NCBI RefSeq assembly: GCF_001870225.1
Contig: NZ_CP017675.1
Span: 138,774 to 202,773 of the forward strand
Source of the DNA: Gloeomargarita lithophora Alchichica-D10
GTDB lineage: Bacteria > Cyanobacteriota > Cyanobacteriia > Gloeomargaritales > Gloeomargaritaceae
Direction of reading: 5' to 3'
Length of the DNA: 64,000 nucleotides
Part shown: positions 1 to 64,000 of the stretch, in pieces
How positions within the stretch are numbered: position 1 is the stretch's first letter
Layout: every line of letters starts with the position of its first letter
The notes under the pieces: generated by a model
Database searches by the model: none
What the model was told of the DNA's origin: nothing
The model's input: only the letters and a program-made list of their open reading frames with translations
Translations under genes and position numbers: made by a program

Positions 1-112
1 CATCGACTGATAGCGTAGCGTGGTGTAGCCATAATCTTTCGCCGTTGTTAAATGGCTCTTTGAGTTTTCCTTGAGCCATCAGAAATTTGATTTTTCTAAA
101 ATACAAAAATAT
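1..112. other. window edge, no gene; REP-like fragment
   Basis: No coding region is supported here. The first ~35 bases contain a gatagcgtagcgtgg stretch that resembles the short palindromic repeat seen at 25360-25400, 25467-25497 and 59580-59615, so it is probably a fragment of that REP-like family. Confidence 0.4.
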
Positions 113-298
113 TCACCCTGTTCTGATCTCATTTAAGGTTGCTATATTACCTAAGTAATCATAAATACTCATTGGTTTAATAGACAAATTTTTAGTTAGA
201 TAAAAATCAAGAAAATTATCACTATCATTTAACTGTATATTTTTTATTGGTGAATCATGAAACTGGCGAATAAAATTCTTTAAGACTGACCACATCAT
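113..298 (-). CDS. small hypothetical protein (61 aa), doubtful
   Basis: An AT-rich open frame encodes a 61-residue polypeptide with no motif I recognise. Its composition (many Asn, Ile, Asp, Leu) differs from the GC-rich core genes. It lies directly behind a truncated transposase and overlaps it by 4 bases. It may be the tail of a broken gene rather than an intact small gene. No signal peptide or membrane segment is evident. I assign no function and doubt that it is expressed. Confidence 0.25.
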   Translation of the reverse strand: MMWSVLKNFIRQFHDSPIKNIQLNDSDNFLDFYLTKNLSIKPMSIYDYLGNIATLNEIRTG

Positions 299-483
299 TT
301 CAAATGGCTAACGCCACGCTCCGCTATGGGTGTTAAATCCTGGGTCTGTTTATATTGTTGCACCAAGCGATGTACTGTCCTCTTTGTCACCATGAATCGC
401 TCTGCCACTTTCCGCATTGATGTCCCACCCAACCGATAGGCCGCCACAATCCTTTGCCGTAAATCTAACGAATGCGTTGGCAT
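295..483 (-). pseudogene. IS630-type transposase, N-terminal fragment
   Basis: The 62-residue product starts MPTHSLDLRQRIVAAYRLGG and continues with SMRKVAERFMVTKRTVHRLVQQY. This is the helix-turn-helix typical of the first domain of IS630/Tc1-mariner transposases (orfA). The rest of the transposase, including the DDE catalytic domain, is absent. The frame ends soon after residue 55, where a palindromic piece (about 300-328, similar to the REP-like repeat elsewhere in the window) interrupts it. I read this as an insertion-sequence remnant that cannot move by itself. Confidence 0.7.
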
Positions 484-612
484 ATTTCTCCTCCTTGTCT
501 TTACTTACTTTATACCTATATTAGCTTAATAGGTTGTAGTGAACTTCTGTCAATTTTCACTCAAAAGTCACTCTCATTAGAAAAAATAGAAATTTTCAAA
601 GAAAAATGACAA

Positions 613-846
613 ATATTCAAGGGTTACGTCAGAAATGGAGAACGACTTGTTACTACCAATGATATAAAACTCGGCTTTTTGCATAGGCCGTTAGTAGATT
701 TGCAGAATATCACAACTACTTTGGATATTCAATTTTCTTCTACATCAAATACAATTAATTGGCCGGAATTTAGAGGAAAGAACCTAAGTAACTTAACCCT
801 TGCCCAGTTCCTCCCGCTGCAAATATGGACTAAAATTTTAGAGTAA
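613..846 (+). pseudogene. headless open frame, gene remnant
   Basis: A 77-codon frame without an internal ATG runs from just after a TGA at 607 to a TAA at 844. It reads IFKGYVRNGERLVTTNDIKL at the start and ends QIWTKILE. The length and composition suggest the C-terminal part of a lost protein rather than chance, but I recognise no family. It lies between the transposase remnant and tsaD, so it may be the tail of a gene disrupted by the insertion sequence. The stretch 484-612 holds nothing else I can support. Confidence 0.3.
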
Positions 847-884
847 ATCACTAATAAAAACTGCGAAAAATTCACCCCAATCCC

Positions 885-1925
885 ATGACCACTATTTTAG
901 CCATTGAAACCAGTTGTGATGAAACGGCGGTGGCGGTCGTCCAAAACCGCCAGGTTTTAGCGGAAGCGGTGGCTTCCCAAATCGCTCAGCATCAAGTCTA
1001 TGGGGGCGTGGTGCCGGAGATTGCCTCCCGGCAACATTTGGAGGTGATTAACGTTTTACTCCAACAGGTGCAAACGGCAACCGGCTTATCTTGGGGGGAA
1101 CTGGATGCCATTGCCGTCACCTGTGCGCCGGGGTTGGTGGGGGCGTTGAACATTGGGCTGGCCGCCGCCAAAACCTTAGCGATCCTCTATCAACAACCCT
1201 TGGTGGGGATTCACCATTTGGAAGGCCACATTTGCGCCGCTTATTTAACCGACCCCCACCTGCAACCGCCGTTTTTATGCCTGTTGGTATCCGGGGGGCA
1301 TACCAGTTTGGTAGCGGTGCGGGAGGGGCAGACCTACCACCCCCTGGGGCAAACCCGGGATGATGCGGTGGGGGAAGCCTTTGATAAAGTGGCTCGCCTG
1401 TTGGGGTTGGGGTATCCCGGCGGCCCCGCCATTGACCGCCTTGCCCCCAGCGGTAATCCCCAGGCGTTTGCCTTGCCGGAGGGTAAAATTTCCCTACCGG
1501 GGGGCGGGGTTCACCCCTACGACATGAGTTTTAGTGGCCTCAAAACCGCCGTGCGGCGTTTGGTAGAAAAAATCCCCCCACCCCTGCCGGTAGCGGATGT
1601 AGCGGCCAGTTTTCAGTACACGGTTGTGCAAGCCTTGACCCGCCGAGCGATGCGGTGTGCGCTGGATCAGGGCTTGACTACCTTGGTCGTGGCCGGGGGG
1701 GTAGCGGCGAATCGGGAATTGCGGCAGACTATCACCGCAACGGCGACCCAGCAAGGCATCCGGGTGATTATTCCGCCCATGAAGTACTGCACTGACAATG
1801 CGGCCATGATTGGCTGTGCGGGCGTAATCCGCCTGAAACAGGGGCAAGGTTCCCCCTTGCATCTCACCAGCCAGTCCCGGATGATGCTCACAGATATTCA
1901 TACATTGTATGGCAAAGCAGAATAA
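885..1925 (+). CDS. tsaD: tRNA N6-adenosine threonylcarbamoyltransferase TsaD
   Basis: TsaD (Kae1/Gcp/YgjD) transfers the threonylcarbamoyl group from threonylcarbamoyl-AMP to A37 of ANN-decoding tRNAs, with TsaB and TsaE. The 346-residue product has normal length. It shows the ASKHA-fold start [18 protein letters not shown], the metal-binding HLEGH motif (His111 and His115), the SGGHT loop (about 136-140) and the C-terminal CTDNAAMIG motif. The ATG at 885 gives the canonical N-terminus. Neighbours on both sides are repeats and remnants, so it appears to be a single-gene unit. Identification is secure. Confidence 0.97.
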
Positions 1926-2020
1926 GGTTATTGCCTCGAAAGAAGCAAAAGCCAAGGGCGGGGCGTTGCCCTTGGGACTTACCTTTAGAGGTTTCCCTAG
2001 GAATAATAGGAGAAACCTTA

Positions 2021-2341
2021 AGACACCTCTATTTATTTGAATCAATAGAAAAACCTATCGCTATCGCTAAGTAGGGTAAGGTTGTCGCCTCAAGATTCTG
2101 GGAAACCAATGCGGGGCTGCGCCCTGCGACCCATATTATGTCAACCTTTGCGTGTTTAGCTATATAGCTAAGTAGAGTAAGGTTGTCGTCTCAAGATTCT
2201 GTTGAACTAACGTGGGAATGCGCCTTGCTACCTATATTAGTTATGTCAACCTTTGCGTGTTTAGCTATAGAAGGCAGATATTCGGGAGAATCATACACCG
2301 CAGGTGCTTCTGGGACGGGGAGTACCCCCCCTACAACCGTT
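2021..2341. repeat. MITE-like repeat with a tandem ~100-bp duplication
   Basis: The block starts with GACACCTCTATTTATTTGA, one end of the interspersed element found throughout the window. Two near-identical units follow at about 2066-2163 and 2167-2269. Both contain gtaaggttgtcg, ctcaagattctg and atgtcaacctttgcg. A third related segment (2271-2341) resembles the copy at 39320-39400. Open frames crossing this block are artefacts. Bases 1926-2020 and 2342-2511 hold nothing else I recognise. Confidence 0.75.
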
Positions 2342-2511
2342 ATGCAAAATTCAAAGAGGATTGCTGTATTGCCTCCACCAATGACTAAGCGGCATAACGA
2401 CTCAAATCAGCGGCGGCAAGTAACCTCGAACTCAGTGCCGACTGTTTTCAACTGTCCGCTGCATTTGAATTTTTGTGCGGCTACCACCAAGCCTATTTTG
2501 TACCAAGAACT

Positions 2512-3174
2512 TTATGATGATTTGATTGTCTCACCCTTGAATTTAGAATCAGCCAGATCTATCGCACTTGTAACCTGAACGGCAAGCGCATGAACAGTTT
2601 CAAGATCGGCTGTCATGGAGTGTAGCGGACCATCAACCAACAAGGAAGCCAGTCCGTGAACTAGACTCCAGACTGAAATTGCTGCGGTATTGCGATCGCG
2701 CCACACAAACTGAAATTCATCAATCACCTGTAGCAACACTCTAAAAACTGGTGTACAGGTCGGGTTTTCATCTTCCAACGGCGAACCCATTTCAGGACGA
2801 AACATCAGCCGAAACTCAGCCGGATGTTGCACGGCATACATGACATAGGTGACACCGATCGCCTGTAATTTTTCCTGTGGGATCATTTTCCCCCTTATTG
2901 CCTCGTGGGAGGCACGATCTAGGCACTGAAACCCATGCGAAACCAGTTCACGAATCAGGTCGGCTTTGTCCTTGAAATGATGATAGGGCGCACTAGGGCT
3001 AACACCAGCACGGCGGGCAACTTCCCGCAGGGTCAGGGATTCGATGCCAGAGTCTTCCATCAACTCCCGCGCCGCATCTAACAGCGCTAGGCGGAGATTG
3101 CCGTGGTGGTAAGCGTCTGATTTTTTCATCGGTTTTGGGGGCACGACGGCACTTGCGAAATGAGAACTTGACAT
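2512..3174 (-). CDS. TetR/AcrR-family transcriptional regulator
   Basis: The 220-residue product has an N-terminal TetR DNA-binding domain: helices AALLDAARELMEDSG-like, then a helix-turn-helix TLREVARRAGVSPSAPYHHF (about residues 48-67). A C-terminal ligand/dimer domain contains HPAEFRLMFRPE. A better start may be Met16 (3129), which begins MKKSDAYHHGNLR, a common start of this subgroup. It is divergent from the short-chain dehydrogenase at 3254, and the 79-bp gap holds an inverted repeat, so it probably represses that gene and itself. The region carries GCGATCGC sites (one at 2692 inside this gene) unlike the surrounding genome, which suggests transfer from another cyanobacterium. Confidence 0.88.
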   Translation of the reverse strand: MSSSHFASAVVPPKPMKKSDAYHHGNLRLALLDAARELMEDSGIESLTLREVARRAGVSPSAPYHHFKDKADLIRELVSHGFQCLDRASHEAIRGKMIPQEKLQAIGVTYVMYAVQHPAEFRLMFRPEMGSPLEDENPTCTPVFRVLLQVIDEFQFVWRDRNTAAISVWSLVHGLASLLVDGPLHSMTADLETVHALAVQVTSAIDLADSKFKGETIKSS

Positions 3175-3199
3175 CGTTTAGATTCTACTATATCTTGGT

Positions 3200-3220
3200 A
3201 GTGTTCAGATTCTAAACACT
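3200..3220. promoter_or_regulatory. candidate TetR operator (inverted repeat)
   Basis: AGTGTT and AACACT form 6-base arms around a 9-base centre between the divergent regulator and dehydrogenase genes. The position and size suit a TetR-family operator covering both promoters. This is inferred from symmetry and position only. Confidence 0.4.
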
Positions 3221-3253
3221 GCTTAGATAAATCAGGCAGTAAGGAGTTTCTCT

Positions 3254-4030
3254 ATGCTTTTGTCATCCAAAAATGTTCTGGTGTTTGCGGCAACGGGCGC
3301 GATCGCTAACGAAGTTGCCCGTAAATTTGCCTGTGAAGGCGCTCATGTTTGGCTGTCGGGGCGCAATGCAGACGCTCTAGAGCAATTAGTGCAGCAGATT
3401 GCCGATGCGGGTGGCACTGCGAAGGCAGATATAGTGGATGCCACTGATGCCACCGCTGTAACCGATTATGTTAACCGGATTGCAGCGACAGCAGGCTCGA
3501 TTGATGCGGTTTTCAATGGCATTGGCGGACGACCGGCAGACTTAGGCTATCCAGAGCCATCAACGACTGTGGAACTAAGCCAATTTCTGAAGCCGTTGCA
3601 GATTATTTTGGGTTCTACGTTTCTTACCTCCCGCGCCGTTGGGGCACTGATGATGCAGCAGGGCAGTGGGGCGATCGTCACGCTTTCTGCCACGCTGAGT
3701 GGGATGACGGCGGCAAATATGGCGGGGATTAGTGCTACCTGTGGGGCGATCGAGGCGATGACGCGATCGCTGGCGGGTGAGTTTGGGCGAGCGGGCGTGC
3801 GCGTCAACTGTGTGCGTGGCTCTGCCATGCCAGAAACGCGCACCATTCAGGAAACCATTGCGGGGCAAATCCAGATTTTTGGCGAGATGCCACCAATGGC
3901 ACTGCCGCCTTTGGGTCGTCCGATTTCGGTGGCTGAAACAGCTTCCACAGCCGCATTTCTGGCTTCTGATGCATCCAGTGGCATGACTGGGCAGGTGGTG
4001 ACGGTGTGTGCTGGTGCGTTTGTCGGCTAA
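3254..4030 (+). CDS. SDR-family protein with altered catalytic residues
   Basis: The 258-residue protein has the short-chain dehydrogenase/reductase fold: a nucleotide-binding start VLVFAATGAIANEVARKFA, the FNGIGG segment replacing NNAG, and the C-terminal GRPISVAETASTAAFLASD and GMTGQVVTVCAGA signatures. Aligned with the fabG at 45180 (YSAAKAGVIGLTR), its equivalent segment is ISATCGAIEAMTR. The catalytic Tyr is therefore Ile159 and the catalytic Lys is Cys163. Classical hydride-transfer chemistry is then doubtful, and it may be a divergent reductase or a binding protein. A good Shine-Dalgarno (AGGAG at 3242) precedes the ATG. It is divergent from a TetR gene and probably co-transcribed with the Fe-S gene that follows. 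HIP1 sites mark it as likely acquired. Confidence 0.85.
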   Translation: MLLSSKNVLVFAATGAIANEVARKFACEGAHVWLSGRNADALEQLVQQIADAGGTAKADIVDATDATAVTDYVNRIAATAGSIDAVFNGIGGRPADLGYPEPSTTVELSQFLKPLQIILGSTFLTSRAVGALMMQQGSGAIVTLSATLSGMTAANMAGISATCGAIEAMTRSLAGEFGRAGVRVNCVRGSAMPETRTIQETIAGQIQIFGEMPPMALPPLGRPISVAETASTAAFLASDASSGMTGQVVTVCAGAFVG

Positions 4031-4067
4031 TCACCCCTATTTGAAAAAACATCATCGGGAAACCTCA

Positions 4068-5399
4068 ATGGCTAAATTTGATGACCATCCCACTGTGCGC
4101 TGGTGGCGGGAACAGCCCATTGCCCCCAACCCCGTCAAGCTCAATGCCGACTCGCTGCGATCGCTCTGTCTGGAAGCGGGTGCCGATGATGTCGGGTTTG
4201 TGGAGTTAGATCGACCTGCAATCGCCGACCAGCGCTCAGACATTCTGGCAACCTTTGCCCCAACGAAAGCATTGATTAGCATTGTTTGCCGAATGAATTG
4301 GGAAAACGTGCGGACTCCAGCCCGATCGGTTGCCAATCTGGAATTTCACGCCAACTATGACGAGGTGAACGAGGTTGCACGGGCGATCGTCAAATTGTTG
4401 AATCAGACTGGGGTAAGAGCCTTGTATCCATCCGCAGGGTTCCCGATGGAAATGGATCGCTTTCCAGACAAGATTTGGGTTGTGTCTCACAAACCCGTGG
4501 CGGTGGCGGCGGGGCTGGGTCACATGGGGCTACACCGCAACGTGATCCATCCCAAGTTTGGCAACTTCATTTCATTAGGCACGATCTTGATCGATGCAGA
4601 AGTGACTGAGTACAACCAACCGATCGACTACAACCCCTGCATTGATTGCAAACTGTGTGTGGTCGCCTGTCCTGTCGGTGCGATCGCCCCCGATGGGTAC
4701 TTCAACTTCTCCGCTTGTTACACCCACAACTACCGCGAGTTGATGAGTGGCTTCACCGATTGGGCAGAAACGATCGCCGACAGCAAAAATGCCAAAGACT
4801 ATCGCCAAAAAGTGACGGCATCAGAATCGGCTTCCATGTGGCAAAGCCTTTCTTTCAAAGCCAACTACAAAGCCGCCTATTGCATCGCAGCCTGTCCGGC
4901 GGGAGAAGATGTGATTGCGCCGTTTTTGAGCGATCGCAAAGGATTTATCCGAGAAGTCGTCAAACCCTTGCAGGATAAACTCGAACCGATTTACGTCGTG
5001 CCCGGATCAGATGCAGAAACCTATGTCGCCCGTCGCTTTCCCCATAAAACGATCCGCCGTGTTAGCAGTGGCATTCGCCCTCAATCAATTCCTGGCTTTT
5101 TGTTTGGGTTACCACTGCTGTTTCAACGCGATCAATCCAAGGGCTTGAATGCGGTTTATCATTTCACGTTCTTCGGGGCGGAATCTTCTCAGGCAACTGT
5201 AACCATTTGCGATCGCACCGTTCAAGTCGAACGAGGACATACAGGAATAGCAGATCTGGCGATCGTGGCAGACAGCAAAACCTGGCTAGGGTTTGTAGCA
5301 AAAGAGAAAAATCTAATTTGGGCATTGCTACAACGCAAAATTCGGATCAAAGGCTCTATTAAATTGCTTCAGGCATTTGGCAAGTGCTTTCCAGCCTGA
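4068..5399 (+). CDS. 4Fe-4S protein, QueG-like, with C-terminal SCP2-like domain
   Basis: I start at ATG 4068 (443 aa); an in-frame start at 4008 would overlap the SDR gene. The N-terminal half resembles the reductive-dehalogenase/epoxyqueuosine-reductase (QueG) family: GADDVGFVELD near 38-48 and AAGLGHMGLHRNVIHPKFG near 147-165. A ferredoxin motif has C191, C194, C197 and C201, and a second incomplete set has C217, C272 and C276 (YCIAACPAG). The last ~85 residues (from LNAVYHFTFFG to LLQAFGKCF) look like a sterol-carrier-protein-2 (SCP2) lipid-binding domain. That fusion suggests electron transfer to a hydrophobic substrate. It follows the SDR gene by 37 bp. QueG itself lacks the SCP2 part, so I do not call it queG. 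Substrate unknown. Confidence 0.8.
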   Translation: MAKFDDHPTVRWWREQPIAPNPVKLNADSLRSLCLEAGADDVGFVELDRPAIADQRSDILATFAPTKALISIVCRMNWENVRTPARSVANLEFHANYDEVNEVARAIVKLLNQTGVRALYPSAGFPMEMDRFPDKIWVVSHKPVAVAAGLGHMGLHRNVIHPKFGNFISLGTILIDAEVTEYNQPIDYNPCIDCKLCVVACPVGAIAPDGYFNFSACYTHNYRELMSGFTDWAETIADSKNAKDYRQKVTASESASMWQSLSFKANYKAAYCIAACPAGEDVIAPFLSDRKGFIREVVKPLQDKLEPIYVVPGSDAETYVARRFPHKTIRRVSSGIRPQSIPGFLFGLPLLFQRDQSKGLNAVYHFTFFGAESSQATVTICDRTVQVERGHTGIADLAIVADSKTWLGFVAKEKNLIWALLQRKIRIKGSIKLLQAFGKCFPA

Positions 5400-5433
5400 T
5401 CAAAATTTAACTCGTGTTTGAGAACTCAATCAA

Positions 5434-5546
5434 GGACACTTCTATTTATTTGCACCAGCAAAATGTTGTCTCGCTAGAATACGGGTATTACCAAGAACCA
5501 GATACGGGAAAGTACCCCTGCGACCCATTTTTAGGTGTATCTGTTA
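5434..5546. repeat. MITE-like interspersed repeat
   Basis: The segment begins GGACACTTCTATTTATTTG, has the internal aagaaccagatacgggaaag and ctgcgaccc parts of the family, and ends near taggtgtatct. It is a diverged copy of the window-wide ~110-120 bp element. The rest of 5547-5746 contains an unassigned stretch with tttccgggtactaagcccgg (a possible small hairpin) and no credible gene. Confidence 0.65.
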
Positions 5547-5746
5547 GTTAAAGGGAGGATTCTACGGTGCCGTTTTACCTCAGTTTTGGACCGCAAAAAA
5601 TCAAGTGGGTACCTCTATCCCCAATCTAAAGTTTCCGGGTACTAAGCCCGGTTTACTGCCATTGGAGTGCTTGGTTCCCTCAGGCGCGGCTTGTAGATCA
5701 CAAAACATTATTGGCAGTCACCAACACCGTAGAATTACCTCATTTC

Positions 5747-6879
5747 TCACTGTATCAAATTTGCTTTGCTTAGACCACCAGACCACAGTGCTTCCACCCG
5801 GTCAACCCAGGCGGTGACTTGATGCGGTTGGACGTTTAACAAGTTGATATGACCGAGTTTGCGCCCCGGTCGGGATTGGTTTTTGCCATACCAATACACG
5901 CGCCCCCATTGCGCCAGTTGCTGCCGTGGCAGGGCGTAATCGCTGGTGGCGGTTTCATAACCCAAAAGGTTGACCATTAAAACGCCGGGGCTGGTGAGGG
6001 CGGTGCTCCCCAGGGGTTGGGCGGTGACTGCCCGTAAATGCTGGTGAAATTGGGACGTAACGCAGGCATCCAGGGTGTAATGGCCGGAATTGTGGGTGCG
6101 GGGGGCAATTTCGTTGAGCAGAACCGTACCATTACTCAAATAAAACCATTCCGTAGCCAATAGTCCCTGGTAATCCAAAGCGGTGAGTAGGGTGTGGGTA
6201 TGCAGTTGGATTTGCTGAATGACCCCATCGGGGAGCGGTGCGGGGGCAAAAACCCAGCGGCAGACTTGGTTGGCCTGGTGGGTGCGGCTGATCGGGTAGG
6301 TGGCAATCGTACCGGCGGGATGGCGGACAGCAACCAGGGCTAATTCCTGGACAAAGGGCACATAGGTTTCGGCCAGCACGCTGGGAACCGGCCATGCTTG
6401 CCAGAGAGCGGTCAAATCCGCGGGGGTGTGAATCACCCGGGTGCCCAACCCGTCATAACCGTGGCGGCGGGTTTTGACCACCAGAGGTAGGGTGGGGGGG
6501 GGGCGCCGTGGGGCAATAACCAAAATTCTGGCACGGGCAACCCCAAATCCCGGACATAACACCGTTGGTCGTATTTATCCAATAGGGGAGCCAAACTGGT
6601 CAAACCGGGACGAAAAATTACCCCCGGTGGGGCGGATTGGGTCAACCATTCCAGGTTAATCAATTCATTTTCAAAGGTAATGACTTGGCATTTCCGTATG
6701 AGGTTTGCAAGACCCGCCGGGTCATCCCAAGGGGCGGCGATATGTCCGGCACTGTTCGCAACGGCGGGGTCAGCGGCATCAGGGGTTTGTACCCATAGGT
6801 CTATACCCAAATCCTGAGCCGCCTGTGCCAGCATCCAGGCCAGTTGCCCCCCACCCAAAACCCCCACAGTTGGGCGCAT
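5747..6879 (-). CDS. purK: N5-carboxyaminoimidazole ribonucleotide synthase PurK, frameshifted as read
   Basis: PurK uses ATP to carboxylate AIR in de novo purine synthesis. The N-terminal part (from ATG 6879) reads PTVGVLGGGQLAWMLAQAA and the C-terminal part has ATEWFYLSNGTVLLNEIAPR and LGHINLL, all typical of the ATP-grasp PurK family. The two parts lie in different frames and meet at a run of ten G (6494-6503; C on the coding strand) after residues VPEFWLLPHG. Eight or eleven bases in that run would restore one ~378-codon frame that continues into PLVVKTRRHGYDGLG. The protein otherwise looks intact on both sides, so I favour a homopolymer sequencing error over a real pseudogene; slippage-based phase variation is an alternative. 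It lies 3 bp below the rnhA stop. Confidence 0.88.
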
Positions 6880-6882
6880 CAC

Positions 6883-7497
6883 CTACTTCCGCCCAAAATC
6901 CGCTGGAATTTGCCCCCAATTGCGGGTGTCCCATTTCCAGAGGGGGTTGGGGTAGGTATGGGTGGTCAACCAGCGTTCGGCGGCTTGAATTTCGGCTCCT
7001 AAGGGGTTGTGTTCCAGGGGCAAATTCGTCCGGCATTGGCGTTTTTGTACCCACCCCAGGGCAATTTGGGAGTCAGAATAAATCGGCCAGTCACACCCCC
7101 GTTCAGCGCACCATTGCAAGCCAGAGACAATCGCCAGAAATTCCGCAATGTTGTTGGTTCCCAGGGGATAGGGTCCCCGATGGAAAATTTCTGCCCCCGT
7201 TTCGGTATGAACGCCCCGGTATTCCATTACCCCCGGATTGCCAGAGCAGGCACCATCCACCGCATAACTTTGCGCCACATGAGCGGTTGTGCGGGTTTTG
7301 GCGGGGCGGGGAGCCGGGGCGGAGGGAACCAAATCGTTGGTTTTTGCCAAAAAAGCTTGGTCGGCGGTTGCCCAATCAGGATAGCCTTTGTACTGCGCTC
7401 CCCGAAAACTCCGTACCTGTTCCCAACAATCATCCCAGGTGCGATAAACGCCGGGTTTGCGCCCCCGCCACACCACATACGCCTTGAATCGGGTCAT
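6883..7497 (-). CDS. rnhA: ribonuclease HI with N-terminal hybrid-binding domain
   Basis: The product (204 aa from ATG 7497) removes RNA from RNA-DNA hybrids. Residues ~1-50 (TRFKAYVVWRGRKPGVYRTW and DCWEQVRSFRGAQYKGY) form the viroplasmin/RNase H1 hybrid-binding domain usual in eukaryotic RNase H1 and some bacteria. The C-terminal RNase H domain shows the acidic active-site segments VDGACSGNPG, NNIAEFLAIVSG and IYSDSQIALGWV. A longer frame upstream to 7635 would overlap the preceding gene, so I reject that start. The start overlaps the preceding membrane-protein gene by 4 bases (ATGA), and purK begins 3 bp after its stop, suggesting one leftward operon. Confidence 0.93.
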   Translation of the reverse strand: MTRFKAYVVWRGRKPGVYRTWDDCWEQVRSFRGAQYKGYPDWATADQAFLAKTNDLVPSAPAPRPAKTRTTAHVAQSYAVDGACSGNPGVMEYRGVHTETGAEIFHRGPYPLGTNNIAEFLAIVSGLQWCAERGCDWPIYSDSQIALGWVQKRQCRTNLPLEHNPLGAEIQAAERWLTTHTYPNPLWKWDTRNWGQIPADFGRK

Positions 7498-7988
7498 GGT
7501 TTTTCCAAAAAATGCGATAACAACGGGCGCAGTTCCGGTTGATTTTGATACAAATAACGGACGGTGGCCTGCAAGCGGGGCAATTCCGCTGGCGGAACGG
7601 TGCGAAATAGATGGGTTAAGGTGGGGGCATCCCACGCCCGTTGCCCCGTGAGCAATGCGCTCAAAGTTTGTTCAAATTGCCGGTGCTGCCGCTGGGTAGA
7701 GCGGTGGAATTGCGGCCACAACAGCAATCCCCCCAACGCAAATCCCCCCGCCCCCGCCATCGCTCCCGGTAGGGTCATGCCGCTTTCCAGCCAAATCCCC
7801 GTCCCGATAATGGCCGCCAGCCCCACGGTGAAGCCCCAAGCTGGGGAAAAGGGTGAGTCTGGCCGCCCGCGCCACCAAGGGGCAACCAGGGCGACCGCCA
7901 ACCCCAATCCAACCACTGTTCCCACACTTTCAAGTACACCGTCTGGCATGGTTTTGCTGAAGAGGTAATGAATTGATACTGGTTTCAA
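7494..7988 (-). CDS. small membrane protein, hypothetical
   Basis: The 164-residue protein has two to three hydrophobic segments near the N-terminus (VGTVVGLGLAVALVAPW, GFTVGLAAIIGTGIWL and AMAGAGGFALGGLLLW). A charged, helical C-terminal part follows (RQHRQFEQTLSALLTG and RLQATVRYLYQNQPELRPLL). A later start at Met14 (7949, MPDGVLESVG) is equally plausible. The stop overlaps the rnhA start by 4 bases, so it is translationally coupled to rnhA. I recognise no family, but it looks like the conserved short membrane proteins found in cyanobacterial operons. Confidence 0.6.
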   Translation of the reverse strand: MKPVSIHYLFSKTMPDGVLESVGTVVGLGLAVALVAPWWRGRPDSPFSPAWGFTVGLAAIIGTGIWLESGMTLPGAMAGAGGFALGGLLLWPQFHRSTQRQHRQFEQTLSALLTGQRAWDAPTLTHLFRTVPPAELPRLQATVRYLYQNQPELRPLLSHFLEKP

Positions 7989-8090
7989 TCATATTTTATC
8001 CCAGTCCTACGGTCGCTTGGTAGGGTTAGCCGCCCATTTCACAAACATTGAAGACATTAGACCTTTTGCAGGTATCCATAATGCACTTTA

Positions 8091-8405
8091 GGACACCTCT
8101 AAAAATAGGTCGCAGGGGCACTTTCCCGCATCTGATTCTCGGTAATATCGGTATTCCAGCGAGATGAATTTCTGCTGGTTCAAATAAATAGGGGGCACCT
8201 CTATTAATCGCAAATTAGCGGTCGCAGGGGGGCACCCCCCGAACTTGGTTCTCCAAAATCTCTGCATTCCAGCGAGATGAATTTCTGCTGGTTCAAATAA
8301 ATAGGGGGCACCTCTATTAATCGTAAATTAGCGGTCGCAGGGGGGCACCCCCCGAACTTGGTTCTGTGGAATTTCTGTTTGTAAATCGTGTCATATTGCT
8401 ATAAA
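8091..8405. repeat. three tandem MITE-like repeats
   Basis: Three copies of the interspersed element lie head to tail: about 8091-8193, 8191-8306 and 8304-8405. They share their boundary sequence GGGGGCACCTCTAT. Copies two and three are nearly identical over ttagcggtcgcagggggg and caccccccgaacttggttct. The last copy ends in the alternative terminus catattgctata. Bases 7989-8090 show no gene. Confidence 0.8.
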
Positions 8406-8441
8406 CTCAATTATAATAACATTAGATACTAGTCTTTACGA

Positions 8442-9215
8442 ATGATGCGGATTAAACGACTTCCTGCCTTGAGGGATAATTACATCTTTGTCCTGTGGGA
8501 TGAATTGGGGGGCACGGCGGCGGTGGTTGACCCGGCGGAACCCGCTCCCGTCCTAGATTTTTTACACGCACATCAATTGAAATTAACGGCTATTTTGAAT
8601 ACCCATCATCATGGCGATCATGTGGGGGCGAATCAGGATTTATTGCACTATTTTCCTGATTTAACCGTTTATGGGGGGGCAAATGATCGGGGCAGGATTC
8701 CGGGGCAAACAGTTTTTTTAGAACCGGGGGATCAAATTAATTTTGCAACTAGAACGGCAACCATTTACTTTGTCCCTGGGCATACAAAAGCCCATATTGC
8801 CTATTATTTTCTGCCAACAGTTACACAACCGGGAGAACTTTTCATTGGGGATACTTTGTTTTCGGGGGGCTGTGGGCGTTTGTTTGAAGGCACGCCTGCT
8901 CAAATGCTGCATTCTTTGCATCAAATTCGCTCATTATCTAGGGAGACTCGCCTATGGTGCGCCCATGAATATACTGAGAATAATCTCCGGTTTTCTTTGA
9001 CGGTTGAACCTGATAATATAATCCTGAAAAATTATGCCCATCAGGTGCAAAAATTACGACAAAAAGGACAAGCCACTATCCCTAGTACATTGGGTTTAGA
9101 AATGGAAATTAATCCCTTTTTACGCTGGGATAAACCGATGGTTGAACAAGCGATGGGGACGAGTGAACCCGTGGCAACTTTTACCGAATTACGCCACCGC
9201 AAGGATCATTTTTAA
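8442..9215 (+). CDS. gloB: hydroxyacylglutathione hydrolase (glyoxalase II)
   Basis: Metallo-beta-lactamase-fold thioesterase that hydrolyses S-lactoylglutathione in methylglyoxal detoxification. The 257-residue product has the metal-binding motif THHHGDH (His55, His57, Asp59, His60), the GHTKAHI histidine, the D-bridging [15 protein letters not shown] segment and the late CAHEYTENN histidine, and the C-terminal part has family length. Two ATG codons occur in tandem at 8442 and 8445. folB follows after 3 bases, so they are probably co-transcribed. A repeat array lies immediately upstream and probably contains or flanks the promoter. Confidence 0.95.
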
Positions 9216-9218
9216 TTT

Positions 9219-9593
9219 ATGGGTGACATGATTCATTTACAAAACCTACGGGTCTATGGTTATACGGGTTTTTTACCTGAAGAACAGGCTCTCGGCCAGT
9301 GGTTTGCGGTGGATGTGTGTTTGAAATTATCCCTAGAAATTGCAGGACAAAGTGATCATATACAGGACACTTTGGACTATCGAAGTGTGATTGATCAGGT
9401 TAAAACCACAATTGAAACCGAGCGTTTTCACCTATTAGAACGGCTGACCTATGTATTGGTAGAAAAAGTGTTGGCGTTCCCTTTGGTGCAGGCGGTGACT
9501 CTGCGGGTGACCAAGGTGGCACCACCGATTCCTGACTTCACTGGTTCAATTAGTATCGAACTGCACCGTGTTAAAGTGCAGGTACAGTCCTGA
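9219..9593 (+). CDS. folB: dihydroneopterin aldolase
   Basis: FolB converts 7,8-dihydroneopterin to 6-hydroxymethyl-dihydropterin and glycolaldehyde in folate synthesis. The 124-residue protein matches the family: IHLQNLRVYGYTGFLPEEQ with the catalytic-region LPEE glutamates, DTLDYRSVIDQV, HLLERLTYVLVEKV and VTKVAPPIP near the C-terminus. An in-frame second start (MIHLQNL) lies three codons in. It lies 3 bp behind gloB and 8 bp before recJ, in a compact rightward operon. Confidence 0.95.
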   Translation: MGDMIHLQNLRVYGYTGFLPEEQALGQWFAVDVCLKLSLEIAGQSDHIQDTLDYRSVIDQVKTTIETERFHLLERLTYVLVEKVLAFPLVQAVTLRVTKVAPPIPDFTGSISIELHRVKVQVQS

Positions 9594-9601
9594 GGTACGC
9601 T

Positions 9602-11866
9602 GTGATGACTTGGCCGGTACAACGATGGTTGGTCAGCCCAACCCATACCCACCGAACAGAATTGGCTCAGGAACTGGGTTTGTCCCCGTTGACTGTACAG
9701 ATTTTGTTTGACCGGGGTTTGTACACAGCGGCGGCGATTCAGCGTTTTTTTGACCCCCACCAGGAACCCCTACCGCCCCCGTTCCCGGATTTTGCGGATT
9801 TGCCCAAGGCTCTGGATATTTTGGAGCGAGCGGCCAAACACCAGCAAAATATCGCCATTTGCGGGGATTACGATGCGGATGGCATGACCAGTACTTCGTT
9901 ATTACTGCGGTTATTGCGGGGGGTGGGAGCCAAGGCGGACTATGCCATTCCCAGTCGCATGCAGGAAGGCTACGGGATTAACGAACGAATTGTGCAAGAA
10001 TTTTATGAACAAGGTATTGATATTATTATTACAGTAGATAATGGGATCGCCGCCTATGCCCCCATTGCTCTGGCGCGGGAGTTGGGGATGACGGTGATCA
10101 TTACTGACCACCACGAACCACCGCCGGAATTACCCCCGGCGCAGGCCATTTTGAACCCCCGTTTGATTCCGGTGGACTCGCCCTACAGCAGTTTGGCGGG
10201 GGTGGGGGTGGCCTATTTGTTGGGGCTGGGGTTGGCGCAACGGTTGGGTTATGGGGAATCGTTGACCCAGCCTTTGTTAGAACTTTGTACACTAGGGACG
10301 ATTGCGGATGTGGCGCCCTTGACCGAGGTGAATCGCCGCTGGGTACAGCAGGGGTTGCGGTTGTTGACCAATTCTCAGCTTTTGGGGGTACGCACCCTGA
10401 TCCAGGTGGCGGGGTTGGGGGCAACCCAGGAATTAGACCCGGATCACGTGGGGTTTCAGTTGGGGCCGCGGATCAATGCGGTGGGGCGGATTGGCGACCC
10501 CCAGGTGGTGATTGAATTGTTTACCACCGAGGCTGAAACTGTGGCGCAACAACGGGCGCAGGACTGTGAAGCGACGAATCTGCTCCGGCGGCAATTGTGT
10601 ACCCAGATTGAGCAGGAAGCGATTGCCATTTGTGAGAACAATGTACCGAATTTTCCCCAGGAGCCGGTGTTGGTGTTGGTGCAAGCCGGTTGGCATCATG
10701 GGGTGATTGGCATTGTCGCCGCCCGGTTGGTGGAGCGGTACGGGGTGCCGGTGTTTTTGGGCACCTATGAGGATGACACCCACAGGCAAATTCGGGGTTC
10801 CGCCCGCAGCATTCCTGAGTTTCATGTGTATGAAGCATTGCATGACAGTCGGGAATTTTTGGCACGCTACGGGGGGCACCGGGCGGCGGGGGGGTTTACG
10901 CTCCAGGCGGCGGATTTTTCCCAGTGGCGAGAGCGGTTACACGCCTTTGGGCGCCAGTGTTTGCAACCCTATCACCTGCGTCCCCTGCTAGAAATCCATG
11001 CCCAAGCCCAGTTGGGGGAACTGACCCTGGAACTACACGGGGAACTGCAACGGCTCCAGCCCTACGGGATGGCGAACCCGGCGCCGCAATTCTGGACTCC
11101 GCGGGTGCGGGTGGTGGCCCAACAGGTGATTGGCAAAGAGAAAAATCATGCCAAATTGACGGTCATGGACGAAACCGGGCAAAAAAAGGTGCTGGCCTGG
11201 GGTTGGGCGCATTATTTACCGCTACCCAAATCCGTTGATATGGCCTACACCCTGCGCCCGAATGAATTTCAGGGGCAAACCAGTCTGGATTTACAACTGC
11301 TGGGGGTGCGCTATCCCATCCCCCAATTAGAAATCAAACCCCCGCCCGCTTTAAGCGTAATTCCCCAATGCCTGCCCCTGGAAAACCTGGAAGAATTATT
11401 AGAATTATTAGTAAATTATACAGACAAAAAATTACTTTTGTATGGCTATGAACGCCCAGAATTTCCCGACTCCCCCCACCTCAACTACGACCGTCCCCAG
11501 GGTACCTACGGGGGATTGATTTTGTGGACATTACCGCCCGCTCCCATTTATTTACGCTGGTTGGTAGCCTTGGCCCGACCCCAGACCCTATACATCCACG
11601 CCCACCGGCCACCGTTGCCGGAGCCGGAGCAGGTACACGCTTGGGTACAGCAAGCCCTCAGCCAGAACGGGAATACCCCGTGGAATCTCTTGGCTTTGGG
11701 GCAAAAACATTGGGTCAACCCCCAGGTGTGGGTGGCCGGGTTGCGGGAATTAGGCTATGATCACCCGGATTGGCCGGATACTCAATCGGTGCGAGCAGAA
11801 TTAGCCGCCCTGGAAACCTGGTATCGCAACCCGTTGACCGAGTTGACGCAATACTTACAACCCTAG
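9602..11866 (+). CDS. recJ: single-stranded-DNA exonuclease RecJ
   Basis: RecJ degrades single-stranded DNA 5' to 3' in recombination and mismatch repair. The 754-residue product has the DHH-family metal motifs GDYDADGMTST (Asp89, Asp91, Asp93) and IITDHHEPP (Asp169, His170, His171). It also has the DHHA1 motif GGHRAAGGF and an OB-like segment QVIGKEKNHAKLTVMDETG. A ~180-residue cyanobacterial C-terminal extension follows (from about LSVIPQCL on). Start codons GTG 9602 and ATG 9605 are adjacent, and I cannot decide between them. It is the last gene of the gloB-folB-recJ operon and converges with hupB. Confidence 0.95.
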   Translation: MMTWPVQRWLVSPTHTHRTELAQELGLSPLTVQILFDRGLYTAAAIQRFFDPHQEPLPPPFPDFADLPKALDILERAAKHQQNIAICGDYDADGMTSTSLLLRLLRGVGAKADYAIPSRMQEGYGINERIVQEFYEQGIDIIITVDNGIAAYAPIALARELGMTVIITDHHEPPPELPPAQAILNPRLIPVDSPYSSLAGVGVAYLLGLGLAQRLGYGESLTQPLLELCTLGTIADVAPLTEVNRRWVQQGLRLLTNSQLLGVRTLIQVAGLGATQELDPDHVGFQLGPRINAVGRIGDPQVVIELFTTEAETVAQQRAQDCEATNLLRRQLCTQIEQEAIAICENNVPNFPQEPVLVLVQAGWHHGVIGIVAARLVERYGVPVFLGTYEDDTHRQIRGSARSIPEFHVYEALHDSREFLARYGGHRAAGGFTLQAADFSQWRERLHAFGRQCLQPYHLRPLLEIHAQAQLGELTLELHGELQRLQPYGMANPAPQFWTPRVRVVAQQVIGKEKNHAKLTVMDETGQKKVLAWGWAHYLPLPKSVDMAYTLRPNEFQGQTSLDLQLLGVRYPIPQLEIKPPPALSVIPQCLPLENLEELLELLVNYTDKKLLLYGYERPEFPDSPHLNYDRPQGTYGGLILWTLPPAPIYLRWLVALARPQTLYIHAHRPPLPEPEQVHAWVQQALSQNGNTPWNLLALGQKHWVNPQVWVAGLRELGYDHPDWPDTQSVRAELAALETWYRNPLTELTQYLQP

Positions 11867-11873
11867 GCAGGGG

Positions 11874-12155
11874 TCAACCCCCATCAGCCACTTTTTCGCG
11901 AAATAATTTCCCAGCGGAAAACGTCGGCACAGTTTTGGCAGGAATGTGAAGCGGGTCACCGGTACCGGGATTGCGACCTTCCCGTGCTTGCCGTTTGCGG
12001 GCTTCAAAAGAGCCAAACCCCACCAAGGTCACTTTTTGGCCTTCGGCAACCGAGTCTATAATCGCTTCTAGGGTCGCATCCAACACCGACTCAGCCACCT
12101 TTTTGGTTGTCCCCGCTTTCGAGGCGACTTCAGTGACCAATTCTTCCTTATTCAT
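11874..12155 (-). CDS. HU-family DNA-binding protein
   Basis: The 93-residue nucleoid protein begins MNKEELVTEVASKAGTTKK and has VTLVGFGSFEARKRQAREGR and NPGTGDPLHIPAKTVPTFSAGK, the DNA-clasping arm and dimer core of HU/IHF. It bends and compacts DNA without strong sequence preference. It ends 7 bp from recJ on the opposite strand. The 142-bp gap to ispF holds a possible promoter but no other gene. Confidence 0.95.
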   Translation of the reverse strand: MNKEELVTEVASKAGTTKKVAESVLDATLEAIIDSVAEGQKVTLVGFGSFEARKRQAREGRNPGTGDPLHIPAKTVPTFSAGKLFREKVADGG

Positions 12156-12297
12156 ACCTTACGCCTCACCAAAAGAATTAGGAATCTTCCACCCATGTAC
12201 CTGGTTTAGTCGTAGCACCCGCTTTTAATTAAAGGCTGTGAACGGCGGTAAACCAATGGTTTGACGCTTCCAAGCTTAATCAAATTTCCCCAATCCG

Positions 12298-12789
12298 TCA
12301 ACTACTCACAGGTATTAATAAAGCCACCGCATGGGCGGCAATACCCTCTTCCCGCCCCACCGGTCCCAATTGTTCATTCGTCGTTGCCTTCACCCCCACC
12401 TGGTCGGGCATCACGCCCAAAGCCAGGGCTAGTCGGGCTTGCATCGCCGGGAGGTGGGGTTTGAGCTTGGGTCGCTCCGCCACCACCACCGTATCCACGT
12501 TGGCTACCTGCCAACCCTGGTGAGCCACCAAACCCCGCACCTGGGTCAACAACATCACACTGTCCGCCCCCGCCCACTGGGGGTCATCGGGAGGAAAATA
12601 ATGGCCAATATCCCCCAAACTCAAGGCTCCCAACAGGGCATCCATGACCGCATGGGTCAACACATCCGCATCACTATGCCCCAGCAGACCAAGAGAATGG
12701 GGGATGGATACACCCCCCAAAATCAATGCCCGCTCCGGCACCAACCGGTGAATGTCATAACCATTACCAATCCGGAATGGTGGCATCAC
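12298..12789 (-). CDS. ispF: 2-C-methyl-D-erythritol 2,4-cyclodiphosphate synthase
   Basis: IspF makes the cyclic diphosphate of the MEP isoprenoid pathway that feeds carotenoid, chlorophyll phytol and quinone synthesis. The 163-residue product has the zinc motif GYDIHRL, the [19 protein letters not shown] stretch with the second metal histidine, and the C-terminal [19 protein letters not shown] motif. The start is ATG 12786, whose A overlaps the rpmB TGA; the in-frame GTG at 12789 is less likely. It is translationally coupled to rpmB. Confidence 0.95.
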
Positions 12790-13022
12790 AGTTGGTTCAG
12801 GTTAATCCCCGCTGCCGCCGCCATCGCCTGCAAGCTCCGCCGTTGCAGGGTACGAATCGCCTGGGTGGAAAGCCGCAGTCGTACCCAGCGTCGCCCCTCC
12901 GGCCACCAGACCCGCTTCCACTGCAAATTCACCTCCTGCAGACGCTTGGTGCGCCGGTGGGAGTGGGAGACGGAAAAGGCATTGTTCGCCTTTTTCCCAG
13001 TTAGTTGACAACGCCGTGCCAT
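12786..13022 (-). CDS. rpmB: 50S ribosomal protein L28
   Basis: The 78-residue basic protein begins [20 protein letters not shown] and continues with [18 protein letters not shown], the L28 signature. It is a component of the large ribosomal subunit. It sits between trxA (18 bp upstream) and ispF (4-base overlap), so trxA-rpmB-ispF probably form one transcript. Confidence 0.96.
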
Positions 13023-13039
13023 GATTTTAATAATGCTCC

Positions 13040-13375
13040 TTACGCCGATAAATGCTGTTGTAACGCCTTAACCAGAGTGGTTTTGGGCACTGCCCCCATC
13101 ACCACATCCACCTTCTGGCCGCCTTTGAAAATCATCAGAGTGGGAATGCTACGGATGCCGTACTCGTTGGCAATTTTGGGGTTGTCGTCCGTGTTGAGCT
13201 TGACTACCTTCACCCGGCCTTCAAACTCTTTAGCCACCTCATCCACCACCGGAGCCACCATGCGACACGGCCCGCACCAGGGTGCCCAAAAGTCAACCAG
13301 CACCGGAATCGGGCTGTGAATTACCTCTTGCTCAAAGGTTACATCCGTGACTGGGGCTGCATCTGACATAAGCAT
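13040..13375 (-). CDS. trxA: thioredoxin (m-type)
   Basis: A disulfide reductant that regulates Calvin-cycle and other enzymes. The 111-residue product carries [15 protein letters not shown] with the redox CGPC (Cys34, Cys37 from the first Met), the cis-proline loop [13 protein letters not shown] and family length. A start at the third codon (MSDAAPV, 13369) is more likely than the upstream Met. Yfr1 lies immediately upstream on the same strand, the conserved cyanobacterial arrangement guaB-yfr1-trxA. Confidence 0.96.
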
Positions 13376-13474
13376 CCATCCTCTGAATGATTCGGAATCA
13401 GCGTGTTTAATCTTACCACAAAAAATCTGGCTTTCCCTGAGCTATTTTTGCCCCGCAACCGGCAAAAAATGGTC

Positions 13475-13499
13475 AAAAAAAGACCTAAGCACCAGCTTA
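13475..13499 (-). terminator. Rho-independent terminator of Yfr1
   Basis: A CCTAAG/CTTAGG stem with a short loop is followed by seven T on the minus strand (A run at 13475-13481). Confidence 0.85.
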
Positions 13500-13545
13500 G
13501 GCCAGAGTGTGGTGTGAGGAGTGAACGGAAACTTGCGTCTCCGCA
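13475..13545 (-). ncRNA. yfr1: Yfr1 small RNA
   Basis: The minus strand holds the invariant Yfr1 core ACTCCTCACAC (plus strand GTGTGAGGAGT, 13512-13522), unpaired between two hairpins. The 5' hairpin is GCGGAGACGCAAGTTTCCG. The 3' hairpin CCTAAGCTGGTGCTTAGG is followed by a T run and forms the terminator. It lies between guaB and trxA, as established for Yfr1 in many cyanobacteria. Yfr1 base-pairs with target mRNAs through this core and is linked to stress growth. The exact 5' end is inferred from the -10 element. Confidence 0.93.
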
Positions 13546-13552
13546 CTCTGCT

Positions 13553-13558
13553 ATTATA
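13553..13558 (-). promoter_or_regulatory. -10 element of Yfr1
   Basis: A perfect TATAAT on the minus strand lies 7-8 bases before the predicted first base of Yfr1. The -35 region is not clear. Confidence 0.7.
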
Positions 13559-13681
13559 ATCAGATTTCCCTAGACAAGACCAGTCCCCTGTCTGTATTTC
13601 TTAAGGATTCGCCTGCAGGACGTTCCCATAGTACATTGAAGCCACAACTTTCAGAGATTAACTACAGAACTTTGTACTAAA

Positions 13682-14859
13682 TTATTTCCCCATGCCCAAC
13701 TTCTGCGCCCGTTGATAGACCTTGCCTTCCGTGAGTAGGGACGGGGCGATCACCACTTCGGTTTTTTGCATTTCCCGCAAATTCTTTGCCCCCACGGTAG
13801 CCATACTGTTTTTCAACGCTCCCAGGAGGTTGTGGGTGCCGTCATCGAGCAGGGCTGGCCCCCGGAGAATTTGCGCCAGGGTGCCGGTGGTGCCCACCCG
13901 AATCCTTGTCCCCCGCGGTAGCACCGGGCTGGGGGTCGCCATTCCCCAGTGATAACCCCGTCCGGGGGCTTCCTGCGCCCGTGCCAAGGGAGAACCGATC
14001 ATCACCCCATCGGCACCGCAGGCAATGGCCTTACAAATATCACCACCGGTGACCAGACCCCCATCGGCAATGACGGGGACGTAGCGACCGGTTTGCACCT
14101 CGTAGTCCGCCCGGGCGGCGGCACAGTCGGCCACCGCCGTTGCCTGGGGCACCCCCACGCCCAACACCCCCGGGAGGTACAGGCCGCTCCGGGGCCAATC
14201 CCGACCAAAATGGCGGCGGCACCCGCTTTCATCAGGTTGAGGGCGACCCCGTAGGTGACGCAGTTTCCCAACACCACGGGGATGGGTAATTCTTGACAAA
14301 AGCGATGCAAATCCAGGGACTCCACCCCAGGAACCGCCAAATGCGCCGTGGATACGACTGTGGCCTGGACAAAAAACAAATCCGCCCCCGCCGCCGCCGC
14401 CAAAGGCCCCAAGGTGGTCGCCCGGCCTGGGGTACTGCTCACAGCGGCAATGCCCCCCCGTTGTTTAATTTCCTGAATCCGGGCGGTGACCAACTCCGGT
14501 TTAATCGGCTCCTGGTATAACTGTTGCATCAACCCCACAAATTCCTCATTGCCCACCTGGGTAATCCGCTCCAGCACTGGCGTTGGAGTTTCGTACCGGG
14601 TTTGTAAACCCTCCAAATTCAAGACCCCCAATGCCCCCAATTCCGTCAGGGTCACCACCACAGAGCCATCCACCACCCCATCCATCGCACTGGCAATAAT
14701 GGGAATTTCGCGCCCAATGCCGCCCACCGACCAGGTGGTATCCGCCAACGCTGGGTCAAGGGTGCCTGACCCCGGCACCAGGGCAATTTCATCAATACCG
14801 TAGGCGCGCCGTGCCAGCTTGCCCCGCCCAACCGGGATAGATGCCTCCATGATTGACAT
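13682..14859 (-). CDS. guaB: GuaB3-type IMP dehydrogenase-related protein, frameshifted as read
   Basis: The first part (from 14859) reads [20 protein letters not shown], lacks CBS domains and carries the catalytic-cysteine loop [10 protein letters not shown]. The second part has [20 protein letters not shown] and [15 protein letters not shown], then [13 protein letters not shown]. Together they make a ~392-residue GuaB3-family protein, which oxidises IMP toward GMP or is a close relative. The two parts are in different frames. One missing G in the short run at 14167-14171 (just after the cysteine loop) explains it, and adding one base restores [16 protein letters not shown]. All motifs survive, so an assembly error is likely. 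Its position next to Yfr1 and trxA supports identity. Confidence 0.88.
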
Positions 14860-14919
14860 ACCGTAAATTTTATTTAAGCTAACAAATTTAGATTGATTCT
14901 GTCAAAAGGGCATAGGAAC

Positions 14920-16413
14920 TTATCCAAGGTTGTCCCCCGAAATTGGCGCACGGTAATACGCAACAATGGCTCCCACTAAACCGGCCAAAGTATATTCCTT
15001 GGCCGCCACATCCACCCGTTGGAAATAACGTTCACAGGCACGGGACGTTTGGGGGCCAATGGAGGCAATAAGACTAGAATTGAGCCATTTTTGTCCTTGT
15101 TCCGGGGCGGCCTGGGCTAATAATTGCCAGAAATGCACCACGGTTTTAGAACTGGTAAATGTGAGTACATCAATCAGCCCTTGGCGCAAATAATCCAGAA
15201 TAAAAGCCCGAATTTCCGCGGGACAACCGGTTTCATAGGCCGCTACTTCCAACACCTGCGCCCCCCGCTCCTGTAATCCCTGTACCAACACTTCGCGCCC
15301 GCCGCTGGCCACCCGGGGAAATAACACCCGCAAATCCTGGCAGTCTTGGGGAAATTCAGTTAATAATTGATCCGCCACAAATTCCGGGGGAATCAAGTCC
15401 GCTCGCAGTCCCCATTTTTGTAAATTCAAGGCGGTTTTTTCCCCCACCACCGCAATTTTTAAGTGAGCTAGGGAACGCCCATCCCGTTGATGGTGCCACA
15501 GGCGTTTTAGGAAATAATCCACCGCATTAGCAGAGGTTAAAATCAACCAATTGAACTGCTCCAGTTGCGCCAGAGCCGCATCCAAAGGTGCCCAATCCGG
15601 GGGCGGCGTTACTACTAAAGTCGGCAAACTCACCACATTCGCCCCGGACTGCCCCAGCAATTCCTCCAATTCACTGCCACTCCCCGCCGCCCGTGTGATT
15701 AAAATGTTTTTACCTTGTAAGGGCAAATGCGATTGCCCCAGACCACGGCACTTGACCCCTGCCCCCAGAATCAAAACGCTGGGAGCCTTGGCCGGTTGGG
15801 TAGCCAATTGCGCCAGTGTCCCCGTCCAAGTCGTTTGACCGACCTGACCCGCCCGATAGACCAAGGCCGCAGGTGTATCGCTATCCCGACCATTTTGTAA
15901 TAATTTTGTTTGTACCGTTGTTAAATAATTCACTCCCATCAAGCCCACCAGGGTATCCATACGAGCGAGGGCTGACCAGTCTAAAAGTTCCGGGGCATGG
16001 GCGGTAAAAACCCCAACGGTGTGCCCCCAGTCTCTATCCGTGAGGGGGATGCCCGCCAGGGTGGCCGCCCCGGTAATTGTACTAATTCCTGGAATGACAT
16101 GGTAAGTACAGTTGGCCGCAGTCAATGCCTGCAATTCCTGGGTGGCTTTACCAAAAATAAAGGGATCACCACTTTTTAAGCGCACCACCCGTTGTTGATT
16201 GTGGTAATAGTGTATTAACAAATCATTGATTTCAGCCTGGGATAATCCCTGTACGGAGTGGGTGTTTACCTGCGGGTCTAAAAGTGCCAAAATCCGGGGG
16301 TCAACCAAGGTGTCATAAACCACCACTTCTGCCTGTAGGAGGGCTTGGCGGGCGGCCAAGGTCAGATGTTCGGGACTGCCGGGACCAGCCCCCACGAGGA
16401 CAATCGGGTTCAC
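14920..16413 (-). CDS. cobA-hemD: uroporphyrinogen-III C-methyltransferase / uroporphyrinogen-III synthase fusion
   Basis: The 497-residue bifunctional protein joins two tetrapyrrole enzymes. Residues ~1-235 are the SAM-dependent methyltransferase (VLVGAGPGSPEHLTLAA, VVYDTLVDPRIL, RLKSGDPFIFGK, HVIPGIS), which makes precorrin-2 for sirohaem and cobalamin. Residues ~237-490 are uroporphyrinogen-III synthase (GKNILITRAAGSGSELEELL, LILTSANAVDYF, VLTFTSSKTVVHFW, IASIGPQTSRAC), which closes the ring for all tetrapyrroles. It overlaps the cysS stop by 4 bases, so the two are coupled. The window also holds hemA, chlD and cbiB, other steps of the same pathway, at separate sites. Confidence 0.94.
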   Translation of the reverse strand: MNPIVLVGAGPGSPEHLTLAARQALLQAEVVVYDTLVDPRILALLDPQVNTHSVQGLSQAEINDLLIHYYHNQQRVVRLKSGDPFIFGKATQELQALTAANCTYHVIPGISTITGAATLAGIPLTDRDWGHTVGVFTAHAPELLDWSALARMDTLVGLMGVNYLTTVQTKLLQNGRDSDTPAALVYRAGQVGQTTWTGTLAQLATQPAKAPSVLILGAGVKCRGLGQSHLPLQGKNILITRAAGSGSELEELLGQSGANVVSLPTLVVTPPPDWAPLDAALAQLEQFNWLILTSANAVDYFLKRLWHHQRDGRSLAHLKIAVVGEKTALNLQKWGLRADLIPPEFVADQLLTEFPQDCQDLRVLFPRVASGGREVLVQGLQERGAQVLEVAAYETGCPAEIRAFILDYLRQGLIDVLTFTSSKTVVHFWQLLAQAAPEQGQKWLNSSLIASIGPQTSRACERYFQRVDVAAKEYTLAGLVGAIVAYYRAPISGDNLG

Positions 16414-17867
16414 CGGGTCTGCTCCACAATCAGGGTTTCACCGTTGGGTTGGTCAATAATCTGAAAGCCTTTTTCCGTCAATTCTTGCCTAATTCGGTCG
16501 GCTTCTCGGTAATTTTTAGTTTGACGAGCCTGTTGCCGTCTTCTAATGAGTTCTTGAATTTCATCACTAAATAATTGTATGGTTGCCCTATCTTCATCAA
16601 TTGTAGTAGCTGTTATCGGTGCAGGGGGTGTAAATTTTAACCCCAAAACATTCTGGGCTAGATAAACAAAAGTCTGCCAAAGTTGATAAGAACCCTCTGG
16701 TATATGAGTTTTATCACTATAATATTGTTTATGATCAATTCGTTTTAGTTTTTTCGCCAAACCAAAGAGAATAGCCAGGGCAATGGGAGTATTAAAATCC
16801 GCATCCATCCCGTGTTCAAATTGGGCTAAAATTTCCGGGTCACAATCGGTTTTGTTGAGCGTGGCTAATTCCTGCAAATCATAGACCCCTGCGCCCTGTT
16901 GAAGCGTCTGCCAGCCAGATTGGGCGGCGTTTAATGCGGTCGGGGTGCATTCGATGGGTTGCCGATAATGGGATTGCAGTATCAGTAATCGTAAAGCCAT
17001 TGGCTCATAGTGATTCAACACATCCCGAATCGTGCGAAAATTGCCCAGGGATTTAGACATTTTTTCCCCATCTACAGTCACAAATCCGTTGTGTAACCAG
17101 TAGCGAGCCAAGGGTTTTTGGGTAATCGGTTCTGACTGGGCAATCTCATTTTCATGGTGGGGAAAAATCAAATCACTGCCCCCTGCATGAATATCAATGC
17201 TTGCCCCCAAGGTTTTGTGTACCATTGCTGAACATTCAATATGCCAACCCGGCCTGCCGGGTCCCCAGGGAGAATCCCACGCCGGTTCGCCCGGTTTGGC
17301 CGATTTCCACAGGGCAAAATCGAGGGGGTGGCGTTTGATTTTAGCTTCCTTATCCACCCGGCCACTGGCTCCCGATTGCATTTGTTCCAAGTTGCGATGG
17401 GAAAGATTGCCATACCGGGGAAAACGCTCGACAGCATAATAAACATCCCCAGCGACAGCGTAGGCATAACCCAGGGATTCTAGGCTTTGAATAAGCTGAA
17501 TCATATCTGAAATTGATTCTGTCGCCCTCGGATATTGCTGGGCAGGTAGGATATTTAAGCGAGTCATATCTTCGTTATACGCTTTAATATATTGCTCAGT
17601 AATATGTCCCATTTCGACATTCTCAGCTTGGGCTTTTTTGAGGATTTTGTCGTCTATATCGGTAATATTTTGCACATGATGAACGTCATATTCCAAATGC
17701 TCTAAATATCGCCGCACCACATCCCAAACCACATAAGTCCGGGCATGACCTAAGTGACAAAAATCATAGACTGTTACTCCGCACACATACATTGTAATAA
17801 TACTATCCCGTTCAGGTTCTAGGGGTTCGAGTTGGCGGGTGCGGCTATTGTAAACCGTCAGGGTCAT
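16410..17867 (-). CDS. cysS: cysteinyl-tRNA synthetase
   Basis: A class I aminoacyl-tRNA synthetase that charges tRNA-Cys. The 485-residue product has the zinc-site MYVCGVTVYD, the HIGH-type HLGHART motif, WHIECSAM with the second zinc ligand, HHENEIAQSE and the KMSKSLGNF loop, then the anticodon-binding C-terminus. The length is normal. Less GC-rich codons appear in the C-terminal third. It overlaps cobA-hemD by 4 bases. Confidence 0.97.
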   Translation of the reverse strand: MTLTVYNSRTRQLEPLEPERDSIITMYVCGVTVYDFCHLGHARTYVVWDVVRRYLEHLEYDVHHVQNITDIDDKILKKAQAENVEMGHITEQYIKAYNEDMTRLNILPAQQYPRATESISDMIQLIQSLESLGYAYAVAGDVYYAVERFPRYGNLSHRNLEQMQSGASGRVDKEAKIKRHPLDFALWKSAKPGEPAWDSPWGPGRPGWHIECSAMVHKTLGASIDIHAGGSDLIFPHHENEIAQSEPITQKPLARYWLHNGFVTVDGEKMSKSLGNFRTIRDVLNHYEPMALRLLILQSHYRQPIECTPTALNAAQSGWQTLQQGAGVYDLQELATLNKTDCDPEILAQFEHGMDADFNTPIALAILFGLAKKLKRIDHKQYYSDKTHIPEGSYQLWQTFVYLAQNVLGLKFTPPAPITATTIDEDRATIQLFSDEIQELIRRRQQARQTKNYREADRIRQELTEKGFQIIDQPNGETLIVEQTR

Positions 17868-17910
17868 AGTTAGGCATAGATTAGGTGATAATTTCTAGGA
17901 TACCTGTTAA

Positions 17911-18125
17911 GGACGCTTCTAAAAATAGGTCGCAGGGCACCGCCCCCGGACTTGCTTCTCAGTAATACCCGTATCTCAGCGAGATACCTTTCTCCTGGTA
18001 CAAATAAATAGAAGGAAACTTCTAAAAATGGGTCGCAGGGGCACCGCCCCCGGACTTGGTTCTCAGTAATACCCGTATTTCAGCGAGATGACTTTCTGCT
18101 GGTACAAATAAATAGAAGTATCCTT
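17911..18125. repeat. two tandem MITE-like repeats
   Basis: Two copies of the interspersed element, about 17911-18018 and 18015-18125, lie in direct tandem. Each runs from the (a/g)cttctaaaaat(a/g)ggtcgcagg end through caccgcccccggacttg to gtacaaataaatagaag. They are about 95 percent alike by eye. Confidence 0.75.
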
Positions 18126-18163
18126 AAGTTGGATAGTATTGGTTGGGGGGCAAAAATTTTCCG

Positions 18164-19066
18164 ATGGGGCAACGCAAACCAGGTCGGCACCGGCGCACAG
18201 TGGAGGGATTTGGTGGGGTAAAAATTGCCCTGCTGAACTTGGAACCTTCCTTTTGGAGTGATTTATATCATGCACTATTAACTATTTCCTGGTGGCAATT
18301 TTGGTTGATTATTAGTTCTGGTTATGTATTGGTCAATTTGCTTTTTGGTTTGGCCTACATGATGGTTGCAGGGGTAGCGAATGCCCGTCCAGGATATTTT
18401 GGTGACTATTTCTTTTTCAGCGTCCAAACCCTAGGAACCATTGGCTATGGCAATATGTATCCAGAGCAGACAGCGACCAATATTTTAGTTGCATTTGAGT
18501 CGTTAATGGGGCTTTTTGGGGTGGCGATGGTGACCGGGCTGGCTTTTGCACGATTTTCTCGACCAACTGCCCGAGTTTTATTTAGCAAAGTAGCGGTCGT
18601 GACTCAATTTAATGGTGTCCCCACTTTCATGTTACGCATGGCGAATCAACGGGGCAACCAAATCCTGGAAGCCCAGGTGCGGGTTACCTGTGTCCGGCAA
18701 GAAATCAGCCCAGAAGGGGTTGAAATGCGGCGATTTTATGACCTAGCTTTAATCCGTTCAGAAACTCCAATTTTCTTTTTAACCTGGCTGGTGATGCATC
18801 CGATCACTCCAGAAAGTCCGCTCTATGATTTGGGTCTTCATAGGGGAAATATACCGGATGAGGATGTAATTTTTGTAGTCACATTAACAGGGGTTGATGA
18901 TACATTTTCCCAGACGGTTCATGCCCGATACAATTACCAGATTGGTGAGATCATTCCTGAACATCATTTTAGAGATGTGATCCTACCAGGGCGATTACAT
19001 GAACGGGTGATTGATTATACTTACTTTCACCAAACACTACCCGATAAAAATGAATTGAATCCCTGA
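18164..19066 (+). CDS. inward-rectifier-type (KirBac-like) potassium channel
   Basis: The ATG at 18164 gives ~300 aa; an upstream in-frame TTG at 18143 is less likely. Two membrane helices (WQFWLIISSGYVLVNLLFGL and LVAFESLMGLFGVAMVTGLA) flank a pore loop with the K+ selectivity filter TIGYGNMYP. The C-terminal half is the cytoplasmic immunoglobulin-like Kir domain (RPTARVLFSKVAVV, LMFRMANQR-like LRMANQRGNQ, VHARYNY). Such channels assemble as tetramers in the inner membrane and pass K+. It stands alone behind two repeats, whose region must hold its promoter. Confidence 0.9.
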   Translation: MGQRKPGRHRRTVEGFGGVKIALLNLEPSFWSDLYHALLTISWWQFWLIISSGYVLVNLLFGLAYMMVAGVANARPGYFGDYFFFSVQTLGTIGYGNMYPEQTATNILVAFESLMGLFGVAMVTGLAFARFSRPTARVLFSKVAVVTQFNGVPTFMLRMANQRGNQILEAQVRVTCVRQEISPEGVEMRRFYDLALIRSETPIFFLTWLVMHPITPESPLYDLGLHRGNIPDEDVIFVVTLTGVDDTFSQTVHARYNYQIGEIIPEHHFRDVILPGRLHERVIDYTYFHQTLPDKNELNP

Positions 19067-19134
19067 GGGTTTGATGCTAAAACTCCGGTATGGTTCGGTT
19101 ACAATTGAGTTGGCATTGGTTCGAGGTCATTCTT

Positions 19135-19884
19135 ATGGACACTCCTATTCGGCTAGAAGACATTTACGACCTATTTCGGGCTTCCCAGGAAGACCTACTG
19201 CGCTCCCGGCAGGAGTTTGACCGGCGCACTGAAGAATTTAACCGGCGTTCTGCCGAAGCTGACCAACGTGCGGCAGAAGCTGACCAACGTGCCGCCCAAC
19301 GTGCCGCTGAAGCTGACCAACGTGCCGCCCAACGTGCCGCTGAAGCTGACCAACGTGCCGCTGAAGCTGACCAACGTGCCGCTGAAGCTGACCAACGTGC
19401 CGCCGAAGCTGACCGGCGGTTAGCCCAACTAGAGCAAACCGTTGGGCGTACTGCCAAGGCTGTGGATGCGCTGACCACCCGTTGGGGGCGTTTCGTGGAA
19501 AGTCTGGTGGAACCGGCGGTGGTGCAGTTATTTCAAGACCGGGGGATTGATGTAAAAGAAATTTACCCCCGTGCCCGCACTAAACGTCCCGGACTGGCGA
19601 TGGAGATTGATATTTTAGCGGTGAATGAGACGGAAGTGGTTTTGGTGGAATGTAAGTCCCGTTTGAGCCAGGATGATGTGGATGAATTTATGGCAAAACT
19701 AACCCGTTTCAAACAGTCGTTTCCCCATTATCAAACCTATCTGGTTTATGGGGCGGTGGCAGGTATTGAAATCAATGAAGGGGTAGATCGTTATGCCTCC
19801 AAAAAAGGATTATTTGTGATTCAACCGACGGGGGATACGGTGGCTATTATCAATTCTGCTGAATTTCAACCCCGGACTTGGTAG
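19135..19884 (+). CDS. coiled-coil protein with PD-(D/E)XK nuclease-like C-terminus
   Basis: I start at ATG 19135 (249 aa). Residues ~35-110 form an Ala-Glu-Asp-Gln-Arg helix of repeated AEADQRA heptads, sometimes expanded to AQRAAEADQRA. The DNA repeats almost exactly. The C-terminal domain shows the PD-(D/E)XK pattern EIDILAVNETEVVLVECKSRL (Asp, then Glu-x-Lys) and FVESLVEPAVVQLFQDRGI before it. This matches the cyanobacterial DUF3782-like families, whose role is unsettled; a structural fold of a nuclease does not prove cleavage activity. Repeat number may vary between strains. It precedes pgeF, with a 7-base overlap if the longer pgeF start is used. Confidence 0.8.
   Translation: MDTPIRLEDIYDLFRASQEDLLRSRQEFDRRTEEFNRRSAEADQRAAEADQRAAQRAAEADQRAAQRAAEADQRAAEADQRAAEADQRAAEADRRLAQLEQTVGRTAKAVDALTTRWGRFVESLVEPAVVQLFQDRGIDVKEIYPRARTKRPGLAMEIDILAVNETEVVLVECKSRLSQDDVDEFMAKLTRFKQSFPHYQTYLVYGAVAGIEINEGVDRYASKKGLFVIQPTGDTVAIINSAEFQPRTW
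19251..19410. repeat. in-frame tandem repeat, 21-bp unit with 33-bp variants
   Basis: The unit GCTGACCAACGTGCCGC plus TGAA (21 bp, one heptad) repeats about six times. Two copies carry an extra 12 bp (gcccaacgtgcc), giving 33 bp. All changes keep the frame. Confidence 0.85.
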
Positions 19885-19889
19885 GTGTG

Positions 19890-20603
19890 ATGACTGGGCA
19901 TTGGCATTGGCATGGCGACACCCACCTCACCTGTGACCTGTTGGTGTCCTGGGGGCATCAATTTGGGGGACGATGGGGGGGGCAGGAATTTTTATCGGTC
20001 ACTAATTACCGCCTGCGGCAAATCCATAGCGGCGTGGTGTTGCCGGTGACGGAAATTCAACCGGATACCCCTGGGGATGGGCTAATTTCCACCCAACCCG
20101 GTCAAGCACTTTGGGTGGGCAGTGCGGATTGTGTGCCGGTGCTGATCGGGTGTACCCACACGGGGAGGGTGGCGGCACTCCATGCGGGCTGGCGGGGTAC
20201 GGCGGCCAATATCATTACAAATGCAGTATATAAATTACAATACCAGGGCAGTGTTTTGGGTGGGTTACGGATTGCCCTTGGCCCGGCGATAAGCGGTGCC
20301 AATTACCAGGTGCAGGACGATGTGGTATCAGCCTTGGCGGTTACGTTGGTCAACCCAGCCCAGCCGACGATTACCCATGTAATTGACCGCTGGCAAACCG
20401 AACCAAAATTATTGCAACCGGATGGAGAACGCTGGCGATTGGATTTGCGCCGGGTGCAGGTGCAACAGTTAATCCAGGCGGGGATTGCCCCTGACCAGAT
20501 TGCTGTGTCCCCCCATTGTACTTATGATGACCGGGAACGATTTCACTCCTACCGCCGGGAAGGTAAAACCCAGGGGCAATGGTCAGGAATTGTTAGCTGT
20601 TAA
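19890..20603 (+). CDS. pgeF: peptidoglycan editing factor PgeF (YfiH/laccase-domain family)
   Basis: I start at ATG 19890 (237 aa). The family has a nucleoside-phosphorylase-like fold once annotated as polyphenol oxidase. In E. coli the homologue removes misincorporated L-Ser from UDP-MurNAc precursors; other members act on purine nucleosides. Motifs seen are LRQIHSGVV, WVGSADCVPVLI with the metal Cys, LHAGWRGTAANI with the metal His, and SPHCTYDDRERFHSYRREG. It closely follows the coiled-coil gene and may share its transcript. Confidence 0.9.
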   Translation: MTGHWHWHGDTHLTCDLLVSWGHQFGGRWGGQEFLSVTNYRLRQIHSGVVLPVTEIQPDTPGDGLISTQPGQALWVGSADCVPVLIGCTHTGRVAALHAGWRGTAANIITNAVYKLQYQGSVLGGLRIALGPAISGANYQVQDDVVSALAVTLVNPAQPTITHVIDRWQTEPKLLQPDGERWRLDLRRVQVQQLIQAGIAPDQIAVSPHCTYDDRERFHSYRREGKTQGQWSGIVSC

Positions 20604-20612
20604 ATCTTTAGC

Positions 20613-20733
20613 AGGCACCTCTATAAAAATTGAAAATTAGCGGTCGCAGGGGGGCACCCCCCGCCTTTGGTTCTCGGTAATATGGGCATTCCAGCGAGAT
20701 GACTTTCTGCGGGTGTAACTAAATAGAATTGTC
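20613..20733. repeat. MITE-like interspersed repeat
   Basis: A full copy running from GGCACCTCTATAAAAATTG through tagcggtcgcaggggggcac and tggttctcggtaat to actaaatagaattgtcc. It lies downstream of pgeF and upstream of the glpX promoter region. Bases 20734-20870 hold no other gene. Confidence 0.75.
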
Positions 20734-20870
20734 CTAGCAGATAAAGTCGGTAATCCAAAGAAATTGTGAAAATTATTTACCCACGGCCACAAAGTTTAAT
20801 ATCCGGCGGGGGTTCCCGGTTTTCTTGCCCCTGATAGACTGGAACAGGGGACAGCCGTTGAGGAAAATTT

Positions 20871-21911
20871 GTGGATAGTACGATTGGGTTAGAGATTATT
20901 GAGGTGGTAGAGGCGGCGGCCATCGCTTCGGCCAAGTACATGGGGAAAGGGGACAAGGACGGGGCGGATCAAGCCGCTGTGGAAGCGATGCGGGTGCGGA
21001 TGAACCAGATTTATATGCGGGGGCGGATCGTCATTGGGGAAGGGGAACGGGATGAAGCCCCCATGCTCTACATTGGCGAGGAGGTGGGGATTTGCACCCA
21101 GCCCAATGCCGGTGAGGTCTGTTCCCTAGAGGAATTGATGGAAATTGACATTGCCGTTGACCCCTGCGAGGGGACAAACCTGGTGGCCAAGGGGCAAAAC
21201 GGTTCGATGGCGGTGCTGGCGATTTCGGAAAAGGGGGGATTGTTTGCCGCCCCGGATTTTTATATGAATAAACTGGCGGCTCCCCCGGCGGCACGCAACC
21301 ACGTGGATATTCGCAAAAGTGCTACGGAAAATCTCCGCATCCTCTCGGAATGTCTGGGGCGGGCGATGGAGGATTTGAATGTGGTGGTGATGGATCGTCC
21401 CCGGCACAAGGACTTAATTGCGGAGATTCGCCAGTGTGGTGCCCGGGTGCGCCTGATCAGCGATGGGGATGTGTCGGCGGCGTTGTGTTGTGCCTTTGCC
21501 GGGACAAATATCCATGCCCTGATGGGGATTGGGGCGGCACCGGAGGGGGTGATTTCGGCGGCGGCGATGCGTTGTTTGGGCGGCCATTTCCAGGGGCAGT
21601 TGGTTTATGACCCGCAGGTGGTGAAAACCCCGGAAAGCGAAAAATGGACACGGGCGGGGAATGTCCAGCGTTTGCAGGAGATGGGGATCAGCGACCCAGA
21701 CCGGGTGTATAGTGCCGAAGAACTCGCCAGCGGGAGAACGGTGTTGTTCGCCGCTTCGGGGATTACGCCGGGGGTGCTGATGGAGGGGGTGCGCTTTTTT
21801 ACCGGTGGGGTGCGGACTTCTACCCTGGTGATTTCCACCCAGTCCCACACGGCGCGGTTTGTGGATACGATTCACCTGACCGGCGAACCCAAGGTGATTC
21901 AACTACGTTAG
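20871..21911 (+). CDS. glpX: class II fructose-1,6-/sedoheptulose-1,7-bisphosphatase
   Basis: The cyanobacterial Calvin-cycle enzyme (F/SBPase) that dephosphorylates both FBP and SBP. The 346-residue product starts with GTG at 20871: [20 protein letters not shown]. It shows [16 protein letters not shown], the metal-binding [16 protein letters not shown] and [12 protein letters not shown], and the phosphate-binding YCFRH-like region replaced by [14 protein letters not shown] near the C-terminus. Its length matches cyanobacterial slr2094-type enzymes. hemA follows 13 bp downstream, so carbon fixation and tetrapyrrole entry may share a transcript. Confidence 0.95.
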
Positions 21912-21924
21912 GGAGTGCGGGGCG

Positions 21925-23217
21925 ATGCCGGTGATCGTGGTGGGGTTGAGCCATAAAACGGCACCGGTGGCGGTGCGGGAAAAGTTGAGCATCCCGGAGG
22001 AAGACCGGGTGACGGCCATACAGCAGTTGTGCAGTTATCCCCACATCCAGGAAGCAACGGTTCTCAGCACCTGCAACCGCCTGGAGGTGTACCTGGTCAC
22101 TCCCGATACCACCCAGGGGATGCGGGAGGTAACGGTGTTTTTGGCGGAACACAGCGGCATTCCCCTGGCGCAGTTACGCCCCTACCTGTTTATGTTGCTA
22201 CACCAGGATGCGGTGATGCACCTGCTCCGGGTGGCCGCTGGGTTGGACAGTTTGGTCTTGGGGGAGGGGCAAATTCTGGCGCAGGTGAAGCACTGCCACA
22301 AGCTCGGCCAGGATGCCAAGGGCACCGGAACGGTATTAAACCGGTTACTGCGGGGGGCGTTGGAGGCGGGCAAACGGGTGCGGGCGCAAACCAGCATCAG
22401 CAGTGGTGCCATGTCCATTTCCTCGGCGGCGGTGGAATTGGCCTCCCTGCGGGTACCCCACCTGCATCGGGCACGGGTGACGGTGGTGGGGGCGGGTAAA
22501 ATGGCTCGGCTATTGCTCACCCATCTGGTGGCCAAGGGGGCGAACCGCTTAACGCTGGTGAATCGTTCGGCAGAACGGGCGATGGAACTGGCCAGTCAAT
22601 TTCCCGAAACCCAAATCCACATTGCTGCCCTGGAGGATTTAGCCAAAACCTTGCCTGAATCGGATGTGATTTTTACCAGTACAGCCGCAACCGAACCGCT
22701 ACTGCATCGGGGTTTGTTGCAGTCCTGGCTATTACCCAATCAATCCCTGATGCTGTTTGACATTTCTGTACCCCGCAATGTGGCCGCCGATGTCAATGAA
22801 TTGCCCCACGTCCACACCTACAACGTGGATGACCTGCGGCAGGTGGTGAATCGGAACCAGGAACGGCGACGGCAGTTGGTGTTGGAGGCGGAAGCCATTT
22901 TGGAAGAAGAACTGGATGCCTTTGATACCTGGTGGCAATCTTTGGAAACCGTACCCACCTTGAATCAACTGCGGGATAAGGTGGAAGCCATCCGGGCGCA
23001 GGAATTGGAAAAAGCCCTCTCCCGCTTGGGTGCCGATTTAACCGGTAAACACCGGGAAGTGGTCGAAGCCCTCACCAAAGGAATTGTGAATAAAATCCTC
23101 CATGACCCGATGGTACAACTGCGGGCACAACGGGATATTGCCGCCCGTAAACGCGCTCTACAAACCTTGCATACATTGTTTAATCTCAATCCCGAAGAGT
23201 CCCTTTTCCAGGGGTGA
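21925..23217 (+). CDS. hemA: glutamyl-tRNA reductase
   Basis: HemA reduces glutamyl-tRNA to glutamate-1-semialdehyde, the first committed step to chlorophyll, haem and bilins. The 430-residue product has the catalytic cysteine in [37 protein letters not shown], the NADPH-binding [32 protein letters not shown] and the C-terminal dimer helix. The first residues [20 protein letters not shown] fix the start. It follows glpX by 13 bp. Confidence 0.97.
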
Positions 23218-23277
23218 GTAGGTGATTCAATTAAATCCAATGGGGGCAGATGTAAATAAATATTTGTAGCGGTGATG

Positions 23278-23308
23278 TTGACAGATTTTGCCTCCAGTAT
23301 AGCATAAT
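23278..23308 (+). promoter_or_regulatory. possible promoter of the DUF2330-like gene
   Basis: TTGACA (23278) is followed by CATAAT at 23303 (spacing 19) or TATAGC at 23298 (spacing 14). Neither spacing is ideal, so this is tentative. Confidence 0.3.
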
Positions 23309-23370
23309 AGCCTGGGCTGGATTTAGATTTTGCATTTAATTCTATCATCAATTTCATCGGCATCCAACCC

Positions 23371-25029
23371 ATGAAACGCCTTTTCATTGCCTTATTCAGC
23401 GCATTGCTGGTGGTGTTGAGTCCCGCCATCGCCCACGCCTGCGGAGCCTATTTTGCCGCCGCTGTGGTCGGCCAAACGGCCATCCCCCAGAGTTCCACCG
23501 CCCGGGTGATTATTTACCACGAAGCCCTACGCCAAGGGAATAGCGATAAGATTTTGGGCTACCGCACCATTCAAATGGAAGCGAATACGGTGGCCGGGGA
23601 TGTGCAAAAATTTGTCCGCATTATTCCGGTGCCCACGGTTCCCAAGCGAGAACAGGTGCGTTTGGGCACGTTAGAAGCCATGAATACCTTGGATGCGCTC
23701 ACATCCCCCCGGTTGGAACTTTATCAAGATACCCCCTGGGTGTCAGAGTATAGAATCTACGGATTTTTATTAGCTTTTTTATTAGCTATCGGTGCTTTGA
23801 TTTTCCTGGTTTTTAATCCCAGAACCAGCCGGGTTAGCACCAGAATACTGAATGTTTTATCCATCCTGGCTTTCAGTATTATCGCTTTAACAAGCGGATT
23901 GCTTATTATTCCATTTAATGGTTATTTGGGTCTGTTTTTTTTATTGGTTTTTTTGAGTTTATTTGGCGGTTTTATTTATCTCATCAAAAATACCAGAACT
24001 CATAAATTGGGGACTATTTTGGGGTTTGTAATTTTCGTAGGTGCCTTATTATTTGTTATTCCCAGTTATTTAGGTTCTACGAGTACGGCGGGTGGTGCTC
24101 TTCCTGATGTGGCGGCAACTGTTGAGATTGCGGATCAATTCACCTTGGGAGAATATGATATTACTATTCTCAGTGCTAAAGAATCCGATGGTTTGATCCA
24201 ATGGTTAGGGGCACAAAATTATCAGGTGCCCGCATCAGCTAAGCCGATTTTGCAGTCCTATATCAACGATGGCCTAAAGTTTTTTGTGGTGCGGATAAAT
24301 TTGCCTGAATTTAAGAAACAGGGTGGGCAGTTTTTACGTCCGATTATCATTGAATATGAATCCAAATCACCGGAAGTCCCCTATTTACTCAAATTAAGTA
24401 CGTTGAACGGGGGAAATAAAGACCAGAACTTGAGCATTACCTTGCTGGGAAGTGGCCATCAACTGGCTCAACCATTGAATTATGCTTTTACCCCGATACC
24501 CAGCGACTTGATTTCCAGAAAAAATCAATTTTCTGGGCGGGAATTACCCAAATTTATTGAAAATAATTTCGATGACTTCTATCAAGCCGTCTTAGACCAA
24601 ACCCATCACAAATCTGAGCCAATTATCCTTGAATTTGTGAGTGACAGATTATTTTCTGAACAGCCAGATATTTTATTCCAAGAAATGCTTGGCTCAAGGG
24701 TGAAGGAAGTTGCGATGCAAACTTCGGGAATTACCCGTTTTCATGTGCGATATAACCGGGAAACTGCTCCCGAGGATTTACGGTTTAAGTTTGTGGAAGC
24801 AGATGGGGAAAACGCTAAAATTGCTTCGTTTTATTCCAAGCACCAGCTCCGGCTATGGAGTATTGGGGGGTACGCTTTCTACGGTCGTTATGTGATGCGT
24901 GAATGTACCAGGGTAGGCTTGGCCTGTATCCCCTATGGGCTAAAGGGGGCGGTACAGAAGGAGAATTTACAAAAACTTACCGGCTGGAGTGATGCCAAAA
25001 TTCAACGACTTCAGTCGCAAAAATCTTGA
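23371..25029 (+). CDS. DUF2330-like secreted/membrane protein with internal membrane block
   Basis: The 552-residue protein has a signal peptide (MKRLFIALFSALLVVLSPAIAHA) followed by CGAYFAAAVVGQTAIPQSSTA, which resembles the cysteine-led start of DUF2330 proteins. Residues ~125-240 hold about four hydrophobic helices (FLLAFLLAIGALIFLVF, ILAFSIIALTSGLLIIPF, GLFFLLVFLSLFGGFIYLI, ILGFVIFVGALLFVIPSYL). The large C-terminal part is soluble (ITILSAKESDGLIQWLGAQN). Ordinary DUF2330 proteins continue without a membrane block, so this looks like an insertion. Codon use in the middle is more AT-rich than in hemA. Function unknown; export or membrane location is inferred. Confidence 0.7.
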   Translation: MKRLFIALFSALLVVLSPAIAHACGAYFAAAVVGQTAIPQSSTARVIIYHEALRQGNSDKILGYRTIQMEANTVAGDVQKFVRIIPVPTVPKREQVRLGTLEAMNTLDALTSPRLELYQDTPWVSEYRIYGFLLAFLLAIGALIFLVFNPRTSRVSTRILNVLSILAFSIIALTSGLLIIPFNGYLGLFFLLVFLSLFGGFIYLIKNTRTHKLGTILGFVIFVGALLFVIPSYLGSTSTAGGALPDVAATVEIADQFTLGEYDITILSAKESDGLIQWLGAQNYQVPASAKPILQSYINDGLKFFVVRINLPEFKKQGGQFLRPIIIEYESKSPEVPYLLKLSTLNGGNKDQNLSITLLGSGHQLAQPLNYAFTPIPSDLISRKNQFSGRELPKFIENNFDDFYQAVLDQTHHKSEPIILEFVSDRLFSEQPDILFQEMLGSRVKEVAMQTSGITRFHVRYNRETAPEDLRFKFVEADGENAKIASFYSKHQLRLWSIGGYAFYGRYVMRECTRVGLACIPYGLKGAVQKENLQKLTGWSDAKIQRLQSQKS

Positions 25030-25153
25030 TTTTTTGACTGGTTATGGATAACAAAGAACCAGGTTAGTCTAATCCCTTACATCTCTGATTGATTTTGTTG
25101 GGTCAATAGGCGTGATGTTAAGATATTAAAAAATTTTAGAGAACGTATTGTGG

Positions 25154-25264
25154 GTGGGGGGCATCAGTGCAGGTCTGGTGGTTACTTCTGTCATTGGTCT
25201 GGTGGGGTTGTTTCTGCGTTTGGCTCTACTGTCAGCAATATATAGCAATCTTAATTGGTTTTAG
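25154..25264 (+). CDS. possible 36-aa single-span membrane peptide
   Basis: From GTG 25154 a short frame reads GGISAGLVVTSVIGLVGLF and then LRLALLSAIYSNLNWF, a single hydrophobic helix of the size of photosystem or cytochrome b6f small subunits. I cannot match it to psb, psa or pet families. Its last ~8 codons lie inside a repeat copy that begins at about 25241, so a real gene here may have been truncated by that repeat. A second overlapping frame (25167-25370) also starts hydrophobic. Weak evidence. Confidence 0.2.
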   Translation: MGGISAGLVVTSVIGLVGLFLRLALLSAIYSNLNWF

Positions 25265-25341
25265 AATAGCGGTCGCAGGGGCGCCGCCCCCGTCCCTGGT
25301 TCTGCGGAATTTCTGTTCACGATTCAAATCATATTGCTATA
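25241..25341. repeat. interspersed repeat with TATAGCAAT ends
   Basis: The element is bounded by TATAGCAATC on the left and ATTGCTATA on the right, forming terminal inverted repeats. It has the shared core tagcggtcgcaggggcgccg and ttctgcggaatttctgttc. It is the second version of the window's interspersed element, with different termini. Confidence 0.75.
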
Positions 25342-25514
25342 GCAATCCTAAATGTGTATGGCTACGCTAATGCCTACGGCACGCTATCGCTAACGCTATG
25401 AGAATAGCGGTCGCAGGGGAGCACCCCCCGTACTTGGTTCTCCAGAATTTCTGTTCGCCAAATGGCTATGTCCTGCGGACACGCTACGCAGGCTATCGGG
25501 TGGGATTGCTGTAG
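25338..25514. repeat. second TATAGCAAT-type repeat with embedded REP-like palindromes
   Basis: Shares its left end with the preceding copy. It contains tggctacgctaatgcctacg and gcacgctatcgctaacgc (25358-25400), then the core tagcggtcgcaggggagc, then a palindromic tggctatgtcctgcggacac plus gctacgcaggctat (25463-25497). It ends gggattgctgtagc. The stretch 25515-25610 contains a 12-T run and no gene. Confidence 0.7.
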
Positions 25515-25610
25515 CTACACTTCTGTACTAACCCCTAGCTTTTTTTTTTTACTAATGGGGTAAAGCTACAATGCTTGTAAAACCGGTGCTTTTGGCTCTG
25601 TGATTGGTTA

Positions 25611-25681
25611 AGCGGGCAGGGAGAATCGAACTCCCATCAACAGTGTGGAAGACTGTAGTTTTACCACTAAACTATGCCCGC
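25611..25681 (-). tRNA. tRNA-Gly (anticodon UCC)
   Basis: Read on the minus strand the gene begins GCGGGCATAGTTTAGTGGTA and ends GAGTTCGATTCTCCCTGCCC plus GCT. The acceptor stem GCGGGCA pairs with TGCCCGC. The anticodon stem ACAGT/ACTGT encloses the loop CTTCCAC, giving anticodon UCC, which reads GGA/GGG. The T arm has GGGAGTTCGATTCTCCC. CCA is not encoded. The length is 71 nt. Confidence 0.95.
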
Positions 25682-25722
25682 ATTAGTAACCTAGTATATT
25701 CAATATGACATGACTTGGCACC

Positions 25723-26298
25723 ATGAGTACCACCTACGAACAGACCAGCTTTGATTGGCAAACCCGCCTCCTCCAGCAACGCCTTCAGGAATGGTGGGAG
25801 TTTACTGTCGCCAGTCTTAATCCCAATTTGCCCAGCCTAGACGGCATTAGTGTACCGCCATTATACATACAAATACTCCTATGGTTGGGACTGGCGGGGG
25901 TCGGGATATTTCTCGGACTGCGTTTGACTCGCTGGGGGCAAAGCCGTCCTTGGGGGCGGTGGGGCTGGCATCAACGAATCACAGGGATTGAAAATGTGCA
26001 AACCGGGGATTCCTGGCTGGAACAAGCCCAGATATGGCACGGGCAAGGTAACAATACAGAAGCAGTACGTTGTTTGTATTTTAGCTTGTTAGAATACTTG
26101 CAAATACGGCGGGGGATTAGCCCTTTAGCCAGTCGTACGGATGGGGAGTATCGTCGTCTCACCCAGCACTTTGATTTCCAGGAAAGCTATGATCTGTTTT
26201 GGCGGGGGCATGAACGGATTTGTTTTCGGCAAGAAACGGTATCCCAGGAGCAATGGCAAACCTATTGGCAGGCGTACCAGCGGGTGGTGAACGATTGA
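25723..26298 (+). CDS. DUF4129-like membrane protein
   Basis: The 191-residue protein has one transmembrane helix ([19 protein letters not shown], about 49-67) and a cytoplasmic-type C-terminal domain. That domain has ALFYSLLEYL-like [27 protein letters not shown] and [10 protein letters not shown], typical of the DUF4129 family often found beside MoxR-type ATPases or transglutaminase genes. Here it overlaps the 5' end of chlD, itself an AAA+/VWA protein. Its function is not established. It is probably co-transcribed with chlD. Confidence 0.7.
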
Positions 26299-28232
26299 CG
26301 TTTCCTCTGACGGCGGTGGTGGGGCAGGAGCGGTTAAAACTGGCTTTGCTGTTGGCGGGGGTGGATATGGGCATCGGGGGCGTGTTGCTGGCGGGGGCAA
26401 AGGGCACGGCCAAATCGGTTCTAGCACGGGGAATTCATGCCCTGTTACCGCCGATTGAGGTTCTCCAGGGTTCGGCCTACCAGGATGACCCCCAACGGCC
26501 AGAAGAATGGTTGATGCGCCCCGAAACCGTCTTGGCGCAAATTATCCCGCCGCCGTTTGTGCAGATTCCCTTGGGGGTGACGGAAGACCGCTTGGTGGGG
26601 GCGGTGGATGTGGCCGCTTCCCTGCAACAGGGACAGGCGGTGTTCCAACCCGGTTTGTTGGCGCAGGCGCACCGGGGGGTTTTGTATGTGGATGAATTGA
26701 ATTTACTAGATGATAACATTGTTAATATTTTGTTAACAGTTTTGAGTGAAGGGATAAACCGGGTGGAGCGGGAGGGGGTGAGTGTGGTGCATCCCTGTCG
26801 TCCCTTGTTTATTGCCACCTACAACCCGGAAGAGGGGCTGGTGCGGAGTCATTTACAAGACCGGTTTGCCCTCCAACTGGCGGCGGTACCCTTAGCGGAA
26901 TTATCCGCACGGGTTGAGGCGGTGCATCAGGCGGTGCGTTATGGGGATCAGCCCCAGGCGATTTGGGCAGAGCAACAGGCGGAAATGGACGGATTACGCA
27001 CCCAGCTTGTCTTCGCCAGGGAGTGGTTACCGACGGTGGTGGTCACGGCTGACCAGGTGGGTTATTTGGTGGAAGAGTCCTTGCGGGCGGGGGTACAGGG
27101 GCATCGGGGGGAATTGTTTGCCACCCGGGTTGCCCAGGCCCATGCCGCTTTTTGGGGACGGAATCAGGTCACGGCTGAGGATTTGCGGGTAGGGGTGGAA
27201 TTGGTGATCATTCCCCGGGCGACGACGGTGCCGCCAACGGAGCCACCGCCGCCCCCCCCACCGCCCCCGGACAATTCCCAAGCGGAGGAACCCAACGAAC
27301 AAGAACCCAAGGAACAGGAACCGGAGGAAAATAACAGCATCCCGGAGGAATTTGTGTTTGACCCGGAGGGGGTGATCCTCGACCCGGAGTTGATGTACTT
27401 TGCCCAAAAATGCCAACCCCGCACCCGGTCGGGGGTTCGCAATCAGAGTCTGAACCAACAGCGGGGACGGTATGTAAAACCGATTTTACCCCAGGGCAAT
27501 CACCCCCGGATTGCGGTGGATGCGACCCTGCGGGCGGCGGCTCCCCACCAGAATAAACGCCGCCAGGCGCAACCGGGGAAAAAAGTGGTGGTCACCGGGG
27601 AGGATGTGCGCGCGAAACGCTTGGTACGCAAAGCCGGGGCGTTGATTGTGTTTGTGGTGGATGCGTCGGGTTCGATGGCTCTGAATCGAATGCAGGCGGC
27701 CAAGGGGGCGGTATTGCGCTTACTCACCGAGGCGTACCAAAACCGGGACATGGTGGCCTTGATTCCCTTTCGAGGCGAACAGGCAGAGGTACTGCTGCCC
27801 CCCACCCGCTCCATCGAGGCCGCCCGTCGCCGTCTGGATCAACTGCCCTGTGGGGGTGGCTCGCCCCTGGCGCACGGGTTAACCCAGGCGGTGCGGGTGG
27901 GGATGAATGCCCGTCAAGGGGGGGACGTGGGGCAGGTGATTCTGGTCGCCATTACCGATGGGCGGGGTAATGTGCCCCTGGCGCGCTCTTTAGGCCACCC
28001 CCCCGACCCCCAGGCGGATATTAAAACCGAACTGCTGGATATTGCGGGTAAAATTCGTTTGTTGGATTTTCGCCTGCTGGTGATTGACACGGAAAACAAG
28101 TTTGTTTCCACCGGATTTGCCAAAGAATTGGCACAAAAAGCCGGGGGCAATTATTACCATCTGCCCCGTGCCAACGAGCGTACCCTCGCCCAAGTCACCC
28201 AAAATGCCCTGCGGGATGTGCGGCAAAATTAA
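26253..28232 (+). CDS. chlD: magnesium chelatase subunit D
   Basis: ChlD works with ChlI and ChlH to insert Mg2+ into protoporphyrin IX, the committed chlorophyll step. The N-terminal half is an AAA+ domain ([40 protein letters not shown] as Walker A region, [13 protein letters not shown] as Walker B). A linker has a run of nine prolines (about residues 330-338) and an acidic stretch. The C-terminal half is an integrin-I/VWA domain with the MIDAS motif [12 protein letters not shown] 26253 overlaps the preceding gene by 46 bases. TTG 26295, right before [11 protein letters not shown] and overlapping the upstream stop, is an alternative that fits family N-termini better. Confidence 0.95.
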
Positions 28233-28240
28233 AGACTAAT

Positions 28241-29395
28241 TCAAGATTCCTGGAGCGTCCCCCCCGGTTGGATCACCAACCACCGCCCCCGCCAGTACAC
28301 CCGTTGCCCCCACGCCCCCGCCAGCCAGACCCCAAAACTCACCACATCCCGCAGGGGTAATGCCCACCACCAACGGTATAACCCCGGACAATCAAAGGTA
28401 TGGATGGCCGCCCAGGCTTGCCCCAGACGGATTGCATACATCGCCAGTACAAGAACTACAGCCCAAGGCGCAAATCCAGTCGCCAGCACCAGCAAAACCC
28501 CATAAATCAGGCCAAAAGTCGCCCCCAGGCCATAGTACTGGATGCCCCGATTGATCCGGATCGTTCTTGCCCAGCGCAATTCCCGCTGTACCACCTGGGG
28601 CACCGATTCCTGGCCGCAACAATTGTCCAAAATATAAGCCGATAATTCCACCCGAAACCCCGCATTGTGCGCCAAACGTCCCATGTGGAAATCCGAACCA
28701 ATCCGATTCACCACCTGCTCCAACCCCCCCCAAGCCCGTACCACCTGCCGCCGGGTGGCAATCGTCGGGCCGAGGGCAAATTTTAACCCCCCGTCCAAAG
28801 CCCGCCCCAATAAAAAAGCGGGGAGAAATTCCACACAGCGGTTCAGCGAAGCCATCGCCGCCCCCAAAAACCGGGGGTGATGATCCATATAACCGCAGGT
28901 CACCATCCCAATTTCTGGATTATCTAAGGGTGCGGTCACCGTGCTTAAATAATCCGGGGTGACCCGAATATCACTATCGGCAAAAATAATGGTTTCATAA
29001 CGGCTAGCCCTCAATAAGTGCATCAAATTACTAACTTGATAATTGATACCGTGAATCTCTAAACAATAGATTAACCGGACATGATCATATTTTTTTAATA
29101 ATTTCTGAATCGTACAAATGGCTGGATCATTAGGTTCCATCACCCCAAAAATAACCTCGTATTGGGGATGGTTTTGCTGACAAAAAGAGTGCCAATTATT
29201 TGCCGCATCCTCATCCAGTCCCCGCACCGGAATCAGGAGCGAAACGCTTTGCGGGTCAGGAGTTGGGTAATTTTGCTTAGATTCCTGGGCAAACTGTCCC
29301 ACCACCAGCCCGTTAATCACATAAAAAATTGCACTACAAATTACTAGCACAACCAACAGGAATTGAATTACAAGTAGAGCCATAGTGACCGGCAA
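28241..29395 (-). CDS. glycosyltransferase family 2, HpnI / ceramide glucosyltransferase-like
   Basis: The 384-residue membrane enzyme has an N-terminal anchor (LLVIQFLLVVLVICSAIFYV) and a GT-A domain VSLLIPVRGLDEDA. Its metal-binding DSD lies in IIFADSDIRV, followed by DFHMGRLAHNAGF and the processive-type QRELRWARTIR. Three C-terminal membrane helices follow. This layout matches ceramide glucosyltransferase (GT21) and hopanoid HpnI proteins. It probably transfers a sugar to a lipid acceptor at the membrane; the acceptor cannot be told from sequence. A start at the fifth codon (29383) is possible. It converges with chlD (8 bp). Confidence 0.8.
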   Translation of the reverse strand: MPVTMALLVIQFLLVVLVICSAIFYVINGLVVGQFAQESKQNYPTPDPQSVSLLIPVRGLDEDAANNWHSFCQQNHPQYEVIFGVMEPNDPAICTIQKLLKKYDHVRLIYCLEIHGINYQVSNLMHLLRASRYETIIFADSDIRVTPDYLSTVTAPLDNPEIGMVTCGYMDHHPRFLGAAMASLNRCVEFLPAFLLGRALDGGLKFALGPTIATRRQVVRAWGGLEQVVNRIGSDFHMGRLAHNAGFRVELSAYILDNCCGQESVPQVVQRELRWARTIRINRGIQYYGLGATFGLIYGVLLVLATGFAPWAVVLVLAMYAIRLGQAWAAIHTFDCPGLYRWWWALPLRDVVSFGVWLAGAWGQRVYWRGRWLVIQPGGTLQES

Positions 29396-29498
29396 AGGGG
29401 CGGATCGGCTTTACCCTAACACAACCCTCAGGTGGGATTATCCACAGAAGGGAAATTTCGTGATAGGGTGAGAGCGTTGCGTAATAGGGATTTATTCC

Positions 29499-30317
29499 AT
29501 GACCACTGCCGCAGAAACGCGTTTGCCGATCGACTGGGTAACGATCAGCTTTATCGGTGCCATTCACTTGGGGGCGCTGTTGGCCTTTGTGCCGGGGATG
29601 ACCAACTGGAGTGCCGTGGGGGTGATGCTGTTCCTCCATTGGGTGACTGCCGGGTTGGGCATTACCCTGGGATTTCATCGCCTGGTGACCCATCGCAGTT
29701 TTCAAACTCCCAAATGGCTGGAGTATTTTCTGGTACTGTGCGGCACGTTAGCCTGTCAGGGCGGTCCGATTGACTGGGTGGGTTTGCACCGGATTCATCA
29801 TATGCACTCGGATCAAGCGGGTGACCCCCATGATTCCAACCGGGGGTTTTGGTGGAGCCATTTAGGTTGGATGTTTCACCATATTCCGGCGGATGCGGAT
29901 GTGGAAAAATACACCAAAGATATTAATACTGACCTGGTTTATTTATTCATGCACAGTTGGATGTTGGCGATTCAGGTGGCTTTTGGCCTGTTGCTGTTAG
30001 CGATTGGGGGCTGGCCTTGGGTGATTTGGGGGATTTTTGTGCGCTTGGTGCTGGTGTATCACTGCACCTGGTTGGTGAATAGTGCCACCCATCAGTTTGG
30101 CTACCGTTCCCACGATTCGGGCGACCGTTCCACGAATTGCTGGTGGGTAGCGGTGTTGTCCTACGGGGAGGGTTGGCACAACAACCACCACGCCTATCCC
30201 CATTCGGCGCGTCACGGTCTGCGCTGGTGGGAGATTGATGCCACCTGGATGACGGTGTGGCTGTTGCAAAAGTTGGGGCTGGCGACCAAGGTACGTTTGG
30301 TGAATGAATCGTCTTAA
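29499..30317 (+). CDS. desC: acyl-lipid delta-9 fatty acid desaturase
   Basis: DesC introduces the first double bond into membrane-lipid acyl chains, using ferredoxin, and helps acclimation to cold. The 272-residue product shows the three histidine boxes HRLVTH, HRIHH and HNNHH, with hydrophobic spans between (VGVMLFLHWVTAGLGITLGF, LAIQVAFGLLLLAIGGW). The ATG at 29499 begins MTTAAETRLPIDWVTISFIG. Its end overlaps the next small membrane-protein gene by 14 bases. The 103-bp gap upstream, divergent from the glycosyltransferase, must hold its promoter. Confidence 0.95.
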   Translation: MTTAAETRLPIDWVTISFIGAIHLGALLAFVPGMTNWSAVGVMLFLHWVTAGLGITLGFHRLVTHRSFQTPKWLEYFLVLCGTLACQGGPIDWVGLHRIHHMHSDQAGDPHDSNRGFWWSHLGWMFHHIPADADVEKYTKDINTDLVYLFMHSWMLAIQVAFGLLLLAIGGWPWVIWGIFVRLVLVYHCTWLVNSATHQFGYRSHDSGDRSTNCWWVAVLSYGEGWHNNHHAYPHSARHGLRWWEIDATWMTVWLLQKLGLATKVRLVNESS

Positions 30318-30783
30318 CGGTGGCTGGCGGTGGTTGCATCGCCTGCGGGCGGCGGTGTTTGGGGTGGTGATTGTGGCCTTTTTCCTGCCCTTTATGACCT
30401 TGGCCTGTACGGTGCAGCCCCTGCAAACGCAAATTTCCGGCATTGAATTAATGACCGGAACCCCGCCGAACGGAAATCAAAGCGGCACCGGTATCCCCGC
30501 TATCCAACCACAACCGGCGGCGGGGGTGGCATTTATGGCGGCCTGGGTGGGGTTGACCAGCAGTTTTCTCAGTTCCCGCTGGGGGCTGTGGGTGCCGGTG
30601 GGTTCGGGAGCCTTGGGGGGAACGCTGTTGCTGATCCTCAAATCCCGCTTTGATGAGCGGGTGGCGACCGAGGGGGCGGGGGTACTGCGGTTGGTTTATC
30701 ATCCGGGGTTTTGGCTGGCGGTGGGGGGATTTTTAGTCGGCTATCTGGTAAATTGTTTGTTGCTCAATCGCACTCGGAGTTAG
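30304..30783 (+). CDS. hypothetical membrane protein
   Basis: The 159-residue protein has an N-terminal hydrophobic helix (AAVFGVVIVAFFLPFMTLAC) ending in a Cys that could be lipidated. A polar loop rich in Pro, Gln and Gly follows (about 40-75), then three more hydrophobic segments. It overlaps the desC end by 14 bases and lies 4 bases before the DUF2499 gene. I do not recognise the family. Tight packing suggests a desC transcript. Confidence 0.55.
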   Translation: MNRLNGGWRWLHRLRAAVFGVVIVAFFLPFMTLACTVQPLQTQISGIELMTGTPPNGNQSGTGIPAIQPQPAAGVAFMAAWVGLTSSFLSSRWGLWVPVGSGALGGTLLLILKSRFDERVATEGAGVLRLVYHPGFWLAVGGFLVGYLVNCLLLNRTRS

Positions 30784-30787
30784 AACC

Positions 30788-31063
30788 ATGCACGCCCTAT
30801 CCTTGCCCACCTGGATGATCCATATCGCCAGCGTGGTGGAGTGGGGTCTGGCGATGGCTTTATTTTGGCAGTACGGTTGGCGGACGGTCACCTGGGCAAT
30901 GATCCCGGCCTTGGGCAGTGCCCTGTGTGCGATTACCTGGCATTTTTTTGACAATGACCCGGCCTTGGCCTGGTTGGTGACGTGGCAGGCGGGGCTGACC
31001 CTGGCGGGAAATCTGGCACTCTGGTGGGCGGCCTGGGGGCTGGCTCGGACGGCAAAACCATGA
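30788..31063 (+). CDS. DUF2499 (YCF49-like) membrane protein
   Basis: The 91-residue protein begins MHALSLPTWMIHIASVVEWG, the hallmark of the DUF2499 family conserved in cyanobacteria and plastids. Three hydrophobic segments follow. Its stop overlaps the next gene's ATG, a DUF3593 protein, the pairing normally seen in cyanobacteria. A role tied to the photosynthetic membrane is suggested by distribution only. Confidence 0.8.
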   Translation: MHALSLPTWMIHIASVVEWGLAMALFWQYGWRTVTWAMIPALGSALCAITWHFFDNDPALAWLVTWQAGLTLAGNLALWWAAWGLARTAKP

Positions 31064-31359
31064 CCGAGAGCCTGCTGTTTGGGCTGTCTTTATTCCCCTA
31101 CCTGGGTTTTTTGTGGTGTTTGGGGCGGGCGCAGGCACCGGCGGGGATTTGTTGGGGGTTTGGCTTGACCCTGCTGTTTGTGGCGATTACCATCCCGGCG
31201 GGGATTGCGGCGCAAAAGTTCTACGGGGAATCCCTGGCAAATGTAGATGGCCTGCACGGGGGGGCGGAGTTGTGGTTGACGGTGGCGAATTTAACCCTGG
31301 TGTTGGGGGCGCGGCGGGCACTTCAGCGTAAGATAGAAAATCAAGCCGCTGGGGAATAA
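31060..31359 (+). CDS. DUF3593 membrane protein
   Basis: I start at ATG 31060 (99 aa; MTESLLFGLSLFPYLGFLWC), which overlaps the DUF2499 stop. A longer frame from 30982 would run over that gene and is rejected. Three hydrophobic segments (SLFPYLGFLWCLG, WGFGLTLLFVAITIPAGIA, LWLTVANLTLVLGA) match the DUF3593 family, the usual partner of DUF2499 in oxygenic phototrophs. No reaction is known. Confidence 0.8.
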   Translation: MTESLLFGLSLFPYLGFLWCLGRAQAPAGICWGFGLTLLFVAITIPAGIAAQKFYGESLANVDGLHGGAELWLTVANLTLVLGARRALQRKIENQAAGE

Positions 31360-31365
31360 AAGGGC

Positions 31366-32373
31366 ATGACGGGTAGGGTTTTGGTCACGGGAGCCGCTGG
31401 TTTTATTGGGTTTCATTTTGCCCAGGCATTGTTGGCTCAAGGGGTAGCCGTGGTGGGTGTGGATAATCTGAATCCCTACTATGAAGTGCAGTTGAAACGG
31501 GATCGTTTGCATCAATTAAAAAATTATCAAAATTTCATATTTCTGCCCCTAGATGTGGCGGACAAAGCGGGCATGGAGCAATTATTTCAACAACATCAAC
31601 CGGAAACGGTGGTACATTTGGCGGCGCAGGCGGGGGTGCGTTATTCCCTCGAACATCCCCACACCTATGTGGAAAGCAATCTGGTGGGATTTTTGCACAT
31701 TTTGGAAGGGTGTCGGCAGTATGGGGTCAAGCATTTGGTATTTGCTTCGTCCAGTTCCGTGTATGGGTTAAATAGGAAAATGCCTTTTTCGGTGGGGGAT
31801 AACGTGGATCATCCGATTAGTTTGTATGCGGCCACTAAAAAATCCAATGAACTCATGGCGCACACCTACAGTTATTTATTTAACTTGCCCGTCACTGGGT
31901 TACGATTTTTCACCGTTTATGGCCCTTGGGGACGACCGGATATGGCCTTATTTAAGTTTACCAAAGCCATTTTGGAACAGCGGCCAATTCAGGTCTATAA
32001 CCACGGTAAAATGCAACGGGATTTTACTTATATTGATGATATTGTGGCGGGAATGTTAGGGGTCTTAGGGCAAATTCCCACCCCCAATGACGCAGTTAAT
32101 TTACATCCAGGGGTAAGCGTTGCCCCCTACCGTTTGTATAATATCGGCAATCATCGCCCGGTTGCGTTAATGGATTTTATTGCGGTTTTGGAGCAGGCTT
32201 TAGGGCAAACGGCCATGAAAGAATTTCTCCCTATGCAACCGGGGGATGTCCCGGCCACCTATGCGGACATTGCCGATTTAACCGAGGCGGTGGGATTTCT
32301 GCCCCAAACGCCGATTGAGGTGGGGATTCCCCAATTTGTGGCCTGGTATCGGGACTATTATCATATTAGTTAA
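31366..32373 (+). CDS. NAD-dependent sugar epimerase (UDP-glucuronate 4-epimerase-like)
   Basis: The 335-residue extended-SDR protein has the Rossmann motif RVLVTGAAGFIGFHFAQAL, HLAAQAGVRYSLEHP, the catalytic SSSSVYG serine and the YAATKKSNELMAH Tyr-x3-Lys. RFFTVYGPWGRPDMALFKFT and MQRDFTYIDDIV are typical of CapI/UDP-glucuronate 4-epimerases. It would supply a UDP-sugar, perhaps galacturonate, for surface polysaccharide. The GT4 gene that follows beyond a repeat could use such sugars. Confidence 0.88.
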   Translation: MTGRVLVTGAAGFIGFHFAQALLAQGVAVVGVDNLNPYYEVQLKRDRLHQLKNYQNFIFLPLDVADKAGMEQLFQQHQPETVVHLAAQAGVRYSLEHPHTYVESNLVGFLHILEGCRQYGVKHLVFASSSSVYGLNRKMPFSVGDNVDHPISLYAATKKSNELMAHTYSYLFNLPVTGLRFFTVYGPWGRPDMALFKFTKAILEQRPIQVYNHGKMQRDFTYIDDIVAGMLGVLGQIPTPNDAVNLHPGVSVAPYRLYNIGNHRPVALMDFIAVLEQALGQTAMKEFLPMQPGDVPATYADIADLTEAVGFLPQTPIEVGIPQFVAWYRDYYHIS

Positions 32374-32491
32374 TGGACACTTCTATTTATTGGAACCAAC
32401 GGAAAATCCCATCGCTGCAAGGCAGAGATTGGAGCACCAATTACGGGGGTGCCCCCCTGCGACCGCTAATTTGCAATTTATAGAGGTGCCC
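32374..32491. repeat. MITE-like repeat forming the 5' region of a glycosyltransferase gene
   Basis: A full element running from TGGACACTTCTATTTATTGG to TTTATAGAGGTGCCC. The ATG of the next gene lies two bases beyond its end, so the ribosome-binding region and leader of that gene are within the element. Confidence 0.85.
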
Positions 32492-32493
32492 TA

Positions 32494-33618
32494 ATGTATA
32501 TTTGCTTTTTGGTCACCCGGGGCGATGCCATTGGGGGGGCACAAATTCATGTCAAGGATTTAGGGTACCAGCTAATGCAATTAGGGCATCGGGTGGGGGT
32601 GATTTCCGGGGCGGGGGAACCCTTACAAAAGTTATTAAAACAGCATCAAATCCCCCATTATATTATTCCAGAATTAGTCCGCCCCATTGATCTCATAAAA
32701 GATGCCCAAGCCCTCGTCAAATTGCATCGGTTATTGATAGAAATTCGACCCGATTTAATCTCGATTCATTCTAGCAAAGCGGGTATTTTAGGGCGGTTAG
32801 TGTGCTATCAACAGCAAATTCCTTTCCTTTTTACGGTGCATGGCTGGTCTTTTGCTACCCCCGGTTGGACTGCCCCTTTATATCAAATTTTGGAACGTTT
32901 ATTTGCTACCATTACCCCGAAAATTATCTGTGTAGCAGAAACCATCCGACACCAGGGGATAAAATTAGGTTTGCCACCAGCACAATTAGTGACAATTTAT
33001 AATGCCATGCCGGATATTCATCCCGAATTGAGGGCACAACCGGAGCGGGGTTCCCCGGTGCGAATTATGATGATTGGCCGTTTAGAACCCCAAAAAGCCC
33101 AGGCGGATTTACTGCGGGCGGTCGCCGAATTAAATCGTAGTGATGTCCAGGTGGATTTAGTCGGTGATGGCTCTTTATTAGCATCCTTAGAACAGTTAGT
33201 CACCCAGTTAAATTTAACGGCACAAGTTACCTTTTGGGGCTATCGCGCCGATGTGGCAAATTTACTGGCTCAAGCCCATATTTTTGTCCTGATTTCCCAC
33301 TGGGAAGCCTTTCCCCGTTCGACCCTAGAAGCGATGCGGGCGGGTTTGCCGGTGATTATTTCCGATGTGGGGGGTGCCGCCGAAGCCGTTATTCCTGGGG
33401 TGACCGGTTATGTCGTACCGCCGGGGGATCAAGGGCAATTGATTCTGTGTCTAAAACACTTAATTGATGACCCGGAACATCGGCTCTTATTAGGGCAAGC
33501 GGGGCGGCAACATTATGAAAAATTATTCACCTTTGAACGATTAGTTCAGCAGACGTTAAAGGTGTATGGGGAATTGTTGGATTTTGCACCCCAGGTTACC
33601 AGTGGGGCGACTGACTGA
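32494..33618 (+). CDS. GT4-family glycosyltransferase
   Basis: The 374-residue GT-B enzyme begins MYICFLVTRGDAIGGAQIHV. It has the N-terminal Rossmann half (PDLISIHSSKAGILGRLVCY, FTVHGWSF), the linker PVRIMMIGRLEPQKAQADLL, and the donor-binding half with DLVGDGSLL and HWEAFPRSTLEAMRAGLPVI (the E-x7-E type motif). This is typical of capsule or exopolysaccharide GT4 enzymes that act on lipid-linked sugars at the cytoplasmic face. Its start abuts a repeat. Its last 23 bases overlap the 3' end of the convergent signalling gene. Confidence 0.9.
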   Translation: MYICFLVTRGDAIGGAQIHVKDLGYQLMQLGHRVGVISGAGEPLQKLLKQHQIPHYIIPELVRPIDLIKDAQALVKLHRLLIEIRPDLISIHSSKAGILGRLVCYQQQIPFLFTVHGWSFATPGWTAPLYQILERLFATITPKIICVAETIRHQGIKLGLPPAQLVTIYNAMPDIHPELRAQPERGSPVRIMMIGRLEPQKAQADLLRAVAELNRSDVQVDLVGDGSLLASLEQLVTQLNLTAQVTFWGYRADVANLLAQAHIFVLISHWEAFPRSTLEAMRAGLPVIISDVGGAAEAVIPGVTGYVVPPGDQGQLILCLKHLIDDPEHRLLLGQAGRQHYEKLFTFERLVQQTLKVYGELLDFAPQVTSGATD

Positions 33619-35293
33619 GCAGGTTTTCCACCTGGGCAATATCCACCGGGGGGGAAAAAAGATACCCTTGCCCATAGGCGCAATCCATTTCCCGCAGTTG
33701 CGCCAGTTGCTCCTGGGTTTCGATACCCTCCACCACCACGGTTTTGCTGAGGGAGTGCGCCAGGGCAACGATCCCCCGCACAAAGGCGAGATTTTGGGCA
33801 TCTAAGGATTGAATCAAGGATTTATCCACCTTGACCACATCGGTGGGGAGGTTCCGCATCCGGGCTAAATTGGAATAACCAGTGCCAAAATCATCCATCA
33901 AAATCTGTACCCCCAGTTCCTGCAATTGGGAGAGCATGGCAATGGCCGCTGACTCACTTTCCATCAATAAACTTTCGGTTAATTCCAGTTTCAAATGGTT
34001 TCCCGGCAGGTCTGTTTCCTGGAGCACCTGGGTAATTTGCGCCACCAAATCCGTCTGGATAAATTGCTTGCTAGAGACATTCACGCTGACGGTCAGGGGC
34101 TGCAAATCCGGGAATTGCTTTTGCCAGCGGCACAATTGTTGGCAGGCGGTTTGGAGTACCCACAGGCCGATGGGAATAATTAACCCGGTTTCTTCGGCAA
34201 TGGCAATCAGTTGATCAGAAGGAATCCAACCCGCTTCCGGGTGTTGCCACCGCACCAGGGCTTCAAACCCGACAATCTGGCCGCTGGTGAGGGACACAAT
34301 CGGCTGATAACGGAGGGACAATTCCCCCCGTTCGATAGCCCGGCTCAGGTCGGTTTCCAGGCGCAGGCGATTGCCCGAATCCTCCATGCCGGGGCGAAAA
34401 ATTTCTAAACGCCCCCGTCCCAGTTGTTTCGCCCGATTGGTGGCCGTCCGAGCAAAGCGCAACCAATCCTCCGGCTGATTGACGGGCAAATGGCTGAAGG
34501 TGATGCCGACACTCACGGTGATGAACGCCTCCTGGTTTTCCAAGGTAAAGGCGGCGGCCAAATCCCTTTGCAACGCCTCGATTAGCCCAATTGCCCCCTC
34601 CTGATGGGTAATATTTTCCAATAGCAGCGCAAATTCATCCCCCTCCAACCGCACCGCCGTATCGCCTGGGGAAAGTCTTTGCCGCAGACGACGGGCAATG
34701 GCGGCCAAAAGTTTATCCCCCACCCGGTAGCCCAAGCTGTCGTTTACCTGTTGCAGACGGTCAATGTCTATATGCACCACGGCAAACATCAGGCTGGTTT
34801 CCACCGCCAGCCGCTCCCAGAGGGTTTGCAGGAGGGACATAAACATATTGCGGTTGGGCAGACCGGTGAGGGAGTCGTGATATATCCCCGGTAGCACCGC
34901 CGTACTGTCCGGGGTAATCGGGATGCTCACGGAAGGGGGCAAGGTGCCCAGGGTATTGAGGGCAATTTTGTAAGGGCCAATCTGAAAGCGGTCGCCGTCC
35001 TGGATTTGCCGGTTGGTGCCCAAAAAATGCTGACCATTAAGAAAAGTCCCATTGGTACTTTTGTCCACCAATTCCAGCCCCTCATCCTGTTGCACAATCA
35101 GGGCATGGCACCGGGAAACCTGTTTATGTGCCAAGACCACCAACGTCCCGTCCTGGTCATTCATCGCTGAGCGCATGGCCTGCTCATCCCGACCAAAAGC
35201 AACGGGCACGCTGACCGTCCTTTGTTGTAGGGTACCCGTGGTCAGGTCTTCCCAACTTAGTTGCAGTTCCACTGCCATGTTTACAGGAGTCAT
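33596..35293 (-). CDS. FHA - GGDEF - EAL signalling protein
   Basis: I take the start at MTPVNMAVELQ (35293; alternatives 35344 and 35278). Residues ~1-125 form an FHA phosphothreonine-binding domain (VAFGRD, SRCHALIVQ, KSTNGTFLNGQHFLG). A diguanylate-cyclase-type domain follows, with its signature changed to LEGDEFALLLENI (EGDEF in place of GGDEF). An EAL phosphodiesterase domain has FEALVRWQHP and DDFGTGYSNLARM with the expected acidic residues. The protein probably degrades cyclic di-GMP, with the GGDEF part possibly regulatory, and FHA links it to Ser/Thr kinases. It overlaps the convergent glycosyltransferase by 23 bases. Confidence 0.88.
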   Translation of the reverse strand: MTPVNMAVELQLSWEDLTTGTLQQRTVSVPVAFGRDEQAMRSAMNDQDGTLVVLAHKQVSRCHALIVQQDEGLELVDKSTNGTFLNGQHFLGTNRQIQDGDRFQIGPYKIALNTLGTLPPSVSIPITPDSTAVLPGIYHDSLTGLPNRNMFMSLLQTLWERLAVETSLMFAVVHIDIDRLQQVNDSLGYRVGDKLLAAIARRLRQRLSPGDTAVRLEGDEFALLLENITHQEGAIGLIEALQRDLAAAFTLENQEAFITVSVGITFSHLPVNQPEDWLRFARTATNRAKQLGRGRLEIFRPGMEDSGNRLRLETDLSRAIERGELSLRYQPIVSLTSGQIVGFEALVRWQHPEAGWIPSDQLIAIAEETGLIIPIGLWVLQTACQQLCRWQKQFPDLQPLTVSVNVSSKQFIQTDLVAQITQVLQETDLPGNHLKLELTESLLMESESAAIAMLSQLQELGVQILMDDFGTGYSNLARMRNLPTDVVKVDKSLIQSLDAQNLAFVRGIVALAHSLSKTVVVEGIETQEQLAQLREMDCAYGQGYLFSPPVDIAQVENLLSQSPHW

Positions 35294-35453
35294 GGGTTCA
35301 TAGTAATACTTGTAGCTTAACGGGGAAAGACCGCCTTGATTCAAAGGTTACAGACTCTATACTAGAGCCAGAGTCCGATTGCCACCCAGGTGCGGGCTTA
35401 CCAACCTGTGTCATCTTTGCTGGTGGGGAGTTATGATCCATCGTCCTGCGGCC

Positions 35454-35741
35454 ATGTCCACCCAAGTGTTACCGGAAAAGGTCAGCCAAACCATTCCCAA
35501 ACATTACCCCAATTACAAAGTGATCGTACTGAACGATGATGTGAATACCTTTGAACACGTTGCCCATTGCCTGATAAAATACATTCCCTCCATGACCCCC
35601 GACCTAGCGTGGGAATTGACCAATCAAGTGCATTACGAGGGGCAAGCGGTCGTCTGGGTCGGCCCCCAGGAAGCGGCGGAACTTTACCACGAACAACTCA
35701 AACGGGCGGGGCTAACGATGGCTCCCCTGGAAGCCACATGA
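35454..35741 (+). CDS. clpS: ATP-dependent Clp protease adaptor ClpS
   Basis: ClpS hands N-degron substrates to ClpAP/ClpCP. I favour ATG 35454 (95 aa); 35433 and 35379 are in-frame alternatives. Seen: [29 protein letters not shown]-type N-degron pocket residues (NDDVNTFE), then [20 protein letters not shown] and [16 protein letters not shown]. The stop overlaps the uvrB start (ATGA), so the two are translationally coupled. Confidence 0.94.
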
Positions 35742-37738
35742 CGGCTGAATTTCGGGTACAGGCTCCTTTTGTGCCCACGGGCGACCAACCGCGGGCGATC
35801 CAGCAGATGGTGCAGAGTTTGCGGGCGGGACACCCCCAACAAACCCTGCTGGGCGCAACGGGGACGGGGAAAACCTTTGTCATAGCTAATGTCATCGAAC
35901 AGATAGGACGCTCCACCCTGGTTTTGGCGCACAACAAAACCCTAGCCGCCCAACTCTGCAATGAATTGCGGGAATTTTTCCCAGACAATGCGGTGGAGTA
36001 TTTTATTAGCTATTACGATTATTACCAGCCGGAAGCCTATATCCCGGTGACGGATACTTATATCGCCAAAAGTGCTTCTATTAACGATGAAATTGATATG
36101 TTGCGGCATTCCGCTACCCGGTCTTTGTTTGAACGCCGGGATGTGATTGTGGTAGCTTCCATTAGTTGCATTTATGGGTTAGGGATTCCCAGTGAATATC
36201 TGAATGCGGCCATCCGTTTAGAGGTGGGATTACTTGCGGATCAATCCCAAGTATTGCGGGCGTTGGTAAGCATCCAATACGAGCGCAACGATGTGGAATT
36301 GGGGCGGGGTAAATTCCGGGTGCGGGGGGATATTTTAGAAATTGGCCCCGCCTACGAAGACCGGGTAATTCGGGTGGAATTTTGGGGAGATGAAATTGAA
36401 GCCATCCAATTTTTAGACCCGGTGACGGGAACGGTTTTAGAACGGGTTGAGAGCTTGAATATCTACCCCGCCCGCCACTTTGTCACCCCCCAGGATCAAC
36501 TGGAACAGGCTTGTATCAATATTGAACAAGAATTAGAAACCCAATTGGCTTATTTAGAATCCCAAAATAAACTCCTCGAAGCCCAACGGCTCAAGCAACG
36601 TACTCGCTATGATTTAGAGCTTTTGCGTACCGTTGGTTACTGCAATGGGGTAGAGAATTATTCTCGACATTTGGCCGGTCGTGCCCCCGGTTCTCCCTCG
36701 GAATGTTTGGTGGATTATTTTCCTGAAGATTGGCTTTTGGTCGTGGATGAATCCCATGTCACCGTACCCCAATTGCGGGGGATGTACGAGGGAGATCAAT
36801 CCCGCAAACGGGTGTTGATTGAACATGGATTTCGTTTGCCCAGTGCCGCCGATAATCGTCCCCTCAAAGCCGCTGAGTTTTGGCAAAAAGTCAAACAATG
36901 TGTGTTCGTATCTGCCACGCCGGGGGAATGGGAGTTAGGAATTTCCCAACAAGTAGTGGAATTGATTATCCGTCCCACGGGGGTTTTAGACCCGGAAATT
37001 GATGTGCGCCCCACCACCAATCAAGTGGAGGATTTAACCGGGGAAATTCACCAACGGGTACAACGGGGCGAAAAGGTTTTAGTAACCACCTTAACCAAAC
37101 GTATGGCGGAGGATTTGACCAGTTATTTCCAAGAGCATCACCTGCGGGTGAATTATCTCCACTCGGAAATTGATGCCATCGGTCGAATTGAAATTTTACA
37201 GGGATTGCGATCTAATACCTGTGACGTGATTGTGGGGGTGAATTTGTTGCGGGAAGGATTGGATTTACCAGAAGTTTCGTTGGTGGCGATTTTAGATGCG
37301 GACAAAGAGGGATTTTTGCGCTCAGAACGGTCATTGATTCAAACCATTGGGCGGGCGGCTCGGCACATTCACGGGCAGGCAATTTTGTACGCCGATTTAA
37401 TCACTGAAAGTATGGAGCGAGCCATCCAAGAAACCCAACGTCGTCGCCAAAAACAGATGGCCTATAACCAAGAACATGGCATCACCCCACAACCCATTCG
37501 CCGTCAAGCGGCCAACCGCATTTTACAAACCTTAGAATTCTCCCGGCGGGTACAAGCCAAAGAAACCCCTGGCACCTACGAAGCATCTCCCATTCCCGCC
37601 AGTGAATTACCGGGGTTAATCCAGGAATTAGAACAACAAATGCAAACGGCGGCGCAGAGTTTAGAATTTGAACAGGCGGCGCATTATCGGGATCAAATTC
37701 AAAAATTGAAGCAACAGTTCACCGCCCCAGAACGATGA
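35738..37738 (+). CDS. uvrB: excinuclease ABC subunit B
   Basis: UvrB is the damage-verifying helicase-like subunit of nucleotide excision repair. I start at ATG 35738 (666 aa; [20 protein letters not shown]); a longer frame from 35567 runs through clpS. Motifs are Walker [29 protein letters not shown] beta-hairpin, [51 protein letters not shown] and a C-terminal UvrC-binding UVR motif ([20 protein letters not shown]). It overlaps clpS and the following anbu gene by 4 bases each. Confidence 0.97.
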
Positions 37739-38493
37739 CCTATTGCTTGGGAATTTTAACCCAATGGGGCTTGGTTATGGCCGCCGATTCCCGTACCAAT
37801 GCGGGGGTTGATTATATTTCCACCTATCGCAAATTGTTTAACTTTTCCGTACCAGGAGAACGGGTTATTTTGGTCTGTACTTCTGGGAATTTAGCCATAA
37901 CCCAGGCGGTGGTCACCCAACTGCGGCAGGATATTCATCAACAGCATTCAGAAAATCTGCATACTCTGGATTCTCTCTATGAAATAACTACCTATATCGG
38001 CAAGAAAATTCGTCAATTGCAGGAGGAAAATCGCCCCTGGTTAGAGAAAGACCACATTGATTTTCAATGTAATTTATTACTCGGAGGACAAATTCAAGAG
38101 AATGAGCCAGAATTATTTTTAGTTTATCCCCAAGGAAACTGCATTCATGCCACCCCGGAAACGCCCTTTTTACAAATTGGCGAAACCAAGTATGGCAAGC
38201 CGATCCTAGACCGGACATTAACCTATCATACTTCCCTGGAAGCATCGGCTAAATGCGCCTTATTGTCTATTGATTCCACCATGAAATCGAATATTTCCGT
38301 TGGGCCACCGATTCATTTAGTCCGCTATGAACGGGATAGTTTTCAACTCAATCACTGGCTGGAATTACGCTTGGGTGACCCGTATTTATTGCAAATGCGT
38401 CGCTCCTGGGAACAGTCTTTGAAACAGGCGTTTGCCCAGATGCCTGACCCCCAATGGCAGGGGGGGTCTAGTGAGGTTTTAGGCCGGAACTAG
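37735..38493 (+). CDS. Anbu-type proteasome-like protease
   Basis: The 252-residue protein begins [20 protein letters not shown]. The second residue, Thr, would be the N-terminal nucleophile after Met removal, and the [13 protein letters not shown] strand and [14 protein letters not shown] fit the bacterial proteasome-like Anbu family. Anbu proteins form helical open rings; their substrates are uncertain. Here it is coupled to uvrB (ATGA overlap) and clpS. That links protein quality control with DNA repair in one transcript, though the association may be only structural. Confidence 0.85.
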
Positions 38494-38516
38494 CCTGGAA
38501 ATTGAACTATGTCTTG

Positions 38517-38602
38517 AAAAGCGGTCACAGCGGTACTGCTCCCGTCCCCGATTCTCCAGAGTACCTGTTTACCCATTCCTTGAGATTGCGATATAGTTAA
38601 GT
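38517..38602. repeat. degenerate interspersed repeat
   Basis: A decayed copy: aagcggtcacagcggtactg, then ctcccgtccccgattctcca and gattgcgatatagtt. It lies just upstream of the toxin-like gene and probably holds its promoter region. Confidence 0.5.
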
Positions 38603-38603
38603 T

Positions 38604-38966
38604 ATGGACTCTGTTAAGCCAATTCAATGGGTAGGGACTTCTCTTGAAGACTTAAAAAACTTCCCAGAAAAGTTTAAATTGGAGATTGGTTATGCTTTGT
38701 ACTTAGCTCAATGTGGAGAAAAACATCCCTCCACAAAGCCAATGAAAGGATTTAAGGGGGCTGGGGTGCTAGAAATTGTTGAAAGTCATGATGGTGATGC
38801 TTATCGAGCCATTTATACGGTAAAATTTTCATCTATTATTTATGTCTTACACACATTTCAGAAAAAATCTAAACAAGGTATTGCGACATCTAAACAAGAT
38901 ATAGAATTAATTGAAGCGAGACTAAAACGGGCAAAAGAACATTATTTAATTCACTTCAGTAGTTAG
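38604..38966 (+). CDS. RelE/HigB (Gp49-like) toxin-family protein
   Basis: The 120-residue protein matches the phage Gp49-like/RelE toxin family: PIQWVGTSLEDLKNFPEKFK, LAQCGEKHPSTKPMKGFKG, VLEIVESHDGDAYRAIYTVKF and YVLHTFQKKSKQGIATSKQD. Such toxins cleave ribosome-bound mRNA. An antitoxin-like gene follows after 11 bp. The ATG at 38604 sits directly after a repeat. AT-rich codons compared with uvrB suggest acquisition. Activity is unproven because the partner is diverged. Confidence 0.85.
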   Translation: MDSVKPIQWVGTSLEDLKNFPEKFKLEIGYALYLAQCGEKHPSTKPMKGFKGAGVLEIVESHDGDAYRAIYTVKFSSIIYVLHTFQKKSKQGIATSKQDIELIEARLKRAKEHYLIHFSS

Positions 38967-38977
38967 GAGATAAAACC

Positions 38978-39277
38978 ATGAATGAGGAAATAAACGTACA
39001 ATCAGGCACTGGAAATGTATTTGCCGATCTAGGACTGGAAAATGCTGATGAATTACTGAGAAAAGCGGAGCTAATGCGCCAGATCAATGTACTAACCGAA
39101 CAAATAGGAACAATCAATTTGGATCAAATTAGAACGAATTTACAAATCGATTTATTTCCATTACAATCGCAAAACTTATCCGAATTGTCTATTGCCCAGC
39201 TTTCTCATTGTTTCGCTTGTTTAAGTAATTATGTAAAAATAGAAAATAATAGAAAAAGTATTGAGATCGAAATATAA
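38978..39277 (+). CDS. HigA/XRE-type antitoxin, degenerate C-terminal half
   Basis: The first ~40 residues (TGNVFADLGLENADELLRKA and ELMRQINVL) match the opening of HTH_37/XRE antitoxins that pair with Gp49-like toxins. The part that should hold the helix-turn-helix (normally LTQ..AA..LGI.QP..S.L) reads TINLDQIRTNLQIDLFPLQS. There the key Gln, Ala and Ser positions are lost, although the later LSIAQLSHCFACLSNYVKIE keeps the family pattern. It may neutralise the toxin without binding DNA, or be decaying. A Shine-Dalgarno (AGGAG at 38967) supports translation. Confidence 0.7.
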   Translation: MNEEINVQSGTGNVFADLGLENADELLRKAELMRQINVLTEQIGTINLDQIRTNLQIDLFPLQSQNLSELSIAQLSHCFACLSNYVKIENNRKSIEIEI

Positions 39278-39286
39278 ACAATGTTA

Positions 39287-39410
39287 AAGATACCTCTATT
39301 TATTTGAACTAACAAAAAACCTATCGCCGGAAGGCAGATACTCTGGACAACTATACACCGCAGGTGCTTCTTTGCCGGGGATGTGCCCCCCTGCGACCAG
39401 TTTGTAGCGA
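39287..39410. repeat. MITE-like interspersed repeat
   Basis: A copy from TACCTCTATTTATTTGAAC through aaggcagatactctgg to cccccctgcgaccag. Its middle part (tatacaccgcaggtgcttct) is shared specifically with 2290-2330, which defines a sub-variant. Confidence 0.7.
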
Positions 39411-39436
39411 TGTCCCAGTAAAATACGTTATAAAAT

Positions 39437-40438
39437 ATGCTGTTGACTCAAGAATTTTTAACTCTAATTTTAGGACAGCATATAGCCTTAGTTATCTTTG
39501 GGGCGGCCATATTAGATTATCTCATCGGTGACCCTCCCCAGTGGCTCCATCCGGTGCAGGTTATGGGCTGGGGAATTAGCAATTATTGCCGGTGGATTTG
39601 GGCAAGAAATTTGGGGACAAGGGGTGAAAAAATCGCTGGCATTGCCTTGGTTTTAATCACCCTAAGTATCACTTGTACTACCGTTTGGGGTTTGATTTTT
39701 TTGACGCGGTTATGGCATTTTCAATTGGCAATTGTTGTGCAAATGGGGATGTTGGCAAGCTGTTTGGCAGGACGGAGTTTACACCGGGCGGCGATGGAAG
39801 TATTAGTACCCTTAGAAGTGGGAAATTTACCCACAGCCCGTCAAGTTCTCAGTCAATATGTAGGGCGGGATACGGAACATTTAGAAACTGAAGAAATCCT
39901 GCGGGCGGTGCTGGAAACCGTGAGCGAAAATGCCACCGATGGGGTGATGGCACCCCTGTTTTATGCGCTACTGGGAGGAATGGTGGGACAATCTCCTGCG
40001 GTGTGGGCATTTGGCTATAAAGCTGTAAGTACATTGGATTCGATGGTCGGCTATCGCACCCCCCGCTACGCGCACCTGGGTTGGGCGAGTGCCCATTTAG
40101 ACGATGTATTAACATGGCTTCCCTGTCGTTTGGTCGTATTTACGATTGGGTTACTATCAGGAAAACCCCTGTATGTTTGGCGAATTTGCCGTCGGGATGC
40201 GCCCTTTGATTCCAGTCCCAATTCCGGTTGGAGTGAATGTTGTTATGCCGCTGCTTTGGGGGTGCAGTTGGGCGGTCTGAATATCTATCGGGGGGTAGCG
40301 AAAATGAAACCCAAATTGGGGGAATCCCATCGAGAAATTACGCCATCGGTGATCCAACGGGCATTGAACCTAACCCGTGCGGGTTTTTTGCTTTGGTTGC
40401 TCCTGGGGTTGTTGCTCCTGGGGATATTGCCAGGTTAA
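39437..40438 (+). CDS. cbiB: adenosylcobinamide-phosphate synthase
   Basis: CbiB (CobD) attaches aminopropanol phosphate to adenosylcobyric acid in cobalamin synthesis, in the membrane. The 333-residue product shows ILDYLIGDPPQWLHPVQVMG, YVGRDTEHLETEEILRAVLE, the conserved ETVSENATDGVMAPLFYALL and YKAVSTLDSMVGYRTPRY, plus several membrane helices. It ends in a leucine-rich helix. Its last 69 bases overlap the 3' end of the convergent rqcH gene, an unusually long coding overlap. Confidence 0.94.
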   Translation: MLLTQEFLTLILGQHIALVIFGAAILDYLIGDPPQWLHPVQVMGWGISNYCRWIWARNLGTRGEKIAGIALVLITLSITCTTVWGLIFLTRLWHFQLAIVVQMGMLASCLAGRSLHRAAMEVLVPLEVGNLPTARQVLSQYVGRDTEHLETEEILRAVLETVSENATDGVMAPLFYALLGGMVGQSPAVWAFGYKAVSTLDSMVGYRTPRYAHLGWASAHLDDVLTWLPCRLVVFTIGLLSGKPLYVWRICRRDAPFDSSPNSGWSECCYAAALGVQLGGLNIYRGVAKMKPKLGESHREITPSVIQRALNLTRAGFLLWLLLGLLLLGILPG

Positions 40439-42184
40439 TTGCTGAAGCGGGGCTTGGGCTGGCTCGCCCCAAATCACCTGCTCGTGCCGGTAGTTCACCG
40501 TGCCGGGGGGCTGGCCTTTAATCCGTTGTAAATACTGGGCAGGGGTGTAAATCACGGGTACTTGCTGGCTATGGCGACTGCGGCTGTAGTAGGCGGCAAT
40601 GTTGGCGGTTGTATGTAAATCTGCTGTACTGGGACTGATGCCGGGGGGTAGGCGCAAAATCACATGGCTACCGGGAATTTCCTGGGCGTGAAACCACAGG
40701 TCATAATCATTGGCATAGGTGAAGGTTAGCGCCTCATTTTGACGATTGTTGCGCCCCACATAAATGGGATAACCCTGGGGGGTGGTAAAGGTTAAAAAGG
40801 GGATGGTTTTGGGGCGAGAACTGGGGCGATAGGAGGCGGGTTTCAAGTCATATCCCTGTTGGGCAAGTTCGCTGTAAATTTCTGCTAAAATTCCTGGGGC
40901 GTTGGCATCGGGGGCTAGTTCTAATTGTTGGACGTGGGTTTCGATTTGTTCTAGGTAGGATATTTGCGTATTAACGGCTTTGAGTAAGGGTAAAACCGTA
41001 TCTTTAGCCCGTTTGAGTTTTTGATATTTTTTGTATAAATCTTGGGCGGTTTGGAGGGCATTTTTCTCAGGATGAATCGGGATGGTGATCTCTTCTGCGG
41101 TGGTGAAATCGGCTAATTTTATCATCCGCATTCCCGGTGTCCATTGGTGTAAATGCGCCATGAGTAAATCCGCTTGGGTACGATAGGATTCGGCTTCGGT
41201 GACTTGGCTGAGTTTTTCGCTAAACACCTGGGCTTTTTGCTGGAGTTTTTTGTGTTGATTTTGCAGTTTTTGCCCCAGTTGTTGCACCTGTTGCTGTAAT
41301 ATCTGCGCCCCCAAATGATGATGATAATAATCCTGAAGTAATTCGCTGATAGTGGCATAGGATTTTGTTATCCCCCACCCCAACACCGTGTAGCCTTGGG
41401 GGGTTAATCCGGGGGTGAATGTTGCGGCTTGCAAAACTTCTAACCAGGTTTGCCAAACTGACCATAATTTTTGCCAGTCTGGGAATGTTATGTGACTAAC
41501 ATTTATTTCCGGGTCAATTTGCAGAACTTGCCCCATTTCCCGCACCAATTTCATGCTTAGTCCCCGGTAGTTTTGGATCAACGCTCGACTGAGGGGCACG
41601 GGAATCAGGGTCAGCCGTTGGTGCCAATGCTCAAAAGGTTCATCCCGCCGGGGCAGGGGTTGGGTCAAGGCGGGGGGGAATTGGTAAAGGGTGCCGGTTT
41701 GCAAGGGGCGCACCCGGGAGTCCTGGGCGCTGACCTGGTGGGCGCAGGTGAGGATGGTGCCGTCCGGGTGGGTGAGGATGGCGTTGCTGTAGCGTCCCAT
41801 GACCTCTAGGTAGAGGTGCCATTGGGCGGGTTCGCCGGGGCGGGGGGCAAAGTGCAAATCCACCACCCGTTCCCAGGGGTTACTCAGGCGCAGGTCGGTG
41901 AGGGCGAGATGCCCCAGTTGGTGCCACAGTTGTTGGCTGAAGGTAAAGGTATCCGGCTCGGCGGGGGGGGCAGGACTGGCGTGGAGACGCGCCGCCTGGG
42001 GATGCCAAGAGAGCAACAACCAACCCCGTTCCGTCAGGGTACGCAGACCCAAGTACAGATGATGTTTATCGGTTTGCAGTACCCGTTCGATGCGGGCGGG
42101 CACCCAATCCCGGCGCAATTCCTGGCATACCGCCACCAGGGTGGTGAGGTCGCAGGATTGGAGGCTGGTTTTGACAGGGTTCAT
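40370..42184 (-). CDS. rqcH: Rqc2/NFACT-family protein (RqcH, fibronectin-binding-like)
   Basis: RqcH marks stalled nascent chains on 50S subunits with alanine tails in ribosome quality control. The 604-residue product has the NFACT-N domain (CQELRRDWVPARIERVLQT, LYLGLRTLTERGWLLLSWHP) and a coiled-coil middle (LQQQVQQLGQKLQNQHKKLQ). The NFACT-R (DUF814) domain has VGRNNRQNEALTFTYANDYD, LWFHAQEIPGSHVILRLP and HTTANIAAYYSRSR. The C-terminal Gln/Pro/Glu-rich tail (EQQPQEQPKQKTRTG) lies within the overlap with cbiB. It overlaps the upstream TPR gene by 4 bases. Confidence 0.9.
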   Translation of the reverse strand: MNPVKTSLQSCDLTTLVAVCQELRRDWVPARIERVLQTDKHHLYLGLRTLTERGWLLLSWHPQAARLHASPAPPAEPDTFTFSQQLWHQLGHLALTDLRLSNPWERVVDLHFAPRPGEPAQWHLYLEVMGRYSNAILTHPDGTILTCAHQVSAQDSRVRPLQTGTLYQFPPALTQPLPRRDEPFEHWHQRLTLIPVPLSRALIQNYRGLSMKLVREMGQVLQIDPEINVSHITFPDWQKLWSVWQTWLEVLQAATFTPGLTPQGYTVLGWGITKSYATISELLQDYYHHHLGAQILQQQVQQLGQKLQNQHKKLQQKAQVFSEKLSQVTEAESYRTQADLLMAHLHQWTPGMRMIKLADFTTAEEITIPIHPEKNALQTAQDLYKKYQKLKRAKDTVLPLLKAVNTQISYLEQIETHVQQLELAPDANAPGILAEIYSELAQQGYDLKPASYRPSSRPKTIPFLTFTTPQGYPIYVGRNNRQNEALTFTYANDYDLWFHAQEIPGSHVILRLPPGISPSTADLHTTANIAAYYSRSRHSQQVPVIYTPAQYLQRIKGQPPGTVNYRHEQVIWGEPAQAPLQQLTWQYPQEQQPQEQPKQKTRTG

Positions 42185-43071
42185 TTTTGCAGATAGGCCA
42201 CCAGTCCCCGTGCCCGATGGTAGGCGGTGGAATTGCCCTGTTTGTGGAAAATTTGGGCGGCTCGGCGGGCATCTTCGAGGGCGGTGGCAGTTTGCCCCAG
42301 CACGGAATAGACCAATCCCCGTTGGAACCAGGCTTCCCCGGCGTTGGGATTGAGATTCAGCACCTGGCTAAAATCCTGGATCGCCCCCTCCCGGTCACCC
42401 TGGGCGGCGCGCACCGTCCCCCGTCCATAGTAGGCGCGGGGTTCCTGGGGTTGATTTTTTAACCAAAGCTCATAGGCCGCCAAACTGCGCTCGTAATCCT
42501 TCATTTCCCCGTACAGGATCGCCCGGTGGGCATGGGCTTCGCTCAGTTCCGGCTGGAGCAAGAGGGCACGCCCCCAATACTCCACCGCCAGTTCCTTTTG
42601 TCCGAGGGCTTGATAAATCAGACCCAAATTGTAACAGACTTCCCCGCTGATCGGCTCCAGGTGCAGGGCTTGCTGTAAATCCTGACGGGCTTCTCCCCAC
42701 CGTTCCAAGCGGCTATAAACCCAGGCGCGGATGGCATAAACCGGCCACCAATCCGGGCGCAGGGCTTGGACTTGGTCTAAATCCGGCAGGGCAGAGGCGG
42801 CTTTTTTCCCGAGACAGTAGAGATAGCCCCGCAATACCAAGGCTTCCGGGAGGCCATCATCCAGATATAACGCCCGGTGACAGGCCGCCAGAGCCTCCGG
42901 AAATTGCCCCTGCTGGGTATAAATCAGGGCTTGGAGTAAATGGGTTTCCGCCTGGTGGGGTTGGAGGGCGAGGGCTTGCCGCAGGGATGCCAACGCCAGG
43001 GAACTATCCCCAGTCAGAGCCTGTTGTACCCCGTGTGCTAGATAGTGACCAATTTGCTCCAGCGGTTCCAT
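42181..43071 (-). CDS. TPR-repeat protein
   Basis: The 296-residue protein is built of tetratricopeptide units across most of its length, for example AETHLLQALIYTQQGQFPEA, EVCYNLGLIYQALGQKELAV, AHRAILYGEMKDYERSLAAY, RAYYGRGTVRAAQGDREGAI and GEAWFQRGLVYSVLGQTATA. TPR arrays mediate protein contacts. No catalytic domain or signal peptide is apparent, so it is probably cytoplasmic. Its stop overlaps the rqcH start, so it may be a partner in the same transcript, but no function is established. Confidence 0.85.
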   Translation of the reverse strand: MEPLEQIGHYLAHGVQQALTGDSSLALASLRQALALQPHQAETHLLQALIYTQQGQFPEALAACHRALYLDDGLPEALVLRGYLYCLGKKAASALPDLDQVQALRPDWWPVYAIRAWVYSRLERWGEARQDLQQALHLEPISGEVCYNLGLIYQALGQKELAVEYWGRALLLQPELSEAHAHRAILYGEMKDYERSLAAYELWLKNQPQEPRAYYGRGTVRAAQGDREGAIQDFSQVLNLNPNAGEAWFQRGLVYSVLGQTATALEDARRAAQIFHKQGNSTAYHRARGLVAYLQK

Positions 43072-43124
43072 TGGCTTACCACAGGGATTACCCCCATGTT
43101 CGCATAGGCATCGCCCGGTCGCAA

Positions 43125-43577
43125 CTAGCGGGGGAGGGGGTACCGGCGCACGGGTTGGGCAGGGGGGGGCAGTTGCTGGAGGGTCGCCCGCCCAGGAATG
43201 TCAATAAAGCCCCGGAGGCGGATGGCATCTTCCAGTTCCGTGCCGGTGAGGATTGCCCCGGTAAAGTCGGCTCCCCGCACATCGGCTCCTTTCAAATTGG
43301 CGTAGCGCAGATTAGCATTGCGGAAATTGACCCCCCGCAGATCCGTATCGGCCAAATTGGCACCACTCAAGTCGCTACCCCCCAGGTTGGCACGGGTGAG
43401 GTCGGCTCCTTCAAGATTGGCATTGCGCAGTTCTAGGCGGCGCAGGTCGGCTGACCGCAGGTCGCAGTTGGTACATTTGTTGGTACGAAGCAGTTGACGC
43501 ACCTGCTCCGGTTCGGCACTATGGGCGGGCAGGGCAAACACGGTCGCAAGAACGAGGGCGAGGATGGGGGCTTTCAT
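43125..43577 (-). CDS. secreted pentapeptide-repeat protein
   Basis: The 150-residue protein has a signal peptide (MKAPILALVLATVFALPAHS). A CTNC pair follows at about 34-37, then ~14 pentapeptide repeats of the A(D/N)LxG type (ANLEGADLTRANLGGSDLSG) that should fold into a right-handed beta-helix. The C-terminal tail is Pro-rich. Pentapeptide proteins are abundant in cyanobacteria, and the periplasm or lumen is the likely location. Role unknown. It lies 53 bp upstream of the TPR gene. Confidence 0.85.
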   Translation of the reverse strand: MKAPILALVLATVFALPAHSAEPEQVRQLLRTNKCTNCDLRSADLRRLELRNANLEGADLTRANLGGSDLSGANLADTDLRGVNFRNANLRYANLKGADVRGADFTGAILTGTELEDAIRLRGFIDIPGRATLQQLPPPAQPVRRYPLPR

Positions 43578-43812
43578 GGCATCGGACTCCTAAATGGAAT
43601 GGATGGAAAATGTTTGGGATTTCATGGTTTGAGACGGCCAACATGGGGGAAAAGTTCCGTTGGGGCGGGATGGGGGACTTAAGATGGAAAAAGATTTGCG
43701 GGTTGATAATACCTCGTCCAATCTGGATTCAGTGTTGCGGGTGTGGATACCATGATTTTAGCGATTGGGTCATCATGTGGTTGGGTTTAATTGGGGTCTA
43801 TGGTTCTCTGAG

Positions 43813-45111
43813 ATGCCCGCTATGATTGTGGAAAATTTCTTCATCCGGGCTTTTGATAAGGCGCGGCGTGGGGATTACCAAGGGGCGATTCTGGATTACA
43901 CCCAGGCACTACAGGTGAATCCGGGGGATGCCAAGGCGTTTAATAACCGGGGTTTTGCCCATTTCATGATCGGGGATTACCCCCGGGCGGTGAGTGACTA
44001 TACCAGTGCCCTCCAGATTGACCCCCGCTTTGGGGAAGCCTATTACAACCGGGGGATTGCCCGCTTTATGGGGGGGGATTACGAGGGTTCGGTGACGGAT
44101 TATACCCAGGCGATTCAACTGCGTCCCCGTGACCCTAAAGCCCATGGAAATCGGGGTTTTGCCCATTTGATGCTGAAAAATTATCCCCAGGCCATCGAGG
44201 ACTACACGGCGGCGCTGGGGTTGCACCCGGAGGATGCCAAGGCGTACTACAACCGGGGGGTGGCCTATCTGGGGTTGGAGCAGTACGGGGCGGGGCTGGC
44301 GGATTTAGACCAGGCTTTGCAGGTCAATTCTGAGTTTGCGGAAGCCTACAACAAGCGGGGGAGTGCCTATTTTGAATTGGGGCAGGTGCAGGAGGCATTG
44401 CAAAACTACAGCGAAGCCCTGCGCTTGAATCCGGCTTTGGCGGAGGCGTACTACAACCGGGGGGTGGCCTACGGGGAATTGGGGCAGGTGCAGCGGGAGA
44501 TTGAGGATTATTCGGAGGCGATTCGGTTTCACCCGGAGTTTGGGGAGGCGTACTACAACCGGGGGATTGCCCGCTTTATGGTGGGGGACAAGCAGGGGGC
44601 GTTGGCGGACTATACCAAGGCGATTCAACTCAACCCGGAGGATGCGCGGGGGTATAGCAATCGGGGGTTTGCCTACCACAGTTTGAGTCAGCTTTTGGCG
44701 GCGGTGGCGGACTATACGGTGGCGTTGCAGTTGGACTCCAATTTGGCCGAGGTTTATAGCAAGCGGGGCAATGCCCGGTTTGACCTGGGGGATGTGCCGG
44801 GGGCGATTGAGGATTATACGGAGGCGATTCGCATCAACCCGGATTATGCGGTGGCCTACTACAATCGGGCGACGGCGCGGTTTGACCTGGGCGATGTGTT
44901 GGGGGAAATTGAGGATTACAATCGTACTTTGCGCTTAGACCCGAATTTTGCCGATGCCTATTTGAACCGGGGGTTAGCCCGGCTTAGGTTGGGGAATAAA
45001 CGGGAGGCGTTGGTGGATTTTCGCAAGGCGGCTTCTCTGTTTGAACATCGGGGGGATGGGGTGATGCACCAGCAAATCCTCGACCTGATGCAAACGGTGA
45101 CCAAGAAATAG
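43813..45111 (+). CDS. TPR-repeat protein (about 12 units)
   Basis: I start at ATG 43813 (432 aa; MPAMIVENFFIRAFDKARRG); 43765 is an alternative. Some twelve 34-residue TPR units follow without a break, nearly all ending in the pattern xAYYNRGxAxxxLGxxxxAIxDYTxAIxLxP. The DNA repeats are therefore also visible (actacaaccggggg recurs). No enzymatic domain, signal peptide or anchor is seen. The regularity suggests recent internal duplication. Partner unknown. The 235 bp upstream contain nothing I recognise. Confidence 0.88.
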   Translation: MPAMIVENFFIRAFDKARRGDYQGAILDYTQALQVNPGDAKAFNNRGFAHFMIGDYPRAVSDYTSALQIDPRFGEAYYNRGIARFMGGDYEGSVTDYTQAIQLRPRDPKAHGNRGFAHLMLKNYPQAIEDYTAALGLHPEDAKAYYNRGVAYLGLEQYGAGLADLDQALQVNSEFAEAYNKRGSAYFELGQVQEALQNYSEALRLNPALAEAYYNRGVAYGELGQVQREIEDYSEAIRFHPEFGEAYYNRGIARFMVGDKQGALADYTKAIQLNPEDARGYSNRGFAYHSLSQLLAAVADYTVALQLDSNLAEVYSKRGNARFDLGDVPGAIEDYTEAIRINPDYAVAYYNRATARFDLGDVLGEIEDYNRTLRLDPNFADAYLNRGLARLRLGNKREALVDFRKAASLFEHRGDGVMHQQILDLMQTVTKK

Positions 45112-45179
45112 GTTGTGATAGCTCGTTGGGGGCAAAGTCCTGTGGGATAATCAATAGGCCGAATTTCAGCGTAGTGACC

Positions 45180-45917
45180 ATGAGTGCCTCCCCTGTAGTG
45201 ATCATTACCGGTGCCTCCCGGGGTATTGGTCGGGCAATTGCCTTGGCCTTTGCCGCCACACCCGCCCGGATTGTGGTGAATTATAGTCGTTCGGCCACTG
45301 CTGCCCAAGAGGTTGCTGCGGAAATTCACACCCTAGGCGGGGAAGCCCTGCTGGTGCAGGCGGATGTGTCCCAATCAGAGCAGGTGGAAACCCTATTTCA
45401 GCAAGTCATGGCGCACTGGGGACGGGTGGATGTGCTGGTGAATAATGCCGGTATCACCCGTGATGGCCTGCTGATTCGCATGAAAGATGAGGACTGGCGG
45501 GGGGTGATGGATTTGAATTTAGACGGGGTGTTTTACTGCACCCGCGCCGCCATGAAAATTATGATGAAGCAAAAGTCAGGACGGATAGTTAATATCACTT
45601 CTATCGCCGGGGTGATGGGCAATCCAGGGCAAGCAAATTACAGCGCAGCCAAGGCGGGGGTGATTGGACTTACCCGCACCGTTGCTAAGGAATATGCCTC
45701 GCGAGGAATTACGGTAAATGCGGTAGCCCCCGGTTTTATCGCCACGGAAATGACCGCCCAATTAAAGCAAGCAGAATTACTCAAACTAATTCCCCTGGGG
45801 CGTTATGGACAGGCGGAGGAAGTGGCGGGTTTGGTCGCTTTTTTGGGACTCCATCCGGCGGCGGGTTATATCACCGGGCAGGTGTTTCACATTGATGGGG
45901 GTTTGGTGATGGGTTAG
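45180..45917 (+). CDS. fabG: 3-oxoacyl-[acyl-carrier-protein] reductase
   Basis: FabG reduces 3-oxoacyl-ACP with NADPH in fatty acid synthesis. I start at ATG 45180 (245 aa; MSASPVVIITGASRGIGRAI). It has the cofactor motif GASRGIG, NNAGITRDGLLIRM, the catalytic Ser in NITSIAGVMGNPGQANYSAAK with Tyr and Lys, and VAPGFIATEMT. All residues expected for an active enzyme are present, unlike the SDR at 3254. It is separated by 68 bp from the TPR gene. Confidence 0.94.
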   Translation: MSASPVVIITGASRGIGRAIALAFAATPARIVVNYSRSATAAQEVAAEIHTLGGEALLVQADVSQSEQVETLFQQVMAHWGRVDVLVNNAGITRDGLLIRMKDEDWRGVMDLNLDGVFYCTRAAMKIMMKQKSGRIVNITSIAGVMGNPGQANYSAAKAGVIGLTRTVAKEYASRGITVNAVAPGFIATEMTAQLKQAELLKLIPLGRYGQAEEVAGLVAFLGLHPAAGYITGQVFHIDGGLVMG

Positions 45918-46161
45918 GGATAATTGAGAGTGTAAGCAGAAGATTAGAGCCTTTTTCACGCTGATGGGGTGCGGGCAAAGGGCTTACAGGTATTTTAGCA
46001 TTGAGTCGGTATGTCATCTACTAAAAAAACTTTGAAATATCCAGATTCTCATCAATCCTGTACGATTACTACATAAAGGAAGTGCAACACCACCCCGCCA
46101 TAGTTCTTTTTGATCATGGGGTGACAACATAACCCCATTTTGCTGTCATTCTGGTAAACAA

Positions 46162-46935
46162 ATGTCCTACCGTTCATTGTTCCTCTCGTTAGGGTTGGGA
46201 ATCGGGGCAATCCTCCTGTTATTTCCGGGGGTGATTGTCGTGCAAACATCCCTTGCCCCCGGTTGGCACTGGCAAAATTACCGTTTGGCTTGGCAACAGG
46301 CACAACTACTACCCGCTTTGCTCATTTCTTTAGTGGTCGCCGGGGCGGTGGTGCTGACCCAGGGATTAACGGCGGTACTGGCAGGGTACGCTTTAGCACG
46401 GGGGGGATTTGCTGGCAAAAAGCTGATTTTGGCTTTGATCATTGCCAGTATTGTGGTGCCCTTACCCGTGTTGGTTATTCCGGTATTTTTGGTGCTAAAA
46501 ACGGGGCATTTACTCAACACCTTGGGAGCGTTAATTTTACCCAGTAGTGCCAGTGGCTTTAGTATTTTTTTGCTACGCCAGTATTTTCTTACCATTCCCA
46601 TTGAAATTGAAGCCCAGGCGATGTTGGATGGGGCAAAACCCTGGCAAATTCTCTGGGAAGTGATCCTACCCCTGTCCCGACCGGCACTTGTAACTGTGGG
46701 ATTATTGGCCTTTATTGGCGAGTGGAATGACCTATTTAAGCCTTTGGTATTCACAACTCGCCCAGAACTACGGACGGTGCAACTTGCCCTAGCCGGTTTG
46801 CAGGAACAATTCACCAGCGACTGGGGAGTTTTGATGGCGGCAATTGTGTTAGCTACCCTGCCGGTTATGGGGCTATTTCTTTGGGGGCAAAATGCCCTAA
46901 TTCAAGGGATCGCCACCAGCGGCCTAAAACGTTAG
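46162..46935 (+). CDS. ABC transporter permease (MalG/UgpE family), orphan
   Basis: The 257-residue inner-membrane protein has six predicted helices and the EAA loop IEAQAMLDGAKPWQILWEVI plus LPLSRPAL that docks on the ATPase, typical of carbohydrate-type (CUT1) permeases. No solute-binding protein, second permease or ATPase gene is nearby, so its partners must be elsewhere. The 244-bp gap upstream (45918-46161) contains no gene that I can see. Confidence 0.88.
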   Translation: MSYRSLFLSLGLGIGAILLLFPGVIVVQTSLAPGWHWQNYRLAWQQAQLLPALLISLVVAGAVVLTQGLTAVLAGYALARGGFAGKKLILALIIASIVVPLPVLVIPVFLVLKTGHLLNTLGALILPSSASGFSIFLLRQYFLTIPIEIEAQAMLDGAKPWQILWEVILPLSRPALVTVGLLAFIGEWNDLFKPLVFTTRPELRTVQLALAGLQEQFTSDWGVLMAAIVLATLPVMGLFLWGQNALIQGIATSGLKR

Positions 46936-47044
46936 TAACGGTTCAATGTTATTGGTGAAGTCTCGCTGAAAAATTGGAACAAAGAAATCTCCTGTCTGCA
47001 CCGTCAAATCAGAAGTTCCCAGATTGGCAATTAGAATAGACATT

Positions 47045-47165
47045 TGGACACCTCTATTTATTTGAACCAACCAAAAATCTCATCGCTGGAATGCAGAGAT
47101 TACGGAGAACCAAGGGCGGGGGGTGCCCCCTGCGACCGCTAATTTTCTATTTATAGAGGTGCCCA
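47045..47165. repeat. full-length MITE-like repeat at the left edge of the CRISPR-Cas locus
   Basis: The best-preserved copy. Its ends are TGGACACCTCTAT and (reverse) TGGGCACCTCTAT, and the central ggcggggggtgccccc forms a hairpin. It lies 16 bp beyond the stop of the last cmr gene, so it may also act as a transcription terminator-like structure. Confidence 0.85.
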
Positions 47166-47181
47166 TTTAATTACTCCTAGA

Positions 47182-49257
47182 TTAATTGTTCCTTTTTTTG
47201 AGAATCGGTTTGGATGGTTTTTCTGAAGCATTTGACTGAGCCACTGGAAGCGATAAAGGCCATACTTGAATAGAATCTTCTGGTAAGGCATCCTTAAAAG
47301 CGGTACGGTCTCTAAAATCTGCCCCGAATATAGTCACCGTTTGATACTCAGAATCAGCCCCAGGATAGTTGGATTTGATCAGCACATAGGATGGAATAGC
47401 TAAAGAACCTCCTACTTTTTCATTCCCTCGTCTATCTCGATTAACACCCTTAAATTTATCACTGCCATACAGTATTTCTAATGCCTCTCCCCGCACATCG
47501 GGCTGATTGCCTTGACTTTGATAGCTATTCACCTGTCGGGGGTGTTTCAATCCAGGAGAAGGGACGAGAGTAATCACTGCATTTTGATTCAAGACATCCT
47601 GACAGCGGGTTCCCTTGTTATAAGGCTGACAAGAGCTGGGATTTCCCGAAGGGTGAACTATTTTGAATGAATTAATTAATTCTTGCAGAAATACTTGCCA
47701 AGGTTCTTTTGATAAAGATAAAATATTTTTATCAAGATTGCCATCAAGTTCCCAATGACATCCCCGCAATCTACCGCTATTGTAATGTAATGGACGGCGA
47801 GAACCCCGACCAACTCCCCCCAAATGAGATGCCAAAATAAGTAAGTTTTTCGCTAAAGTTAAATGCTCTGGGGATTTTGATTCCAATAGGATTTTACCTG
47901 TAATCTCAAGGGGATTATCACCGGATTTATCCCAGTTCATTCCAAGGCAAATGCTTCCTTCTTGACCTAAAGCACCAAATAATTGCTGTTCTAATTTTTG
48001 ACAAGATTCTGGGGAATATAAACCCAATGCTACGACTCTAAACCAATAACGCAATACACCTCTAAAAGCAACGGGTCTAAATTCAGTTTCTCCTCGCCAA
48101 TTATTCCCTCCACTAGGAGGATTTGCGCCATAAATCCCCTGCGACCAGAGGGTAAATTTATATTCCTGAAAATGTGGTAAATTATGGGTAATTTCAGTAC
48201 GTCCATAACCAGCACTCACCCGTGAACCGATGCCAATTTTTAAAGCATTTTCCAACCATTTTTTCACGGTTTCTATATCATTCTGAGTACCCCTTGATGT
48301 GGGTGACAATCCAATCACAATTTCTGGTTCCATGAGCGTAAGTAAGGCATGGGGTTCAGGTTTATATTCTACTTGCTGACCCCGCCAATGCCACTGAGGA
48401 TTAGCCATATCCATACTAAGGCAGGGTTTAGTGGGAAAAGCATCCAAAATCTGCACTTTACCCATCCCTTTTTTTAATGTCCCAAAGAGTTCATCGGCTT
48501 CAGATTCATAGCCATTGTTTCTAGCCCACGCATTTATCACACCTTTGAGGCTACTGGCAGGAAAATAGGGGATGCCATAGACAGGATGAAAAGCGGGTAA
48601 TAGTAAGTCCCTAAATCCACGCACTCCACCCACCCTAACCCGCCAAGGAAATTTAATTTCTAAAGTTGATTGCGCTAATTGTTTCGTTCGTTTTGCAAGC
48701 AAATCATAGATTGGTTGACAAGTTTTTTCTGCTTCTACGGCACTCTGAAGTACGGGTTGAACTAGCTCAACATTATTTCTATTGTCATACTCAAATGGTG
48801 TCACCAGTAATTTTGTAAGTGGGTTTTGGATTTGATGAATTATCGGGCGTTGAGTTATGACAGGGCGTTGGTTGATGATAGGGCTTTGGTTGGAAATAGG
48901 TCGTGAACTGGAATTATCAGGATTTTTGGTGGTTATGGTGCGTGCTGCGGGTTGAATTGTTTCAGAGAGCGGGGCAACACCCGTAACAAATTCAAGTCTA
49001 TCTCTCTGTAATTCTGATGGTATTCTGATCTTAATGGCTCCAAGTTTACTCTTTGCCGCTACTCTTGCTTCTTCAGTAGAAAAAATTATTTTTAGACAGT
49101 CTTTATTTATTTCAGCGATTTGGCTATCTTGAATTAAAACGTATATTGCCGGTGGTTGAGGCTTTTGTTTACTCATATTAGCTAAAAATTCTTGCCAAAT
49201 CATCTGGGGAGATTTAGACGGATTTGCGTTACGATCATTCCGATTACGGCTATTCAT
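47182..49257 (-). CDS. Cmr6-Cmr1 fusion RAMP protein with extra N-terminal region
   Basis: The 691-residue protein joins two type III-B RAMP subunits that are usually separate. Residues ~145-357 match Cmr6 (FRDLLLPAFHPVYGIPYFPA, SSLKGVINAWARN, LFGTLKKGMGKVQILDAFPT and the Gly-rich GIGSRVSAGYGR). Residues ~365-665 match Cmr1 (WRGETEFRPVAFRGVLRYWF, LFGALGQEGSICLG and GGVGRGSRRPL). These should cap the 3' end of the crRNA-bound backbone and bind target RNA. Residues 1-95 (WQEFLANM..., CLKIIFSTEEARVAAKSKLG) are not part of either family. They are followed by a low-complexity linker with P(I/V)I(N/T/H)Q repeats (126-142). It is the last gene of the operon and overlaps cmr5 by 8 bases. Confidence 0.85.
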   Translation of the reverse strand: MNSRNRNDRNANPSKSPQMIWQEFLANMSKQKPQPPAIYVLIQDSQIAEINKDCLKIIFSTEEARVAAKSKLGAIKIRIPSELQRDRLEFVTGVAPLSETIQPAARTITTKNPDNSSSRPISNQSPIINQRPVITQRPIIHQIQNPLTKLLVTPFEYDNRNNVELVQPVLQSAVEAEKTCQPIYDLLAKRTKQLAQSTLEIKFPWRVRVGGVRGFRDLLLPAFHPVYGIPYFPASSLKGVINAWARNNGYESEADELFGTLKKGMGKVQILDAFPTKPCLSMDMANPQWHWRGQQVEYKPEPHALLTLMEPEIVIGLSPTSRGTQNDIETVKKWLENALKIGIGSRVSAGYGRTEITHNLPHFQEYKFTLWSQGIYGANPPSGGNNWRGETEFRPVAFRGVLRYWFRVVALGLYSPESCQKLEQQLFGALGQEGSICLGMNWDKSGDNPLEITGKILLESKSPEHLTLAKNLLILASHLGGVGRGSRRPLHYNSGRLRGCHWELDGNLDKNILSLSKEPWQVFLQELINSFKIVHPSGNPSSCQPYNKGTRCQDVLNQNAVITLVPSPGLKHPRQVNSYQSQGNQPDVRGEALEILYGSDKFKGVNRDRRGNEKVGGSLAIPSYVLIKSNYPGADSEYQTVTIFGADFRDRTAFKDALPEDSIQVWPLSLPVAQSNASEKPSKPILKKRNN

Positions 49258-49634
49258 TTTCTGGTTCCCCTAAAACCGCCGGTGTCCAAAACGACCATTC
49301 CCTAGCCAGTTCAATCGCTAGACGGTTGAGAGATGTATAGGTTTTTAAGGGCATATTGATTAAAGTAGCTTCATTGTTTGGGTCGAAATCTATACCACTG
49401 AATGATTGTAGTTTTTGCAGAAATTTTTTATACACTTTACCCTTATATTTTGTATCTTCAGCAGTACCCTGGAGATATTTTTTAGCATCACCGCTCAGGC
49501 GATGCAGTCCCCAAACTGAGGTATAGGTAGCTAAATTTCGCACCTGACCACTGGCTCTTTTGTAATGGGTTTCTTGTAATTCCTGCTTTAATTCAGTTAA
49601 GGCATCAAATGCCTGTTGACTAAATTTACGAGAG

Positions 49635-49657
<23 letters not shown>
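49250..49657 (-). CDS. cmr5: type III-B CRISPR subunit Cmr5
   Basis: The 135-residue helical protein fits the small-subunit family Cmr5: SRKFSQQAFDALTELKQELQ at the start, ASGQVRNLATYTSVWGLHRL and LNRLAIELAREWSFWTP at the end. Cmr5 forms the minor filament along crRNA-target duplex. It overlaps cmr4 by 23 bases and the cmr6-cmr1 fusion by 8. A start at Met4 or Met5 is possible. Confidence 0.88.
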
Positions 49658-52293
<2,636 letters not shown>

Positions 52294-52303
52294 TGCTCGT
52301 ACC

Positions 52304-55300
52304 TTAGGCTGCCAGATTTTGATCTAATTGGTTATCCTTGACCCAACTTTGTCGCTGGTGCATTTTATCCACCCAAAAAGCGGAAAGTCTCAGAATTTTT
52401 GCTAAATCATCGGGAGTAGAACCCAGTTGGTTTTGATGCTCAAAAGCCCACTTTTCCCAATCATTTAACCAGTTTTCTAAAGGTTCAAGAATATCTTGGA
52501 ATTGGTCTTTCCGTTCTCGGCGAGCGAGAATTGTCCTGGTTACTAAAGCAAACAATTTATCATTTTTAGTAACAGAACAACGCAGGGGTAATTCCTCAGA
52601 TAAACGATATAAAACTGGGGCTAAATCTAACTCTGCTCCCCGTTGAAGCCATTGCCACCATTTTTTGAGTAAATCCCCTTTTATCAGTGCTTCCAAGGTA
52701 TTACCTGAACTGTAGATCACACGAAAACATAAGCCATCTTTGGCGGGAAGCTTTTTAGCTCGCTCTTTTTCGGCAGTCCAAATACTCTCTAATACCGTGG
52801 GTAGTGGTACGCTTTTGTGGGCGATAATTACTCCTATGCTCATCGTGGCATCCTGTCCCATTGTGAATAGGGCACGGTCAGGAATACCCGTTAATTCCTG
52901 TTGGGGATGCCAATAGCCCCCTGCATTTTTGAATTCGGCTTTGGGGTCAGCGGCTCCACTCCAGGCGGCGCGTAGGGTTAATAGGTATTCTGGCAAGTCT
53001 TCTAAAGGTAGGGCAGCCATCACATCATCGCCACCGCTGTAAATCACTTTGCCACAGAAACGCTGTTCGGTTAGGTAAGGAACAATCCGGTTAGAAAAAT
53101 CAAGCAAGGCCCGATTCAGACCAATATGAGTCGCAGGCCCCATGCGTTTTTTAGTATGCGGGTCGTTGAATAGTTCTTCCCAGGATTTTTCGATGGACTC
53201 CCATTTACTTATGTCCAATTGATTGTCTGATTTACGGGCATTTTCTAATGCTTTTTCATTCAATGACTTAATTTTCTCTTTGACTGATTCTGGGATGTAA
53301 TCACCATAGGGTTTTAACTTACGCCCATTGACATACTTGCCCATATTGTCCCCGTCAGCGAGAACCAAACACCACCAATCCGAGGGACTGCCATTGGTGA
53401 TACCACAATTTTTATGGGCTTGGTCTATAGACTCTTTGAGGGTGGTAATATCACTATCTGTTTGCAGTCCCATATCATCCGCCAGCCATTTGCTAGAAAA
53501 CATTACCCCGTTATAATCTGGTAATGTTTGATTGACTTTACTAATATGAAATGGTCGGCGGGTTAAAGAACGAAAACGGCTATGATATTCCGATAGTTCT
53601 TGCTGAACCGATTGATTTAAGCTATGCCAGTAGCGTTTAACTATTTCCGGGTGATCATGGGCAAAACGGGCACAGGCGATGGAACTTAGATTAGGAAATC
53701 GCACTAAATTTTCATAGTTTTCATCGTCATCTTCTCCGAGTTCAATGCCCAAAGATGTAGCGATTCCCCCATATTTCCAAGCCATCCGTTTGGTGAGTTC
53801 GATAGCGTTCAAATGCTCAGAACCGTTGAATAGTCCCGGAAAAACTTCGGCCATGACCAGCCAAAATAAACGCATGGAACCGGCGGGTAATCCCCCACCT
53901 TCTTTGAATTGATCACAGTAACTAAATTTAGGATGAACAGCACTATACATCCCAGAAATCGTAGAGCGTTCCCCAGGGGCAACCGGAATCTGCCAAGTGC
54001 GGGTATTTTTAATCGCTTGCAAACACTGGCCTAAACGGGCTTGAAAACTACCCCACCAGGTTCCCACATTGATAGTTGTATAAACTTTGGCTTCGAGTTC
54101 AGTAGGTAAGGGAAGGCGATTTTGTGCTAGGATTTGTTGGGCTGTAATCCATTGTTCATATTCGGTTTGTTGCAGTTGTAATTCAGGGTTTTTAGTGATT
54201 TGTTGGTGTTCTTTTTGGGTTAGGCGTTGACTGGTAAAGGGTTGCTCTGGATTTCCTAAAGGCAAAGCCACCCAGTAGGTTTCCCAGGTATGATCCAGTT
54301 GGGCATCCCAGAGTTTATTCCACTCCCAGTTACACTCCGGTCGCCACCATTGGTCAAATTCCCGCCGGTACAAATCCTGGCTGGCATCATTTAAGGTCAT
54401 TTCCTGCCAAACTTTTTCCCAAATTATTTCAGGCTTTTCTGAAAGTTTACGTTGAACTTCTTGATGAATAGCTCGTTTAATTTTTTCACCAATTTGCTGC
54501 CATTCATTTTTCAAGTGTTCTGCCAATTCCTGCCCCAATTGCTTGGCTTCCTCTGCCCCAGGAACTAATATCGTAATCATATTAGGAAATCCAGCCGTAC
54601 TTAGACTGGCAGAGGTTTTATCTATAAATTCCTGCACGGGATTTCTTTTTGAAATATCATTAAAAAATGTCTCAAATTCCGGATACTTTTTCAGGATGAA
54701 CGCATCAACGATTTCCTGTCCCCAGAGGGAGGGGGTGATCACCGCATCAGGACCATACTTTTCAGCAATAAACCAGCAGAGATTTACACTTAAATAATGT
54801 AGTAAATAAGAGCCTGACCAGAAGTCTAAAAACTTGCGAGAAGACTTGATAAATTCTTGAACTGGAGAAAAACTAAATAGTAATAGATAGGGACGTTCTG
54901 GTGGTTGACCCACTTGCCAATGATGGGGAAACATAGCTCCGGTCAAGGCAGACACGGTGCAGTTGTGAATATGAATAGAACAGTCGGGAATCCGGGTATC
55001 GGCGGGGAGATTGAGAGCGGCGGTGGTTTGGATTGCTTGGTCACGGGCGATGGATTCAGGATAAAAACGCCAGAACCACCAAAACACTTTTTCTAGGTCG
55101 GTTTCCCGCCTCATTTCATCCCATATATTTCGGTTGCCAATTTCTTCGGCATAGTGGTCGGTAAAGGTATTCCATAGTTTAATTATTTGGGATTGCCCAC
55201 TAATGGGGTGGCGAATTTCTATTTGGGTACTGGCATCCATAATTTGGGCATCCAGTTGAATCCCTCGTCTAAAGGTAAAACGATCCGATGCTGAGGCAAT

Positions 55301-55540
55301 ATGGTCGGATATTTCCCCAGTAGTATCCCACCAAGATATTAATTCTGCTTCAAAACGATATAATTCATTTACTTGTGTCCACGAACCTTGGACTCCTTTA
55401 TTTTTAAGCAATGACTTGAGCGGTGGATCATGCAACAGGGCGAACAATTTCCGGGCGAAATACATAGGGCGCATTAGGTTCAATAGTTTTAGTTTAGGGG
55501 TTGATGGAAAAGATGTCATCAGTTTTGGTGCGAAGGACAA
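52304..55540 (-). CDS. cmr2: Cas10/Cmr2, large subunit of type III-B complex
   Basis: The 1078-residue protein has an N-terminal HD-type segment (FALLHDPPLKSLL with His37-Asp38, later ASASDRF), expected to cut single-stranded DNA. The first palm region has VLADGDNMGKYVNG (about 727-739). The second palm region has YSGGDDVMAALP with the cyclase GGDD at 836-839, expected to make cyclic oligoadenylates. A C-terminal helical domain D4 completes it. Starts at Met23 or Met26 (MYFARKLFALLHD) are also possible. It lies 21 bp below cas2. No CARF effector gene is seen in the window, so the messenger's receiver must be elsewhere. Confidence 0.94.
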   Translation of the reverse strand: MSFAPKLMTSFPSTPKLKLLNLMRPMYFARKLFALLHDPPLKSLLKNKGVQGSWTQVNELYRFEAELISWWDTTGEISDHIASASDRFTFRRGIQLDAQIMDASTQIEIRHPISGQSQIIKLWNTFTDHYAEEIGNRNIWDEMRRETDLEKVFWWFWRFYPESIARDQAIQTTAALNLPADTRIPDCSIHIHNCTVSALTGAMFPHHWQVGQPPERPYLLLFSFSPVQEFIKSSRKFLDFWSGSYLLHYLSVNLCWFIAEKYGPDAVITPSLWGQEIVDAFILKKYPEFETFFNDISKRNPVQEFIDKTSASLSTAGFPNMITILVPGAEEAKQLGQELAEHLKNEWQQIGEKIKRAIHQEVQRKLSEKPEIIWEKVWQEMTLNDASQDLYRREFDQWWRPECNWEWNKLWDAQLDHTWETYWVALPLGNPEQPFTSQRLTQKEHQQITKNPELQLQQTEYEQWITAQQILAQNRLPLPTELEAKVYTTINVGTWWGSFQARLGQCLQAIKNTRTWQIPVAPGERSTISGMYSAVHPKFSYCDQFKEGGGLPAGSMRLFWLVMAEVFPGLFNGSEHLNAIELTKRMAWKYGGIATSLGIELGEDDDENYENLVRFPNLSSIACARFAHDHPEIVKRYWHSLNQSVQQELSEYHSRFRSLTRRPFHISKVNQTLPDYNGVMFSSKWLADDMGLQTDSDITTLKESIDQAHKNCGITNGSPSDWWCLVLADGDNMGKYVNGRKLKPYGDYIPESVKEKIKSLNEKALENARKSDNQLDISKWESIEKSWEELFNDPHTKKRMGPATHIGLNRALLDFSNRIVPYLTEQRFCGKVIYSGGDDVMAALPLEDLPEYLLTLRAAWSGAADPKAEFKNAGGYWHPQQELTGIPDRALFTMGQDATMSIGVIIAHKSVPLPTVLESIWTAEKERAKKLPAKDGLCFRVIYSSGNTLEALIKGDLLKKWWQWLQRGAELDLAPVLYRLSEELPLRCSVTKNDKLFALVTRTILARRERKDQFQDILEPLENWLNDWEKWAFEHQNQLGSTPDDLAKILRLSAFWVDKMHQRQSWVKDNQLDQNLAA

Positions 55541-55561
55541 AAAGCTATAGGAATGCTTAAT

Positions 55562-55855
55562 CTATAGGATCAAATCCTGCAATTGAGCGGGTTTTGCGCC
55601 GCCCCATACTTCTATTTGTCCCAGGGTGTGTTCGGTCATGGGGTAGAACCGCAGATGGTCTTCGCTCAGGTCAAAATGGTGTTGCAAACGCTTTTGTAAT
55701 TCCCGGTAGCGTTGGGCATCTAAGCGACATTCAAAGACACTGTACTGCACCCGTTGACCATACCCCTCCAATAAATGAGCGGTCTTGCGGCGACGGCGAT
55801 CCGCTGGAATATCGTAGGTGACCAGGTAAAGTTGACCAAAATTAGCGAATTGCAT
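55562..55855 (-). CDS. cas2: CRISPR-associated endoribonuclease-family protein Cas2
   Basis: The 97-residue protein has LYLVTYDIPADRRRRKTAHL with the conserved Asp, EGYGQRVQYSVFECRLD and LRFYPMTEHTLGQIEVWG. Cas2 dimers scaffold Cas1 during spacer capture. It overlaps cas1 by 14 bases and lies 21 bp upstream of cmr2. Confidence 0.95.
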   Translation of the reverse strand: MQFANFGQLYLVTYDIPADRRRRKTAHLLEGYGQRVQYSVFECRLDAQRYRELQKRLQHHFDLSEDHLRFYPMTEHTLGQIEVWGGAKPAQLQDLIL

Positions 55856-56819
55856 AAGTTTGATAGGGAATCAAAGGGTTTAAGACACTATGTCGGTAGG
55901 TGCGAATGGTCTGGAGTAGGTAGTCCCAACGGGTAAAATTTTTCAGGTTTTCTTGCATCCGATCACGGAAGTATTTTAAGTATTTAACCCGGCCAGTATT
56001 ATTCAAAAAGCATCCCCCACGTTCATAGATAAAATCATGGTTAAAATTGACACTATGGGAATTAATTAGCCACAGGACTAATGAATCAATGATTGGGGCA
56101 CGAAACGGCTCTATTAAGTCAGAAATCAGAGCGGCATGACCATGATGAAATTGATGAAAACAGCCCTGATATGGGTCTAAACCAAAGTTCTCCACCAAGG
56201 CCAATAAATGATTCCAAAGGATTTGATAGCCAAAACTGAGCAGGGCATTCACTGGGTCTTTGGGGGGGCGATGATTCCGGTGGGTGAATTGAAAATCTGG
56301 ATTTTGAAAACAGTGACCAAGGGCAGGGAAATAACTGGCGGCGGCGGCTCCTTCAAATCCCATAAGTTGCTCGGTGCTGGTGGCTATTTTAATTTTGGCT
56401 AAACAATTAGTTAGCGTGGTCAAACACTGGGTGTTATCTGTAATATTGTGACGGCGAAGTTGTCTTTGCAAAAAAACCTTAGAGTTTTTGATTTTAGCGG
56501 AAATAATTGCTTTGGCAAGCGATAATTTATGTTCTGCTGTCATTTGTCGTTGTTGTTCAGCGACATGGCGATTTTTCGCATTGATGGGCGCTAAACGTCC
56601 ATAGCCATAGCCATTTTGGGATAAATAGATCAGGGGAATTTGTCGTTTGAGACAGGCATGAATTGCTTGAGTTGTGACCTGGGGATTGCCAAAGAGTAAA
56701 ATCGTGTCCAGCAGGGGCAGTTGGACTTCCTGAATGACGGTGGCTTGGTGCTTGACGACCAAAAGTTCCCCCCGTAGGGAGAGGCGGCAGTCCTGCCGAG
56801 ATACATAGAGAGTGTGCAT
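55842..56819 (-). CDS. cas1: CRISPR integrase Cas1
   Basis: The 325-residue integrase begins MHTLYVSRQDCRLSLRGELL. Catalytic positions are Glu156 (LMGFEGAAAASYF), His222 (YQGCFHQFHHGHAAL) and Glu237 (ISDLIEPFRAPIIDSLV). The usual GRPSLALDLMEEFRP segment is altered to HHGHAALISDLIEPFRA but keeps acidic residues. It is the first gene of the leftward cas operon, divergent from the array. Together with cas2 it makes this a self-sufficient adaptation module. Confidence 0.94.
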   Translation of the reverse strand: MHTLYVSRQDCRLSLRGELLVVKHQATVIQEVQLPLLDTILLFGNPQVTTQAIHACLKRQIPLIYLSQNGYGYGRLAPINAKNRHVAEQQRQMTAEHKLSLAKAIISAKIKNSKVFLQRQLRRHNITDNTQCLTTLTNCLAKIKIATSTEQLMGFEGAAAASYFPALGHCFQNPDFQFTHRNHRPPKDPVNALLSFGYQILWNHLLALVENFGLDPYQGCFHQFHHGHAALISDLIEPFRAPIIDSLVLWLINSHSVNFNHDFIYERGGCFLNNTGRVKYLKYFRDRMQENLKNFTRWDYLLQTIRTYRHSVLNPLIPYQTYAIR

Positions 56820-57168
56820 GAGGAGGCTGGGTAGAATGTAATTCTTAGATTAAACCCTCCTATCGTGAAATGGAAGGTTTTTGGTGCGAATGACGAAACG
56901 ACCAATATCGTTCATACAAGGTATAAATTTGTATAGACAAAAGAGGGGTTCGCAGGCGAAAAATGCGATGTTATGCGGTTTTGCGGGTAGCAACGGGGTC
57001 GGGGAAAGGCTGAAACGCCCATTTTCTCGTTGAGGCCGTCGGTGTCGCTCCCAGTCGGGGTTTGCGGGTTTGGGAAGGGGCGATTTTGGGGTTTTGTACT
57101 AACATCGCCGGGGGGGGTTCGCAAATGGCTCCTGAATGCTATACTGGGCGCAGGTTCTGGGAACAGGT
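56820..57168. promoter_or_regulatory. shared leader / divergent promoter region of cas operon and CRISPR array
   Basis: The 349 bp separate cas1 (leftward) from the first repeat (rightward). An AT-rich near-palindrome TATAAATTTGTATA lies at 56922-56935 and could be a promoter or host-factor site for cas1. The right half is GC-rich with many GGGG and TTTG runs. There is no credible gene. Confidence 0.65.
57118..57145 (+). promoter_or_regulatory. candidate promoter of the CRISPR array
   Basis: TTCGCA (57118) and TATACT (57140-57145) are separated by 16 bp. Initiation near 57152 would put the first repeat about 17 nt into the transcript. Inferred from sequence only. Confidence 0.5.
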
Positions 57169-59542
57169 CTCGCTTCCCTCCGGGGAAGTGGAATTAATGG
57201 AAACACAAACTCGTACCGGCTGAGGTTTGCGTGGCCCCACCCTCGCTTCCCTCCGGGGAAGTGGAATTAATGGAAACCGTTTGATCTTTCGGTTTACGAC
57301 CTTGTACTCGGCTCGCTTCCCTCCGGGGAAGTGGAATTAATGGAAACCCCGCGCTTGCGAGCGCGGTAGAAAGGAACCAAATCACTCGCTTCCCTCCGGG
57401 GAAGTGGAATTAATGGAAACAGCGTGGTAGCGGCGGTTGTCCCAATAGCGGCCATAACTCGCTTCCCTCCGGGGAAGTGGAATTAATGGAAACTTATTGC
57501 CTGCTGGGTGGGCTGACAATAAATTAGTCCTCGCTTCCCTCCGGGGAAGTGGAATTAATGGAAACGTTGAGGATGTGGTCGACTGGGAAATCGAGAATTT
57601 CTCGCTTCCCTCCGGGGAAGTGGAATTAATGGAAACCCGGTCGTTCCTGACCAGCCGCCAGGGGCGGATCGCTCGCTTCCCTCCGGGGAAGTGGAATTAA
57701 TGGAAACCCGCCTGGGAATAGCTTTAGCAACAGTGTATTGCTACTCGCTTCCCTCCGGGGAAGTGGAATTAATGGAAACTGTCAATAGCAATCGACTGCA
57801 AGGTAGTACAGGGGACTCGCTTCCCTCCGGGGAAGTGGAATTAATGGAAACAACCGCTGTATGCCCTGCACAGCCCCCGAAATGTCCACTCGCTTCCCTC
57901 CGGGGAAGTGGAATTAATGGAAACCTTGAGATAGCGGACAATGTGGCGGACAAAACCCCCATCTCGCTTCCCTCCGGGGAAGTGGAATTAATGGAAACGT
58001 CTTCTCTAACCCATAGATGCTCCGTTATTTCTGACTCGCTTCCCTCCGGGGAAGTGGAATTAATGGAAACTTGAGCAATGTCACCAACCGTTAAATAGTC
58101 CATAACTCGCTTCCCTCCGGGGAAGTGGAATTAATGGAAACTCGGAATTGCCCCCCCCGCCCCCCGCCCCACCGATCTCGCTTCCCTCCGGGGAAGTGGA
58201 ATTAATGGAAACTTTTAGTTAAGCACTTGCAGAAGTGGGCCAAACAGACTCGCTTCCCTCCGGGGAAGTGGAATTAATGGAAACTCCGCCGACAGCGCAA
58301 CCCCCGGCGACCCTAGGATACGGGATTTCTCGCTTCCCTCCGGGGAAGTGGAATTAATGGAAACTTGGTTCGCTGATTGCTTCACTAAAACTGGTGTCCA
58401 AGGCTCGCTTCCCTCCGGGGAAGTGGAATTAATGGAAACACGCATTAGCACCGCTAGCGTTAATCTGCGTTAGCGCGTCTCGCTTCCCTCCGGGGAAGTG
58501 GAATTAATGGAAACCGAATCACAGGTCAATCACGAGGCATCGCCTGCAGTGGTTCTCGCTTCCCTCCGGGGAAGTGGAATTAATGGAAACGGGAAAAGCC
58601 CCTTGACAGTGGTGCGGCGACCCGCCTTACGCTCGCTTCCCTCCGGGGAAGTGGAATTAATGGAAACCAGACCACTCCCGCACTACCGCAGGCTGGTCGG
58701 GGTCAATCAACTCGCTTCCCTCCGGGGAAGTGGAATTAATGGAAACGAGGGCGATTCGGCAGGGTTTATCAACCCAGGCGACTCGCTTCCCTCCGGGGAA
58801 GTGGAATTAATGGAAACACCCCAGGTGCTAAATAATACCGTTCTTGCTTGAAACTCGCTTCCCTCCGGGGAAGTGGAATTAATGGAAACTGTGATAGCGG
58901 AGTCAGTTGTCGCGCTCATGGGTGTCTCGCTTCCCTCCGGGGAAGTGGAATTAATGGAAACACGTCGGTATTAAATAGTGACGGAACAAAAACCTAGCTC
59001 GCTTCCCTCCGGGGAAGTGGAATTAATGGAAACGCGCACCCCCAGAAGTATCCGGGGGGCATTCATGGCTCGCTTCCCTCCGGGGAAGTGGAATTAATGG
59101 AAACCAAATTAGCCATGATTTCCTCCTAATGTTCTAAACCCTCGCTTCCCTTCGGGGAAGTGGAATTAATGGAAACTCGGCTCGAAGTCTGCTTTTTCAG
59201 CTTGTTCTTTGGTCTCGCTTCCCTTCGGGGAAGTGGAATTAATGGAAACCGGAAGGGCGGTTTCAGTACGGGATACCGAAACACCTCGCTTCCCTCCGGG
59301 GAAGTGGAATTAATGGAAACGCATGCAAAACCCCGGCACCCCACCCCGGAAATCAAGGAAAACTCGCTTCCCTCCGGGGAAGTGGAATTAATGGAAACCG
59401 GAAGGGCGGTTTCAGTACGGGATACCGAAACACCTCGCTTCCCTCCGGGGAAGTGGAATTAATGGAAACAATGCGCCCCCGCCACCGTCAAGCCATTTTT
59501 GCCAACCTCGCTTCCCTCCGGGGAAGTGGAATTAATGGAAAC
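57169..59542 (+). CRISPR. CRISPR array, 33 repeats of 36 bp, 32 spacers
   Basis: The repeat begins CTCGCTTCCCTCCGGGGAAG and ends TGGAATTAATGGAAAC. It forms a stem CTTCCC/GGGAAG with loop TCCG, followed by an A/U-rich single-stranded part and the common GGAAAC 3' end, which sets transcription rightward. Repeats 28 (59141) and 29 (59214) have TTCG loops; the others look identical. Spacer lengths in order: 37,34,37,37,36,35,35,36,36,37,38,36,35,35,36,44,39,39,40,41,43,35,36,36,36,35,36,37,35,42,35,37. Spacers 29 (59250) and 31 (59399) are identical. No Cas6 gene is nearby, so processing may rely on host RNase E as described for the Synechocystis III-B variant. Open frames across the array are artefacts. 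Confidence 0.98.
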
Positions 59543-59552
59543 GATATTCCTG

Positions 59553-59620
59553 CGGAGCGACCCCCTGCGACCGCTATTCTCATAGCGTTAGCGATAGCGT
59601 GCCGTAGGACATAGCCATAG
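59553..59620. repeat. partial interspersed repeat directly behind the last CRISPR repeat
   Basis: Starting ~10 bp after the final repeat: cggagcgaccccctgcgacc, then gctattctcatagcgttagc and gatagcgtgccgtaggacat. This is part of the TATAGCAAT-type element with its REP-like palindrome. The remaining 59621-59879 is AT-rich and contains nothing I recognise. Confidence 0.7.
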
Positions 59621-59879
59621 CATGTTATCCGACAGTTTTCTAATTCAGAAGATAATCAGATACATCAAATTGTAAAAGTGTCTTTATTACTACTTAATGC
59701 TTCGTTCTTTCCAAGTTGGTTTGCCAAATGCTGTTATTGTACCCCTTAATAAATGAAAAGGCTGTATCTGTTCACAAATCTATTGAAACTGCAATAGGGT
59801 TGCAGAATAAACACCTGAGAAAGCATTATCCTGTCTAGCCATAGATACCAATTGCCATACATATTCCTTGTTGAACCCG

Positions 59880-60194
59880 TTAGAAGGGCTGGGGCTGAAC
59901 GACTCCATAGGTTTGGGTATCTAAGTAATGTTTTTCAACCGTGGTGATGAGGTCGCATAGTGCCACCGATGGACGTTCTAAGCCCCCATCTCCAGTATTT
60001 ACCACCACTCGACCTGGGTGACCCGATGAAGCGTCAATATCTGACGAAAACGGAACGACCAAAATAGTGCGGCTGTGCTGATTGCGAATATCACTGGAGA
60101 CAACCAATACCGGACGTTTTTTGGTGTCTCCCCCTGGTTTCAAAGCCTTAGAGAGATAAACAAAACCCTGGCGGGGAAAATGGGGGTCATTCAT
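59880..60194 (-). CDS. MazF/PemK-family toxin
   Basis: The 104-residue protein fits MazF/PemK endoribonucleases: RQGFVYLSKALKPGGDTKKR PVLVVSSD start, RTILVVPFSSDID, GRVVVNTGDGGLERPSVALCDLITTV with conserved Asp. Compared with typical members the C-terminal helix after LITTVEKHYL is short (ends GVVQPQPF). It overlaps its antitoxin by 4 bases, the standard arrangement, and lies 340 bp beyond the CRISPR array. It would cleave mRNA when unneutralised. Confidence 0.87.
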   Translation of the reverse strand: MNDPHFPRQGFVYLSKALKPGGDTKKRPVLVVSSDIRNQHSRTILVVPFSSDIDASSGHPGRVVVNTGDGGLERPSVALCDLITTVEKHYLDTQTYGVVQPQPF

Positions 60195-60451
60195 AGCGAT
60201 GACATCGTATCCTCAGGCCAGGACGCTATTGCTGATTGCTGGGTCGCCTGCGCCCATTCCACCTCAGTATCTCGATCAGCAGGGGAACGGTTTTGGTAAA
60301 ACTGGGTCAGTTGCTTTTCCACCTGGGTCGCCTGCCACAGCCTTAAAGCGGCTTCAACAACGGCAGAGCGATTGTCCGAAGCTTGGTCAATAGCATTGAG
60401 GAGATTGGCATCAATGGTGACTGTGACCCGCCGCTTGCCGGAAATACCCAT
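60191..60451 (-). CDS. ribbon-helix-helix antitoxin
   Basis: From ATG 60451 the protein has 86 residues: SGKRRVTVTIDANLLNAIDQ ASDNRSAVVEAALRLW, the RHH DNA-binding fold, followed by a charged toxin-binding tail. An upstream in-frame start at 60463 adds four residues. Its stop overlaps the MazF-like start by 4 bases. The pair should autoregulate. Confidence 0.85.
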   Translation of the reverse strand: MGISGKRRVTVTIDANLLNAIDQASDNRSAVVEAALRLWQATQVEKQLTQFYQNRSPADRDTEVEWAQATQQSAIASWPEDTMSSL

Positions 60452-60503
60452 ACGCACTACCAAGTAATACGAGCAATACTTTTTATCATATACATAATCT
60501 TAC

Positions 60504-60627
60504 TATAGCCATCCTACCCGGTAGCCTGCGTGGCGTAGCCATTTAGCGAACAGAAATTCTGGAGAACCAAGTACGGGGGTAAACCCCTGCGACCGCTAGG
60601 CAAAATTCAATTGGGATTGCTCTATAT
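60504..60627. repeat. interspersed repeat, TATAGCAAT type
   Basis: Runs from TATAGCCATCC through cggtagcctgcgtggcgtag (REP-like) and gaacagaaattctggagaac to cctgcgaccgctagg and gggattgctctata. It separates the toxin-antitoxin pair from pyrG. Confidence 0.7.
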
Positions 60628-60641
60628 TTTAGGGAGGTTTT

Positions 60642-62328
<1,687 letters not shown>

Positions 62329-62358
62329 ACCCCCGCCCGTACTTGGCCGTCTAAAGCT

Positions 62359-62976
62359 ATGGTTACCCTCGATTTGGTACTTATGTTCCCAGCGATTTGC
62401 ACCAACCCGGTGCCCACCCAGACCGACCACCCGCCCTTGTCTCCCGATTTGGCACTGGTGCAACGGTGTCAGCAGGGCGACCCGGAGGGATTTCGCTGGT
62501 TGTACCGCCGGTTCCAACCCCGGGTGCGGGGGACATTGTACCGCCTGTGCGGCGCAGTGGCCTTGGACGACCTGACCCAGGAAGTGTTTATGCGGGTGTG
62601 GCGGGGGTTGCCCCGGCTGAGACAATTGGATATTTTCAATACCTGGCTGTACCGGATTACCCTGAACGTCGCCCATGACTATCGGCGGCAATGCGCCCAA
62701 AAACGCACCCAGATGGCAACCCTGACCCAGACCGCCCCCGACCGGGTGCCCGCCCCGGATTTGATGCACTTGCATTATGAAGAATTGGTGCGCCAGGGGC
62801 TGGAAACCTTGAGTTTTGAACATCGCACCGTCCTCGTCCTGCACGACTTAGAATCCTTACCCCAGAAGGAAATCAGCGAAATTTTACATATCCCCGTAGG
62901 CACGGTTAAATCCCGGTTATTTCACGCCCGTGCCGCCCTGCGCCGCCATTTAGAACAACAAGGAGTCACCCTATGA
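62359..62976 (+). CDS. ECF-type RNA polymerase sigma factor
   Basis: The 205-residue protein has sigma region 2 (LVQRCQQGDPEGFRWLYRRF, LDDLTQEVFMRVWRGLPRLR, FNTWLYRITLNVAHDYRRQ) and region 4 (LETLSFEHRTVLVLHDLESL PQKEISEILHIPVGTVKSRLFHARAAL). It lacks regions 1 and 3, so it is a group 4 (extracytoplasmic function) factor; cyanobacterial SigG is comparable. The start may be internal (MFPAICTNP, 62383). Its stop overlaps the next gene (ATGA), whose product is a likely membrane anti-sigma. Confidence 0.92.
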   Translation: MVTLDLVLMFPAICTNPVPTQTDHPPLSPDLALVQRCQQGDPEGFRWLYRRFQPRVRGTLYRLCGAVALDDLTQEVFMRVWRGLPRLRQLDIFNTWLYRITLNVAHDYRRQCAQKRTQMATLTQTAPDRVPAPDLMHLHYEELVRQGLETLSFEHRTVLVLHDLESLPQKEISEILHIPVGTVKSRLFHARAALRRHLEQQGVTL

Positions 62977-63251
62977 ACCCCGACCCATTGGTGAATTTTC
63001 TGCGTCAGTACTCCCCCACGGCTCCGCCGCCGCACCCCGGATTGGAGGCACGGATTTTAACCGGCACCCGTCCCCAACCCCGACCCGTGTGGCATTGGTT
63101 TCCCCCGGTCATGGCCGTAGCCGGTCTTTCTCTCTGGCTGGGAGTCGCTTCGGCGCAACTATTTCAACCTAGCCCCGCCCAAGTTGCCGACATCGAAGCC
63201 TGGGTGGAGGCCAGTTGGCAGGGTCAGGATGAATTTCTCGCCCTGCACTGA
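62973..63251 (+). CDS. short membrane protein, putative anti-sigma factor
   Basis: The 92-residue protein is coupled to the ECF sigma gene by a 4-base overlap. It has a polar N-terminal part (LVNFLRQYSPTAPPPHPGLE), one transmembrane helix (WFPPVMAVAGLSLWLGVASA) and a short outer tail ending in DEFLALH. The HxxxCxxC zinc motif of many anti-sigmas is absent. Role inferred from gene order only. Confidence 0.6.
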   Translation: MNPDPLVNFLRQYSPTAPPPHPGLEARILTGTRPQPRPVWHWFPPVMAVAGLSLWLGVASAQLFQPSPAQVADIEAWVEASWQGQDEFLALH

Positions 63252-63334
63252 ACCCCGTTGGCCGGTTGTGCTTGCCCGGATTGCCATGTTTATGCTATGC
63301 TACGTAATCGCCCCATGAATTGCATATTTTCCCT

Positions 63335-63613
63335 ATGAGCCTGCTACAAGAACGCAAACAGGAACTCATCAATGAGTACCAGGTACACGCCACCGATACG
63401 GGTTCCCCGGAGGTACAGATTGCCCTGCTGAGCACCCGGATCAGCCAACTCAGCGAACATCTGCGCACCCACAAAAAAGATTTTTCCTCCCAACGGGGGT
63501 TGTTGCTGTTGATTAGCCAACGGCGGCAATTGCTTTTGTATTTACGCAAACACCACTTTGACCGCTACGAAAGTGTGATTCAACGTTTGGGTATCCGTGG
63601 GTTACGTTCCTAA
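63335..63613 (+). CDS. rpsO: 30S ribosomal protein S15
   Basis: I start at ATG 63335 (92 aa; [20 protein letters not shown]). [43 protein letters not shown] and [20 protein letters not shown] are the S15 signature. It binds 16S rRNA early in 30S assembly. A PAM68-like gene follows after 12 bp, a conserved cyanobacterial neighbour. Confidence 0.97.
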
Positions 63614-63625
63614 TTTTGGCTAACG

Positions 63626-64000
63626 ATGGCAAAAAAATCCCGGCCTACCCCGCCGCCACCCAAAAAACGAGGTTGGCAACAAATTGAAGCTCCGGGGATG
63701 CCCCAGGTGGTCAGCGACCGGATGATGCGGCGGATGGTTATTTTTTGTGGGTTGCCCACCCTGTTGGGGTTGTTGGCCTTTCCCAGCAGTTATCTATTGT
63801 TGCAACAGGGGTTGAAAGTGCCGGTGGTGGCGGTGGTCGGTGTGACCCTGGGATGTTTTGGGCTGGGGATTGTGGGCTTGAGCTATGGCATTCTCTCCAC
63901 CTGCTGGGATGCGGAGCGGCAGGGGCATTGGCTGGGTTGGCAGGAACTTCGCATCAATTGGGGACGGATGCGGGCAAATTCTAAAGCAAATCGTAACAAT
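63626..64000 (+). CDS. PAM68-like (DUF3464) membrane protein, runs off the window
   Basis: From ATG 63626 an open frame continues to the last base without a stop (125 codons seen): MAKKSRPTPPPPKKRGWQQI, EAPGMPQVVSDRMMRRMVIF, two hydrophobic helices (CGLPTLLGLLAFPSSYLLL and VPVVAVVGVTLGCFGLGIVG) and then SYGILSTCWDAERQGHWLGW. This fits the PAM68 family, which helps photosystem II assembly in plants and cyanobacteria. The 3' end is missing, but from family length only a few codons are lacking. Confidence 0.85.
   Translation, partial: MAKKSRPTPPPPKKRGWQQIEAPGMPQVVSDRMMRRMVIFCGLPTLLGLLAFPSSYLLLQQGLKVPVVAVVGVTLGCFGLGIVGLSYGILSTCWDAERQGHWLGWQELRINWGRMRANSKANRNN

Follow-up and report, generated by a model that had tools for sequence, protein, structure and literature searches.

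The closest described systems to the locus reported here are the epoxyqueuosine reductase QueG and the reductive dehalogenases (RdhA, among them PceA and NpRdhA), in which a nitroreductase-type module that binds cobalamin is combined with a two-cluster ferredoxin module. The cluster-cysteine spacing of QueG and its D100-Y101-H102 motif are defined in the portion of PMC4646009 consulted, which also considers that further class III cobalamin/[4Fe-4S] families may exist, a sequence motif to find them being lacking. Catabolic reductive dehalogenases are oxygen-tolerant, according to the sections of PMC10463259 drawn upon. A partnership of Fe-S and SCP2 proteins is also found in oxygen-independent ubiquinone synthesis, where the SCP2 protein UbiT acts with the [4Fe-4S] proteins UbiU-UbiV in a hydroxylation, not a reduction; in the excerpts of PMC6747719 used, UbiU-UbiV are U32-family hydroxylases whose cysteine patterns differ, and Zymomonas is reported to have ubiT-ubiU fusions.

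The cassette analyzed here, a block of 2.9 kb in the window (the whole 64-kb stretch of DNA under study), consists of three genes. These encode a TetR-family repressor of 220 aa (2512..3174, - strand), an SDR-fold protein of 258 aa without the catalytic tetrad (3254..4030, + strand) and a QueG/RdhA-like [4Fe-4S] protein of 443 aa with a C-terminal SCP2 domain (Fe-S/SCP2; 4068..5399, + strand). The original prediction had named the three products as a TetR, an SDR and a 4Fe-4S protein with SCP2, and all these calls were correct, the Pfam matches lying above their cut-offs: TetR_N, the DNA-binding domain (57.5 bits, cut-off 24), TetR_C_33, adh_short_C2 (139.1 bits, cut-off 27) and PF02036 (32.8 bits, cut-off 21.3). 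To judge from the alignment with relatives, Fe-S/SCP2 more likely begins at ATG 4068 than at GTG 4008, the start given in the mechanical ORF list. Estimates of dN/dS (0.045–0.068 for the TetR gene, 0.047–0.085 for the SDR gene and 0.062–0.083 for the Fe-S/SCP2 gene) showed all three genes to be under purifying selection. With modest confidence, we favor the view that the cassette is a self-contained, laterally acquired and inducible module, acting as a reductive unit against a lipophilic compound; the chemistry and the participation of a corrinoid are what we infer.

The Fe-S/SCP2 protein is a member of a family that is widespread and strongly conserved and whose core is similar to QueG and the reductive dehalogenases. 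In its ferredoxin-like part (4638..4895, + strand), C191, C194, C197, C201, C217, C272 and C276 were invariant in all 38 rows of an alignment. This is the arrangement of QueG (CxxCxxCxxxC followed by a Cys at +16 and, at the end, two paired Cys), and the AG(L/I)G...FG/YG stretch ahead of the clusters and the overall core fold are shared as well. By contrast with QueG, there are seven rather than eight cluster cysteines, position 269, which by spacing corresponds to the eighth cysteine of QueG (C236), being A in 34 rows and S in four. The protein also stayed below the cut-off of the QueG equivalog model TIGR00276 (51.8 bits against 200) and has no DYH at the expected place; DYH was present in just one of the 38 rows (L009), in TDYHQP directly before the clusters. 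The reductive dehalogenase model TIGR02486 was not passed either (37.4 bits against 160.35), and residue 97, which by our reading of the alignment falls at the catalytic Tyr of RdhA, was a Tyr in 13 of the 38 rows, that of the window included. The residues F93, H94, K142, H220, N221, Y222 and R223, invariant or nearly so in the 38 rows, look like those of an active site. No description of such a protein was found in a literature search of open-licence papers, partly sampled.

Similarity to these enzymes extended beyond the Fe-S motif, since profile positions 69-212 aligned to 8q4h_A, a stretch shared with RdhA, and positions 143-221 to 5d6s. A middling structure model (pLDDT 73.1, pTM 0.55, weak around the clusters) aligned in its core to QueG as well as to RdhA with Z scores of 11-13 (QueG: Z 13.1, rmsd 5.7, 196 residues aligned; NpRdhA: Z 12.3, rmsd 5.6, 203 aligned), and fold matches at an rmsd of about 5 were given a supporting role only. 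The SCP2 lipid-binding domain (PF02036, residues 354-440; 5127..5387, + strand) stands in place of the reductase domain of the self-sufficient RdhA forms. Its model has the fold of known SCP2 domains (human MFE-2 SCP2L, the alkylsulfatase C-terminal domain and UbiJ; Z 10-16), with Z 14-16 against SCP2-like and alkylsulfatase C-terminal domains and Z 10.4 (rmsd 3.1, 102 aligned) against UbiJ-SCP2 6h6p, and differs from them in being fused behind a QueG/RdhA-like Fe-S core. PF02036 matched 32 of the 38 rows at E 0.01, the other six being Actinobacteria rows that were cut where the match ended, a short way ahead of the stop in frames of this kind. Orthologs in Actinobacteria have no SCP2, 49 of 51 frames ending before 360 codons and one of these at 140, so that lipid binding is not a requirement throughout the family.

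It is tentatively possible that Fe-S/SCP2 represents a further class III cobalamin/[4Fe-4S] family, namely a reductase with its own lipid-binding domain and a three-Cys cluster, controlled by MarR or TetR in many phyla and reducing one kind of lipophilic toxic compound, to which some cyanobacteria would add a tetrad-less SDR partner. If so, the corrinoid-side cluster would have only three Cys ligands and would be a site-differentiated cluster. Being strongly conserved across phyla, the family is a concrete candidate for such an addition to class III.

A rather improbable alternative is that the protein has no corrinoid and works as an electron carrier or in the redox handling of quinones or isoprenoids. 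The ferredoxin-like part would then serve electron transfer or the chemistry itself, and SCP2 would hold a quinone or isoprenoid, a role that has been proposed for UbiJ and UbiT. The match of the SCP2 domain to UbiJ-SCP2, a match of the Fe-S part to complex I subunit I, the missing eighth cysteine at position 269 and the precedent of UbiT with UbiU-UbiV, fused as ubiT-ubiU in Zymomonas (PMC6747719, in the part consulted), are all consistent with this, but the alignments to QueG and reductive dehalogenases reach past the Fe-S motif and the near-invariant residues other than cysteine resemble an active site. Moreover, the Zymomonas fusion shares with Fe-S/SCP2 the pairing of the two kinds of protein, not the U32 family nor the cysteine patterns, and the core is kept in orthologs that have no SCP2.

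The gene neighbors of Fe-S/SCP2, in contrast to QueG, often include MarR or TetR genes. In 32 of the 39 SCP2-type loci, such a gene lay at most about 5 kb away (MarR in 22, TetR in 11, both in L013); an SDR was found in 13 loci, an NmrA-type protein in four and the combination of TetR, SDR and Fe-S/SCP2 in 10. Since the profiles used were seeded from loci that were also counted (8 for MarR, 4 for TetR, 6 for SDR and 3 for NmrA), only the remaining loci are independent. The same profiles gave one SDR match and none for MarR, TetR or NmrA on 140,558 control bases, all of them from this genome and its family, most of the loci being from other taxa. TetR genes are common in GC-rich Actinobacteria. 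As 18 of the 22 MarR-type loci had no SDR or NmrA match, the core enzyme does not depend on the SDR. The TetR, SDR and Fe-S/SCP2 combination recurs in Acidobacteria and on Priestia plasmids, where the SDRs are distantly similar and catalytically normal, and the trio of the cassette is a local form of this wider pattern. An apparent natural fusion of Fe-S/SCP2 with an SDR in L073 was rejected, because the SDR is encoded separately, downstream and in a different frame.

Classical SDR oxidoreductases carry the catalytic tetrad N-S-Y-K. The SDR of the cassette belongs to the same fold family and aligns over its full length with these enzymes (3uf0; 7-alpha-hydroxysteroid dehydrogenase), and it differs from them in having all four residues replaced: N by I118, S by A146, Y by I159 and K by C163. 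The positions were taken from alignments to 3uf0, 9kd1 and four normal SDRs, and all the replacements were invariant in the four cassettes known (see below). A structure prediction from four rows was unusable (pLDDT 41.5). The possibility of a pseudogene was ruled out by the low dN/dS (0.05-0.09) over a dS of about 1, a sign of strong constraint. Four distant relatives of this SDR lacked Asn and Lys, and three of them lacked Tyr, which suggests, on alignment, a branch that long ago abandoned the tetrad mechanism. The protein might still be an NAD(P)-dependent oxidoreductase that relies on other residues and either generates a carbonyl on the same substrate or removes one, a reading on the unlikely side. 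It would agree with the constraint on the gene, with the Rossmann-like start that is retained, with the survival of Tyr in L134 and of Ser in L132 among the distant relatives, and with the SDRs encoded near the enzyme in other lineages, which keep N, S, Y and K in the four checked (L004, L019, L021, L130); the complete change of the tetrad in 4/4 cassettes and the losses in the distant relatives argue against it.

For the module favored here, the following sequence of events is proposed. TetR would bind the putative operator at 3202-3218 and repress transcription in both directions until released by a small lipophilic molecule. The SCP2 domain would hold the lipophilic substrate, which the QueG/RdhA-like core would reduce by means of two Fe-S clusters, probably with the participation of a base-off corrinoid. 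The SDR-fold partner, to which the Tyr/Lys mechanism is closed, would more likely bind either NAD(P)(H) or the substrate and act in an accessory capacity or as a non-classical enzyme. The unit probably serves to remove or repair a toxic hydrophobic compound and not to grow on it, since genes for transporters or ring cleavage are absent from it. The original prediction had suggested an inducible redox pathway acting on a hydrophobic compound, which would fit the parts; the SDR lacks the residues on which an ordinary oxidoreductase of its kind relies. A defense role was also considered, and no PADLOC match was obtained at E 0.001 for the TetR, SDR or Fe-S/SCP2 proteins.

The regulation of the cassette is well supported at the level of predicted sites, and the unit proved to be self-contained and divergently regulated as had been proposed, since it includes a TetR gene of its own and a divergent promoter region in which an operator-like palindrome is conserved. 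A putative sigma-70-type promoter directed towards the SDR gene (TTGACA-17-TATCTT, 3168..3196, + strand) matched 10 of 12 positions; since four promoter-like sites were found against 3.4 expected, the scan alone is no proof of a promoter, and its TTGACA is kept in 4/4 cassettes. The palindrome TGTTCAGATTCTAAACA (3202..3218, unstranded), detected in a repeat search, has seven of eight arm positions complementary, and a related half-site lies at 3176-3186 within the promoter spacer (inverted/direct repeat search). The stretch TGTTCAGATTCTAA was invariant in the four cassettes. One exact site exists in the genome, and two more places were found at two mismatches. The combination of a regulator with a single conserved operator-like site offers a direct route to the inducer and hence to the substrate.

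The 2.9-kb block was acquired laterally, and the evidence for a transfer includes the octamer GCGATCGC (HIP1). All seven copies in the window lie in the cassette (2692..5216, unstranded; exact count), at 2692, 3299, 3763, 4157, 4680, 4930 and 5209. Shuffles of the window contained 0.52 on average and none of 100 reached seven, and the Poisson probability of at least seven in 2888 bp at the background rate of the genome was 5e-14; chance clustering was thereby ruled out. The exact genome count amounted to 52 sites in 3,049,282 bp: seven in the cassette, 11 at 841.9-864.5 kb, nine at 2210.8-2213.9 kb and 25 elsewhere. At 0.52 per 64 kb, about 25 sites would be expected in the genome, so that the unclustered sites are near chance level. 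The CGATCG core gave an even sharper edge, with 15 of the 16 copies in the window at 2693-5265, and GGGG/CCCC had a density of 8.0 per kb within the cassette, compared with 22.2 per kb elsewhere in the window. The GC3 of the cassette genes (0.49-0.56) was not set apart from that of three neighbors (0.41-0.65). The other two HIP1 clusters of the genome carry type I restriction-modification and CRISPR-Cas genes, which are typical imports. The use of octamers for detecting transfer, and the effect of HIP1 on it, were already known (PMC3497702, in the portion consulted); in a HIP1-poor cyanobacterium, HIP1 can positively mark DNA imported from other cyanobacteria, as the cassette shows.

A search of the seven other genomes of the family (Gloeomargaritaceae) did not find the Fe-S/SCP2 gene. 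The complete trio is present in three other, HIP1-rich cyanobacteria (L002, L009 and L028), with protein identities of 79-90% (79-87% for TetR); the flanks in L009 and L028 differ from those of the window, the L002 stretch being too short to show them. In a tree of 30 rows, the cassettes formed a clade with a support of 100/100, placed among sequences from other cyanobacteria. As judged from the genomes compared, the block also occurs as a single unit in these HIP1-rich cyanobacteria and is foreign to this genus; the transfer is well supported, and a HIP1-rich cyanobacterium, rather than an organism from beyond the phylum, is supported as the source. The foreign cassette announced by the original prediction was thus borne out, HIP1 being rare in the genome, the G-run content low and the three genes together in other genomes. 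That the cluster is native DNA, locally enriched by chance or function with no transfer, is very improbable: the clustering of some further HIP1 sites and the unremarkable GC3 would fit, but the absence from the seven family genomes, the identity with other cyanobacteria, the fully supported clade, the deviating G-run content and the typical imports in the other two clusters oppose it.

No transposase was recognised among the ORFs of at least 90 aa in window positions 1-9000, part of which were run against a library. A clean empty site was not found either, purK being absent from the 5.8-10 kb stretches beside tsaD in seven relatives. The edges were placed at DNA taken as native. On the left, a dispersed repeat of ~105 bp that has tens of copies in the genome is present twice in tandem (2062..2269, unstranded), and on the right lies one member of another family of dispersed repeats (5433..5535, unstranded). 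Outside the latter, the 6S RNA adjoining purK (5555..5738, - strand) is native, since DNA of the relative G389 matches the purK-6S block up to window position 5549.

The genome of Gloeomargarita lithophora, a single contig of 3,049,282 bp in which the window occupies bases 138,774-202,773, was searched for HIP1, an octamer with the core CGATCG. As originally predicted, all seven HIP1 copies of the window were located at 2692-5216, within the cassette (2512-5399), and a count of at least seven was reached in none of 100 shuffles. The genome-wide count proposed with that prediction gave 52 copies. Besides the seven in the cassette there were clusters of 11 (841.9-864.5 kb) and nine (2210.8-2213.9 kb), and the rest of the genome held 25. 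HIP1 is scarce outside these three clusters, the 25 remaining copies being close to the genome expectation from the window shuffles. The same edges were obtained with CGATCG (15 of 16 window copies inside the cassette). G-runs were rarer in the cassette, also as predicted, and GC3 did not mark it out.

The cluster at 841.9-864.5 kb, analysed over 841-858 kb, spans genes for type I restriction-modification, which Pfam identified as HsdM, HsdS and HsdR, and the cluster at 2210.8-2213.9 kb spans the CRISPR-Cas genes Cas6, Cas3 and a DevR/Csa2-type Cas7. Both are probably further imports from HIP1-rich cyanobacteria. In two genomes of the same genus (G386 and G387) the control pattern CGCTAGCG was found 77 and 74 times, versus seven and six for HIP1, and it is perhaps their alternate highly iterated palindrome.

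The Fe-S/SCP2 gene was detected in one of eight genomes of the family, that of G. lithophora (E 1e-10). Among 386 cyanobacterial genomes, the protein was present in seven (E 1e-20) and the SDR in two (E 1e-50 and again at E 1e-40), G. lithophora included in both counts. Additionally, GTDB species contigs were scanned for relatives of the Fe-S protein, yielding 94 stretches, of which 80 were kept. Among the loci from these searches, the complete TetR-SDR-Fe-S/SCP2 trio was found in G101 (L002), Lyngbya sp. HA4199-MV5 (L009) and Tildeniella nuda (L028), with identities of 79-87% for TetR, 89-90% for the SDR and 86-88% for Fe-S/SCP2; the three genes had been expected to occur together in other genomes. 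DNA similarity to the other cassettes spans genes and spacers, at its widest 2517-5404. The neighbors in L009 and L028 are unlike each other and unlike those of the window (the L002 DNA is too short to compare), and all three loci hold 1.4-1.6 HIP1 per kb. When 30 Fe-S/SCP2 proteins were placed in a tree (from 38 aligned rows; the eight left out were all under 380 aa), the four cassette copies formed a single clade with 100/100 support amid other cyanobacterial sequences. The lack of a match in the other seven family genomes, the trio in three other cyanobacteria and this clade uphold the foreign origin that had been proposed, and the cassette almost certainly moved as a whole regulated unit by lateral transfer; the donor is resolved to the level of "HIP1-rich cyanobacterium". 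Neither the transfer of a small cassette nor a compositional mark such as HIP1 is unusual. The point of note is the Fe-S/SCP2 enzyme family, conserved across many phyla.

The TetR and SDR genes are divergent, and their spacer holds a palindrome, TGTTCAGATTCTAAACA (3202-3218), a related half-site (3176-3186) and a promoter-like TTGACA-17-TATCTT (3168-3196) from a scan whose hit count was not above chance. The stretch TGTTCAGATTCTAA of the palindrome is invariant in all four cassettes, in agreement with the predicted divergent regulation; it occurs once exactly in the genome, with two more places at two mismatches. This arrangement, with one conserved operator-like site, is typical of a local repressor that has a single target. 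The palindrome would be where the TetR protein binds, and local control of the cassette by TetR is very likely.

Regulators were also sought around 39 SCP2-type loci (L002-L033, L073, L084, L086, L087 and L129-L131, where L006 and L008 are the two parts of a gene split within the same genome), using profiles, some of them seeded from the counted loci. The DNA covered extended up to 4-5 kb on either side of most loci and less far around several. There was a MarR gene at 22 loci and a TetR gene at 11 (32 had at least one of the two), an SDR at 13 and an NmrA-type protein at four. Of the seven loci with no regulator match (L003, L004, L006, L033, L084, L086 and L129), four (L006, L033, L084 and L086) have the Fe-S/SCP2 gene starting at or near a contig end. 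TetR, SDR and Fe-S/SCP2 coincided in ten of the 39: four from cyanobacteria (L002, L007, L009 and L028), four from Acidobacteria MAGs (L018, L019, L021 and L030) and two on Priestia plasmids (L130 and L131), in the order TetR-Fe-S/SCP2-permease-SDR-fabF. Applied to 140,558 bases of G. lithophora and its family, these profiles detected a single SDR and not one regulator, and Pfam confirmed ten sampled neighbors as MarR, TetR, SDR or NmrA. At the sequence level, the enzyme is recurrently paired with MarR/TetR regulators, often with an SDR or NmrA protein, and the regulator can reveal its inducer.

Contig L010 comes from a MAG classified as Candidatus Gracilibacteria. Its HIP1 density is 2.0 per kb, and it carries an Fe-S/SCP2 gene 82% identical, with a cyanobacterial-type MarR; it is probably a misbinned cyanobacterial contig. 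In Calothrix sp. NIES-4101 (L013), what we read as a transposase-like ORF (2537-3898) lies between the MarR and Fe-S/SCP2 genes, an example of regulator and enzyme genes separated in nature. Ester cyclase annotations near the gene on a Nostoc plasmid (L129) and one of the two Priestia plasmids (L130) may hint at the substrate class.

The Fe-S/SCP2 protein carries its SCP2 domain at residues 354-440, and residues 1-179 matched no Pfam family at E 0.01. Its core scored under the cut-offs of the curated models for QueG (51.8 bits; cut-off 200) and reductive dehalogenase (37.4 bits; cut-off 160.35). Profile alignments to both groups extend past the Fe-S motif, and a middling structure model matched QueG (Z 13.1) and NpRdhA (Z 12.3) at an rmsd of about 5.6. 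A QueG structure study places cluster ligands C184, C187, C190 and C243 far from cobalamin and C194, C210, C236 and C239 near it (PMC4646009). Seven of these map by spacing to C191, C194, C197, C276, C201, C217 and C272, none of which varies across the 38 aligned rows, but C236 has A269 as its counterpart (alanine in 34, serine in four). If the fold is right, the cofactor-adjacent cluster would have three cysteine ligands. At 51 actinobacterial loci, 49 of the reading frames end short of 360 codons (48 at 330-358; L044 at 140), L083 and L088 being longer (433 and 386 codons); therefore, the core enzyme also occurs in a form that lacks the lipid domain.

No function for the family was found in the open-licence literature searched, a search of limited reach. 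In the proposed working, a small lipophilic molecule would free the TetR repressor, the SCP2 domain would hold the substrate, the Fe-S core, perhaps with a corrinoid, would reduce it, and the SDR-fold partner would act in an accessory or non-classical way. Reduction of a lipophilic compound is predicted at roughly even chances, and the corrinoid more tentatively. The main rival is a quinone-related role: the nearest described SCP2/[4Fe-4S] pairing found, UbiT with UbiU-UbiV, acts in ubiquinone synthesis, where the reaction is a hydroxylation (PMC6747719).

The sequences show that all three cassette genes are under selection. The SDR has a good family score, and alignments to 3uf0, 9kd1 and four ordinary SDRs from related loci place I118, A146, I159 and C163 at the N, S, Y and K positions of the catalytic tetrad. 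These residues are identical in all four cassettes, dN/dS is 0.047-0.085 (approximate, with dS near 1), and four relatives at 32-36% identity (L132-L135), carried by plasmids in Acaryochloris, Haladaptatus and two rhizobia, likewise lack an intact tetrad: Asn and Lys are gone in all four, Tyr in all except L134 and Ser in all except L132. Therefore, the SDR belongs to a conserved branch and is no decayed gene. The cassette clade adds a tetrad-less SDR partner to the enzyme. The relatives are perhaps part of a wider branch of this kind; in three of them the annotated neighbors vary (DUF1330, TRAP transporter, phytanoyl-CoA dioxygenase).

Finally, the cassette is edged on the left by tandem copies of a dispersed repeat (2062-2269) and on the right by a copy of another (5433-5535). 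These repeats of about 100 bp, also present at 8099-8304 and 17919-18124, belong to two families, each with some 40 or more genome copies, several as tandem pairs. Beyond the right-edge repeat lie the 6S RNA (5555-5738, minus strand) and then purK, the RNA being directly downstream of purK. This adjacency was not detected in the relative G085 and was found in two others, G388 and G389, the DNA of G389 aligning with the purK-6S block as far as window position 5549.

Follow-up and report, generated by a model that had tools for sequence, protein, structure and literature searches.

What is the region that precedes two CRISPR subunits fused in a single chain in the cyanobacterium Gloeomargarita lithophora Alchichica-D10, and what would a CRISPR complex do with it? 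We addressed this question in the window, a stretch of 64,000 nucleotides of the chromosome (contig NZ_CP017675.1, positions 138,774 to 202,773) that holds a type III-B operon and a CRISPR array, and in related loci of other cyanobacteria.

A type III-B operon ending in a cmr6-cmr1 fusion gene

The fusion gene is the last in an operon with the order cas1-cas2-cmr2-uma2-cmr3-cmr4-cmr5-cmr6/cmr1. Its 691-residue frame (49257-47182) is uninterrupted on the minus strand, and the plus-strand reading of the same coordinates is full of stops. The features of the locus and the evidence for each are as follows.

47182..49257, minus strand: cmr6-cmr1 fusion gene, 691 aa, with an N-terminal domain resembling DnaX-C and DnaA domain I (open reading frame and family matches)
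48967..49200, minus strand: N-terminal domain, residues ~20-97, alpha-alpha-beta-beta-alpha-alpha-beta (profile, Pfam, predicted structure)
48823..48966, minus strand: variable low-complexity linker, residues ~98-145 (pLDDT 25-30; 6-50 aa in orthologues)
48184..48822, minus strand: Cmr6 RAMP part, residues ~146-358 (TIGR01898, PADLOC)
47254..48174, minus strand: Cmr1-like RAMP part, residues ~362-668 (TIGR01894 below cut-off, PADLOC, solved Cmr1 chains)
49250..49657, minus strand: cmr5, sharing 8 nt with the start of the fusion gene (PADLOC Cmr5, 1e-17)
49635..50528, minus strand: cmr4 (TIGR02580, 5.3e-34)
50513..51658, minus strand: cmr3 (PF09700, 3.1e-36)
51661..52293, minus strand: gene of the Uma2 family, lying between cmr2 and cmr3 (PF05685, 7.7e-35)
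52304..55540, minus strand: cmr2/cas10, whose sequence shows GGDD and HD-type motifs (family matches, PADLOC)
55562..55855, minus strand: cas2 (family matches)
55842..56819, minus strand: cas1 (family matches)
57141..59470, both ends approximate, no strand given: CRISPR array of ~33 repeats CTCGCTTCCCTCCGGGGAAGTGGAATTAATGGAAAC, spacing 70-80 nt

The operon contains the type III-B (Cmr) gene set, with Cas10/Cmr2, Cmr3, Cmr4, Cmr5 and Cmr6 and with Cmr1 within the fusion, where the Cmr1 matches are weak but repeated, and the array of about 33 repeats adjoins it. The Uma2 gene carries a recent in-frame tandem duplication of 60 nt at 51812-51931 (97% identical). No match to the Cas6 family PF10040 was found in the organism's own genome at E<=1. 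A CARF-HEPN effector gene neighbours 20 of 39 related loci, usually just downstream, and is absent from the window locus. The third III-B locus of the genome comes with a cas1 of its own and with CARF effectors (Csx1-type and CARF-RelE), and these effectors could serve the window complex in trans.

The assignment of the Cmr6 half is clear at the level of sequence: NCBIfam TIGR01898 matches residues 222-354 at 7.3e-14 (52.4 bits, passing the cut-off of 51.1), and the PADLOC Cmr6 match extends over residues 195-531 (1.4e-37), the PADLOC model PDLC01212 (499 positions) already spanning fusion-length proteins. The C-terminal part matches TIGR01894 (Cmr1) at residues 385-431 with 5.5e-4, where its 20.2 bits do not pass the cut-off of 28.65, and PADLOC Cmr1 at residues 389-439 with 5e-7; the solved Cmr1 chains 4w8x and 4l6u are matched by the clade profile at 9.6e-5 and 1.8e-4. 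Because these matches are recognisable but divergent, we call this part Cmr1-like. The earlier note had read Cmr6 and Cmr1 signatures in one 691-residue chain, a reading that is borne out with the boundaries refined to residues ~146-358 for Cmr6 and ~362-668 for the Cmr1-like part. The AAA+ clamp-loader core of DnaX (tau) is absent from the fusion protein, whose only family matches are to RAMP families.

A search of cyanobacterial III-B loci for the same fusion, which the earlier note had asked for, found it to be widespread, with relatives in 62 of 386 cyanobacterial genomes (mostly single open frames of 540-700 codons) and also on plasmids. The genome of G. lithophora has three III-B loci, all of which contain a Cmr6 ORF of fusion length; the two outside the window lie about 20 kb apart in the same chromosome (ORFs at L004 11094-12971 and L005 11186-12913). 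In two of the three loci, inspection by eye shows Uma2-like genes lying among the cmr genes (window 51661-52293; L004 9214-17964), several of them in the second. A Cmr6-Cmr1 fusion is therefore not new but ordinary for cyanobacteria and already published: PMC11855584 names a Microcystis Cmr1-6 and describes its expression and its purification in a working complex together with Cas10, Cmr3, Cmr4 and Cmr5.

The N-terminal domain, its conservation and its family

The region ahead of the RAMP core consists of one domain of ~78 residues (~20-97) followed by the variable low-complexity linker. Scanned alone, residues 1-145 of the window protein matched no curated family, and a Pfam scan of residues 1-144 gave only a chance match to the repetitive linker. 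Among relatives found by scanning contigs, where a single-protein query found nothing and an alignment-based query succeeded, the domain is present in about 30 cyanobacterial orthologues, and the adjacent linker varies freely. Most close orthologues (43-52% overall identity) begin with this domain, continue with a linker and then enter the RAMP core. The earlier note's statement that the N-terminal region is found in neither the Cmr6 nor the Cmr1 family needs correcting, as most close orthologues have the region too. The linker itself measures 6-50 variable residues in orthologues and has an AlphaFold pLDDT of 25-30 at residues ~98-145. A DNA-level repeat was looked for in the linker and none was found, so its repetitiveness reflects a repeated peptide, PIINQRPVITQRPII, and not a recent DNA duplication.

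The domain is missing from Synechocystis-type fusions, to which the second fusion of this genome belongs; at this place they have a Gly/Pro-rich stretch or a shorter start. On a tree of the core, built by a quick method with eight distant fusions as the outgroup, the distribution of the domain fits one basal gain in the clade followed by several losses, with six changes in total, one of them in a member whose frame is apparently broken inside the domain (L070); the domain is missing from seven or eight members of the clade. These repeated losses show that III-B function does not depend on it. We rejected the idea that in Euhalothece the domain had moved to Cmr5, whose extension there is Pro/Gln-rich and is not the domain. 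Codon comparisons of close pairs gave dN/dS values mostly of 0.1-0.4 for the domain and 0.1-0.26 for the RAMP core, slightly higher in the domain, after setting aside one close pair with a domain value of 2.3 that rests on a dS of 0.02. By this measure, the domain is under purifying selection.

By profile, the closest relatives of the domain are the C-terminal domains of cyanobacterial DnaX. An hhalign comparison of 28 N-terminal domains with 30 cyanobacterial DnaX-C-type domains (from DnaX and a few nuclease-like proteins) gave a probability of 87%, P=3.7e-6 and a score of 34 over 74 colinear columns, end to end, at 16% identity. This similarity lies beyond that of the decoys: when the columns of the DnaX-C alignment were shuffled 200 times the top score was 16, and the reversed alignment scored 15; among 42 windows along the whole of DnaX the match was limited to those over the C-terminal domain. 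The match to DnaA-N, from an alignment set that contains one misplaced row, was weaker (P=1.3e-4); as a yardstick, DnaX-C against DnaA-N gave P=2.8e-6. Neither single-sequence nor genome-wide searches connect the head to DnaX at significance: over 194 genomes, the N-terminal domain profile found only fusions above noise, and the DnaX-C profile reaches the fusions at an E-value of only about 1.3. In a further, local scan, on a set rich in loci of DnaX and DnaA, the best-scoring DnaX proteins for the N-terminal domain profile were the genome's own and those of the same genus, at E 0.01-0.1.

Tau domain V, DnaA domain I and PolC-N are linked as related domains, and the Pfam matches of the orthologues fall in the same group. 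In a scan of 26 members, the sole families to match more than one were PolC-NII (4/26, best 7.7e-4) and DnaX_C PF20964 (3/26, best 0.01); the orthologue matches also include STICHEL DnaA_N-like. The window protein itself is without any match to DnaX_C (PF20964) or DnaA_N-like (PF23007) and stays outside both by their curated cut-offs, and the orthologue matches to PF20964 are weak; the silence of PF20964 says little, because this family misses even the genome's own DnaX. PolC N-terminal subdomains have been described as type II KH-like (PMC3919608).

Structure prediction, which the earlier note had proposed for the N-terminal region, returned a folded core with a pLDDT of ~90. The AlphaFold model built on the domain alignment has the topology H-H-E-E-H-H-E, and this predicted structure follows the alpha-alpha-beta-beta-alpha(-alpha)-beta fold of the superfamily. 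Compared with the whole PDB by Foldseek, its matches at ranks 1-7 are all DnaA domain I or DciA (E 0.017-0.065, probability 0.91-1.00); rank 10 is DnaA domain I again, with two MshE chains in between (probability 0.80-0.85). E-values overall are about 0.017-0.14, none below 0.001. In a viral fold library nothing matched below E=0.1, and two of the first seven entries are named as replication proteins. A full-length model from eight sequences (mean pLDDT 59) is too poor to place the RAMP halves relative to each other, although it too shows a well-folded head. The net charge of the domain is only about +2, similar to that of DnaX-C or lower, and KH-type RNA binding by the head is for this reason not favoured.

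Taken singly, none of these numbers decides the matter, but the separate searches converge, and together they support membership of the domain in the superfamily of DnaX C-terminal domains, DnaA domain I and PolC-N. The resemblance to the C-terminal domain of DnaX/tau that the earlier note had called vague is thus upheld by hhalign with decoys, the Pfam matches of orthologues, the AlphaFold topology and Foldseek. The same note would have given up an extra functional domain if close homologues lacked residues 1-140 or had random sequence there, or if these residues were predicted disordered; the domain within them is conserved, predicted to fold and under purifying selection.

Possible roles of the head

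In replication proteins, members of the DnaX-C/DnaA-I family are protein-docking modules: tau domain V docks on Pol III alpha, and DnaA domain I on the helicase and on regulators. The usual description of type III effectors is that of free complexes that locate RNA via base pairing. By computation we observe the fusion, its head, and the family, conservation and losses of that head; docking is a function we infer by analogy with the replication proteins. The reading we prefer, with a probability of about 0.6, is that the Cmr6-Cmr1 chain forms the III-B cap at the crRNA 3' end and bears a flexibly linked head that docks on a partner protein or pairs complexes. The two RAMP parts would cap the Cmr filament as usual, and the head, free on its linker, would dock the complex onto the partner or join complexes pairwise. 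A first candidate would be a partner that DnaX also has (DnaE or some other part of the replisome), and docking on it would keep the RNA-guided complex close to invader DNA that is being replicated and transcribed; any particular partner, DnaE included, is speculative.

Cyanobacterial DnaX proteins (e.g. L080, L084) carry a tail motif near their end, A-x-x-L-A-[DEQ]-F-F-[NQ]-G-E-V, possibly a partner-binding peptide. The shorter form L-A-x-F-F-N/Q-G is present in most cyanobacterial DnaX and was found ahead of the RAMP core in none of 35 fusions. Because the fusions are without this motif, the same partner as that of DnaX cannot be assumed, even given a DnaX-like source. This bears on a narrower form of docking, overlapping with the preferred reading, in which the head docks III-B specifically on the replisome (DnaE or the clamp loader), rivalling or copying DnaX, either to hit replicating invaders or to tie interference to spacer acquisition by the neighbouring Cas1-Cas2. 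Such a role would fit the profile ranking, in which cyanobacterial DnaX-C domains come closest and the best-scoring DnaX of the local scan belong to the same genus, the genome's own among them; with the tail motif lacking and with a domain family that also takes in DnaA-I, PolC-N and nuclease-borne copies, which have or may have other partners, we regard it as doubtful. We would likewise put forward only tentatively, as an unlikely course of events, that one cyanobacterial III-B clade took up a replisome docking domain of DnaX/DnaA type, so that its complex is recruited to replication forks and immunity is coupled to replication.

The head might instead be a structural part of the Cmr complex itself, packing at the crRNA 3' end, binding RNA or self-associating. 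It sits on the subunit at that end, its fold is KH-like, self-association is known for DnaA domain I, and N-terminal extras also occur on solved Cmr6 proteins, such as the 376-aa 'CSD domain-containing' Cmr6 of 9arw. Since an essential packing role is at odds with a linker of such variable length and with the repeated loss of the head, and the low net charge gives little sign of RNA binding, we think a structural role rather improbable. A further reading, in which the first RAMP domain is preceded by mere unstructured or drifting passenger sequence, would suit the low-complexity linker and the lack of the domain in some clade members and in Synechocystis-type fusions, but is contradicted by the conservation, predicted fold and purifying selection of the domain, and we give it very little credence.

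Under the preferred docking reading, the head suggests that the immune complex is held to a second machine of the cell, which may be the replication machinery. If this is true, at least one lineage ties its type III effector to another machine by a conserved docking head of replication type, and the head, short (about 80 residues) and removable, would offer a handle for asking whether location matters in type III immunity.

Comparison with known systems

The complex and the fusion were known before, and the new part is the ~78-aa domain on a Cmr fusion; among open-licence papers, we found none that describes a Cmr protein with a DnaX-type domain. The nearest described system is the III-B Cluster 4 of Microcystis aeruginosa FACHB-524 (PMC11855584), where, in the excerpted text, Cmr1 and Cmr6 likewise form one chain, Cmr1-6, alongside Cas10, Cmr3, Cmr4 and Cmr5, and a Uma2 gene belongs to the locus too. 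An N-terminal replication-type domain is not part of the description of Cmr1-6 in those excerpts. Other subunits of the pair at the crRNA 3' end carry extra parts, namely the Cmr6 of 9arw and the Cmr1-MntA of 9z7q, but their added domains (cold-shock and MntA), judged by the molecule names, differ from the head.

Outside CRISPR, the C-terminal domain of cyanobacterial DnaX (PF23007-like; PF20964 DnaX_C) resembles the head in its equal length, in colinearity throughout and in a conserved Trp in helix 1, but it is located towards the end of a clamp-loader subunit, ahead of the tail motif that the fusion lacks, and the identity in the profile alignment is low. DnaA domain I and DciA (4tps, 2e0g, 2wp0, 7ykm, 8a3v) are the best fold matches in the PDB, but with TM-scores of 0.48-0.60 and a DnaA profile match weaker than that of DnaX-C. 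The DnaX-C-like family is also appended to other cyanobacterial proteins, with up to four copies in one, which makes it a portable module. Three such proteins (L110:1291-3207, plus strand; L111:842-2107, plus strand; L112:5205-6365, minus strand) join a nuclease-like N-terminal part, so called from the reading of an IQVK motif and matching no Pfam family, to one to four DnaX-C-like domains; PF23007 matches the four copies in one of these nuclease-like proteins at 2.5e-41. With the Cmr6-Cmr1 fusion, a CRISPR subunit joins the proteins known to carry a DnaX-C/DnaA-I domain.
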